The notes under the pieces: generated by a model
The model's input: the letters and a program-made list of their open reading frames with translations, nothing else
Database searches by the model: none
What the model was told of the DNA's origin: nothing
DNA from: Sulfurospirillum sp.
GTDB lineage: Bacteria; Campylobacterota; Campylobacteria; Campylobacterales; Sulfurospirillaceae
Reading direction: 5' to 3'
DNA: 44,971 nt
Assembly (NCBI GenBank): GCA_026988125.1
Contig: JALSLU010000118.1
Span: forward strand, 1 to 44,971
Position numbers and translations under genes: made by a program
Shown: piece after piece, positions 1-44,971 of the stretch
Numbering within the stretch: position 1 is the stretch's first letter
Layout of the letters: each line of letters starts with the position of its first letter

Positions 1-1
1 T

Positions 2-733
2 AATAAATTTAGAGGAGATATGAGTCTTTTTGATGAGGGGGTTAGGATTATTGAAGATGAGTTCAAGATTCCTGTGCTTGGAGTGCTTCCCTATGAGCCT
101 TTTAATCTAGGTTTTGAAGATAGTGCGAGTTTGAGTAACTTTGTTCAAGATTGCGCTCAAGCCACAAAGAAAGTAGCAGTCATAAGCTATCCTTACATGA
201 GTAATTACAATGACTTTGAGCCATTGATAGCCAACAGTGAGATATGCTTGGAGTTTGTAAGCTCAAACATCTCTTTAGAGCAGTTTGATTTAGTGATACT
301 TCCTGGTAGCAAGCTTGTTTTGGAGGATTTGAAGTGGCTTAAAAGAAGTGGGCTTTTTGAGCAGTTAAAGAGGAGAAAAAAGGAGATATTTGGGATTTGT
401 GGTGGATACCAAATGATGTTTAAAAAGATAATTGACAATGAGTGTATAGAGGTAGATGTTCCAACCTCTATGGAAGCTTTGGGATTTATTGATGATGATA
501 TTGTTTTTAAAAAAGAGAAGATTCTACGAAAAAAGGGTGAGCTTTTTGAGATTCACCATGGTGTAAGTCAAAAGTATCCGCTAGAGTATGAAAAAGATAA
601 TATAAAAGGTACATTTTATCATGGCATTTTTAGCGATGAGAAGTTTAAAAAGTACAAAGAGAAGACTATTTTGGCCTTTGTAGATAAAATGAGAGATAGG
701 CTAGATATACAAAAGGTTATCGATGCACTTTGA
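2..733 (+). CDS. cobQ: Cobyric acid synthase CobQ, C-terminal part (5' truncated by window edge)
   Basis: Open frame continues upstream of the listed ATG at 20 (NKFRGDMSLFDEGVRIIEDEFKIPVLGVLPY), with a class I amidotransferase motif FGICGGYQMM; followed by cobalamin genes. Confidence 0.9.
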   Translation, partial: NKFRGDMSLFDEGVRIIEDEFKIPVLGVLPYEPFNLGFEDSASLSNFVQDCAQATKKVAVISYPYMSNYNDFEPLIANSEICLEFVSSNISLEQFDLVILPGSKLVLEDLKWLKRSGLFEQLKRRKKEIFGICGGYQMMFKKIIDNECIEVDVPTSMEALGFIDDDIVFKKEKILRKKGELFEIHHGVSQKYPLEYEKDNIKGTFYHGIFSDEKFKKYKEKTILAFVDKMRDRLDIQKVIDAL

Positions 734-1595
734 GATTGCCCTTGTAGCTTTTTTGGTTGATAAAATCTTTGGAGAGTTTAGGTTTATCCGCCATCCTGTT
801 GTTCTAATGGGAGACTATATAAGTTGGTTTGAGAAGAACTTTTACAAAGATAGTGTTTTTAGAGGGGCGATTCTTGCGAGTAGTCTTTTGTTTCTTGTTT
901 GGCTGATTGTTTGGGTTTTTGTTAGCTTTATTGATAATGCTTTTGTCTTGGGTCTAGTTGCATCAACTGGAATTGCTTCAAAGATGCTTTATGATTCGGT
1001 TAAAGATATACTAAGAAATCCGCAAAATATAGAGTTTTTAGTTAGCAGAGACACTAAAGAGTTAAGCGGGAGTGATATAAACAAGGCTGCCATTGAGACT
1101 TATGCTGAAAATCTAAGCGATGGAGTTATAGCTCCTCTTTTTTATCTTGTTTTGTTTGGGCTTGAGGGGTTGTTTTTGTATAAAGCTGTCAATACTTTGG
1201 ACTCCATGGTAGGATATAGAACAAAAAAGTATGAAAAATTTGGTAAATTTAGTGCAAAACTTGACGATGTTTTAAACTTCATTCCATCTCGCATTACAGC
1301 TTGTTTAATTATGATACTGTTTTTTAGGTGTGAAGACTTTAGAGGCTATGCCAAGCTTCATGAGAGTCCAAATGCAGGCTATCCAATCTCTGCTATGGCA
1401 GTAGTTTTGGGTTTAAAGCTTGGTGGAGATACTAGATACTTTGGAAAAGTTAAAAAGAAGCCATATTTTGGAGTAGGAAGAGAAATTATAGAGGAGAGTG
1501 ACTTGAAAAAGGCACTTAGTATGCAAAAAAGATTTGATTTAGTTTTATTTGTAGCCTTTGCTTTAGGAGTGTTGTTTTGCGAAAATTATTTTTAG
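723..1595 (+). CDS. cbiB: Cobalamin biosynthesis protein CbiB/CobD (adenosylcobinamide-phosphate synthase)
   Basis: RHPVVLMGDYISWFEK, AAIETYAENLSDGVIAPLFY, NTLDSMVGYRTKKYEKFG, SPNAGYPISAMA are typical of CbiB. Confidence 0.93.
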   Translation: MHFEIALVAFLVDKIFGEFRFIRHPVVLMGDYISWFEKNFYKDSVFRGAILASSLLFLVWLIVWVFVSFIDNAFVLGLVASTGIASKMLYDSVKDILRNPQNIEFLVSRDTKELSGSDINKAAIETYAENLSDGVIAPLFYLVLFGLEGLFLYKAVNTLDSMVGYRTKKYEKFGKFSAKLDDVLNFIPSRITACLIMILFFRCEDFRGYAKLHESPNAGYPISAMAVVLGLKLGGDTRYFGKVKKKPYFGVGREIIEESDLKKALSMQKRFDLVLFVAFALGVLFCENYF

Positions 1596-2317
1596 GTCTA
1601 AAGTTTTCATTTAGTTACTTTAGTATATTGCCTATAAAGTTTAAAAGTAGTGATAACTTAGGTGATAAAGTTGTTTTGTCTTATATGCTTGTTTTTTTCC
1701 CTTTTGTTGGCATTGTTTTGGCTGAAGCTTCAGTTTTAGTTGGTCTTGCTTTGGAGAGAGTTGGTTTTTTAGCATGGGTTATTGCATCACTCTTTTATAT
1801 GGTTCTATATGGCTTTTTACATACGGAGGCTATTTGTGATGTTGTTGATGGTATCTATGCTAAACATAGTGGAAAAGATGCTTATGAAGTTTTGAAAGAG
1901 CCTACTGTAGGAGCTTTAGGAGTTTTGTGGAGTTGTTCTTTTGTGATTTTGAAAGTCTCAACTTTAGCGACACTTCTTAGTTTAGGGGCTTTTGTAGAGT
2001 TTTTGGGTGTCGTCGTTGCTAGTCGAGTTGTACTTTTAGTTTTAATAAGATCGCTAAAATTTCGCTCATCTTTTGTAAATAAATTAAAAGAGGCAAGTTC
2101 TAATAGAGTATTTTTTTATGTTGCACTTTTTTGTTTAGGACTATGTTGTATTTTGGGTTTAGAGTTTTTAGTAATATTATCTTTTAGTATAGTATTTGGT
2201 TTTTTAATAGCTAAGGCTATATCTAAAAAACTTGGATTTGCCAATGGCGATCTCTTAGGTTCAACCTTGGAAATAGTTGAAGTAATTTTATTTTTAGGAG
2301 TTCTACTTTGGCTATAA
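1577..2317 (+). CDS. cobS: Adenosylcobinamide-GDP ribazoletransferase CobS
   Basis: Polytopic protein with HTEAICDVVDGIYAKHSGKDAYEVLKEPTVGALGV; overlaps cbiB. Confidence 0.92.
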   Translation: MRKLFLGLKFSFSYFSILPIKFKSSDNLGDKVVLSYMLVFFPFVGIVLAEASVLVGLALERVGFLAWVIASLFYMVLYGFLHTEAICDVVDGIYAKHSGKDAYEVLKEPTVGALGVLWSCSFVILKVSTLATLLSLGAFVEFLGVVVASRVVLLVLIRSLKFRSSFVNKLKEASSNRVFFYVALFCLGLCCILGLEFLVILSFSIVFGFLIAKAISKKLGFANGDLLGSTLEIVEVILFLGVLLWL

Positions 2318-2796
2318 TTTTTTTAAGACATGCAAAAGTACAGAGATGTTTTCAAAAAAGATTTTTAGGTTGGAGTGATGTGGATATAGATAAATCTTTA
2401 TTTGAATTTCAAAAAGTTGAAGTATTGAAAAAAAGAGAGTTTAATTATGTTTTTGCTTCAAATTTGAAAAGAACTTGGCAAACTTTAGAGCTATTAGACA
2501 AGGATTTTTTGGTAGATGAAAGAGTAAATGAGGTAAAATTTAAAGATGAGATTGAGTTGAAAAGTTTTGATGAGATTAGCCAGTTTGATACTTTTAAAAG
2601 TAGCTATCTTGATAGCTTAGAGAGTTGGCATAGATTTGTTGCTAAAGAGAGTTTAGAAGAGTTTAGAAGTAGGATTGAAAGTTTTTTGAACTCTTTAGAT
2701 AGATCAAAAGAGATCTTGGTTTGTACTCACGCAGGGGTTTTGAGAGAAATTTTTAAAAGAGAGTTTGATTATTTGGAGTGGGATGAGTTATCTTAG
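2308..2796 (+). CDS. Histidine phosphatase family protein (CobC-like, alpha-ribazole phosphatase candidate)
   Basis: N-terminal IIFLRHAKVQ (RH motif) and late CTHAGVLREIF; located in the cobalamin operon. Confidence 0.8.
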   Translation: MAIIFLRHAKVQRCFQKRFLGWSDVDIDKSLFEFQKVEVLKKREFNYVFASNLKRTWQTLELLDKDFLVDERVNEVKFKDEIELKSFDEISQFDTFKSSYLDSLESWHRFVAKESLEEFRSRIESFLNSLDRSKEILVCTHAGVLREIFKREFDYLEWDELS

Positions 2797-3205
2797 TTGG
2801 TTTAATAAACATGCAAAAAAACATAAAAAGTTGGTTGAAAAATTAAAATCTCTAGGTAGCGAGGAGATAATTGAGTATTTTGATTATGAAAATATCTCAA
2901 AAAAAGAACCATGGTTTTGTCCACTTTTTTTAAAAGGTAAAAGGTGCCACGATATAGAGAGTTTAAATTGCTATCTTTGTGCCTGTCCAAATTTTAGATT
3001 TTGTGATGATGGATTTGGGATGAAAGGCAGTAAGATTTTAAAGAGTTATTGTAAAATAAACTCTAAAAATGGTAAAATTTTTGAGAGTGGTGATCAGGTT
3101 CATCAAGATTGCTCATCTTGCTTGGTGCCACATAGAGTTGAGTTCATAAAAAAAGTTTTTAAAAGAGATTGGAAAGAGATAATGAGAGATTGTAATGAGA
3201 GTTAG
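2783..3205 (+). CDS. Cysteine-rich small-domain metal-binding protein
   Basis: CPLFLKGKRCHDIESLNCYLCACPNFRFC...CSSC. The ORF track starts at 2765, but the internal Met at 2783 (MSYLSWFNKH) looks more natural. Confidence 0.75.
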   Translation: MSYLSWFNKHAKKHKKLVEKLKSLGSEEIIEYFDYENISKKEPWFCPLFLKGKRCHDIESLNCYLCACPNFRFCDDGFGMKGSKILKSYCKINSKNGKIFESGDQVHQDCSSCLVPHRVEFIKKVFKRDWKEIMRDCNES

Positions 3206-4010
3206 TTTTATAATTTTGGTGCTGTTTATTTTGAAAGTATTTGCATATGAGGTTCACAATGGAGAGACCTTTGTACTTAGTGTTCCAAAAGGGACGAAAA
3301 TTTATAAAAAAAACAAAGAGTTAAGTCTTGTGCAAAATCCTGTAAAAAGTGACGAAAAACTTCTTATACTTCCAGTGGGATATAGGGATGAGATAAGAGA
3401 TATAGTTTTAACTAAAAAATATAACAATAAAACAAAGAGCATAGTTATTAGCGTAAAAAGAGGCAATTATAAAAAAGAGCGACTAAAAGTGGCCAAAAAC
3501 AAGGTAAACCCTCCAAAAAAACTTTTGGATAAAATTTATAAAGATTACAAACTTGTACAGAGTATTTATAAAAAGCAAACATTAAAGCCATACTTTTCAA
3601 AGTCATTTATCCTTCCTTTAGATTCAAAGATAACTAGTAGGTTTGGAAATGCTAGAGTTTTTAATGAAACTTTAAAAAGCTATCACTCTGGTGTTGATTT
3701 TAGAGCAAGTGTTGGAACTCCAATAAGGGCTTCAAATGATGGTATAGTGGTTTTGGTAAAAGAGATGTACTATACTGGAAAGAGTATCATTATAGATCAT
3801 GGAGGAGGAATATTTAGCTCCTATTCTCATTTAAATAGAGCAAATGTTAAAGTCGGAGATTTTATTAAAAGAGGGGAGATTATAGCGCATAGTGGAGTAA
3901 GTGGAAGAATTACTGGCCCACATCTTCACTATACAATTACCATAAACTCTAAAAAGGTAAATCCCATACTTTTTACAAAGAGTATAAATAGTTTTTTGAG
4001 GTTAAATTGA
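3195..4010 (+). CDS. M23 family metallopeptidase (LytM-like endopeptidase)
   Basis: Signal peptide; ITSRFGNARVFNETLKSYHSGVDFRASVGTPIRASNDG and TGPHLHYTITIN. Confidence 0.92.
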   Translation: MRVSFIILVLFILKVFAYEVHNGETFVLSVPKGTKIYKKNKELSLVQNPVKSDEKLLILPVGYRDEIRDIVLTKKYNNKTKSIVISVKRGNYKKERLKVAKNKVNPPKKLLDKIYKDYKLVQSIYKKQTLKPYFSKSFILPLDSKITSRFGNARVFNETLKSYHSGVDFRASVGTPIRASNDGIVVLVKEMYYTGKSIIIDHGGGIFSSYSHLNRANVKVGDFIKRGEIIAHSGVSGRITGPHLHYTITINSKKVNPILFTKSINSFLRLN

Positions 4011-4615
4011 TAGGTTTAGAAATAGCCGATATAGTTGGAACTATAGCTTTCGGACTTAGTGGTTTTTTGGTAGCAACAAGAGATAGGCTAGATTTACTTG
4101 GGATTTTCATAGCATCTTTTTTGACAGCTCTTGGTGGCGGCATCTTAAGAGATACAATAGCTCAGAGAGTTCCATATGTTTTTTCTCATCATTTACCAAC
4201 TATTTTAGTTATATTTGTTATACTTTTTGCTATAGTTTTTAAATTACATAAAAAAGATAGTTTGGAGAGTAAGACATATTTTGTAATTAGTGACTCTATT
4301 GGCTTGGTATCATTTTCTATTGCTGGAGCAATTGTTGGTTTGATGGTAGATTTTAATATATTTGGAGTGGTAATGCTAGCTTTGGCAACAGCAGTTGGTG
4401 GTGGTATAATGAGAGATACGCTTTTAAATAGGGTACCAGTAGTTTTAACTAGTGAGCTTTATGGGACTGTTGCTATAATGATTGGAGTTTGTGTTTTTGT
4501 TTTAGACAGGTTTGAAGCTTTAAATAATAAATCATTAGTTTTGCTGTTTGGTTTGAGCTTAATTTTTAGACTTTTTGCTTTTTATAAAAAGTGGCATCTA
4601 CCTAAGATAAATTAA
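4007..4615 (+). CDS. TRIC cation channel / UPF0126 family membrane protein
   Basis: Two repeats with TALGGGILRDTIAQRVP and TAVGGGIMRDTLLNRVP. Confidence 0.88.
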   Translation: MIGLEIADIVGTIAFGLSGFLVATRDRLDLLGIFIASFLTALGGGILRDTIAQRVPYVFSHHLPTILVIFVILFAIVFKLHKKDSLESKTYFVISDSIGLVSFSIAGAIVGLMVDFNIFGVVMLALATAVGGGIMRDTLLNRVPVVLTSELYGTVAIMIGVCVFVLDRFEALNNKSLVLLFGLSLIFRLFAFYKKWHLPKIN

Positions 4616-4625
4616 GGAGAAAATT

Positions 4626-5813
4626 TTGAATTTTGAAGAGATTGATAAAGAGTATGTTTTACAAACATATGCAAGAAACTATGTAAATTTTAAACAAGGA
4701 AAAAATGCTACACTTGTTGATGATAAGGGAAGAGATTATATAGACTTTACTAGTGGGATTGGTGTTGTTAGTGTTGGACATGGCAACACTAGAGTTGCAA
4801 AAGCGATTTGTGAGCAAGCTAACGATCTGATTCACCTCTCAAACTTATATTTGATTGAGCCACAAGCAAAGTTAGCAAAAAAGATTAGTGAGCTTTATGG
4901 AAGACCTGTAGGTACTTTTTTTGCCAATAGTGGGGCTGAGGCTAATGAGGGAGCTATAAAGCTTGCTAGAAAATATGGACTTAAAAAGTTTGAAAATAAA
5001 AGATATAAAATTATAACTCTAGAGCACTCATTTCATGGAAGAACTATTACCACTGTAAAAGCAACAGGGCAAGATAGCTTTCATAAAGAGGACTTCTCTC
5101 CATACCCGACAGGTTTCTTATATGTAAAAAACTTGAATGAGGTTTATAAAAATATAGATGATGAAACTGTAGCAGTTATGATTGAGTTAGTCCAAGGTGA
5201 AGGAGGGGTAGAGCCATTTGATAAAAGTGAGATTCAAAAATTAGAAAAGTTTTTAAAAAGTAAAGAGGTTCTTTTAATTGTTGATGAGGTTCAAACAGGA
5301 GTTTATAGAAGTGGAGAGTTTTTAGCAACAAATCTTTATGAAATTGATCCGGACATTCTAACTCTTGCAAAGGGTTTAGGAGGAGGAGTGCCAATTGGTG
5401 CAGTTGTTACAAAGCATAAAGAGCTGTTTGAAGTAGGAGATCATGGTAGTACTTTTGGTGGAAATTTTCTTGTAACTAGAGCTTCACTTGAAGTGTTAGA
5501 TATACTTGAAAACTATAAAGATAGTGGAGTATTGGATGAACATTTTATCTACTTCGAGAGTAAGCTAAAAGAGTTTAAAGATAGATTTGAAAATCTTTTT
5601 TTAAGCGTGGTTGGATTGGGGCTTATGAGAGGTCTTAGGTGTAAAGAGCATGTTGATTTGTCAAAATTAATTCAGAGTGCATTTAATGAGGGTGTTTTAG
5701 TGTTAAAGGCTGGAAGAAATACTCTAAGATTTTTACCTCCACTTACTATTAGTAAAGAGGAAATAGATAATGGTTTTAAAAGGTTGGAAAATGCATTTAA
5801 AAATATTGGTTAG
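4626..5813 (+). CDS. argD: Acetylornithine aminotransferase
   Basis: FFANSGAEANEGAIKLARKYG, LIVDEVQTGVYRSGEF, LAKGLGGGVPIGA, GSTFGGNFL. Confidence 0.92.
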   Translation: MNFEEIDKEYVLQTYARNYVNFKQGKNATLVDDKGRDYIDFTSGIGVVSVGHGNTRVAKAICEQANDLIHLSNLYLIEPQAKLAKKISELYGRPVGTFFANSGAEANEGAIKLARKYGLKKFENKRYKIITLEHSFHGRTITTVKATGQDSFHKEDFSPYPTGFLYVKNLNEVYKNIDDETVAVMIELVQGEGGVEPFDKSEIQKLEKFLKSKEVLLIVDEVQTGVYRSGEFLATNLYEIDPDILTLAKGLGGGVPIGAVVTKHKELFEVGDHGSTFGGNFLVTRASLEVLDILENYKDSGVLDEHFIYFESKLKEFKDRFENLFLSVVGLGLMRGLRCKEHVDLSKLIQSAFNEGVLVLKAGRNTLRFLPPLTISKEEIDNGFKRLENAFKNIG

Positions 5814-7044
5814 TCTTAGTTTGATTTTTTTAGGCCTTGGTGCTAGTGAGATTGAGTCACCAAAAAGTAAACAGGGAGTAAGTTTGATTGATTCGTTTAA
5901 AACTTTTTCAATTGATGATTCCTACCTCTCCTCATATAAAAAAGAGCAGATTAAGATAGATAAAAAAAGAGTTGAATTACAAAGCGATAATCTAAAATAT
6001 GACTGGATTTCGAGTATTATGGGTTCGGCTTCGTACACAAACTCAGATTCTTTAGGATACACAAAAGAGACACTATCGGCCTCAATTACAATTGATCAGC
6101 CAATTTTTAAGAGTGGTGGTATATGGTATGCTATAAAGTATGCTGGAGCAAATCGAGAGTTTTTAAGACTTGGTACAGAGCAAAACCAGCTTAATTTATT
6201 AAAGAGTGTCATTTCCTATCTTTTTCAAATAAAAAAGTATGAGATGCAGATTTTGAAACAAAAACTTTTGATAAAAAACTCCAACATAGATGTTATGAGA
6301 AAAAAAGAGCAGTATGAGAGTGGTTTGTTAGATAGTAGTTTTTTAGATAGTGCAATTTTAGATAGGAGTAGATTAGAGATCGCACTGCTAGACTTAGAGT
6401 CTCAAAAACACTCTATTGTTATGAAATTTAAATCAATAAGTGATTTAGATTATAAAAGTACTAAGCTACCAAAGTTTATGTTGATTAAAAAGTCAACTTA
6501 CTTAGATAGTTTATTGTCTTTAAAGAGTAAAAGAGCTGAAGAGATAAAAAATAGGTATCTAAAGAAGATGACAGTTTCAAACTATCTACCAACTGTCTCA
6601 TTTTTTGCTGGTTACTATGCTAAAAAAGATAGTTTTAATGGTATGAGTCAAAGTAGTGACTATAATCAGTTTGGTTTAAGATTTTCTATGCCACTTTATA
6701 GCGTAAATAAAAGTAGAGATATTGAGATAAAACAGCTTGATCTACTAAAATCAAAACTTGAGTATTTGGATTTAAAAAGGGATGAGGAAAATACTTACAC
6801 AGATAGTGTTGAGAGATTAAAAATATTGGATAAAAAGATAGAGATAGTAAAAAGAAATGAAAAACTGTATGCTTCACTTTTAAGTGCTACAAAAGAGTCA
6901 TACAGTGCGGGTGAAAAGACTATATACGATGTAAATACTCTTAAAAATTCTATGAAAACTACATCTTTAGATATAAAAATTTATGAGCTTGATAAACAGA
7001 TGATTTTATTAGAATTATATGCAAAGATGAACGGTGAAATTTAG
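5770..7044 (+). CDS. TolC-like outer membrane protein (start probably at 5791)
   Basis: Signal peptide MHLKILVSLSLIFLGLGASE, two coiled-coil/beta repeats typical of the outer membrane efflux fold. Confidence 0.75.
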   Translation: MVLKGWKMHLKILVSLSLIFLGLGASEIESPKSKQGVSLIDSFKTFSIDDSYLSSYKKEQIKIDKKRVELQSDNLKYDWISSIMGSASYTNSDSLGYTKETLSASITIDQPIFKSGGIWYAIKYAGANREFLRLGTEQNQLNLLKSVISYLFQIKKYEMQILKQKLLIKNSNIDVMRKKEQYESGLLDSSFLDSAILDRSRLEIALLDLESQKHSIVMKFKSISDLDYKSTKLPKFMLIKKSTYLDSLLSLKSKRAEEIKNRYLKKMTVSNYLPTVSFFAGYYAKKDSFNGMSQSSDYNQFGLRFSMPLYSVNKSRDIEIKQLDLLKSKLEYLDLKRDEENTYTDSVERLKILDKKIEIVKRNEKLYASLLSATKESYSAGEKTIYDVNTLKNSMKTTSLDIKIYELDKQMILLELYAKMNGEI

Positions 7045-8056
7045 TGAGTATATGAACAAATGGCTTTATGCCAAAGATGGGTATTACTCCTCTTATAAAG
7101 AGATAGGAAAAGAGGGAGATTTTTATACTGCGGTGAGTAGTAGCCAGTTTTTTGGTGGTAGTATAGCCAAAAGATTTCTAAAAAGTTTAAATGATGGTTT
7201 TTTTGGTCAAAATTGTCATATAGTTGAGATAGGGGCACATAGAGGATATTTGTTGGCAGATATAGTTCAGTTCATATATACTTTAGAGCCAGAACTTCTT
7301 AAGAGTCTAAAATTTGTAATTGTTGAGCCATTTGAATCAAATAAAAAGATTCAAAATGAGTATTTTGGAGACTCTTTTGGAGATGCTGTAAAACTTACTC
7401 ATGTAAACTCACTAGATGAGTTGAAAGTTAAAGAGGCATTTTTTATTGCCAATGAGATTTTTGATGCTTTTGGATGTGAGCTTGTTAAAGATCACAAAAT
7501 GCTTCATATGAATAAACATACTCCATTTTTTGCCCCAATAGAGCATAATTTGGAACAAATTTGTGAAAAATATGGCATTTTCAAGGGTGAAGTTGCTGTT
7601 GGTTATGAAGATTTTGCATTAAAATTATTTGATAGTGCAGAAAAATTTGAGTTTATAACATTTGATTATGGTGAAAAGTTTTCAAGAGATGATTTTTCTA
7701 TAAGGATTTATCATAAGCATAATGTTTATCCCTTTTTTGCACTAACAGATTTTGTTAAGGATGAAAAACTAAGAGAGAAGATAGAGCTTCAAGAGCTTTA
7801 TAAAAAGAGCGATATAACATACGATGTAAATTTTAAACATCTCATAGGTGCATTTAAAGAGGCACAAATTGAGTGTAAAGAGTTTTCATCGCAGTTAAAG
7901 GCTTTAATTGATTTTGGATTGATAGAGCTTTTGGAGTTACTAAAGCACAATGCAAGTCAAGAAGCTTATAAGAGTGAATTAAATAGAGTAAAAACGCTTA
8001 TAGATCCTGCATTTATGGGAGAAAGATTTAAAATGGTAAATTTTATAAAAGATTAA
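7034..8056 (+). CDS. SAM-dependent methyltransferase, MidA/NDUFAF7 family
   Basis: GDFYTAVSSSQFFGGSIAKRF, HIVEIGAHRGYLLADI, FFIANEIFDAFGCE. Confidence 0.85.
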   Translation: MKFSEYMNKWLYAKDGYYSSYKEIGKEGDFYTAVSSSQFFGGSIAKRFLKSLNDGFFGQNCHIVEIGAHRGYLLADIVQFIYTLEPELLKSLKFVIVEPFESNKKIQNEYFGDSFGDAVKLTHVNSLDELKVKEAFFIANEIFDAFGCELVKDHKMLHMNKHTPFFAPIEHNLEQICEKYGIFKGEVAVGYEDFALKLFDSAEKFEFITFDYGEKFSRDDFSIRIYHKHNVYPFFALTDFVKDEKLREKIELQELYKKSDITYDVNFKHLIGAFKEAQIECKEFSSQLKALIDFGLIELLELLKHNASQEAYKSELNRVKTLIDPAFMGERFKMVNFIKD

Positions 8057-8066
8057 AAAAGTATCT

Positions 8067-9230
8067 CTAAGAAAGCTCTTTTTCTCTCGCATCGATAGCA
8101 TTTTCCATCCTTTTTAAAGCTTCTTTAAGTCTGCTTCTTTGGGTTCCAAAGTTTAATCTTAAAAAGTTTTTATCTCCAAATGGCTCTCCACTACTTAAAC
8201 CAACTCCATAGTTTAAAAAATACTCATAGGGATCATTTAGTTTTAATTTGCTAACATCTATCCAAGCTAAAAATGTTGCGTCTTGATTTAAAAGTTTTAA
8301 GCTTTTATTTTGGTTTACAAAGTTTTGTACAAGTTCTAAATTTTCTTTTAAGTATAATCTTAATTTTTCAAGCCACTCTTCGCATGATTCATAAGCCACT
8401 CTTGTTGCTTCAATAGCAAGTAAGTTTACACCACAGCATATATCTTTCATCTCTTTTTGAAACTCTCTTCTTAAATCTCTATTTGGAATTATTGCTAGCG
8501 AGCTTTGAAGTCCAGCTATATTAAAAGTTTTACTAGGAGCTAGAAGTGTTATGGTTTTATTTGCAATTTGCTCACTTAGTGAAGCAATTGGGATATGAGA
8601 GGCATTTGGATTTAGGATTAAATCTGCGTGAATTTCATCTGAGCATATAGTTATGTCATATTTTAAGCAAATTTTGCTCAACTTTTCAAGCTCATCTCTT
8701 CTAAAAACTGTTCCACCAGGATTGTAAGGATTGCAAAACATAAATAATTTACACTCTTTTGTTATTTTTTTTTCAAACATATTAAAATCTATTGTCCATC
8801 TATTTTCTTTTTCAACCATTGGAACTTCAACTATGTTTTTACTAGCATTTTGGGGAGCTTTTTTGAAGTGAGGGTAGATTGGTGTATTTATCAAAATGTC
8901 GTCTCCTTTGGTTATTTTGGAAACTACATTCATGCTACTTACAACGCCACAGCCATTCCATACTATCCATTCACTTTTTATATCCCAGTTGTAGTTATTT
9001 TTTATAAAATTTTTTACGCTATTTATTGTATCTTGATCCATAATTGTATAACCAAATATACCATGACTTACTCTTTTTTGTAGGGCATCTATAATTGGTT
9101 GAGGAGATTTAAAGTCCATATCGGCAACCCACATAGGTAATATATCGCTACTTTTGTATTTTTCCCATTTTATTGAGTAAGTGTTTGATCTATCTATAAT
9201 TTTATCAAAAAGCTCCATTTGTACTTCCAA
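8067..9230 (-). CDS. MalY/PatB family PLP aminotransferase (cystathionine beta-lyase type)
   Basis: LPMWVADMDFKSPQPI, FCNPYNPGGTVF, SDEIHADLIL, LAPSKTFNIAGLQSS, RLNFGTQR. Confidence 0.9.
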   Translation of the reverse strand: MEVQMELFDKIIDRSNTYSIKWEKYKSSDILPMWVADMDFKSPQPIIDALQKRVSHGIFGYTIMDQDTINSVKNFIKNNYNWDIKSEWIVWNGCGVVSSMNVVSKITKGDDILINTPIYPHFKKAPQNASKNIVEVPMVEKENRWTIDFNMFEKKITKECKLFMFCNPYNPGGTVFRRDELEKLSKICLKYDITICSDEIHADLILNPNASHIPIASLSEQIANKTITLLAPSKTFNIAGLQSSLAIIPNRDLRREFQKEMKDICCGVNLLAIEATRVAYESCEEWLEKLRLYLKENLELVQNFVNQNKSLKLLNQDATFLAWIDVSKLKLNDPYEYFLNYGVGLSSGEPFGDKNFLRLNFGTQRSRLKEALKRMENAIDAREKELS

Positions 9231-9242
9231 TTAGCTATTTAT

Positions 9243-9284
9243 TTAAGGGCACCTCTAAAAACCAGTTTTTAAAGGTGTCCTTAA
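9243..9284. repeat. 42-bp near-perfect palindrome; solo copy of the element A outer arm
   Basis: ttaagggcacctctaaaaacc / agtttttaaaggtgtccttaa. 18 nt (9246-9263, agggcacctctaaaaacc) match the reverse complement of 12259-12276 exactly. Confidence 0.85.
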
Positions 9285-9321
9285 GTTATTTTAGTAAAAT
9301 ACAGAAAAAAAGGAGCTTAAT

Positions 9322-10077
9322 TTGAGTTATCTGTTTTTAATTTTGGTTATAGTTATTTTTTATCTTTTAACAAGAGGGTACAAAACTGAGCAATATTCTA
9401 CGATTGAGCCAAATAAAACCCAAAAGCTAAGAGGAAATTTGAGAGATCATGAAGCTGGTCTTTTGGTTGCTTTGATGGCAAAGGTTGCAAAGGCTGATGG
9501 GAGAGTAAGTGAACTAGAAGCTGAGCTTTTAAGTCATACTTTTACAGATATTTCAAAAGTTTTTAGCAATCCTGATGAAATTAGAGAAGAGTTAAAAAAG
9601 ATTTATAATGAGGAAAAAAATAGCTTTGACAATACACTTTTACTAGCTAAGAAGTACTTAAAACTATCAAAATGGGACTATTTAAGAAGAGTTAAAATTA
9701 TGGAGTATTTGCTAAATTTAGCCTTTATAGATGGTGAGTTTAGTAAAGAAGAGAGGATGATAACTGAAGATATAGCATCTGCTTTAGAGATAAGAGATAG
9801 TGACTTTAAAAATTTGATAAAGCAGTTTGAAGCCTTTTATGCTCAAAGAAAAAATCAAGTAGGTATGGATATAAAAAGAGCTTATGAAGTCTTAGGTTTG
9901 GAAGAGGGTGTTGAGTTTGGCGAAGTTAAAAAAAGATACAGAAAACTAGTAAGACAAAATCATCCAGACATCCTTATGGGGCAAGGTAAAGATAGCTCAA
10001 TCATAGATGAGGCAACTAAAAAACTTCAAGAGATCAATGAGGCTTATGAGCTTATAAAGAAAAATTTAGTAAAATAG
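9322..10077 (+). CDS. TerB-like/DnaJ-domain protein (DjlA-like)
   Basis: TerB-like helical region ([24 protein letters not shown]) and C-terminal J-domain ([31 protein letters not shown]). TTG start. Confidence 0.85.
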
Positions 10078-10112
10078 GCGAGTTAACAACATCAGTTGAA
10101 AAGGAATTATTA

Positions 10113-11645
10113 GTGAGAGCATTGATTAGCGTTAGTGATAAAACAGGCATAGTTGATTTTGCAAAAAATTTAGAAGAGTTGGGATATGAGATAGTTTCAA
10201 CTGGTGGTACTTTTAAGCTTTTAAAAAGTGAGGGTGTAAAGGCCATTGAGATAGATGAGGTTACAAAGTTTCCTGAGTGCTTTGAAGGAAGAGTTAAAAC
10301 TTTAAATCCATATGTCCACGGTGGGATTTTATACAGAAGAGACAAAGACTCACACATAACTCAAGCTAAAGAGCTAGGTGTTGAGGGCATAGATTTAGTT
10401 TGTGTAAATCTTTACCCCTTTAAAGAGACCATATCAAAAACTGATGATTTTGAAGAGATTGTTGAAAACATTGACATAGGCGGTCCTGCTATGGTCAGGA
10501 GTGCTGCTAAAAACTTTGAGAGTGTTTTAATAGTAACTGATGTTTGTGACTACGATAGTGTAATAGAAGCTATAAAAAGTGGTAAAAATAGTCTAGAGTT
10601 TAGAAGAGACTTGATGATAAAAGCATTTGAGTATACCGCTTCTTATGATTCAATGATAGCAAACTATATGAATAAGAGATTTAACTCAGGTTTTGGCTCT
10701 AAGCAGTTCATAGTAGGCTCAAAAGCATTTGATACACGATATGGAGAAAATCCTCATCAAAAAGGAGCTCTTTATGAATTTGACTATTTCTTTACAAATA
10801 ACTTCAAAGCTCTAAAGGGAGAAGCAAGTTTTAATAACATGACAGACATAAATGGCGCTGTTAAAATTGCCTCTTCTTTTGGAACAGCCCCTGCGGTTGC
10901 TATAATTAAACATGCTAATCCTTGTGGATTTGCTGTTGGTGAAAATTTGTTAGATAGCTATACAAAGGCTCTAAAGTGTGATCCTATCTCAGCTTTTGGA
11001 GGTGTTGTAGCAATCAATGGAACACTAGATGTTGAATTAGCAAAAAAGATAAATGAGATTTTTATAGAGGTTATTATCGCTGCTAATGTAGATAAAGAAG
11101 CACTTGCAATTTTTGAAAATAAAAAAAGAATTAAAGTTTTCACCCAAGAGAGTAAGTATCTTATAGCAAATGAAGATGAGTATGATTTCAAACATGTAGA
11201 TGGCGGATTTGTTTACCAAGATAGCGATAAAGTTGGAGAAGATGAGGTAAAAAATGCTACATGTAAAACAAAAAGAGAAGCAACATCTAATGAGTTAAAA
11301 GATATGGAAATCGCACTAAAAGTAGCAGCTCTTACAAAATCTAACTGTGTTGTATATGTAAAAGATAGTGCTATGGTTGCTATTGGAATGGGAATGACAA
11401 GTAGGGTAGATGCCGCTAAAGCAGCTCTAAGAAAAGCTGAGGATTTAGGTTTGGATTTAAATGGATGTGTTTTGGCTAGTGAGGCATTTTTTCCATTTAG
11501 AGATAGCATAGATGAGGCTTATAAAGCTGGTGTAAAAGCTGTGATTGAGCCTGGTGGAAGTATGAGAGATGCTGAGGTTATAGAAGCAGCCAATGAGTAT
11601 GGAATGGCTCTTTATTTTACTGGTATAAGGCACTTTTTACATTAA
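10113..11645 (+). CDS. purH: Bifunctional AICAR formyltransferase/IMP cyclohydrolase PurH (GTG start)
   Basis: [94 protein letters not shown]. Confidence 0.96.
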
Positions 11646-11714
11646 AAATTAAGATTTTTTGTAAGTAAGTAATGTTAAAATAGTTACGGTTTTATTTTTA
11701 TAAAAGGAAAAGTT

Positions 11715-12059
11715 TTGGAAATAGATGTAAAAGATGGTCAAATTCAAATAGAGATTTATGTTAGGGACAATATAAAAAGTATATCGGATAACGATAGACT
11801 TAAGCATACTATAGAGCAAGCATGTAAAGCTGATGATAAAAAACCTGTTCACATACATATAAAGGACTCATTTATAATTACATCTTCAGTTATAGGTTTT
11901 TTAATTAAGTATATAAAAAAAGATAAATTCCCAATCTATCTGTATGTTTATAATCAAGAGTTATATGATATGCTTGATGATATGGATTTAATTGGTCTGT
12001 TAAATATAAAGGGCGCCTCTAAAAACCCTAGCATATCTCAGAGGGATAAAAAAAGATGA
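11715..12059 (+). CDS. STAS-like small protein; last ~16 residues encoded by element A
   Basis: Short alpha/beta protein (HIHIKDSFIITSSVIGFLIKYIK) resembling STAS; terminal [15 protein letters not shown] lies within the palindromic element. Confidence 0.6.
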   Translation: MEIDVKDGQIQIEIYVRDNIKSISDNDRLKHTIEQACKADDKKPVHIHIKDSFIITSSVIGFLIKYIKKDKFPIYLYVYNQELYDMLDDMDLIGLLNIKGASKNPSISQRDKKR

Positions 12060-12276
12060 GATTGTGAAAAATCTTTTTTGAAGCGTAGCTGAAGCTACGG
12101 TGATAAAAAGTTTTTTGCAATATCGCTTTTTTTATCCCTCCCTTAGGGCACTACATAGGAGCTTACACTCTTCGTTACTCTTTTTCGCCTTAGCTTTGGC
12201 TAGGGCTTCAAAAGAGTGCCTTAATTGTAAACTCCTATGTAGTGCTGAGATATACTAGGGTTTTTAGAGGTGCCCT
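12010..12276 (-). repeat. Nested palindromic element A (reverse orientation relative to element B)
   Basis: Outer arms 12010-12041 / 12245-12276 (30/32 matching); hairpin 12041-12055 / 12126-12140 with apex CGTAGC-TGAA-GCTACG (12084-12099); palindrome CCCTTAGGG 12140-12148; hairpin 12148-12167 / 12226-12245 (19/20) with apex GCCTTAGC-TTTG-GCTAGGGC. Confidence 0.92.
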
Positions 12277-12285
12277 AAGAAAGGT

Positions 12286-13884
12286 ATGATTATGATTAAA
12301 AAGAGTATAGGACTTAAAATTGCTTTTACATTGATTCCTTTATTGCTAATTAGTTTTATGGTGTTGCAATACTTTATAGTTTCTGAATTTAAAAACTCAT
12401 CTATGGAACAAAGTATTAGAAGTTTGAACTCTTTTAGTAAATCAGTTTTTCAAACGGTAAGAGTTGCTATGAATTTAGGAGATCCGGAACTGATAAAAAA
12501 ATCATTAGAAGATGCATCAAAAATGGATGGAATTGAAGAGTTGAAGATACACAAATCTCAAATAGTTATAGATACTTTTGGATTAAATGCAAAGCCAAGC
12601 AGTGAAGAGTTGATTAAAAATTTAATCAAAAATCCTCAAGTCAAAACTATTTTGTTGGATGATGAAAATGGACATAGAGTTAGGCTCCTTAGACCTTTAA
12701 TAGCGACCAATGAATGTTTAGCTTGTCATGCTACTAGTAAAAGAGGTGATGTACTGGGGGTTATGGATATGACATACTCATTTAAAAAAATTGATAAAAG
12801 TATAGAAGAGAGTAGTTTTAAGTTTATCATTATATTTGTTATTTCTTTGATTGTTACAGCACTTTTAGTAATGATTGTTTTGAAAAAAGTAGTTGGAGAT
12901 CCCATATTAACTCTAAAAGATAGAGTTAAAGATTTAGCGGGAGGAAATGGTGATTTAACTGCGAGATTGAAGATAAATTCGGAGGATGAAATATCTGAAG
13001 TTGCTAAATATATAAATCTTTTTATAGAAAAAATTCAAAACTTGATTATATCATCACAAGATACTGCTAAAAAGGTTAATGAGACTGATGAAAGATTAAA
13101 TGCTAATGTTGAAAAAATTTCAAAAAGTGCATTAGGGCAGACTAAGAGCATTAGTAAAACATTTGAAGTTATGAAAAGTGTAGAATCAAATTTAGGAATA
13201 TCAGAAGAGTTAGCAATAAAAACTGCTGAAGATAATATGGAAGCATATAAAATTTTGGATAATATGAGTCAATCTTTAAATGATGTTGTGGAAAAAATTA
13301 TTCTTTCGTCTCAAAGTGAACAAGATATGTCGATTCAAATTCAATCAGTTGTTTCTCAAACAGAGCAAATCAAGGGTGTTTTGGAAATGATAAAAGATAT
13401 AGCGGATCAAACAAATCTGCTAGCGTTAAATGCTGCAATTGAGGCTGCAAGAGCAGGTGAACATGGGAGAGGTTTTGCAGTTGTAGCTGATGAGGTAAGA
13501 AAACTAGCTGAGAGAACACAGAAGTCTTTAAGTGAAATAGACTCAACCATTAGTATAATAGTTCAAGGAGTTACTGAGTTAAGCTCAAATATGGAAAAAA
13601 ATGCCCAAGCTATGCAAAATGTTTCAAGTAGTGCTGAAGCTGTAAAAAATGAGTCAGAGAAGACAAAAGAGAAAACAAAACAGTCCATAAAAGTTTCAAA
13701 AGAAGCATCAAAGAAAGTTGTAGAAATTTCTCATCTGACAAATGTTATGATGGAGCAGATGAAAGAAACATTTGAAGCTTCAAATTATAATGAGAAGATC
13801 GCAAGTGATCTTTCTAAAATTTCGGAAGATATGACAAAAATTGCTCAAGATCTAAAAGAAACACTCTCCACTTTTAGAGTTTAG
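12286..13884 (+). CDS. Methyl-accepting chemotaxis protein with periplasmic c-type heme motif (Tll0287/DUF3365-like sensor)
   Basis: TM-sensor-TM-HAMP-MA layout; signalling tip [41 protein letters not shown]; periplasmic NECLACHAT (CxxCH, 12715-12729). Confidence 0.93.
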
Positions 13885-13885
13885 T

Positions 13886-15844
13886 TTAGGTATGGATACC
13901 TCTGAGAGTATCCATATGCTTGATGGTTTCTAATTTTTCTTCAATTTCCAAGAGCCTATCTATAAGAGGCTCTAACTCCTCTTCCTTTTTGCTCAGCTCC
14001 TCACTGAGTTTGATAAGTCCAATTTTTTCATAGCACTCTGGGTTAGATAGACACTTTTTCAACTCCTCTATCTTGTTTTCAATCTCATCAATTTGGTCTG
14101 GAAGTTTTTCATACTCTAGTTTTTCTTTGTAGCTTAGCTTTACACTTCTGTTTGTAGGAGCTTTTTGTCCCTCTTTCTCTGTTTTTGCTGTAAAATTTTC
14201 TAAGCTTTTCAACTCTTTTTCAATCTCAAGATACTCACTGTAGCTCTGGTAACTCTCCTCAATAATGCCATTTCCTTTAAAAATAAAGAGTTTTTGAGCA
14301 ATTTTATCTACAAAGTATCTATCGTGGCTTACAAATATAACTGCTCCTTGAAAGCTTTGGATGTACTCTTCAAGTATGTTTATAGTCGGTATGTCTAGAT
14401 CATTTGTAGGCTCATCCAAGATCAAACAATCGATCGCTTTGGTGAAAAGAAGTGCTAGGGCAACTCTGTTTTTTTCGCCTCCACTTAAAACACCTATCTT
14501 TTTGTCCAAATGTTCCCTTGGAAATAAAAAGTTTTTCAAGTAGCCATACACATGCATATTTTTACCCTTGACATCTACCCTGTCTCCACCGTTTGGACAG
14601 AAAGTTTCTATGAGATTTTTTTCATCGTCTAGTGAAGTTCTTTGCTGATCAAAGTAGCCAATCTTAAACTCTCCTCTTTTAAAAACTCCACTATCTGGCT
14701 TTAATTCTCCTAGTAAAATCTTAAGAAGGGTTGATTTTCCTGCACCATTTTTGCCTACTATGGCAATCCTGTCTCTTTGTAAGATTCTAGTTGAAAAATT
14801 TTTTATAAGAAGTTTATCGCCTAGTTTTTTTGAGAGATTATAGATTTCAAAGAGCATCTTTTGTTTATTTGTAGATTTTGTTTGGTTGAAGTTTTTCTGC
14901 TCTCTCTCTAACTCTAGCTTTATCTTGTTTATAACAGAGGGGTTTTTTTTGGCTTCCTCTCTCATCTTAAGAACCCTTTGCTTTCTTCCCTCATTTCTTT
15001 TGAGTCTAGCCTTTACTCCTCTTCTTAACCACTCCTCTTCGCTCTTTAAGTGCTTTAGCAAAACCTCATGAGACTTTTGCATACTCTTTAAAAGCTCCTC
15101 TTTCGCCCTCAAATAGTCCTCATATCCGCCACTAAATGACCTTAGTTTACAATTATCAATCTCTACAGTTTTTGTAGCAATTTTATCTATGAAGTACCTA
15201 TCATGTGAGATAAATACCAAAGTAAATCTCTCTTTCAAAAGCATCTCTTCTAAAAACTCAACCATATAGACATCTAGGTGATTAGTAGGTTCATCCAAAA
15301 GTAAAATATCTGGTTTTTTCAGGATAAGACCAGCTAAAGTTACCCTTCTTTGCTCACCTCCACTTAGCACAGTTACGGATCTTTGCTCATACTCTTTTAA
15401 AGAAAATTGAGCCAAAACTCTCTCAATTTTGTCATCCAAGTTCCAAGCGTTGTGTAGATCTAAAAAGTTTGTTAACTCTTCGTGTCTTTTTAGAAGCTCT
15501 GTGTTTTTAAAATCATTTTCAAGCTTCAAAGAGATCTCTTCATACTCTTTTTTTGCCTCTTTTAACTCTGTTAGCTCATTTTCAATGGCATCTCTTACAG
15601 ATAAATTTTCATCAAAAGTAGGAGATTGAGAGAGCATTTCTATTTTTATACCATTTTGAACTATTCTTCTGCCTTCATCAAACTCTAAAGAGCCATCTAT
15701 TATCTTCATAAGAGTGGATTTTCCACCACCATTTTTTCCAATTATACAGATTCTCTCCCCTCGATTTACAAAAAAATCTATCTCTTTTAATATCTGTTGT
15801 GATTCATACGCTTTACTTACTGATAGTAGATCTAATAGTGCCAA
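13886..15844 (-). CDS. ABC-F family ATPase (Uup-like)
   Basis: Two Walker A (GKNGGGKSTLMK, GKNGAGKSTLLK), two signature motifs (LSGGEQRRVTLA, LSGGEKNRVALA), linker and C-terminal coiled coil. Confidence 0.93.
   Translation of the reverse strand: MALLDLLSVSKAYESQQILKEIDFFVNRGERICIIGKNGGGKSTLMKIIDGSLEFDEGRRIVQNGIKIEMLSQSPTFDENLSVRDAIENELTELKEAKKEYEEISLKLENDFKNTELLKRHEELTNFLDLHNAWNLDDKIERVLAQFSLKEYEQRSVTVLSGGEQRRVTLAGLILKKPDILLLDEPTNHLDVYMVEFLEEMLLKERFTLVFISHDRYFIDKIATKTVEIDNCKLRSFSGGYEDYLRAKEELLKSMQKSHEVLLKHLKSEEEWLRRGVKARLKRNEGRKQRVLKMREEAKKNPSVINKIKLELEREQKNFNQTKSTNKQKMLFEIYNLSKKLGDKLLIKNFSTRILQRDRIAIVGKNGAGKSTLLKILLGELKPDSGVFKRGEFKIGYFDQQRTSLDDEKNLIETFCPNGGDRVDVKGKNMHVYGYLKNFLFPREHLDKKIGVLSGGEKNRVALALLFTKAIDCLILDEPTNDLDIPTINILEEYIQSFQGAVIFVSHDRYFVDKIAQKLFIFKGNGIIEESYQSYSEYLEIEKELKSLENFTAKTEKEGQKAPTNRSVKLSYKEKLEYEKLPDQIDEIENKIEELKKCLSNPECYEKIGLIKLSEELSKKEEELEPLIDRLLEIEEKLETIKHMDTLRGIHT
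13891..13916. terminator. Candidate bidirectional terminator hairpin at convergent gene ends
   Basis: tatggatac-(8 nt)-gtatccata perfect 9-bp stem at the junction of convergent 12286 (+) and 13886 (-) CDS; overlaps the ABC-F 3' end. Confidence 0.35.
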
Positions 15845-15913
15845 ATTGTCTCCGTTTTTTTATTGTATGAATTTTAACAATTTTTTGCTACAATTACAAT
15901 GAAGTTGAATTTA

Positions 15914-15970
15914 TAAGTACCTGATCAAAAGAGTGCAAATTGATTGGTATCTCTTTTGGTTGGGTACTTA
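15914..15970 (+). repeat. 20-bp stem, 17-nt loop inverted repeat in divergent intergenic region
   Basis: taagtacctgatcaaaagag / ctcttttggttgggtactta: 17 Watson-Crick plus 3 G-T pairs, no mismatches. Confidence 0.8.
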
Positions 15971-16051
15971 AGTTAGGCTACTATGTGCATAGATAGACCA
16001 AAACCAGAAATAAGTATAAATTAGATACAATCACGCTAAAAAAGGTAATCT

Positions 16052-17251
16052 ATGTTTGAAATAGTTCTTGTTATATATGCTCTTTATGTGCTTATGAAAA
16101 TCTACATAAGTATAGCGGAGGTAAATTTTGTAAAATTAGCAAAAAAAAGAGCTCCAATTATACTCTCTAGTGAAAATTATGCCGTTGCAGCAGATTATAA
16201 GATTGAGAGTTTGAAAATCTCTATAGTTGAATCTCTTTATGAGTTGTTACTCTTTTTTGGTTGGGTTAGTTTTGGCTTTAAAGCACTAAGTGGAGTGATT
16301 GGTTTTGAGAATCAAACTTTAGAAGCTATTGTTTTTGTTTTGAGCTTTGTTTCTATAAACTACATTCTTGGACTTCCTTTTGAAATTTACAAGGTGTTTA
16401 ATTTAGATAAAAGATATGGATTTTCCACCATCGATGTAAAAACTTATCTTATTGACCAAGCCAAAGGTGCAGTTATGTTTTTTCTGTTTGGCTCATTGGT
16501 TATTTGGCTTCTTGTTTGGATTATGGGTAGTTTTGAAAACTGGTGGATCTATGGCTTTTTAGCAGTCTTTGTTATAATTTTATTTATAAATATGATCTAT
16601 CCGACACTAATTGCTCCAATTTTTAATAAGTTTACAATTTTAGAAGATAGTGAGCTAAAAGAGGCTATAGAAAATCTTTTGAAAAAAGCGGGACTAAAAA
16701 GTAGTGGAGTTTTTACTATAGATGCTAGCAAAAGAGACAAAAGATTGAATGCCTACTTTGGAGGCTTAGGAAAATCAAAAAGGGTTGTACTTTATGACAC
16801 ACTTGTAAAAAAGCTTACAAAAGATGAGCTTTTAGCAGTTTTAGGGCATGAGCTTGGGCATTTTAAGCATAAAGATATAGTTAAAAATATATTCTCAAGT
16901 GGGCTTATGATGTTTGTTATGTTTTATCTGTTTGGTAACTTACCTACTAGTTTGTTTGAGGGCATTGGTGTAGAAAAATCACCTCAGATGGTTTTGATCC
17001 TCTTTTTACTTCTCTCGCCGGTAGTTAGTTTTATAATGATGCCAATCTTTGGGCTTTTAAGCAGACACAATGAGTTTAAAGCAGATGAGTATGGAGCAGA
17101 TGTGGGAGGTAAGAAGAATTTAGCAAATGCACTTATAAAGCTAGTAGATGAAAATAAAAGCTTTCCTTTGTCTCATAAACTAACAGTTATCTTTTATCAT
17201 ACCCACCCAAGTGTCGTTGAGAGATTAAAAAAGTTAGGTGTAGATGTTTAG
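16052..17251 (+). CDS. M48 family (Ste24/CAAX prenyl protease-like) membrane endopeptidase
   Basis: VLGHELGHFKHKD (HExxH) and NEFKADEYGAD, multiple TM segments. Confidence 0.92.
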   Translation: MFEIVLVIYALYVLMKIYISIAEVNFVKLAKKRAPIILSSENYAVAADYKIESLKISIVESLYELLLFFGWVSFGFKALSGVIGFENQTLEAIVFVLSFVSINYILGLPFEIYKVFNLDKRYGFSTIDVKTYLIDQAKGAVMFFLFGSLVIWLLVWIMGSFENWWIYGFLAVFVIILFINMIYPTLIAPIFNKFTILEDSELKEAIENLLKKAGLKSSGVFTIDASKRDKRLNAYFGGLGKSKRVVLYDTLVKKLTKDELLAVLGHELGHFKHKDIVKNIFSSGLMMFVMFYLFGNLPTSLFEGIGVEKSPQMVLILFLLLSPVVSFIMMPIFGLLSRHNEFKADEYGADVGGKKNLANALIKLVDENKSFPLSHKLTVIFYHTHPSVVERLKKLGVDV

Positions 17252-18047
17252 CGTAAAAGAGGCGCTTTTAGTAGCAGTTGGTGAGCTAAAAGGGAGTAGT
17301 AAAATCCCTCAAAAAGAGGCAAGGATTCTTTTAGCTCACTACTTAAAAAAAGATCAAATTTGGCTCATAACAAATGAAGATAGAGAGTTAGTGGATGAGG
17401 GTTACTTTGAACTTATAAGAAGAAGAAAAGAGTTTGAGCCTGTAGAGTACATAACTAACAGTGTAGTATTCTACTCTGAGGAGTTTTTTGTCGATAGTAG
17501 AGTCCTTATACCTCGCCCTGAGACAGAACTGTTAGTAGATGTTTCACTCTCTACTTGCAAGGGTATAAAAAATCCAAAAATTGTTGAGATAGGATGTGGA
17601 AGTGGAGTAGTTAGCATAATGTTAGCTAAGCTTCTGCCCACAGCTAAGATAACAGCGCTAGATATAAGTAAAGATACACTAGAGGTTTCTAAAATAAATG
17701 CAAAAAAACATGGCGTTGAAGGTAGGATTGAGTTTATATTGAGTGATTTGTTAAATAGTGTTGAGAATAGTAGTTTTGACCTGCTTGTGTCTAATCCACC
17801 ATATATCAAAAATAGCGAAGTGCTAGAGCCAAATCTCTCTTATGAGCCAGACTTAGCACTTTTTGGTGGGAAAAGTGGAGATGAGATTTTAAAAAGAATC
17901 ATAGATGAGTTCAAATCAAGAGATATAAAGTTTTTAGCTTGTGAGATGGGTTATAACCAAAGGGAAAAAATTTTAAGTTATTTAGAAAATGCAGAATTTT
18001 ATAAAGATTTAGCTGGATTTGATAGAGGATTTTTGGCTAGGAAGTAA
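17244..18047 (+). CDS. prmC: Release factor glutamine methyltransferase PrmC
   Basis: FYSEEFFVDSRVLIPRPETELLVD, VEIGCGSGVVSI, LLVSNPPYI (NPPY). Confidence 0.94.
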   Translation: MFSVKEALLVAVGELKGSSKIPQKEARILLAHYLKKDQIWLITNEDRELVDEGYFELIRRRKEFEPVEYITNSVVFYSEEFFVDSRVLIPRPETELLVDVSLSTCKGIKNPKIVEIGCGSGVVSIMLAKLLPTAKITALDISKDTLEVSKINAKKHGVEGRIEFILSDLLNSVENSSFDLLVSNPPYIKNSEVLEPNLSYEPDLALFGGKSGDEILKRIIDEFKSRDIKFLACEMGYNQREKILSYLENAEFYKDLAGFDRGFLARK

Positions 18048-18058
18048 AACCTAGCCAA
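18033..18058. terminator. Candidate terminator hairpin at prmC stop
   Basis: ttggctagg-aagtaaaa-cctagccaa perfect 9-bp stem spanning the prmC stop codon; faces convergent ftsZ. Confidence 0.5.
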
Positions 18059-18077
18059 AGAAGAGAATATAGGGGCA

Positions 18078-19256
18078 TTAGTCCATTTGGTGCCTGAGAT
18101 AGGTTGGTATATCTAAATAGTCCTCTTGACCTTCAAAACCACCACTTACCTTTTTAAGACTCATTATGCGTCTTCTTTTGAGTTCTTCATTTGTTTCATC
18201 TAGTTTTTTTAACTCTTTTGCTTTTTCAATTTTATTTTCAAAACCAGTTGCAACTATAGTTACTTTTACGCTATCATCAGCCATACCATCATCTGTAGTT
18301 GTTCCAAAGATAACATCTGCATCTTCATCAGCACTGTCATAAACTATCTCCATAGCCTCACTTATATCTGTAAGTGGACAACTCGGAGGTATATGAAAGT
18401 GAATAAGTACACCCAGAGCACCATTTATGGACATATTGTCTAAAAGTGGTGATTCTATTGCACTTTTGACTGCTTCGCTAGCAGCTCCAGTACCACTGCT
18501 TTGTCCTACACCCATAAGTGCCATACCTCTATGGCTCATAACTGTTCTAACATCGGCAAAGTCAACATTTATATCACTATCTCCACTCGATAGAACAACT
18601 TGGCTCATACCACTAACTGCACGACTCAAAACATCATCAACAATCTTAAAACTATCTTTTATTCCTAGACCTTTTTCAACTATAGAAAGAAGTTTATCAT
18701 TAGGAATTACAACTATAGAGTCACTCTCTTTTTTAAGCTCATTTAGACCAGATTCAGCTAATTTTGCTCTTTTCCTTCCTTCAAACATAAATGGTTTTGT
18801 TACAACTGATACTGTTAAAGCTCCAATCTCTTTTGCGGCTTGTGCAATCACTGGAGCAGCACCAGTTCCTGTACCTCCACCCAATCCTGAAGCTACATAG
18901 ACTATGTCTGCGCCTTCTAGGGCAGTTTTTATCTCTTCGTAGTTTTCTAGTGCGGATTCTCTACCTACCTCAGGTTGCATACCAGCACCTAACCCTTTAG
19001 TCTTTTTTTCACCAAGTTGTATTTTAACTGGAGCTTTTGAATGCTCTAGTGCTTGAGCATCAGTATTTGCTACGATTAGATCTATACCACTAACACCTTC
19101 ACTAATCATGTGGTTGACCATATTTCCACCACCACCGCCAACTCCAATCACTTTTATCTTAGCACCATATGTGTTTTTTGCCTCTTCTACAGTAAAGCCA
19201 CCCATCTTCTCTCCTAGTGTGTTAAATTCTAAAACATTTGTGCAAGTCGGTTCCAA
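18078..19256 (-). CDS. ftsZ: Cell division protein FtsZ
   Basis: KVIGVGGGGGNMVNHM, VYVASGLGGGTGTGAAPVIAQ, C-terminal DYLDIPTYLRHQ. Confidence 0.97.
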   Translation of the reverse strand: MEPTCTNVLEFNTLGEKMGGFTVEEAKNTYGAKIKVIGVGGGGGNMVNHMISEGVSGIDLIVANTDAQALEHSKAPVKIQLGEKKTKGLGAGMQPEVGRESALENYEEIKTALEGADIVYVASGLGGGTGTGAAPVIAQAAKEIGALTVSVVTKPFMFEGRKRAKLAESGLNELKKESDSIVVIPNDKLLSIVEKGLGIKDSFKIVDDVLSRAVSGMSQVVLSSGDSDINVDFADVRTVMSHRGMALMGVGQSSGTGAASEAVKSAIESPLLDNMSINGALGVLIHFHIPPSCPLTDISEAMEIVYDSADEDADVIFGTTTDDGMADDSVKVTIVATGFENKIEKAKELKKLDETNEELKRRRIMSLKKVSGGFEGQEDYLDIPTYLRHQMD

Positions 19257-20590
19257 ATATTTGATAAAAAACCACTCTTACTCTCTCTTTCTTTTATCTC
19301 TGCAATGTTAGCCAACTTTTCTTTGGCACTTTTTATTCCAACTTCTTCGCTAAAAGGTTCACTTTCAGTTCCATCTAAAATATTTTGAACATTTTTGCTT
19401 GGCGGAATCTCTTCATCTTTATATCTCAGTTTTTTATTTGAATCAATTTCATAAGGTGTAAAGCTACCTGCCCCATATAAAACTAAACCTATGGCCGTTG
19501 AGTAACCAGGATCTCTTAAAGTTTCAAACAGCCCCTCCATCTCTCTAGGCTTTGCTATTCTAATAGGCATATTGTCAAATATAGCAGTTGCTAGCTCTCT
19601 AATGCCATCTAACTTAGTCATACCACCCGTTAGAACAATTCCAGCACCAAGTTGATCTTTAAAGCCACTATCCTCTAGTGCTTTTGCTAAAATCATTAAA
19701 GTCTCTTCAACTCTAACATATATAACATTTGAAACAATTTCTAATGAAACCTCATGGGTATTGCCATCATCACCAATAACAGGAATTTCTATAAGGTCAG
19801 TTGAGTTGCCTTTTAAAGACCCATAGTTTATCTTTATATTTTCAGCAGCACCTAGTGGAGTATGAAGTGCAGTTGATAAATCATTTGTTATGTTTAGCGA
19901 ACCAACTCCTAAAAAGTCATTGTATCTTATAGAATTACCAGAATGAACAACCATATTACATGTTGCACCACCTAAATCTATAACACTAACTCCTAACTCT
20001 TTTTCATCATGATTTAAAACGGCTATACTAGAAGCATAACCACATAACACAATGTTATCTATCTCAACTCCAGCTGATTTTACTGCCTTTTGTAAGTTGC
20101 TAAGAGAAGACTTTTGAGCCGTTATGATATGTACCTGAACCTCTAATCTAGCTCCATTCATACCTAAAGGATCTTCTATAAATTCTTGATCATCTACTTT
20201 AAAATTATATGGCAGTATATGAAGTTTCTCATACTCGTTAGGTATGTTTGCATTATGATCGGCCATTTGCATGGCTCTATTGATCTCTTTTATGCCTATG
20301 TCTCTATTTGGTATGTTTACAACACCTGTACTGTCAATACTCTTAGTGTATGCTCCTGAGATAGATACAATTACCTTTTCAAATTGAGTTCCTGCAACTC
20401 TTTTTGCATCATTTAATGCAGCTTTTATAGATTTTGAAGCTAATTCTATATTTGTTATAATTCCCTTTTTTAGACCTTGTGATTTAGCAATGCCAGCTCC
20501 AAGTATCTTTATGTCATCATCACTTTTTTGAGCAATAATGGCACATATTTTACTAGAACCTATATCAATACCTAAAATAGTAGTATTCAA
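19229..20590 (-). CDS. ftsA: Cell division protein FtsA
   Basis: ILGIDIGSSKICAI, SVIDLGGATCNMVVH, GIVLTGGMTKLDG; overlaps ftsZ start. Confidence 0.95.
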   Translation of the reverse strand: MNTTILGIDIGSSKICAIIAQKSDDDIKILGAGIAKSQGLKKGIITNIELASKSIKAALNDAKRVAGTQFEKVIVSISGAYTKSIDSTGVVNIPNRDIGIKEINRAMQMADHNANIPNEYEKLHILPYNFKVDDQEFIEDPLGMNGARLEVQVHIITAQKSSLSNLQKAVKSAGVEIDNIVLCGYASSIAVLNHDEKELGVSVIDLGGATCNMVVHSGNSIRYNDFLGVGSLNITNDLSTALHTPLGAAENIKINYGSLKGNSTDLIEIPVIGDDGNTHEVSLEIVSNVIYVRVEETLMILAKALEDSGFKDQLGAGIVLTGGMTKLDGIRELATAIFDNMPIRIAKPREMEGLFETLRDPGYSTAIGLVLYGAGSFTPYEIDSNKKLRYKDEEIPPSKNVQNILDGTESEPFSEEVGIKSAKEKLANIAEIKERESKSGFLSNIWNRLAQMF

Positions 20591-22051
20591 TTAGTTTCCT
20601 TTATAGTATTGTTCTATCTCATATCTTTTTTTTAGTTCATTTATAAGATTTTGGTTTAAAATCGCCTGTTTTGTTTGGTTTATGCTTTTATCGACCAAAT
20701 CTTTATATAACTTTAATTTATCATCTACAAGCAACTCTTGTTCCAAAATTTTGTATAGAACTGCCTTGTTTCCAATTATTTTGTAGCCTTTTAGTTTATT
20801 GTTATCAAAAACATAATTTATGAACTCTACACTTTGAGGTTCACTTAAACTAAGGACTCTTTTTTTGCTATCTCTGCTTACAAAGCCTATATCTTTGCCG
20901 TTAAAAAGGTTTAATCTTGCCTCAGCTCTCTGTTTTAAAACTTTTGTAATTTTTTGATTTTTTAACTCATTATAGATCTCTTCCTTTGCCTCTTTAAAAG
21001 GTTTTGGTGTAGGCTCATTAACTGAAGCAATTCTGACAACCATATATCCATCACGCTGTTTTATAGGTTTTAAAACCTCTCCAACTCTAGCTTTTTGAAG
21101 CTTTTCTACAGGAAAATTTTTATCATCTTCTTTTATGGTTATACTGCCTGTTGGATTCATCTTAGATTTTTTAAAAAGAAGATAGGTTTCTAGTGCTTCT
21201 CTTTTAGCTTTTTTTAGTTTAAAGTCTATCAGTAAATCATCATATGCTTTTTCAAATGATTTTATCTTCCCATCTTTATCTTTATAATTATACTTTTTTT
21301 CATCATAATATGACTTTAGCTCTTTTTCATCTACAGGTTTATCTGAAAGATCTATTTTGATTGTTTCTAAGGTATAACTTTTTGTTGTAAGATAGTTTGC
21401 TTTGTGAGCTTCCCAGTATTTTTTTAGTTCATTTTCATCAATCTTTATTTCATTTGGAGAAACTTCAATAATATCAACTGCTAATCTATCTTTCATAAAC
21501 ATTGCAGATGCAAAAACTTGTTCTTCTAAACTCGTAGGTTTTAGATTGAGTGCTTTTTGGATTTTTTCCAATAAAAGTGCTTTTTTTAGATTGTTTTCAT
21601 AGTCTTTTGGACTAATTCCAGTTTGTTTGACGACTCTGTAGTACTTTTCTTTATTAAATACCCCATTTTCTTGAAAGTTTTTATCATTTACAATCGCCTC
21701 TTTTACCTCTTCATCTAAAACTCTCAATCCAATTTCATCTGCATAGTTTAGTATAAGTGCTTCATTTATGATTGCTTGCATGACCAATTTTTCTAATCCC
21801 ATTTGATCAGCTTTTTCTTTAGTAAGTGTGCCTCCTAACATATTGTTATAAAAATTGTAGTAGTTTGCATATGCAAGTTGAAACTCTTGGACACTTACCT
21901 TTCTATCCCCAACTTTTGCTACAGCTGTTGCTCTATCTGAGTTAAGATCATACGCTCCCCAACCAACAAATCCCGCACCAATAAACGCGATAGTAGCAAC
22001 CCATATGGTAACAACCAAATACTTCTTGTGACGCTGCATCCAAGTTATCAT
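20591..22051 (-). CDS. SurA N-terminal / PpiD-like periplasmic chaperone or peptidylprolyl isomerase
   Basis: N-terminal TM anchor MITWMQRHKKYLVVTIWVATIAFIGAGFVGWGA, SurA_N-like helices, parvulin-like segment VGEVLKPIKQRDGYMVVRIASV. Confidence 0.87.
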   Translation of the reverse strand: MITWMQRHKKYLVVTIWVATIAFIGAGFVGWGAYDLNSDRATAVAKVGDRKVSVQEFQLAYANYYNFYNNMLGGTLTKEKADQMGLEKLVMQAIINEALILNYADEIGLRVLDEEVKEAIVNDKNFQENGVFNKEKYYRVVKQTGISPKDYENNLKKALLLEKIQKALNLKPTSLEEQVFASAMFMKDRLAVDIIEVSPNEIKIDENELKKYWEAHKANYLTTKSYTLETIKIDLSDKPVDEKELKSYYDEKKYNYKDKDGKIKSFEKAYDDLLIDFKLKKAKREALETYLLFKKSKMNPTGSITIKEDDKNFPVEKLQKARVGEVLKPIKQRDGYMVVRIASVNEPTPKPFKEAKEEIYNELKNQKITKVLKQRAEARLNLFNGKDIGFVSRDSKKRVLSLSEPQSVEFINYVFDNNKLKGYKIIGNKAVLYKILEQELLVDDKLKLYKDLVDKSINQTKQAILNQNLINELKKRYEIEQYYKGN

Positions 22052-22197
22052 TTAAATCCTTCATTTCAAAATAATCTATTTTTACGCATAATTCTATCTT
22101 TATTGTTATTAAACAACCATAAAAAGCAAGGTAGTTACTAACAAATAACTAACATTTCAATCAGTTTTTCGCCATATATAGAAACTATTGGTGGCGG

Positions 22198-22782
22198 TTA
22201 TCGTCCTCTATTGAATTCACTTGCATAGTAGAGTAACTTGCAGCTATTTTCTAAAAGCGCAATCTTTTTTGCAAGTTTATGGATATTTCTATCGTATGCA
22301 TATATACCATACCCTTTAAGAACTATTATCCCAGTAGAAGTTTCCTTCTTTAAGTACCTATATATCTCTATTTCAGCTCTTTCATACCAATCTTCAAATT
22401 GCTTTGTATCATAAACCTCTATATTGCCAAAAGTAATCGAACCAAAATAGTCTTTAGGAATGATTTCATTATGAACTAAAGAGTAAGATGTGGTAAAGGG
22501 TGGCATAGCATAGCATATATACTTTGCTTCACTAATATTTTTATAAATATTTAGATGGATCTGTGCATCTATACTTGCCTCATTCCATCTATAATCTTTT
22601 TTAGAGTATAGTTCTATAAAATCTTTTTCACTAATATCATCAAAAATTGCATCTTTTTTGTTAATTATAAATCTATTGTTTTCTACTTTTGCAGAGAGTG
22701 CTCCATGAAAAATACCAATAAAATCTTTCCTAAACATAGAGAGTGAGATATTTTTTAAATCGTTTAGAAGATATTTTTGCAA
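22198..22782 (-). CDS. Class II aldolase/adducin-fold protein, apparently lacking canonical metal-binding histidines
   Basis: Fold-like segments FHGALSAKVENNRFII, AQIHLNIYKNISEAKYICYAMPPFTTSYSL, GIIVLKGYGIYAYDRNIHKLAKKIALLE; HxH absent at expected position. Confidence 0.65.
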   Translation of the reverse strand: MQKYLLNDLKNISLSMFRKDFIGIFHGALSAKVENNRFIINKKDAIFDDISEKDFIELYSKKDYRWNEASIDAQIHLNIYKNISEAKYICYAMPPFTTSYSLVHNEIIPKDYFGSITFGNIEVYDTKQFEDWYERAEIEIYRYLKKETSTGIIVLKGYGIYAYDRNIHKLAKKIALLENSCKLLYYASEFNRGR

Positions 22783-22840
22783 GATTTAACCTTTTTTTGT
22801 TTGTTTATCTGTTATTATAACAAAAAAATTAGGAAAAGAT

Positions 22841-23749
22841 TTGAATATACCGCATAAACCAGTTTTGCTTGAAGAGGTAAAAGAGGTTTTTAAAGAGTGT
22901 AAAGATGGCTATATTGTTGATTGTACAGTTGGGTATGGTGGGCATAGCGAGGCTCTTTTGGAGCAAAACAGAGATGTAAAGCTAATCTGTTGCGACCAAG
23001 ACAAAGAGGCAATAGAATTTAGCAAAAAAAGATTGGCTAAGTTTTGTGATAGAGTTATTTTTGAAAATGCCAGGTTTTCAACAGTTGTAAAAAAGCATGA
23101 GTATCTGCCCATAAGAGGCATCTTGGCAGACATTGGGGTTTCATCTTTGCAATTGGATAAAAAAGAGAGAGGGTTTGGTTTTTTTAGTCCCACTTTGGAT
23201 ATGAGGATGAATCCAAACTCAAGTCTTAGTGCAAGCGAGGTTGTAAATGGCTACTCTTTGGAGGAGCTTGAAGAGATTTTTAGAGAGTATGGTCAGATGA
23301 GAGACTATAAAAGAGCAGCAAAGCTTGTAGTGGAAAATAGGCCATTTAAAAGTGCAAAAGAGTTAGCCGAAGCTTTTAAAAAGATTGGCGGAAAACCAAA
23401 GATACACCCCGCAACTCTTCCTTTTCAAGCTATACGCATAGAGGTAAATGATGAGTTAGGAGAGCTAAGTGAACTCTTAGAGTCGATTTATAGCTCTAAG
23501 TTAGAGAATTGTTTAGTAGCGATCATCTCTTTTCATTCACTCGAAGATAGGATTGTTAAAAAGACATTTAAATTTTGGGCTGAAAATTGTAGATGTATGC
23601 CAGGAGTTATGAAGTGTGAGTGTGGAAATAATCACTCTATTGGTAAAGTAGTTACTAAAAAGCCTATAGTTCCTTCAAAAGAGGAGTTAAAACTAAATCC
23701 AAGAAGTAGAAGCTCAAAAATGAGGGTTTTTAAAATAGATGAGCGATAA
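22841..23749 (+). CDS. rsmH: 16S rRNA m4C1402 methyltransferase RsmH (TTG start)
   Basis: IPHKPVLLEEV, DCTVGYGGHSEALL, ILADIGVSSLQLDKKERGFGF, HPATLPFQAIRIEVNDELGEL, SFHSLEDRIVK. Confidence 0.96.
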   Translation: MNIPHKPVLLEEVKEVFKECKDGYIVDCTVGYGGHSEALLEQNRDVKLICCDQDKEAIEFSKKRLAKFCDRVIFENARFSTVVKKHEYLPIRGILADIGVSSLQLDKKERGFGFFSPTLDMRMNPNSSLSASEVVNGYSLEELEEIFREYGQMRDYKRAAKLVVENRPFKSAKELAEAFKKIGGKPKIHPATLPFQAIRIEVNDELGELSELLESIYSSKLENCLVAIISFHSLEDRIVKKTFKFWAENCRCMPGVMKCECGNNHSIGKVVTKKPIVPSKEELKLNPRSRSSKMRVFKIDER

Positions 23750-24035
23750 AAAAAGACTTTTAGAAGATTGGGATAAAGAGCAAAACAAAGAACAAAACAT
23801 AGAGTTTAAGTTTTTAATGCTAGTTTATCTAACTATGCTCGTTGCTTTTTTGATAATCCTTCCAAAAATCTATATAAAAAATCAAATCTACTACATAAGT
23901 AGAGATATAAGCAAACTACACTCCCAATATGAGGTTTTGAGTGAAGAGAATAGAATCTTAAAACAAAAGTTGGAGTCTATAAGATTTAAAAATCAGGTGT
24001 TGGATTCGGTATTTATTGAGATAGAGGAAAAGTAA
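23739..24035 (+). CDS. Small bitopic coiled-coil protein, FtsL-like by position and topology
   Basis: 98 aa, one TM (FLMLVYLTMLVAFLIILPKIYIKN) then coiled coil; directly downstream of rsmH. Confidence 0.6.
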   Translation: MSDKKRLLEDWDKEQNKEQNIEFKFLMLVYLTMLVAFLIILPKIYIKNQIYYISRDISKLHSQYEVLSEENRILKQKLESIRFKNQVLDSVFIEIEEK

Positions 24036-24038
24036 AAA

Positions 24039-27000
24039 GTGATAAAAAAGTTTATAGAGTTTGCTGTAGATAAGAGCATACTAAATCATATTTTTTTGGT
24101 TTTTCTTTTTGTTATGGGTTTTTTTGCCTATAAAAACATTCCAAAAGAGATATTTCCACCCTCTAATTTAGACTCCATCTCTATAACAGGTAGTTATGTT
24201 GGTGCAAGTCCAGATACTCTAGATAAGATGGCAGTTAAGCCGATAGAGGATGATGTTGTAAATTTAAATGGCATAGATAGGATTGAGAGCAACATAAGAA
24301 GTGGATTTTTTAGCATAACTCTTTACCTAAAAGATGGAGTCTCTAAAAGTGAAGTTTTAGATGATGTAAAAGATGTTATAAGCTCTAAAAAAAGTGACTT
24401 TCCAAGCGATATGAGTGAGCCTATAGCTAAAATTATGAAGATGAACTACCCTTTGATTTCCATTGCAATTGCTAGTAGCAGTGCTTCAAAAGAGCAGATG
24501 TTAAAAGTTTCAAATGAGCTAAAATCAAGACTTAGCAAGATAGAAAATCTAAGCGATATCACCATAAGGGGTGATAGCGACAAGGAGCTCCTTTTTAAGA
24601 TAGATCATCAAAAATTAAAAGCTTATGGCATTGGTGCTTTGGAGTTTGTAGATGCTCTTTCAAAACTTAGTGATATTTTTCCAGCAGGAGTTATAAAACA
24701 AAAAGGTGCTCACCTCTATGTTAGCACAATGGGAGGGCAGATAAATTTAAATAAACTAGAAGATACAACTCTAGACATAAGAGGCAAAAAGATACATCTA
24801 AAAGATGTGGCAACAGCACAGTTTGGCTATGAAGATACAGATCAGTTGTCTCATTTTAACGGCAAACCAAATCTCTCAATAAGCATAAATAAAGCAAAAA
24901 ATGGAAATGCCATAGCTCTTGTTAAAGAGATAAAATTGATTTTAAAGGAGTTTGACAAGCACTACCCCAACATTACTTTTCAAACTTACTCGGACTCTTC
25001 TATATGGATACGAAATAGATTAAATACAGTAATATCAAACATAATTTTTGGACTCATTTTGGTAGGATTTTCAGTTTGGGTATTTGTTAGCGGAAGGATA
25101 GCTTTTGTGGTTAGTCTTGGGATCCCTGTTAGTTTTATGATTGGGCTAATTTGGATGGAGATATTTGGATATAGTCTAAATATGCTCTCACTTTTAGGAG
25201 CACTAATAGCTCTTGGAATGCTAGTTGATGAAGCCATAGTGGTAGCAGAAAATATCTACAGACACTTAGAAAACGGAGACTCTCCAAGAGATGCAGCAAT
25301 CAATGGAGCTACCGAGATGTTTCCTGCGGTTCTTACTGCTACTGCTACGACTATATTTGCTTTTTTGCCACTGCTTATAATGAGTGGGGAGATGGGCGTA
25401 TTTATGAAAATTTTACCTATAATGATCTCCATACTACTTTTAAGTTCACTATTTGAAGCATTCTATTTTTTACCCCTACATGCAAAAGACTTTTTGAAAG
25501 TAAAAACACAGAAGAAAAAAAATGAATCTTTGTGGATAATTTTAAATGGAGTTTATTCAAAAGTTTTAAAATTTTTAGTAGCTTACAAAAAAATAACTCT
25601 TACTCTCTTTTTGGTTTTAACTATAACGCTTATTAGTTATATGCTTAAAAATAGTAAATTTCAACTATTTCCAGATTTTGACACTACTCAGATATATATT
25701 AGCGGAAAGGTAAACATAAATAGTGAGCTAAAAGATACTCAAAAGATAGTGACCAAGATTGAGAAGATTTTATTAGAAAAATTGCCAAAAGATGAGGTAA
25801 GTTCAATTGCTAGTGTTAGTGGCTTTATGTTGGATGCAAAGTACAAACCACACTTGGGGGAAAATAATTTTCATATCTTTATAGACCTAAGAGATAGAAA
25901 ACCAGAAAATTTTTTCAATAAATATATAAATCCATACCTATCACCAGAGTATGATGATTCAAATATGAAGAGACAAAGAAGTTCAAAAGAGATTTTAAAA
26001 GAGATTAAAAAGATAACTTATGATTTGGCGCATAGTGGAGAGTTTGAAGAGTTTAAAGCTATAGTACCAGGGGCGGGTATAGTTAGTAGCGATGTAGAGA
26101 TCGCACTTAGTGGAGATAGTGAAAAATTAAGAGATGCTATAGATGAATTGACTAAAAAATTAAAATCAATCAACGGAGTATATAATTGTGACAATGATTT
26201 AAAACCTGGAAAAAAGGAGTTAAAACTTGAGGTAAATCGTTATGGTGAGATGTTGGGATTTAGCGAAAAATACATCTCAAGCATCCTTCGTCCATACTTT
26301 TTCAAGTCAGAAATATCCAAAATGTTTTACAATGGAGAGCTTATAAAAATTCGCTCTCAAGACAGGTTAAAAGATAGACTCTCCTCTTTAGAAAATTTCT
26401 ATGTAAGTGTTCCTAATAGTGCAAAAAAAGTATTTCTAAAAGAGGTTGTCAACTTTAACTACAAAGATGGATATGCAGATATATATAAAGATAATGGTGT
26501 AAGAGTCAGCTCGGTTTTTGCTTCATTAGACAAAGAGAAGATTACTTCTAGTGAGCTTTTAAAGATGGTTGAGCCAACTTTGCAAAGGTTTAAAAAAGAG
26601 GGCTTAAAAGTTTACATTAAGGGGGAGCAAAAAGAGAATAAAAAGATACAAAAAGAGATGGCCGAAGCTGGGATAATTGCTCTTTTTCTTATCTTTATAG
26701 CTTTAGTTTGGATGTTTGATTCTATACTTTTAAGTTTAGTTCTTTTAACTACCATACCATTATCCCTTTTAGGAGTTTTGGTAGGACATTTGGTAATGGG
26801 TATAAATTTAACAATGCCGGGACTTTTAGGCATAGTAGGACTTAGTGGAGTTGTGGTAAATGATGGTATAATTATTATGGATTTTATAAAAAGGGCTAAA
26901 AATATAGATGAGTTGGTAGAGTTTGCAACAAGAAGACTCAGGCCCATTATGCTAACATCTCTAACAACCATACTAGGACTCTCCTCTTTAATCTTTTTTG

Positions 27001-27140
27001 CCTCAGGTCAAGCAGTAATATTACAACCTATGGCAATCTCTCTTGGTTTTGGTTTGGCATTTGCTACAATTTTGAATCTGTTTTATTTGCCGGTTTTGTA
27101 TAGTGTTATAACTGACCTTACGCACTATAAACACACCTAG
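24039..27140 (+). CDS. RND family efflux transporter permease (GTG start); 3' end lies in element B
   Basis: 1033 aa with two RND halves; GALIALGMLVDEAIVVAENIYRHLE, LTATATTIFAFLPLL, RPIMLTSLTTILGLSSL. Confidence 0.95.
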   Translation: MIKKFIEFAVDKSILNHIFLVFLFVMGFFAYKNIPKEIFPPSNLDSISITGSYVGASPDTLDKMAVKPIEDDVVNLNGIDRIESNIRSGFFSITLYLKDGVSKSEVLDDVKDVISSKKSDFPSDMSEPIAKIMKMNYPLISIAIASSSASKEQMLKVSNELKSRLSKIENLSDITIRGDSDKELLFKIDHQKLKAYGIGALEFVDALSKLSDIFPAGVIKQKGAHLYVSTMGGQINLNKLEDTTLDIRGKKIHLKDVATAQFGYEDTDQLSHFNGKPNLSISINKAKNGNAIALVKEIKLILKEFDKHYPNITFQTYSDSSIWIRNRLNTVISNIIFGLILVGFSVWVFVSGRIAFVVSLGIPVSFMIGLIWMEIFGYSLNMLSLLGALIALGMLVDEAIVVAENIYRHLENGDSPRDAAINGATEMFPAVLTATATTIFAFLPLLIMSGEMGVFMKILPIMISILLLSSLFEAFYFLPLHAKDFLKVKTQKKKNESLWIILNGVYSKVLKFLVAYKKITLTLFLVLTITLISYMLKNSKFQLFPDFDTTQIYISGKVNINSELKDTQKIVTKIEKILLEKLPKDEVSSIASVSGFMLDAKYKPHLGENNFHIFIDLRDRKPENFFNKYINPYLSPEYDDSNMKRQRSSKEILKEIKKITYDLAHSGEFEEFKAIVPGAGIVSSDVEIALSGDSEKLRDAIDELTKKLKSINGVYNCDNDLKPGKKELKLEVNRYGEMLGFSEKYISSILRPYFFKSEISKMFYNGELIKIRSQDRLKDRLSSLENFYVSVPNSAKKVFLKEVVNFNYKDGYADIYKDNGVRVSSVFASLDKEKITSSELLKMVEPTLQRFKKEGLKVYIKGEQKENKKIQKEMAEAGIIALFLIFIALVWMFDSILLSLVLLTTIPLSLLGVLVGHLVMGINLTMPGLLGIVGLSGVVVNDGIIIMDFIKRAKNIDELVEFATRRLRPIMLTSLTTILGLSSLIFFASGQAVILQPMAISLGFGLAFATILNLFYLPVLYSVITDLTHYKHT

Positions 27141-27383
27141 GCAGAATGAGAAAGCACTATATGCAAGGCAGTTTACTTTTAGCGTAGCCAAAGCTACAGT
27201 GAAAGTAAACTAACGAAGCAGATGGTGCTTTATCATTCTGTCCGTAGGATGATAAAATTTGCACCCTACTGCTGCGTCAGCATAGCTTCATAGTAGAATA
27301 ACTACAATTTTGCTATACTTCCTTGCATTAGAGTACAACTTTTATCACCTAGGCGTGCTTATAGTGCGTAAGGTCAGTTATAA
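27106..27383 (+). repeat. Nested palindromic element B
   Basis: Outer arms 27106-27141 / 27348-27383 (34/36 matching); hairpin 27142-27157 / 27225-27240 with inner stem GTTTACTTT/AAAGTAAAC and apex GTAGC-CAAA-GCTAC; palindrome TCCGTAGGA 27241-27249; second hairpin about 27246-27264 / 27333-27350. Confidence 0.92.
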
Positions 27384-27410
27384 AATATAAAAATTTAAAA
27401 GGATAGAATT

Positions 27411-28103
27411 TTGAAAACTATTGGTTTGCTTGGAGGAATGAGCTGGGAGTCTAGTTTAAATTATTATAAGATTATAAATAGATATACAAATGAGCTTTTA
27501 GGTGGACAAAATAATGCAAAATCCATACTTTATACACTAAATTTTGAAGAGATTGAAAAACTACAGTACGAAGGCAATTGGGATGAGGCTTCAAAACTCT
27601 TGGAGGAGGGAGCAATAAGCCTAAAAAAAGCTGGGGCAGATTTTATTTTGATTTGTACCAATACTATGCATAAACTTCTTCCAAAGATTAAAAGTAGAGT
27701 GGATATAGAGTTTTTACACATTGCAAAAGCTACTGCAGATGAGATTAAAAAAGAGAAGATTAAAAAAGTAGGACTTTTAGGAACAAAGTTTACAATGAGT
27801 GAAGATTTTTATAAAGGTATTTTAAAAGAAGAGGGGCTTGAGGTTGCTGTACCAAATGAAGAAGATATGGATGTTGTTCATAAAATTATCTATGAAGAGT
27901 TGTGTTTAGGCAAGGTGAAGAGTTGCTCTAAGATGAGGTTTTTAGAGATTATTGATAGGCTTGAGGATATAGAGGGTGTTATACTTGGTTGTACTGAGAT
28001 TGGAATGTTGATTTCACAAAAAGATTTAGAGATTAAAGTTTTCGATACAACAAGCATACATGCAAAAGAGGCTGTAAAGATGGCTTTGGAGGTAAAAGAG
28101 TGA
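27411..28103 (+). CDS. Aspartate/glutamate racemase family protein (TTG start)
   Basis: TIGLLGGMSWESSLNYYKIIN, LICTNTMHKL, VILGCTEIGMLI. Confidence 0.92.
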   Translation: MKTIGLLGGMSWESSLNYYKIINRYTNELLGGQNNAKSILYTLNFEEIEKLQYEGNWDEASKLLEEGAISLKKAGADFILICTNTMHKLLPKIKSRVDIEFLHIAKATADEIKKEKIKKVGLLGTKFTMSEDFYKGILKEEGLEVAVPNEEDMDVVHKIIYEELCLGKVKSCSKMRFLEIIDRLEDIEGVILGCTEIGMLISQKDLEIKVFDTTSIHAKEAVKMALEVKE

Positions 28104-29410
28104 GTATAGATAGTATATTGTTGCTAGTTAGTATAGTAGGAGCCATTGGAGTTAGTAGTGCTGTTGTAATATGGCAGATAAAATCTCTATATGTAGCTCA
28201 AAGAGAGTTTTTGTTTGAAAAGATTAATGAGATAGAAAAGACTCTTATGGATAGCTCAAAAGATACAGCCCAAAAGGTTGAGAAAAATAGTGAGCTGTTT
28301 GCTAGGATTTTAGAATCTAATGAAGTGCTAAAATCAAACTTACAAAAATCACTCTTCGATATGAGCAAAGAGATTGAAAAAACTCTTGTACAAAGCTCAA
28401 AAGATACAGCTTTGAAAGTCGAGAAAAACAGTGAATTGTTTGCTAAGATTTTAGAATCTAACGAGATTTTAAAAGCTAGTGTCCAAAAGTCCTTATTTGA
28501 GATGAGTACGCAGATAAGCAAAAAGAGCTCACAAGATATAGAAAAACTTACTCAGAAGGTTGAAGAGAAGTTAGCAAAGATAAATGAAAAGGTTGAAGAG
28601 AGGCTCTCAAAGGGTTTTGAAGATATAGACAAGACATTTAAAGACATCATAGTAGGAATTGCCAAAATTGGCGAAGCTCAAAAGAAGATTGAGTCTCTTA
28701 GTAGCGAGGTTACATCTTTGCAAGGTGTTTTGACGGATAAAAAGACAAGAGGAATCTTTGGTGAGGTTCAGCTAAATAGTATCTTAAGCTCAATTTTTGG
28801 AGAAAAAAGAGATCTTTATGACCTCCAATACACTTTTGAGGGCGGAGTCATAGCCGATGCAGTTATAAAAGCACCTAAGCCTTTGGGATTGGTTGCTATT
28901 GATGCGAAGTTTCCTTTGGAGAACTTTACTAAAATGACTCAAGATAGCTCCTTTGCAAGTGAATTTAAACAAAATATAAAAAAACATATAAACGACATAA
29001 GCTCAAAATATATCATCAAAGGGACAACAGCGGATATGGCAATCTTGTTTTTGCCAGCTGAGGCTATATTTGCCGAGATTAATGCCTATCATGAAGATTT
29101 GATTGAGTATGGAAGAAAAAGAGGGGTTTGGATAGCCTCTCCAACAACTCTTATGGCACTTCTAACAACTATAACCGCCATTGTGCGAGATATAAAGACT
29201 CAAGAGCAAGCCAAGAAAATCCAAGAGGAGTTAAGAAAGCTCTCTAACAATTTTAGGTTATACAAAAAAAGATGGGATAATCTCTCAAAGCATATAGATA
29301 CAGTCCATAAAGATGTAAAAGAGATAAACATTTCAACCCAAAAGATAACAAGCGAGTTTGAGAAGATTGAGAGGGTTGATTTTGAAGATGATAAGGCCTT
29401 GTTAGAGTAG
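28100..29410 (+). CDS. rmuC: DNA recombination protein RmuC
   Basis: N-terminal TM, coiled coil, core RGIFGEVQLNSILSSIFGEKRDLYDLQYTF, VAIDAKFPLENF, ASPTTLMALLTTI. Confidence 0.93.
   Translation: MSIDSILLLVSIVGAIGVSSAVVIWQIKSLYVAQREFLFEKINEIEKTLMDSSKDTAQKVEKNSELFARILESNEVLKSNLQKSLFDMSKEIEKTLVQSSKDTALKVEKNSELFAKILESNEILKASVQKSLFEMSTQISKKSSQDIEKLTQKVEEKLAKINEKVEERLSKGFEDIDKTFKDIIVGIAKIGEAQKKIESLSSEVTSLQGVLTDKKTRGIFGEVQLNSILSSIFGEKRDLYDLQYTFEGGVIADAVIKAPKPLGLVAIDAKFPLENFTKMTQDSSFASEFKQNIKKHINDISSKYIIKGTTADMAILFLPAEAIFAEINAYHEDLIEYGRKRGVWIASPTTLMALLTTITAIVRDIKTQEQAKKIQEELRKLSNNFRLYKKRWDNLSKHIDTVHKDVKEINISTQKITSEFEKIERVDFEDDKALLE
28229..28507 (+). repeat. Tandem duplication of ~47-aa (141-nt) unit in RmuC coiled coil
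   Basis: EIEKTLMDSSKDTAQKVEKNSELFARILESNEVLKSNLQKSLFDMSK followed by EIEKTLVQSSKDTALKVEKNSELFAKILESNEILKASVQKSLFEMS. Confidence 0.9.
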
Positions 29411-31183
29411 ATGAGAGAGTTTTTAAGCAGGTACTTTGGTTACAAAGAGTTTAGAGAGTTTCAAAAGGAGACCATAGAGGCGATCTTAAGGGGTGAGGAT
29501 ACATTCTTGATTTTGCCCACAGGCGGGGGGAAATCTCTTTGCTATCAACTCCCAGCACTTCTAAAGGAGGGGGTGTGCGTGGTTGTATCTCCTTTGATTG
29601 CACTTATGCAAGATCAGGTAAAGGCGTTGGTCGATAGGGGTATAAGTGCTGTTATGCTCTCTAGTGCTTCCAAGAATGAACAAAGCATTTATGAGAGTCT
29701 ATACAAAGAGGAGATTAAGCTTCTTTATGTTGCTCCTGAGAGATTTAGGTCGCAAAGATTTTTAGAGCTACTTGAGTCCATAAATGTCTCTTTTTTTGTT
29801 GTAGATGAAGCACACTGCGTTAGTGAGTGGGGGCATGAGTTTAGAGAAGATTATAGAAAGTTAGGACTCTTAAAACAAAAATTTCCTAACACTCCCATCT
29901 CAGCTTTTACGGCAACTGCTACACCCAAAGTTGCACAAGATATACAAAAGGCGCTAAATTTAACAAATCCGTTTGTACTAAAAGGGACTATCTTTAGAGA
30001 TAATTTGCTTTTAAATGTAAAAAGAAGAGTCTCTAAGGGGTATGAGCAGATTTTACACTTTTTGGAAAAATATAGGGGAGACAGTGGCATAATCTATACT
30101 TTTTCAAGAAATGAGAGCCAAAGAGTGGCAGATTTTTTAAACAAAAAGGGCTATTTGGCACTTTGTTACCATGCGGGGCTTTCAAATGAGCTAAGAAGTC
30201 AAACCTACAAAAAGTTTATAAATGATGAGGTCGATATAGTTGTAGCTACTATAGCCTTTGGCATGGGCATAGATAAGAGCAATATACGATTTGTCATACA
30301 CACCTCATTGCCAAAGAGTTTAGAGGGGTATTATCAAGAAGTAGGAAGAGCAGGAAGAGATGGACTCTTTAGCGAAGCGCTATTGCTCTTTAATAGCTCA
30401 GATGAAATCTCTAAAAGGGAGTTTGTAAAGCAGATTGACAATGAGGTATATAGAAGTGTTGCTTATAAAAAGTTAGATACGATGTATAGCTTTGCGATTA
30501 GCTCAAAGTGTAGGCATCAATTTATCGCTGAGTATTTTGGAGACAATATAAAAAGATGCGAGAGTCATTGTGATAACTGCACAAAAGATGAAGTAAAAAA
30601 GATAGACATAACTAGAGCATCTCTTATGGTTCTCTCAGCCATCTACAGAAGCGAGCAGAGGTTTGGGCAGAGCTACATTATAGATCTCTTAAGAGGCTCA
30701 AAAAGTGAAAAAATAAGACAAAATAGACATGAAAAACTTTCAGTTTATGGGATTGCTAAGGAGTTTAGTAAAAAAGAGTTAGAGGCTGTGATTGAGAGGC
30801 TATTTGATTTGGGTGCAATTGTTAGGGGTGAGTATAAGAATCTTTTGCTAACTCAAGTTGGAGCCGATATTTTGAAAAAAAGAGAGAAGATTGAGATAGA
30901 TGAAGACAGATACAGTGCTATGAAAAAAATCTCTATCAAAGAGAGTATAAAAGAAGTTGATGTTAAAATACACCCAGAGTTAAAAAGACTTAGAAAAGAG
31001 ATAGCTGATGAGGAGCAGATTCCTGCTTATATTGTATTTAGCGATAAAACTTTGAGTGAGTTTAGCAGACTTTTACCAAAAACAAAAGAGGAGTTTTTGG
31101 CAGTAAATGGTGTGGGTGAAGTTAAACTCAAGAGGTATGGTGATAGATTTATAGAAGTTATAAAGGGTTTAAAAGATGTATGA
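29411..31183 (+). CDS. recQ: ATP-dependent DNA helicase RecQ
   Basis: FREFQKETIEAILRGEDTFLILPTGGGKSLCYQLPAL, VDEAHCVSEWGHEFR, Zn-binding CRHQFIAEYFGD...C..HCDNC, C-terminal HRDC-like domain. Confidence 0.95.
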   Translation: MREFLSRYFGYKEFREFQKETIEAILRGEDTFLILPTGGGKSLCYQLPALLKEGVCVVVSPLIALMQDQVKALVDRGISAVMLSSASKNEQSIYESLYKEEIKLLYVAPERFRSQRFLELLESINVSFFVVDEAHCVSEWGHEFREDYRKLGLLKQKFPNTPISAFTATATPKVAQDIQKALNLTNPFVLKGTIFRDNLLLNVKRRVSKGYEQILHFLEKYRGDSGIIYTFSRNESQRVADFLNKKGYLALCYHAGLSNELRSQTYKKFINDEVDIVVATIAFGMGIDKSNIRFVIHTSLPKSLEGYYQEVGRAGRDGLFSEALLLFNSSDEISKREFVKQIDNEVYRSVAYKKLDTMYSFAISSKCRHQFIAEYFGDNIKRCESHCDNCTKDEVKKIDITRASLMVLSAIYRSEQRFGQSYIIDLLRGSKSEKIRQNRHEKLSVYGIAKEFSKKELEAVIERLFDLGAIVRGEYKNLLLTQVGADILKKREKIEIDEDRYSAMKKISIKESIKEVDVKIHPELKRLRKEIADEEQIPAYIVFSDKTLSEFSRLLPKTKEEFLAVNGVGEVKLKRYGDRFIEVIKGLKDV

Positions 31184-32330
31184 AAAACTTGACTATTCTA
31201 AATTAAAATTAGGCATTATAGGTGGTGGACAGTTAGGCAAGATTATGTCTCAGATGGCAAAGAAGATGGGTTTTTATGTAACCATATTAGATCCAACTTC
31301 AAACTCTCCAGCAGCTCAGGTATCAGATAGACAGATAGTTGGTAGTTTTTTTGATAAGCAAAAGATAGAGGAGCTTGTAAGAAGTAGTGATGTTACAACT
31401 TTTGAGCTTGAAAACATTGACACTGAGATTTTAAAAGAGCTTGAAGATAGCGGATACATAATCCACCCATCCCCTTATGTTTTAGAAAAGATTCAAAACA
31501 AGTATGAGCAAAAAAAATTACTAGATAAGATGGGGATAAGAGTTCCAAAGTATAAAGAGGTAAAATCAACCAAGGATTTGAGTGCTTTTGGGTTTCCTGT
31601 GGTACAAAAGGCAAAAAGAGGCGGGTATGATGGAAGAGGGGTTGTTGTTTTAAAATCTTTAGAAGATGTAGAGTCTATGGCTATAAAGAGTGAAAGTTTT
31701 ATAGAGGAGATGGTTGAGATTGATAAAGAGTTAGCAGTAATTGTAGCTAGAAATTCTCAAGGAGAGACAAGGAGCTACCCTGTAGTTGAGATGCTTTTTG
31801 ATGAGAGGGTGAACATTTGTGATAGTGTAGTAGTTCCAGCTTTTATTGAAAAGGATGTGGAGCAGACTGCTTTGGAGGTCTCAAAAAGAGCGGTTGAGGC
31901 ATTTGAGGGTGTTGGGATTTTTGCAGTTGAGCTTTTTTTGAGTAAAGATGGAGAGATTTTAGTTAACGAGATAGCTCCAAGACCACACAACTCCGGTCAT
32001 CTAACAGTTGAAGCATGTGCTACTTCACAGTTTGAGCAAGTCATAAGAGCAGTTACAAATCTGCCACTTGGCTCAACTAGACTCATAACTCCAGCAGTGA
32101 TGATAAACATTCTTGGAGAGGAGGGCTATGAGGGTGAGCCAATCTTGGAGGGTTTAAAAGAGACTTTAGCAATAGAGGAGCTATCGTTTCATTTTTATGG
32201 AAAAGATAAGACCAAACCATTTAGAAAGATGGGACATATGACAATCTTAGACGAGAGCGTAAAAAATGCTCTAAAAAAAGCAGAACAAGCTAGTAAAACA
32301 CTAAAAGTAAAAGGGAGTAAAAAGATATGA
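31176..32330 (+). CDS. purK: N5-carboxyaminoimidazole ribonucleotide synthase PurK
   Basis: [25 protein letters not shown]-grasp core, [25 protein letters not shown]. Confidence 0.95.
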
Positions 32331-32845
32331 GTAAAGTTTTAGTAGGGATAATTATGGGAAGCGATTCAGACCTGCCTGTTATGAGAGATGCCATAGAGAT
32401 GTGTGAGCAGTTTGGCGTAGAGTGCGAGGTAGATATAGTCTCGGCTCACAGAACTCCTCAAAAGTTGGTAGAGTATGCAAAAAGTGCAGAAAAAAGAGGT
32501 CTAAAAGTCATAATCGCCGGAGCTGGAGGAGCGGCACACCTTCCGGGCATGGTGGCTTCTATGACTCCACTTCCAGTCATTGGGGTACCGGTTAAAACAA
32601 AATCACTAGATGGACTAGACTCACTACTCTCAATCGTGCAGATGCCCGGAGGCGTGCCTGTTGCAACTGTAGCCATAAATGGAGCTAAAAATGCAGGCAT
32701 ACTCGCTTGTCAAATAGTAGGCTCAAGTGATAAAAAGCTAAGAGATAGAATCAGTAGCTATAAAAACTCAATGCAAGAAGAGGTAGAGAAGAAGTCTAAA
32801 AAACTTGGCGAGTTAAAATATAAGAGCTACTTGGAGCAGATGTAG
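32327..32845 (+). CDS. purE: N5-CAIR mutase PurE
   Basis: [53 protein letters not shown]. Confidence 0.96.
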
Positions 32846-33661
32846 CTAATCAATACTCTCAAACAGCTCAGGTCTATACTCAAAGTGCATGGTATCGTAG
32901 TGGTACCATCTGCCTCCCCATATAAATCCATACTTTTCAAAGATTTCTACAATTTTCAAAGGTAGTTTGTTTTTGTATCTGTATGTTTTATCCCACTTCC
33001 AGTAGCTTGAGTTTGCAACATTTAGATCAATCGCTATAGCAAAACTGTGGGTGCTTAATCTTTCGGTGTCTTTTATGTAACGGTAGTAAAATGCTCCTCC
33101 TATTGGGCTTAAAAACTTTTTATACTCACTAGGTAGAGTTTTAAGTTCATCTATAACTTTCTGAAGCTGTTTTAAGGCATTTTGTCTTTTGTTGAAGTAT
33201 ATGGTTGAGCCATCTAGCCAAGTTAGTTTTGTTAGATTTTTTTCAATTTCTGCTTTATTTTTACCATATAGTTTTTTAAATAGTTTTTCATTTCTAAACC
33301 TTCCTGAATCATCATTTTTTGTAGGAGGCGTTATCTTGATAGATGGTTTGTATGCAATGCTAAGCATATCTTTTGGGGTTGGGTTTTTTAATTTTTCTTT
33401 AAAAGTTCTCTCTTTAGAGTCACTATAAGTTAGTGTGGAGTTGTCTTCAAAGATTAGCTTATTATCTTTTAGAGCTACTATAGATGGATAAGCTCTAACA
33501 AAGCTATTTTGTTTTGAGGTCTTTATTTTAAACATCACAGTAATATTTTTTTGATTTTGGTAATTTTTTGGGGCCAATATTTTAAACTCTTTTGCGTGTA
33601 GAATGAAGCTTTTCACTAGCAAAAAAAGAGCGAGTGGGAGTAGGTTATATCTCTTTGGCAT
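32846..33661 (-). CDS. M15 family D-alanyl-D-alanine carboxypeptidase-like protein
   Basis: TERLSTHSFAIAIDLNVANSSYW and WGGRWYHYDTMHFEYRPEL. Confidence 0.85.
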   Translation of the reverse strand: MPKRYNLLPLALFLLVKSFILHAKEFKILAPKNYQNQKNITVMFKIKTSKQNSFVRAYPSIVALKDNKLIFEDNSTLTYSDSKERTFKEKLKNPTPKDMLSIAYKPSIKITPPTKNDDSGRFRNEKLFKKLYGKNKAEIEKNLTKLTWLDGSTIYFNKRQNALKQLQKVIDELKTLPSEYKKFLSPIGGAFYYRYIKDTERLSTHSFAIAIDLNVANSSYWKWDKTYRYKNKLPLKIVEIFEKYGFIWGGRWYHYDTMHFEYRPELFESID

Positions 33662-33732
33662 GTGTCTCTCCTTTTTGATTTGAGAGTTGAATCTAAATTA
33701 TATCCTAAAAAGCCTTTGTGGTATAATGTTAA

Positions 33733-35058
33733 ATGCAAAATTTAAAAAAAATTAGAGAAATTTTAAAAATCAACAATCTTTTACTAACTGGCGGGGCTGG
33801 TGTTGGCAAGAGTTATCTAACTTCAAAACTCATTGAAGAGTTAAGAAAAGAGCAAAAACAGGTTGTTGTTCTTGGAAGTACAGGAGTTAGTGCTGTAAAT
33901 GTAGGCGGTCACACAATCCATAGCTTTTTTTGCTTTGGTATAGCAAATGATTTAGCCCAAATGAAAAAAAATGATAGGTACACAAAACAAAGAGTAAAAG
34001 AGCTAAATAAGATTTTACAAAAAGCAGACCTACTCATCATAGATGAGATAAGCATGGTTAGTCCAAATTTGATGGAGATGATACAATACAGACTTCAAAA
34101 TGGCGGATTTGAAGGTAGCGTTATGTTTGTAGGCGACTTTTATCAACTACCACCAATTAAGCAAAAAAAAGAGATAAATTCACTATTTGATTACGGAGAG
34201 TTTGCTTTTGAAAGTCCATCTTGGGACTATTTTGAGCCATATATTGTGGAGCTTACTAAAACTAAAAGAACAACTGATGAGGAGTTTTTTGAGGTTTTAA
34301 ATAGCATAAGAGTAGGAGATATAAATCAAAAAATAATAGATTATTTAGAAGCTTTAAGAAAGAACCTACATGTAATAGAGCAAAACCCCACCATACTATA
34401 TGGTACAAATAAAAAAGCAGACACAACAAACTCAAAAAAATTATCAGAGTTAGGAGCTGATCCTGTAGTTTTAAAAGCAAAAGAGAAGTTGCTTGTAGAG
34501 TCTTTACATGTAAAGAGAATTGAGAGTTGGAAGAGAAATTTGCCAGTTTCGAGTGAGCTAGTTTTGAAAGTTGGGGCTAGTGTTCTTTTTTGTACCAATA
34601 AATGGGGAAGTTACTACAATGGCGAGAGAGGAGAAGTGTTTAGCATAGATGAGGATGAGGTAGTAGTCAAAAAAAGTGACGGCTGTTGTGTTAGAGTCAA
34701 GAGAGTAGAGTTTACTCTAAGCGAGAGTATGGTTTTAAATGGCGAGATAGAAGAGATTCCTTTAGTAACTATAGAGCAATTCCCTTTGAAGTTGGCATAT
34801 GCTATTACTATACATAAATCTCAAGGAATGAGCATAGATTCTTTGGTTTGCAACATTGATAATATCTTTGAAAAATCACAATTTTATGTAGCAATCAGTA
34901 GGGCAAAAGATCCTAAAAATCTACTTCTTGAATATAGTTATCAAAACTTTTCAAACCATTTAAAAAGGTGTGTTTTGGTCTCTTATAGAGTAAGAGAGTT
35001 TTATGAAAGAGCAAAGATAGATAGAATTGAAGAGAGTAAAGATTTATTTCAAATTTGA
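33733..35058 (+). CDS. Pif1/RecD-like AAA helicase
   Basis: LLTGGAGVGKSYLTSKL (Walker A), LLIIDEISMVSPNLMEMI (Walker B), YAITIHKSQGMSIDSLVCNI, FYVAISRAKD. Confidence 0.92.
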   Translation: MQNLKKIREILKINNLLLTGGAGVGKSYLTSKLIEELRKEQKQVVVLGSTGVSAVNVGGHTIHSFFCFGIANDLAQMKKNDRYTKQRVKELNKILQKADLLIIDEISMVSPNLMEMIQYRLQNGGFEGSVMFVGDFYQLPPIKQKKEINSLFDYGEFAFESPSWDYFEPYIVELTKTKRTTDEEFFEVLNSIRVGDINQKIIDYLEALRKNLHVIEQNPTILYGTNKKADTTNSKKLSELGADPVVLKAKEKLLVESLHVKRIESWKRNLPVSSELVLKVGASVLFCTNKWGSYYNGERGEVFSIDEDEVVVKKSDGCCVRVKRVEFTLSESMVLNGEIEEIPLVTIEQFPLKLAYAITIHKSQGMSIDSLVCNIDNIFEKSQFYVAISRAKDPKNLLLEYSYQNFSNHLKRCVLVSYRVREFYERAKIDRIEESKDLFQI

Positions 35059-35084
35059 CGATCTTGTTTTAAAGGAGAGAGATC

Positions 35085-35591
35085 ATGCAAGTAAATAATT
35101 CATTTTTAAAAGGTAGCTATGAGGGTATTAGTATAGGTGTAAAAAAAGAGCTTAAAGAGGGTGATAAACTTCGAGCTAGAGATATAACAGATGCTTATTT
35201 GGCTGGGTATCAGTTAAAGATTTCATTAGAATCTAAAGAGCAGATATCTTTGCAGGTTGAAACTTTTTCACTAAAGGATATAGGTTATGAAGGCAAGGCT
35301 ATAAAGGACTTGACTCAAAATGAGGCAAAAGAGTTGTTTGGCAAAGATGGTTTTTTTGGCATAGATAAAACTTCTGATAGGATTGCAGATTTTGTTTTAA
35401 AAGGAGCTAGGGATGATGTTAGTATGTTAAGAGCTGGAAGGGAAGGAATTTTGAGAGGTTTTGATGAGGCTGAGAAACTTTGGGGAGGCAAACTCCCTGA
35501 GATTAGTTATAAGACTATAGAAAAAGCTTTAGAGGCTGTAGATAAGAAATTGGCTTCTTTAGGGGTTAGTGTGGTGGATATAGATGCGTAA
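35085..35591 (+). CDS. Conserved hypothetical protein
   Basis: 168 aa, good SD (aaaggagag), no signal peptide; followed by a FliL-like gene with overlap. Confidence 0.6.
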   Translation: MQVNNSFLKGSYEGISIGVKKELKEGDKLRARDITDAYLAGYQLKISLESKEQISLQVETFSLKDIGYEGKAIKDLTQNEAKELFGKDGFFGIDKTSDRIADFVLKGARDDVSMLRAGREGILRGFDEAEKLWGGKLPEISYKTIEKALEAVDKKLASLGVSVVDIDA

Positions 35592-35979
35592 AGTTTTAAT
35601 TATTTTATGTCTAATTTTATCTTTTTTAGGTGCTGAAGAAACTTTGAGAGTTTCAGAATTTGATGTTACAGTTTTTTCAAAATTGAAAAATGATATGGTG
35701 AATGTTGAGGCCTCCTTAGTTTTTGAAGGGAGAGATGTTAAAGAGTATGACTTTAAGATCATAGATACTCTAAATGTTGTTATAGGAAGTTTCTATGCTG
35801 AAGATTTAGTGATGTCAAAGGGCAAAGAGGCGTTTAAAACTGCTTTAATGAATTATGCCAAAAACAAATACCAAATAGATATAGATAGTGTTTACATACT
35901 TAAATTAAATGTTCTAGAAACTCCCACAGCTGACATAATCATAAAGAGACTAGAAAAAGAGGGTTATATAAAACGCTAG
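35584..35979 (+). CDS. FliL-like secreted or anchored protein
   Basis: Signal segment MRKVLIILCLILSFLGA; IIDTLNVVIGSFYAEDLVMSKGKEAFKTALMNYAKNKYQIDIDSVYILKLNVL resembles the FliL C-terminal domain. Confidence 0.5.
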   Translation: MRKVLIILCLILSFLGAEETLRVSEFDVTVFSKLKNDMVNVEASLVFEGRDVKEYDFKIIDTLNVVIGSFYAEDLVMSKGKEAFKTALMNYAKNKYQIDIDSVYILKLNVLETPTADIIIKRLEKEGYIKR

Positions 35980-36362
35980 ATTTTTTCTCTATAAACCCCA
36001 ACCATAACCAATACCCAGCCTAGAATCATTAGTGTGCCTCCTATAGGAGTTATGGCTCCTAACCAAAGTATTTTGGTTAATGCTAGTATATAGAGTGAAA
36101 AAGAAAATATAATGGTTCCTGCAAAAACAGCCCAAAAACCTTTTGTAACTTTTGTTGAGTTTGGTATGAGTGTAGTTATAAAAGCTATAGCAAATAGTCC
36201 AAGCGTATTATAAAAAGAGTAGTTAACCCCTTTGTTATATATAATCTCTCCATAGGTGTCTAAGTATGGTTTTAAACCATGAGCTCCAAATGCTCCAATA
36301 GAAATACTTAGTGCCATCATAAAAGAGGCTATGATTAAAAATTGTTTTGTTGTTGATTGCAT
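35976..36362 (-). CDS. DUF423 family membrane protein
   Basis: IASFMMALSISIGAFGAHGLKPYL...YHxxxLFAIA-like layout; about 128 aa, 4 TM. Confidence 0.88.
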   Translation of the reverse strand: MQSTTKQFLIIASFMMALSISIGAFGAHGLKPYLDTYGEIIYNKGVNYSFYNTLGLFAIAFITTLIPNSTKVTKGFWAVFAGTIIFSFSLYILALTKILWLGAITPIGGTLMILGWVLVMVGVYREKI

Positions 36363-36371
36363 TTTAGTCCT

Positions 36372-36887
36372 TTATTGGGCGATTATATCATAGTAATTTG
36401 GAATTTTTGGTACAAATAGCTTTTCATCTAAAAAAAGGTTGGTTTGTTGGTTAAAAAATTTGATAACAACTTCATTTGCAAGTTTGTCTTCATAAAAAAT
36501 TTTTTCAATAGTTCCATTTTTCAACTCTATTTTATAGGTTATATCTTCGTAGATAGCTTCAAAAATATTATTTGAAATTTTTTTTGAATTTTTTAAAATC
36601 TCTGTTAAATTTGGGGTATGTTTTAAGTTTGTAATGATAGCTTGTTCTAGTTCAGGCTCTAAAATCACTACTCTATTTTTGTTGAAGTAGATTTTTTTTT
36701 CTACAGGTTTTTTATATATCCAAAGTGCTTTTGCATCACTTGTTGCCCAAAATTTTCCCTCATAAATAATTTTTGATTTTTCCTCATTTGTTATTGTTTG
36801 GATAAAATTACTACTTATTGTTTTGAAGTCAAAAACTGCACTAAAAGCGAGGTTAATTGTTAAGATAATAAAGATTATAGATTTCAT
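36372..36887 (-). CDS. lolA: Outer-membrane lipoprotein carrier protein LolA
   Basis: FKTISSNFIQTITNEEKSKIIYEGKFWATSDAKALWIYKKPVEKKIYFNKNRVVILEPELEQA. The ORF in the track starts at 36926; a signal peptide starts at internal Met 36887. Confidence 0.82.
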   Translation of the reverse strand: MKSIIFIILTINLAFSAVFDFKTISSNFIQTITNEEKSKIIYEGKFWATSDAKALWIYKKPVEKKIYFNKNRVVILEPELEQAIITNLKHTPNLTEILKNSKKISNNIFEAIYEDITYKIELKNGTIEKIFYEDKLANEVVIKFFNQQTNLFLDEKLFVPKIPNYYDIIAQ

Positions 36888-36986
36888 AATTTTCCTAAAA
36901 TAGTTTTGTATATATAGTTTTAGCAAATAAATAGTAAAAATATGATAAAATCTTGTCTAATATATTTATATAAAGGTAAAAGCTAC

Positions 36987-39551
36987 ATGTTAGGTATAGT
37001 TAAAAAAGTATTTGGTACACAAAATGATAGGATAGTGAAAAAATATAAAGCTAGAGTCAAAAAGATAAACGCTCTTGAGCAGAAGTATGAGAAGATGAGC
37101 GATGAGGAGCTTAAAGCATCTTTTGAGGATTTCAAGCAAGAGGTAAAAGAGGGTAAGAAAACCTTAGATGATGTTTTATACGATGTATTTGCCATAACAA
37201 GAGAGGCTAGTAAGAGAACCACTGGTATGCGCCACTTTGATGTTCAAATGATTGGTGGTATGGTACTTCACGATGGCAAGATTGCGGAGATGAAAACAGG
37301 AGAGGGTAAAACTCTTGTAGCAACCCTAGCTGTTGTTTTAAATGCTATGACGGGAGAGGGTGTACATGTAGTAACAGTCAATGACTACCTTGCTAGAAGA
37401 GATGCGACTGAGATGTCTGCAATCTATAACTTTTTAGGTCTTAGTGTGGGAATTATAACAGCTGATAGCGAGGATGATAGAAAGGCTCAGTATGATGCGG
37501 ATATAACCTATGGTACAAATAATGAGTTTGGTTTTGATTTTCTAAGAGACAATATGAGATACTCTTCAAGTGAAAAGATGCAAAGAAGCCATAATTTTGC
37601 CATAGTAGATGAGGTTGACTCAATCTTGATAGATGAAGCTAGAACTCCTCTTATAATCTCTGGACCAACAGATAGGACTTTAGATGGTTATAAAAAGGCT
37701 GATCTTGTGGCTCAAAAACTGGTTAAAGATAAAGACTTTACGGTAGATGAGAAAAATAGAACAGTCAGTTTAACTGAAGAGGGAAATGAGAACGCTGAAA
37801 AGCTATTTGGAGTTGATAACCTCTACAGTATGGAAAATGCAGTTTTGGCTCACCATTTAGACCAAGCCCTAAAGGCTAGATACCTTTTTGAAAAAGATGT
37901 TGATTATGTTGTCAAAGATGGTGAGATAATCATAGTTGATGAGTTTACAGGAAGACTAAGCGAGGGTAGAAGGTTTAGTGAAGGGCTTCATCAGGCACTT
38001 GAAGCTAAAGAGGGTGTTGAGATTAAAGAGGAGTCTCAAACTTTGGCAGATATAACCTTTCAGAACTACTTTAGACAGTATAAAAAATTAGCTGGTATGA
38101 CAGGAACCGCTCAGACTGAGGCTACTGAGTTTGCTCAGATATACAACCTTGATGTTATTTCGATTCCTACAAATCTTCCAATGATTAGAAAGGATCAAAA
38201 TGATTTAATCTACAAGACTGAAAAAGAGAAGTTTGATGCAGTTATAAAAGATATAAAAGCTAGACACAAGAAGGGTCAGCCAGTTTTAGTTGGTACGGCT
38301 TCGATTGAAAAGAGTGAAGAGCTTCATAGTTTATTGAAAAAAGAGAAAGTTCCACACTCAGTTTTAAATGCAAAGAACCATGAAAAAGAGGCTCAAATCA
38401 TTATGGATGCGGGTAAAAAGGGAGCCGTAACGATTGCTACAAATATGGCTGGTCGTGGTGTTGATATTAAGATAGATGATGAGATAAAAAAACTAGGCGG
38501 TCTTTACATAATAGGAACCGAGAGGCATGAGAGTAGAAGGATAGACAATCAGTTAAGAGGAAGAGCAGGTCGTCAGGGTGATCCGGGGGAGAGTAGATTT
38601 TATCTGAGCCTAGAAGATAATCTTCTTAGAATCTTTGGAAGTGATAAGATAAAAAATATTATGAATAGACTCGGAATAGAAGAGGGTGAGCATATAGAGT
38701 CAAAGATGGTAACAAGGGCTGTTGAGAATGCACAAAAGAAAGTAGAGCAGATGCACTTTGAATCAAGAAAGCACCTCTTAGAGTATGATGATGTTGCAAA
38801 TGAGCAGAGAAAAACTATATATGCCTTTAGAGATAATCTTTTAGATCCTAATTATGATATAGATGAAAAGGTAAACGAAGTTAGAAGAGAGTATGTAGCA
38901 GACCTCTTGTTTCGCTCAGAAATCTATGAAGGAAGTGTAAAAGAGGAGTATAATTTAGACAAATTGACTTCTATCCTTAAATCTGAGATGATGCATGAGA
39001 TAGATGTTGAAGAGCTAAAAGATAAAGATTACAGTGAGCTTTTAGAGTACATAAATGATAAGCTAAAGAGTGCTTATGATGAGAAGATGAGCGTGGTTGA
39101 TGATGAGCAAAGAAAAGAGATAGAGAGAATTTTATACCTACAAGTACTTGATAAGGCTTGGAGAGATCATCTTTATCAGATGGACATATTAAAAACTGGA
39201 ATTGGACTTAGAGGTTACAATCAAAAAGATCCATTGACTGAGTATAAAAAAGAGAGTTACAATCTTTTTATGGAGCTTGTAAATCAGATAAAATTTGAAA
39301 GCATAAAAACACTCCACCTAGTACAACTTAGAGATGAGAAAGAGGAAGAGGAGAGAAGAGCTATGGAGGAGATGCTTGCTAGAATGGAGTCTGAGAGTGA
39401 GCAGGGCATTAGGTATGAGCATCAAAGCATAGAAAATGAGCCTATAGTAGAAAAGAAAATTCCTAGAAATTCACCTTGCCCTTGTGGTAGTGGAAAGAAA
39501 TATAAGCAGTGCTGTGGCAAGAGTGGTCCTAAAAAGGGAATCTTAGCATAA
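36987..39551 (+). CDS. secA: Preprotein translocase ATPase SecA
   Basis: [55 protein letters not shown]-terminal [14 protein letters not shown]. Track ORF starts at 36942; [10 protein letters not shown] at 36987 is the likely start. Confidence 0.96.
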
Positions 39552-39554
39552 AAT

Positions 39555-40757
39555 ATGTCAAAATCTATTAGTAGTTATTTAGTAAAAAAGTACCTCAGGG
39601 TTGATAAATCTCAACCCTTTATAACAATCAGTGCGTTTTTAGCATTTTTTGGAGTAGCAGTTGGGTTAATGGTACTTATAGTGGCAATGGCAATAATGAA
39701 TGGATTTGATAAGGAGTTTGAAAGAAAGCTCTTTACTATGAATTATCCACTAACAGTTCATTCTAATGGTTTTGATTCAGTTACAAAAGATGATTTACTC
39801 TACCTTAAAAAGCAGTTTCCAAATTTAAAATTTAGTCCATATATCTCTTCACAAGTTATAATCAAAAGAGGTAGAAAGATGGAGGGTGGACTCCTTTTTG
39901 GGGTTGATTTTCAAAAGGAATTGGAGATAAATAGTGTTTTGAAAGAAGGTGTGGGTGAACTAAAACTTTCTAAATATGATTTGATAGTGGGTAAACAGAT
40001 AAAAGATAGTTTTTTTCTAGAAGATGGTAAAAAGGTTATATTGATTTTTACTGAAGCAGATGCTGGTGGACTCTCATTAATTCCTAAAATGAAAAGATTT
40101 AAATATAGAGGTCAGTTTGAATCTGGTCTTATTGCTTATGATAAGCTTTATATGTATACTACTTTAGAAAGCTTAGCTACTCTGAGAGGTTATCCTTGGG
40201 GTAAGTATGATGGAATTCATATATACAGCAAAACTCCAATGAAAGATATAGAAAAAATTAGAAAAATTTTGCCAAACCACTTAAGCATAGTTGGCTGGTG
40301 GCAGATGAATGGAAACTTTTTTGCTGCTTTAGCACTTGAAAAGAGGGCTTTGTTTATAGTTTTGATGCTTATTATCCTCATAGCTTCACTTAACATTATA
40401 AGCTCACTTCTAATGACAGTGATGAATAGAAGAAAAGAGATCGCACTTTTGCTTTCGCTTGGTGTTTACAAGGATGAGGTTAAAAAAGCGTTTTTTTATA
40501 TGGGAATGGCTATAGGTGGAGGGGGAATGATTTTTGGAGTCCTTTTGGGATTAGCTTCTTTATGGATATTAGGATCATTTGATATTATAAATTTACCTGC
40601 TGATGTTTATGGCTCTTCCAAACTACCACTTGAGCTATCCATAGTTGACTTTTCAATGATAATTACTGGAGCCTTGATTATAGTAACTCTTTCATCATTT
40701 TATCCTGCTCATAGGGCTACAAAGATAAATGTCTTAGATGTTTTAAGAAATGAGTAG
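39555..40757 (+). CDS. LolC/LolE-type ABC transporter permease
   Basis: MNGFDKEFERKLFTMNYPLTVHS, FALALEKRALFIVLMLIILIASLNIISSLLMTVMNRRKEIALL, FYPAHRATKINVLDVLRNE. Confidence 0.88.
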   Translation: MSKSISSYLVKKYLRVDKSQPFITISAFLAFFGVAVGLMVLIVAMAIMNGFDKEFERKLFTMNYPLTVHSNGFDSVTKDDLLYLKKQFPNLKFSPYISSQVIIKRGRKMEGGLLFGVDFQKELEINSVLKEGVGELKLSKYDLIVGKQIKDSFFLEDGKKVILIFTEADAGGLSLIPKMKRFKYRGQFESGLIAYDKLYMYTTLESLATLRGYPWGKYDGIHIYSKTPMKDIEKIRKILPNHLSIVGWWQMNGNFFAALALEKRALFIVLMLIILIASLNIISSLLMTVMNRRKEIALLLSLGVYKDEVKKAFFYMGMAIGGGGMIFGVLLGLASLWILGSFDIINLPADVYGSSKLPLELSIVDFSMIITGALIIVTLSSFYPAHRATKINVLDVLRNE

Positions 40758-41141
40758 CTTTTTACCAGTGTTTTTTTCAACAATTTTTGAAAGACTTTTT
40801 AATAGTTTCTTTGCACTCTTTCCATCTTCTGGATATACTACTATATTGTCTTGATTTTCTTGAGATAGAAACTCATGAATACCATTTAAGAGTTTTTCAG
40901 CTCCATTCCAATCTGTAGCAGGTAATAATATAAAAAATTTATTTTTTACTTGAACTAAGGCATCGCTTTTGCGTAAAATTTTGTTTAAAATTTTAATACA
41001 CTCTATTTGCTCATTTTTCTTTAAAGAGAAGTAAATGATTGAAAATGGTGCTTCCTCTTGTAAGCCAAATCTCTCTAATAGTGCAATTTGATGATCTATA
41101 AGAGAAACTAAATTTTTCTTATCAAAAACTATACCTGACAT
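40743..41141 (-). CDS. Small protein, possibly degenerate GGDEF-like fold
   Basis: MSGIVFDKKNLVSLIDHQIALLERFGLQEEAPFSIIYFSLKK...ILRKSDALVQVKNKFFILLPATDWNGAEKLL resembles a GGDEF core without the GGDEF motif; start likely 41141, convergent 15-nt overlap with the permease. Confidence 0.5.
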   Translation of the reverse strand: MSGIVFDKKNLVSLIDHQIALLERFGLQEEAPFSIIYFSLKKNEQIECIKILNKILRKSDALVQVKNKFFILLPATDWNGAEKLLNGIHEFLSQENQDNIVVYPEDGKSAKKLLKSLSKIVEKNTGKKLLIS

Positions 41142-41142
41142 C

Positions 41143-42405
41143 TTATGTATCTCCTTGTAATAAAGTATCAATTTTATCAAAATAGAACCAGTTAAATCCA
41201 TTTTTATGTTTATATTTAAATTCAATCTTATGAGCTTTTGCTATATTGTCAACTATATAGAGTCCTAAACCAAAACTTTGATGAGAGTTTTTTTCTTGAG
41301 TAAATGGTTGAATGTAATGTTTTAATTGCTGTCTAAGGGGGCTTCCTTTACTAATTATAGATATCTCCTGCTTGGTTGCCTCTATGATAACAAATTTATC
41401 TATTGAATATTTTATACCATTATCTATAAGATTTTTTAAAGCAGTTGTAAATAGTCTAAAATCTACATTTAAAACTAAATTTTCATCAATTTTAAGGTTT
41501 ACCCTATTTAGTGGAACCATGGCTAAGTCTATAGATTCATCAATTATATCTATAAGTCTTGCTGGTTTAATGTTGTTTAAGCCAGACCCGCTTGTAATTT
41601 GCTCAATAGAAGCAAATTCATTTATGAGAAGTTCTAGTTTTTCAAAAACATTTATGAGTCTTTCTCTTTGTTTGCTCTCTTCAAGCATCTCTGCACTTAA
41701 TCTTCCCTTTGTGATTGGTGTTTTAAGTTCATGCATAATGTTTCTTAGAAATAGTTGTCTAGAATGATTTAACTTTTTTATCTGTTCGACTGCATTTGCA
41801 AAAGAGTTTGAAACTTGAGAGATCTCATCCTCTCCATCTCTATAGCAATTTATATTTAAATTTCCTTGAGCAAATTTGTCCATCTCTCTTTTGAGTTTTC
41901 TAAGAGGCTTTATTTTTTTTATAGTAATTATATATGCAGTGATGATTATAAGAAAGACTATACCAAATATAGATTTGATTACATCATACCTGTGAGGTTG
42001 AAAATCTTCATCCTTAAAGAGTAAAATTTTATTTTTGTGTTCAATTAGCAAATAGTGATACTTTTCGAATTTTAAAATGGCACTACTTCCGATTTTACTT
42101 TGAATTTTTTGAATAATTTTTGAATTTTCAATGATATATTTTTTGATCTCTTCAGATTCAATCTTCCTAAGTTTAAAGTTTTTTATTTGCTCTTTAAACT
42201 CTTTTTTATCTATAAAATTATTTAGATGAAACAGAGTTGCTCTAGCAATAATAGTATATTTTTCGTTTAATTTTTCAGTATAGTTTTTTTTATCATATTC
42301 AAGAAGAAATAATAAAGCAAAAAATATACTCACCAACGAGATAAAAAAGATAAATGTTATACTGTAGTAGATAGATGATTGAGATATCTTAAGCGGTTTT
42401 ATCAT
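41143..42405 (-). CDS. Sensor histidine kinase, ArsS-like
   Basis: Two TM, HAMP, FLRNIMHELKTPITKGRLSAEML (H box), SFGLGLYIVDNIAKAH (G box). Confidence 0.9.
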   Translation of the reverse strand: MIKPLKISQSSIYYSITFIFFISLVSIFFALLFLLEYDKKNYTEKLNEKYTIIARATLFHLNNFIDKKEFKEQIKNFKLRKIESEEIKKYIIENSKIIQKIQSKIGSSAILKFEKYHYLLIEHKNKILLFKDEDFQPHRYDVIKSIFGIVFLIIITAYIITIKKIKPLRKLKREMDKFAQGNLNINCYRDGEDEISQVSNSFANAVEQIKKLNHSRQLFLRNIMHELKTPITKGRLSAEMLEESKQRERLINVFEKLELLINEFASIEQITSGSGLNNIKPARLIDIIDESIDLAMVPLNRVNLKIDENLVLNVDFRLFTTALKNLIDNGIKYSIDKFVIIEATKQEISIISKGSPLRQQLKHYIQPFTQEKNSHQSFGLGLYIVDNIAKAHKIEFKYKHKNGFNWFYFDKIDTLLQGDT

Positions 42406-43085
42406 TGTTTAAATTTGTATCCAACACCTCTGACTGAGTGAATATATTTTGGATTTTTTGAGTCCTCACCTAATTTAGTTCTAATCCTTCCAATAATCAC
42501 ATCTATGCTTTTATTTGTAGTCTCTTCGCTTATTGCATCAACATTATAAATTAACTCTTCTCTTGAAACTACACCACCATTTTTCTTCATAAGATAACTT
42601 AATATTCCGTACTCTGCATTGGTTAAGCTTAACTCTTTACCTTTAAATTTTATACTCATTGATTTTTCATCCAAAACTAAATCATTTTCTTTGATAATTT
42701 CATCAAGCTTATTTGTGGTAATTTTATTGTGTCTTCTAAGGAGACTTTTAATTCTAGCTAGTAGTTCTCTTGGGTTATAAGGTTTAGGAAGATAATCATC
42801 CGCCCCGTTATCTAGCGCTGTTACTTTATCTGTTAGGTCATGTCTAGCAGATGAGATTATTATCGGAATATCGTGCTCTTTTCGTATCTCTTTGCATACT
42901 TCAAGTCCATCTATGCCAGGTAGGGTTAAATCCAAAATAATTAGATCAAACCTTTCTATATTAAGAGTAGAAAGACCCATATATGGGTCATCTACAATTT
43001 TTACCTTCATATCAAACTTTTCTAAGTATTCGCTTAAAATTTCTGCTAATTCTAAATCATCCTCTATCATCAAAACATTTATCAT
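42402..43085 (-). CDS. OmpR-family response regulator
   Basis: VLMIEDDLELAEIL, LIILDLTLPGIDG, C-terminal winged helix IDVIIGRIRTKLGEDSKNPKYIHSVRGVGYKF. Confidence 0.94.
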   Translation of the reverse strand: MINVLMIEDDLELAEILSEYLEKFDMKVKIVDDPYMGLSTLNIERFDLIILDLTLPGIDGLEVCKEIRKEHDIPIIISSARHDLTDKVTALDNGADDYLPKPYNPRELLARIKSLLRRHNKITTNKLDEIIKENDLVLDEKSMSIKFKGKELSLTNAEYGILSYLMKKNGGVVSREELIYNVDAISEETTNKSIDVIIGRIRTKLGEDSKNPKYIHSVRGVGYKFKQ

Positions 43086-43125
43086 ATTTGACCTACTAAC
43101 TTGAGATAGAGGATTATAGCATATC

Positions 43126-44529
43126 TTACTTTATAACTAGTGGAATATGGTAGCCGTTCCTATTGACAAAAACTACTTTAGGTTTCCTGTTTTTTAAGGC
43201 ATTTTGTAAGTCTTCAAAGTTCTCTATGCTAGTTTGATCAACCTGAACAATTATATCACCTGCTAAGAAACCAATTTTTTGTGCTTTTGAGTTTGGTTTA
43301 ACTTTGCTAATTAGTACACCCTTAATATGTGCTGGAATTTGGTATTTTTTTCTTGTAAGAGTTGTTAGCTCTTCGAGTTCAAGCCCATCAATATACTCTG
43401 TATTTTCACCATAATTCAAACTCTTGTCTAAGTTTGCTAAGACAACATTGGTTACTCTTTCTTTAGCATTTCTTTCATATTTTATTTTAACACTCTTTCC
43501 TGGCTTTATTGAACCTATTGTATTTTTCAATTCATTTGCATCTTTTACCTTTTTGCCATTAACTTCTAAAATTAGATCGCCTCTTTTTAATCCAGCTTTT
43601 TGTGCAGGAGAGTCTTTCTCTATATTTAAAATGAGTGCACCATATTTGTTTTTGTAAACCTGTTTTAAATCACTGTTCAAATCTGTAATGGAAACTCCTA
43701 AGTAGCCTCTGTCGATTTTCCCCTTTTCAATAAGGGCAGTTGCTACTCTTTTTGCCATATTTGATGGAATTGCAAAACCTATACCGTTGTTCCCACCACT
43801 TCTTGAAAGGATTGCACTATTTATTCCAATTAAAGCACCTCTGCTATCTACTAAAGCTCCTCCACTATTTCCTGGATTTATTGAAGCATCAGTTTGAATA
43901 AAATTTTCATACTGATTTAGTCCTATACCACTTTTGTTTAGAGCTGAAACTATTCCTTGAGTTATTGATTCACCAACACCAAAGGGATTTCCTATTGCAA
44001 AAACAATATCTCCTTCGAGTAGATTGTCTGAGTTTCCAAACTTAGCGGGTTTTAGATTTTTTGCATCTATCTTTATAACCGCAAGATCAGTCTTTGGATC
44101 TGTTCCGATGATTTTCGCTTTGTATTCTTTAGAGTTGCCAATTAATGTAACTATTACTTCATCTGCATCTTCAACAACATGATTATTTGTTAAAATATAG
44201 CCATCTTTAGAGATGATTACTCCAGAGCCAAGAGAGTTTGTTTTTCTTTCTCTAGGCATCATATATTGAAAATTATGACCAAAAAAATCTTTAAAGAATG
44301 GATGGTTAAACATTTGGTTCAACTGCTTGTTGTTTTGCTTTATCGTTTTTGTAGTTGCAATGTTAACTACGCTGTGCTTTACCTCTTTTATAGCATTGTT
44401 GTACGAGAGTATAACACTCTTGCTAGATGGATATACTCTTTTTGCATTATCAGGCATAGTTTGAATATCTATGCTTCCTGCTATAAGTGTGATTGCTGTT
44501 ATGGTTGAAATTAAAATGGTTTTTTTCAT
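43126..44529 (-). CDS. Periplasmic serine protease HtrA/DegQ-like (Do family)
   Basis: Signal peptide MKKTILISTITAITLIAGS (track ORF starts at 44571), ILTNNHVVEDADEV, TDLAVIKID, TDASINPGNSGGALVDSRG, two PDZ domains. Confidence 0.94.
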   Translation of the reverse strand: MKKTILISTITAITLIAGSIDIQTMPDNAKRVYPSSKSVILSYNNAIKEVKHSVVNIATTKTIKQNNKQLNQMFNHPFFKDFFGHNFQYMMPRERKTNSLGSGVIISKDGYILTNNHVVEDADEVIVTLIGNSKEYKAKIIGTDPKTDLAVIKIDAKNLKPAKFGNSDNLLEGDIVFAIGNPFGVGESITQGIVSALNKSGIGLNQYENFIQTDASINPGNSGGALVDSRGALIGINSAILSRSGGNNGIGFAIPSNMAKRVATALIEKGKIDRGYLGVSITDLNSDLKQVYKNKYGALILNIEKDSPAQKAGLKRGDLILEVNGKKVKDANELKNTIGSIKPGKSVKIKYERNAKERVTNVVLANLDKSLNYGENTEYIDGLELEELTTLTRKKYQIPAHIKGVLISKVKPNSKAQKIGFLAGDIIVQVDQTSIENFEDLQNALKNRKPKVVFVNRNGYHIPLVIK

Positions 44530-44559
44530 AATATAACTCCTTATAATTTTAATAATGAA

Positions 44560-44565
44560 ATTATA
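44560..44565 (-). promoter_or_regulatory. Candidate -10 box of htrA/degQ-like gene
   Basis: Reverse complement TATAAT (gctaTATAATttc) about 30 nt upstream of the 44529 start, with SD aaggag in between. Confidence 0.5.
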
Positions 44566-44610
44566 TAGCATCTAAGTTAATATTAAGTAAATGAAATATA
44601 AAAAGGTTGA

Positions 44611-44640
44611 TTGACATAGACTAAACTTTTATGGTATAAT
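44611..44640 (+). promoter_or_regulatory. Sigma-70-type promoter upstream of dnaJ-like gene
   Basis: TTGACA (44611-44616), 18-nt spacer, TATAAT (44635-44640). Confidence 0.75.
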
Positions 44641-44685
44641 CGTTATAAAAGATTAGTGAGAAAATTTTTAGTATGAGGTGGTAGA

Positions 44686-44971
44686 ATGAGTAAGAGTTTA
44701 TATGATACACTAGGAGTATCTCCAAATGCAAGTGCGGATGAGATCAAAAAAGCCTATAGAAGGCTTGCTAGAAAGTATCATCCAGATATAAATAAAGATA
44801 AAGATGCAGAGGAAAAATTTAAAGAGATAAATGCCGCTTATGAAATATTGAGTGATGAGCAGAAAAAAGCTCAATATGACAAGTATGGTGATAGTATGTT
44901 TGGTGGTCAAAACTTCCACGATTTTGCTAGTTCTCAAGGTGGTGATGTTGATTTAGAAGAGATTTTAAGGG
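44686..44971 (+). CDS. DnaJ/CbpA-like J-domain protein, 3' truncated by window edge (not in ORF track)
   Basis: [69 protein letters not shown]...; SD gaggtgg upstream. Confidence 0.93.

Follow-up and report, generated by a model that had tools for sequence, protein, structure and literature searches.

An intergenic palindrome in Sulfurospirillum sp. raises the question of how a short inverted repeat, which shares its arms with a longer structured element (element A), came to stand alone. The DNA analysed, called here the window, is a whole stretch of 44,971 nt (contig JALSLU010000118.1, assembly GCA_026988125.1), and a preliminary description of it left three options for the palindrome: a derivative of A that consists only of terminal inverted repeats, a deletion remnant, or a founder palindrome.

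The palindrome and its insertion site

The preliminary description had placed a 42-bp palindrome at 9243-9284, between divergent malY-like and TerB/DnaJ-like genes, with 18 nt common to one of its arms and the reverse complement of the right arm of A. These observations were reproduced. The sequence is as written, 18 of the 21 arm positions pair, the hairpin folds as DNA with -11.2 kcal/mol (z = -5.2 compared with shuffles), and protein domains identify the two flanking genes (Table 1). AGGGCACCTCTAAAAACC, at 9246-9263, is the exact reverse complement of 12259-12276 at the right end of A, and the left arm of A (12010-12027) differs from it by one base. When up to three mismatches are allowed, the end sequence has four matches in the window, where 0.08 are expected. 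The mobile element proper spans the inner 34 bp and is bracketed by a 4-bp target duplication, TTAA. The terminal inverted repeats are 17-bp ends in the palindrome and 32-bp arms, 94% identical, in A; the three arm mismatches of the palindrome fit G-to-A or C-to-T changes in its right arm. A covariance model, R1, whose training set comprised full-length A-type copies only, matches the palindrome (E about 2e-6) as a full element that lacks its central part.

Table 1. Features of the window, with the basis of each assignment
Feature	Position	Strand	Basis
Class I/II aminotransferase gene, PatB/MalY-like, flanks palindrome	8067..9230	-	PF00155, E 1.5e-33
Left target duplication of solo palindrome, TTAA	9243..9246	none	Sequence; target duplication statistics; single-TTAA empty site in sister species
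Solo palindrome, 34-bp MITE derivative with terminal inverted repeats only (GGGCACCTCTAAAAACC / AGTTTTTAAAGGTGTCC)	9247..9280	none	Sequence, fold, covariance model R1
Right target duplication of solo palindrome, TTAA	9281..9284	none	Sequence; target duplication statistics
TerB + DnaJ domain gene, flanks palindrome	9322..10077	+	PF05099 + PF00226
Small ORF, end supplied by A, upstream of chemotaxis-like gene	11715..12059	+	Relatives end 2-4 codons beyond conserved LNI/LNV
Left target duplication of A, TAAA	12007..12010	none	Sequence; TAAA/TAAG pair
Element A, full-length 265-bp MITE of the palindrome's family, three-hairpin fold	12011..12275	+	Alignment, fold, covariation, R1
A left terminal inverted repeat	12011..12027	+	Inverted-repeat scan; end matching
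A hairpin 1, cap TAGCTGAAGCTA	12042..12139	+	Fold, alignment
A CCC-TTA-GGG mini-hairpin at junction	12140..12148	+	C-G in every alignment row with letters (helix 6)
A hairpin 2, cap TTAGCTTTGGCTAGG	12149..12244	+	Fold, alignment
A right terminal inverted repeat	12259..12275	-	Inverted-repeat scan; end matching
Right target duplication of A, TAAG, one mismatch	12276..12279	none	Sequence; target duplication comparison
Element B, second structured MITE, 266 bp, ends CTGACCTTACGCACTATAA	27112..27377	+	End search, copies, R1; fold and hairpin-1 cap as in A

Among 87 distinct copies of the family, the 4-bp flanking duplication was exact in 51, compared with 9 of 87 in a rotated control, and duplications of lengths other than 4 bp were at or below background. 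The commonest target sequences were TTAA, TTTA, TTAT and TAAA. In sister species the palindrome locus is an empty site with a single TTAA (L209, L211; ATATTTAAGGTATTATAGTAAAATA in L209, compared with TATTTATTTAA (34 bp) TTAAGTTATTTTAGTAAAATA in the window); since these species are only about 67% identical in the flanking protein, this empty site is read in diverged sequence. An empty site was also found for A (L239-L242). None of 79 copies examined was inside a long ORF, by a crude test that could miss ORF-inserted copies. A itself is inserted in the last codons of the small ORF that precedes the chemotaxis-like gene, about 16 codons and the stop of which now come from A.

The divergent intergenic site, beside a conserved AT-rich stretch (TTTTAGTAAAATA) that the upstream alignment places between the palindrome and the TerB/DnaJ gene, is also where a host regulatory element of terB or malY might be expected (an operator, REP-like unit or terminator), in which case the ends of A would have copied the palindrome. 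However, the palindrome is absent upstream of the orthologous terB gene in five sister species, searches in it for a terminator or a sigma-70-like promoter gave no match, and the target duplications mark it as an insertion, so that a host origin has next to no probability.

Dispersal of the family and its IS5-type ends

The outer arm of A had been described as a dispersed repeat, probably from a mobile element, a proposal that would lose its ground if the 18-mer were absent elsewhere in the genome and from all IS ends. It was found in both. In the organism's own assembly (1.87 Mb in 176 contigs, several of which end inside element copies), the end sequence occurs at 66 places, compared with 3 for the reversed control (up to three mismatches). 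Besides full elements of about 265 bp, there are copies with intermediate deletions (181 and 226 bp), palindromes of only 27-53 bp, decayed single ends and copies truncated where a contig stops. Full-length, folded relatives are present across this genome and in many related bacteria, often from deep-sea vents. An exact scan of GTDB genomes gave at least 106 stretches with the end sequence; among the matches listed, nearly all were from Sulfurimonas, Helicobacteraceae, Sulfurovum and other Campylobacterales MAGs, and one was from a Saprospiraceae bin. Among sampled genomes of the class, 43 of 397 carried the end sequence, belonging to 17 of 68 genera; it was found in none of the sister species sampled, nor in other sampled genomes of the organism's own family.

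One genome (G389) stood out with 181 matches to the end sequence, a copy number far above that of any other, and had no detectable transposase of the type carried by the IS5-family element L179 described below. In the Saprospiraceae bin, the matching element (L119, 1415-1574) is 160 bp long and has A-type ends with a partial target duplication; it represents either a cross-phylum occurrence or a binning error.

The nearest foreign copies, in Sulfurimonas sp. 355-202, have 95% and 93% DNA identity to a copy of the own genome, and the QueA-like protein encoded next to one of these copies shares about 55-57% identity with its own-genome counterpart. Because copies are 95% identical in DNA while this housekeeping protein is at 57%, the A-type family seems to have passed between Campylobacteria lineages.

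Full elements (265-324 bp, mostly stem) contain no transposase gene, the ORF list giving only the tail of the neighbouring ORF that enters A. Insertion sequences of the IS5 family, from other Campylobacteria and from one phage contig, have matching ends and likewise 4-bp duplications. One of them is intact (L179; 1270 bp, ends GGGCACCTCTAAAAA/GGGAACCTCTAAAAA, target duplication TTAA) and encodes a 343-aa transposase; another, from the window organism's own family, has a broken transposase (L173; 1237 bp, TTAT), and a third is on an IMG/VR contig (L169; 1296 bp, CTCT). The L179 and L169 proteins scored 264 and 273 bits, respectively, with the NCBIfam model NF033581 (IS5 family; cut-off 140), and the models matched by the helper transposases were NF033581, PF05598 and PF01609. 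The same left end lies next to a related transposase in another genome (G269). Insertion sequences with these terminal inverted repeats thus exist and, together with the 4-bp target duplications and the empty sites in sister species, they bear out the derivation of the outer arm of A from a mobile element. Since the ends match IS5-family elements and 4-bp duplications are found there too, the family is, judging from its sequence, a non-autonomous MITE predicted to be moved by an IS5-type transposase. It has in common with IS5-family insertion sequences (NF033581 group) the outer 15-18 bases and the 4-bp target duplication, and differs from those found here in having no transposase gene and an interior unrelated beyond about 18 bp. 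Searches of the own assembly with DDE_Tnp_1 (PF01609), or with either IS5 transposase as query, detected no transposase; the missing helper can be a real loss or an assembly gap, as many copies lie at contig ends and repeats may be unassembled.

Like the family described here, known bacterial MITEs such as QMITE2 of Coxiella and Chunjie of Geobacter are short, non-coding and intergenic, with terminal inverted repeats, target duplications, strong folding (predicted there for the transcripts) and truncated copies that resemble extragenic palindromes (reviewed in PMC10969869). In the literature searched, we found no earlier description of MITEs in these bacteria and no occurrence of the end sequence of A. 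The family does not fit REP/BIME repeats with a linked Y1 (RAYT) transposase: insertion without target duplication is expected for them, and the copies here have clear 4-bp duplications.

Shortened copies and the origin of the palindrome

Transposons with inverted repeats can undergo 'nearly precise excision', a slippage-type deletion across the hairpin; in the Tn10 type, a short outer-end palindrome is left between intact target duplications and the deletion ends at short direct repeats. The short copies of the A-type family were compared with every full copy as a left part plus a right part. Perfect deletion derivatives were found in L085 (39 bp, from an L153-like copy, with five shared bases at the junction), L104 (48 bp, two shared bases) and L138 (57 bp, three shared bases), and L098 (50 bp) is a deletion derivative with one mismatch and three shared junction bases. 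The target duplication is intact in all four, and several shortened copies carry direct repeats of 2-6 bp at the deletion junction. For the 34-bp copy of the window, the best fit places the junction at base 17, with two mismatches. No direct repeat was seen at this junction and the arms differ by three substitutions; therefore, the deletion is not directly readable in this copy.

Other short copies can be derived from full ones by internal deletion with zero mismatches, and short direct repeats mark the points where their two parts join; for this reason, a deletion remnant reduced to its terminal inverted repeats is the best of the three options of the preliminary description, and the founder palindrome found no support. 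By analogy with the other shortened copies, the solo palindrome is most likely an internal-deletion remnant of the same kind. As with Tn10 excision remnants, it is a short outer-end palindrome between intact target duplications; it differs from them in that its parent is a small MITE with a natural three-hairpin structure and that a direct repeat is not visible.

The palindrome might instead be a minimal transposing form, inserted directly as 34 bp with no later deletion. Its target duplication is intact, as such an insertion would leave it, and short copies of similar length exist, namely two of 51 bp of A type and three of 54 bp of B type (element B, see below). Against this, short A-type copies vary in length and junction and there is no exact second copy of the palindrome, several short copies derive from full ones and show shared bases where the deletion was joined, and a 34-bp DNA would have almost no spacer between two transposase-binding ends. 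We consider direct insertion of the short form unlikely. CCTAGG occurs in each arm of B, and a deletion from one of these copies to the other would give exactly the length of the three B palindromes.

We conclude that the palindrome is probably the terminal-inverted-repeat remnant of an IS5-mobilised MITE, the interior of which was deleted after insertion at TTAA. On this reading, the target was a TTAA upstream of the terB/dnaJ gene, where an IS5-type transposase acting in trans would have placed a copy. The interior of this copy would then have been lost by a slippage-type deletion across the hairpin, and what remained, end repeats and target duplication included, would since have decayed by point mutation.

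Fold of the parent family and its relation to element B

Copies from different genera have about 50-60% identity to the family of the window, yet their length is 264-269 bp, and the outer stem is preserved in them together with hairpins 1 and 2 and a CCC-NNN-GGG mini-hairpin. In a covariation alignment of 33 sequences with mutual identity below 90%, pairing cells amounted to 95.9%, compared with 79.6% in shuffled and 39-51% in slid alignments; the covariation score was 0.474 (0.16 shuffled, about 0.1 slid), and 67 of the 95 base pairs showed double-sided changes. Such very strong covariation and so deep a fold would be expected if full elements were selfish structured RNA genes, one of which left the palindrome as its remnant. 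However, G-U cells (50) and A-C cells (53) are balanced, with no preferred strand, among the 80 pairs predicted on both strands; copies show no orientation bias relative to adjacent genes (20 in the same direction, 15 in the opposite one), and no Rfam match reached the gathering score in the window or in L184, L185 and L207. The RNA-level explanation was dropped after the G-U versus A-C and orientation tests, and a structured RNA as the source of the palindrome is very unlikely. The Rfam matches near A were miRNA-like, scored well under the cut-off and are put down to chance.

Since the G-U/A-C balance favours neither strand, the alignment fits pairing that acts at the DNA level, which may come about through selection or through template-switch repair of the arms. 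Preservation extends to unpaired positions and to motifs such as GCGTT and GCCTTG, which would tend to argue against simple homogenisation. The strongly preserved fold of the parent element is unusual. Unlike MITEs of the QMITE2 and Chunjie type, A-type copies keep a length of 265-269 bp across genera despite drift to about 50% identity, with pairs kept by double-sided changes, and one fold is found with two unrelated sets of ends. ERIC and Correia/NEMIS are likewise intergenic, strongly foldable, MITE-like palindromic dispersed repeats; the present family differs from them in its ends, sizes and host groups, and has no Rfam family at gathering score.

The second set of ends is that of element B, the repeat of which has 55 ends in the own genome (0 in the control) and a length of 266 bp in all nine full copies examined. 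Its ends are different from those of A, and the direct repeats that flank it are longer, about 5-8 bp where A-type copies have 4. B ends are absent from IMG/VR, and a transposase for B was not detected. In plasmids, neither the ends of A nor those of B gave more than chance matches. R1, built from A copies, matches B full-length on either strand with E values of 1e-18 to 1e-31, a score of which part is shared structure. In addition, up to 22 bases at corresponding places (position 70-72) are identical between B and A, compared with at most 12 in shuffles. By coordinate comparison with the end matches, 27 of the 28 hairpin-cap matches in the own genome are in A or B, and the remaining one is in unrelated coding sequence. 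The likeness of the A and B cores would be explained if they had a common ancestor and the ends were exchanged, and also by gene conversion from one core to another. We suggest only tentatively that a conserved 266-bp three-hairpin DNA 'chassis' may be the unit of selection, its terminal repeats being exchanged and different transposases carrying it, with the solo palindromes as deletion debris of A and B; length, fold, hairpin caps and unpaired motifs would then be kept while the ends change.

Other repeats were observed in the course of this analysis. One element with B ends (L304, 144-409) has a strongly diverged interior and is still 266 bp, with the fold and A-like motifs (GTTAC, GTGCCTTG). 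A B-type copy (L316, 128-359) is broken by another long inverted repeat (CCCAAATTATGCAATAGGATT...), which also occurs near A-type ends in L003 and L004 and is a possible third palindromic repeat family. In the window, two tandem 141-bp repeats, 74% alike, lie in a coding region (28214-28495).

In conclusion, the solo remnant is nothing out of the ordinary as a kind of object, and its history is well supported; the structured parent family is the more interesting of the two. Scattered short palindromes are explained as deletion footprints with visible precursors, and nearly precise excision, a laboratory phenomenon, becomes readable from natural genomes. One copy, A, rewrites the end of a gene. 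The parent family, in which neither strand is preferred and both length and pairing persist while sequences diverge widely, offers a good test of selection for DNA fold in small mobile elements.

Follow-up and report, generated by a model that had tools for sequence, protein, structure and literature searches.

What is the large nested palindrome that occupies the end of a gene in this stretch of Sulfurospirillum DNA, and does its fold serve the host or the palindrome itself? An earlier note, made from the letters of the window (the whole stretch of 44,971 nucleotides that was analysed), offered two answers side by side, a structured RNA or a MITE/REP-like mobile element. In our view the palindrome, here called element A, is probably a MITE-type non-autonomous transposable element that is moved in trans by an IS5-family transposase and whose fold has been selected for the spread or the tolerance of the element. 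The evidence is comparative throughout, consisting of terminal repeats, target-site duplications, dispersal, an empty site, and insertion sequences (ISs) with the same ends.

The anatomy of element A is summarized in Table 1. The outer arms (12010–12041 and 12245–12276), the two hairpins, the 9-mer between them, and both apical stem-loops (CGTAGC-TGAA-GCTACG and GCCTTAGC-TTTG-GCTAGGGC) all lie where the earlier note had placed them, with the refinement that A12010 and T12276, at the outer tips of the arms, belong to the target-site duplication and not to the element proper. When folded as RNA, the + strand reaches −148.8 kcal/mol, compared with −70.5 ± 5.1 for shuffled sequences (z = −15.4), and does so in exactly the nested shape; the − strand reaches −142.6 (z = −16.9). 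None of 200 shuffles was as stable, hence the excess stability on which that note had made its suggestion depend is present on both strands. The left terminal inverted repeat reads GGGCGCCTCTAAAAACC here and GGGCACCTCTAAAAACC in most copies. Within hairpin Y, the internal loop sets AGATT (12059–12063) against AATAT (12119–12123), the latter being AAGAT in most relatives, which gives a tandem GA/GA; within hairpin X, the loop is formed by TTCGTTA (12171–12177) and GCCTT (12218–12222), in + strand letters. The suspected second palindrome, element B, proved to be real, with the architecture of A and a terminal repeat of its own; it belongs to a multicopy nested-palindrome family with candidate target duplications of variable length (4–6 bp), and its pairing of two X-type hairpins recurs in some other elements; no transposase was found for its ends.

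Table 1. Features of elements A and B in the window
Feature	Position	Strand	Description	Basis
Element A proper	12011–12275	+	265 bp, Y-first orientation	copies, aligned ends, empty site
Target-site duplication, left copy	12007–12010	.	TAAA	sequence, aligned copies, empty site
Target-site duplication, right copy	12276–12279	.	TAAG, one base off the left copy	sequence, aligned copies, empty site
Outer stem, left arm	12011–12041	+	terminal inverted repeat in its first 17 bases	
Outer stem, right arm	12245–12275	−	contains the right terminal inverted repeat GGGCACCTCTAAAAACC	
Hairpin Y	12041–12140	+		folding, alignment of relatives
Junction mini-stem	12140–12148	.	CCCTTAGGG	sequence and folding
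Hairpin X	12148–12245	− (own reading direction)		folding, alignment of relatives
Core matched by covariance model R1	12041–12250	+	190.8 bits	
Minimal palindrome of element A terminal repeats only	9247–9280	.	34 bp, TTAA on each side	
Element B	27111–27378	+	268 bp, same architecture as A, terminal repeat ACTGACCTTACGCACT, two X-type hairpins	

The position of element A is informative. The empty site is seen in eleven relatives, where the gene upstream of element A lies directly next to a gene for a chemotaxis protein (MCP) and the upstream protein ends in ..LNVRKA*, ..LNIKKAM*, or a similar sequence. Element A of the window lies within the last codons of this upstream gene, to which it contributes 16 residues and a stop codon; in the resulting reading frame (11715–12059), these replace the original last few codons. 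The gene is called STAS-like from its sequence, a putative assignment, and it matched no Pfam or NCBIfam model. Elsewhere in the same genome, the 267-bp query occurs, whole or in part, at a minimum of 20 places, many of them truncated by contig ends, and the near-complete copies are 92–98% identical, except for one at 82%. The aligned copies have common ends (GGGCACCTCTAAAAACCCTAG), outside which lie 4-bp duplications: TTTA, TTTA, TTAA, ATAA, and ATAT at other copies, and TAAA/TAAG, with one mismatch, at element A. With up to two mismatches, the terminal repeat alone occurs 49 times in the genome, compared with 0 times for a reversed control pattern; besides full elements, there are scattered minimal palindromes made of the ends only, as well as solo half-ends.

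A search for such ends in pairs led to IS5-family elements. Two genomes (G044 and G043) have ORFs, 343 and 347 aa in length, whose scores of 264 and 267 bits with the model NF033581 (cut-off 140) mark them as IS5-type DDE transposases; in a third (G091), the paired ends enclose a shorter ORF that is probably degraded. The ends of these three ISs read GGGCAYCTCTAAAAAC or GGGAACCTCTAAAAAC, and perfect 4-bp duplications flank two of them (TTAA in G044 and TAAA in G091), while none was present in the flanks of the G043 IS. Close homologues of the transposase in three further genomes (G076, G178, and G205) carry this end on one or both sides, and in the genome of the window itself, contig 101 carries the first 84 aa of the transposase (86% identity) beside the same end before it is cut by the contig end. 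ISs of the NF033581 clade thus have in common with element A the terminal repeat GGGCAYCTCTAAAAAC and the 4-bp, A/T-rich duplications, but element A contains no transposase gene and these ISs were found without the hairpin body. A period-800 array of ends in G043 was also considered as an IS and set aside, being a tandem repeat of a 119-aa ORF; L094 (contig G043:C31, 1055–6214) holds seven copies of this ORF, spaced exactly 800 bp apart and each repeat having element-like ends, an arrangement that is either a true tandem array or an artefact of assembly.

Element A is short, non-coding, and multicopy, it has terminal inverted repeats and a target-site duplication, and an autonomous IS has the same ends, all of which are properties of a MITE. 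Its multicopy occurrence, the ends and duplications in common with IS5-family ISs, and the empty site in 11 relatives firmly support the view that it is a mobile insertion, and the mobile alternative raised in the earlier note therefore stands in its MITE-like form rather than in the REP-like one. Given the shared ends and the presence of an IS5-family IS in the genome, element A is best read as a non-autonomous derivative that a resident IS5-family transposase could mobilize. Such mobilization, which we infer from the shared ends and the target size, would have the DDE transposase recognize the terminal repeats in trans and create the 4-bp A/T-rich target duplications. Classical members of the IS5 subgroup make target duplications of the YTAR type. 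The duplications seen here are of the same length and A/T-rich, and TTAA fits this pattern, but TTTA, ATAA, and ATAT do not; this departure is a point against the explanation that we prefer, as is the mismatch at element A.

The ends identify a transposon; the body is less familiar. In its core, of 211 nt, two hairpins, homologous to each other and inverted in orientation, are linked by CCC-NNN-GGG, the mini-stem that reads CCCNNNGGG in 159 of 180 cores. Hairpins X and Y are similar to each other when one is inverted, and each has its own internal motif: AGATT opposite AAGAT in Y, with its tandem GA/GA internal loop, and AAGGC opposite YAACG in X. Across the order, relatives are of nearly equal size and shape while having little stem sequence in common. 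In a consensus of 71 pairs built from 27 cores that were aligned on sequence alone, 63 of the pairs show double compensatory changes. The covariation score is 0.722, where shuffles give 0.222 and sliding the partners gives no more than 0.162; none of 500 shuffles reached the observed value on any measure. The covariance-model search across Campylobacterota that had been proposed earlier was carried out with a model named R1, and it finds the core, with the same architecture, in 37 of 250 genomes and 18 of 55 genera, so that, together with the copies in its own genome, the architecture recurs at other loci and in other genomes. The structural alternative of the earlier note thus survives as a conserved fold, its pairs covarying across the phylum, with RNA as one candidate for the molecule that folds alongside single-stranded DNA.

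A scan of GTDB genomes for the apex of hairpin X matched at least 120 contigs, nearly all from Campylobacterota, and relatives with a single hairpin are present in Campylobacterales metagenome-assembled genomes (MAGs), in a Myxococcota MAG (two copies), and, weakly, in a Patescibacteria MAG, the members outside Campylobacterota amounting to few loci. Those in the Myxococcota MAG PL23a_bin.40 are X-type (L249, 6125–6204, and L250, 7179–7258) and 86% identical to each other; that in Patescibacteria UBA2773 is also X-type (L295, 7789–7925). A match in Cellvibrionaceae (L258) was discarded as a chance match without the fold, and one in Alphaproteobacteria (L291), a real element, was set aside, as its 1.7-kb contig is possibly mis-binned. 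No match was found in the plasmid and phage collections searched.

Quasi-palindrome correction is an established mechanism for imperfect inverted repeats, and it is worth considering that element A could be a MITE whose palindrome is kept passively by template switching between the arms, in which case the covariation would reflect mutation bias. All of the variable parts are palindrome arms, and a few double changes do separate copies that are about 97% identical, as this idea would have it. However, the stems of families A and B in the genome of the window differ from their consensus by 68 single-sided changes (48 pair-breaking and 20 wobble) and only 5 compensated ones, which speaks against it. 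In addition, it should erase the fixed wobbles, the AGATT/AAGAT and AAGGC/YAACG loops, and the narrow range of core length, all of which persist across the phylum, and it leaves the association of one core with many terminal repeats unexplained. We therefore regard this account as unlikely. The predominance of single-sided changes implies that copies, once inserted, seem not to be held to the fold, and this suggests that the target of selection would be the spreading element and not a function in the host. It must be added that, among copies, substitution is lower at paired than at unpaired sites, unlike the prediction of pure post-insertion decay, and this is a point against our preferred reading.

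Could the fold nonetheless be useful to the host, as a structured RNA or as a cis-regulatory element that terminates, processes, or insulates transcripts and is kept for that function? The fold is very stable on both strands, its covariation is strong, and element A lies between cotranscribed genes; moreover, 70 of 130 insertion sites lie between codirectional genes, with 41 divergent and 19 convergent pairs (gene calls are ORF-based, and a simple ORF method treats all of these sites as intergenic). Set against this, the orthologous site is empty in the 11 relatives, copies neighbor unrelated genes, resident copies carry uncompensated stem changes, and the fold corresponds to no Rfam family. 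The absence of enrichment at convergent sites (19 of 130) removes the terminator reading, and the lack of any orientation bias relative to transcription among the intergenic sites (35:35) removes an orientation-dependent RNA function; single-hairpin elements, at 7:3, are too few to add to this. Taken together, these observations make a host function very improbable. As for Rfam, no family scored above its gathering threshold across the window, and relaxed thresholds returned sub-threshold microRNA-precursor noise, in element A and four relatives, as expected of any hairpin.

The mobile-element reading that we favor raises the matter of which strand folds. Wobble pairs provide a hint: hairpin Y on its own strand has 422 G-U and 56 A-C, and hairpin X, taken on the strand of Y, has 341 G-U and 152 A-C, with three fixed wobble pairs accounting for 257 of the 341. 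Without these three, X leans toward A-C (about 84:139), an argument that concerns a minority of its pairs. Fold energies are better for the Y-first strand in 23 of 27 cases, but the one-strand RNA reading that this invites lost strength when the two hairpins were tallied separately. Each hairpin may thus act single-stranded in its own direction, variable wobbles near the internal loops falling on its own + strand. As the two point in opposite ways, one of them would be correctly oriented whichever strand is exposed, in a transcript or in lagging-strand DNA, which would make the element independent of orientation; RNA and lagging-strand DNA both fit as the folding molecule, and single-hairpin elements, which ought to tell them apart, divide only 7:3 in orientation. 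In either form, the outer stem of about 32 bp, the homologous inverted hairpins, and the junction mini-stem would constitute a folded single strand selected for helping the element spread or be tolerated, not for use by the host.

Two homologous hairpins in inverted orientation are also the design of REPINs, and this, with the apparent preference of each hairpin for its own strand and their intergenic location, invites comparison with REP/REPIN elements and their RAYT transposases. An element of this kind would be mobilized as single-stranded DNA by a Y1 transposase (RAYT/TnpA-REP), its terminal repeats being incidental. We consider this very improbable: the ends and 4-bp duplications are of the IS5-family DDE type; in alignments of X and Y, the feet of the hairpins read CATAG/CTCAG or similar and show neither a GTAG nor a CGTC tag; and the hairpins, at about 100 nt, far exceed REP units, given as 20–40 bp (PMC3733652).

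SbcD is part of a nuclease that attacks long palindromes, and it scored above its family cut-off in 9 of 250 Campylobacterota genomes, one of the 9 carrying elements, compared with 8 of 14 control genomes. The phylum may thus be permissive to long palindromes, yet this does not explain which genomes carry the element, and SbcCD was dismissed as the deciding factor, SbcD being rare with or without elements.

Other MITE-like palindromes in bacteria include the Correia/NEMIS and ERIC types, and an outer stem around two internal hairpins is also seen in the T-shaped terminal repeats of parvoviruses. The latter resemblance is one of topology only, as element A has no replication protein, shows no homology to them, and is interspersed in chromosomes. 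Bacterial MITEs (for example, MITEAba12; PMC6382973) are, like element A, short, non-coding, and multicopy, with terminal inverted repeats and a target duplication; they are mobilized in trans by a related IS, as we propose for element A, and can fold along their whole length. The difference is that MITEs are usually defined by their ends and have interiors that are not conserved between families, whereas the interior of element A is a multi-branched fold with phylum-wide covariation that is joined to many unrelated ends. Hence, the new part is the body, a conserved core inside exchangeable ends with no Rfam entry; in a literature search with most subscription journals outside its coverage, no earlier description of the element was found.

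The exchangeability of the ends is seen among 112 distinct cores, in which full elements are mostly 265–275 bp long (a range conditioned on detection by R1) and have many unrelated terminal repeats, at least 10 families when counted by eye. Examples on the same core are GGGCACCTCTAAAAACC, AACCTGAGTTCGACGG, AGACTTCTTTCATAACC, AACTGACCTTACGCACT, TTACCGCACC, AAGTACCTAACC, AGGCTACTCCAAGGG, ATACCCATCCTAAA, GAGACCACTGCACA, and CTAGTACCGTTCACG. In one genome (G052), two elements with unlike ends (L030 and L044) have closely similar Y hairpins, which indicates a recent exchange of body or ends. The same body thus appears to have recombined with many terminal repeats, which would let several IS lineages carry it. 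Ends that match another element (L280), GAACCCTCTGAATAACC, belong to a second, divergent clade of IS5; for the other types of terminal repeat no matching transposase was found, one such search, for AACCTGAGTTCGACGG, failing to find any, and this lack counts against our explanation. An inverted pair of AACCTGAGTTCGACGG ends about 2.2 kb apart in L487 was rejected as the corresponding IS, as the genes that it encloses are ordinary and none of its ORFs encodes a transposase. One can imagine, more speculatively, that the selfish unit is the two-hairpin fold itself, a structured DNA/RNA module found throughout the phylum that repeatedly swaps terminal repeats, is therefore carried by several unrelated transposase lineages, and is recognized as a fold, on whichever strand is exposed, by a transposition or host factor; we advance this as a tentative idea that may well be wrong.

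Bacterial MITEs are usually seen as deletion derivatives in which the interior is unimportant, but here conservation lies in the interior, which covaries as strongly as structured RNAs do, while the ends can be exchanged, and it seems that the shape of the fold matters for how the element spreads. Whether folding assists a transposon in moving, in being tolerated, or in changing its carrier can thus be tested, and a model is available with which to search for a repeat whose copies often lie at contig ends and which appears to break many of the assemblies of this phylum. For example, in the 1.7 Mb of the genome of L203 (G367, MAG AP10.008), the ends AACCTGAGTTCGACGG occur at 279 sites, many of them at contig ends, and this genome contains single-hairpin elements of both the Y and the X type with these same ends. 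The size of the elements can also vary within a genome: in one genome, elements that share one set of ends range over 122–342 bp, have one hairpin or two, and carry at the apices a repeated insert of about 25 nt, and in G372, the elements L488, L489, L492, and L493 are enlarged by a common insert (GTCCTCACTTCGTTGCGGAGTT..., about 25 nt) that is located at the apex of hairpin X, of hairpin Y, or of both.
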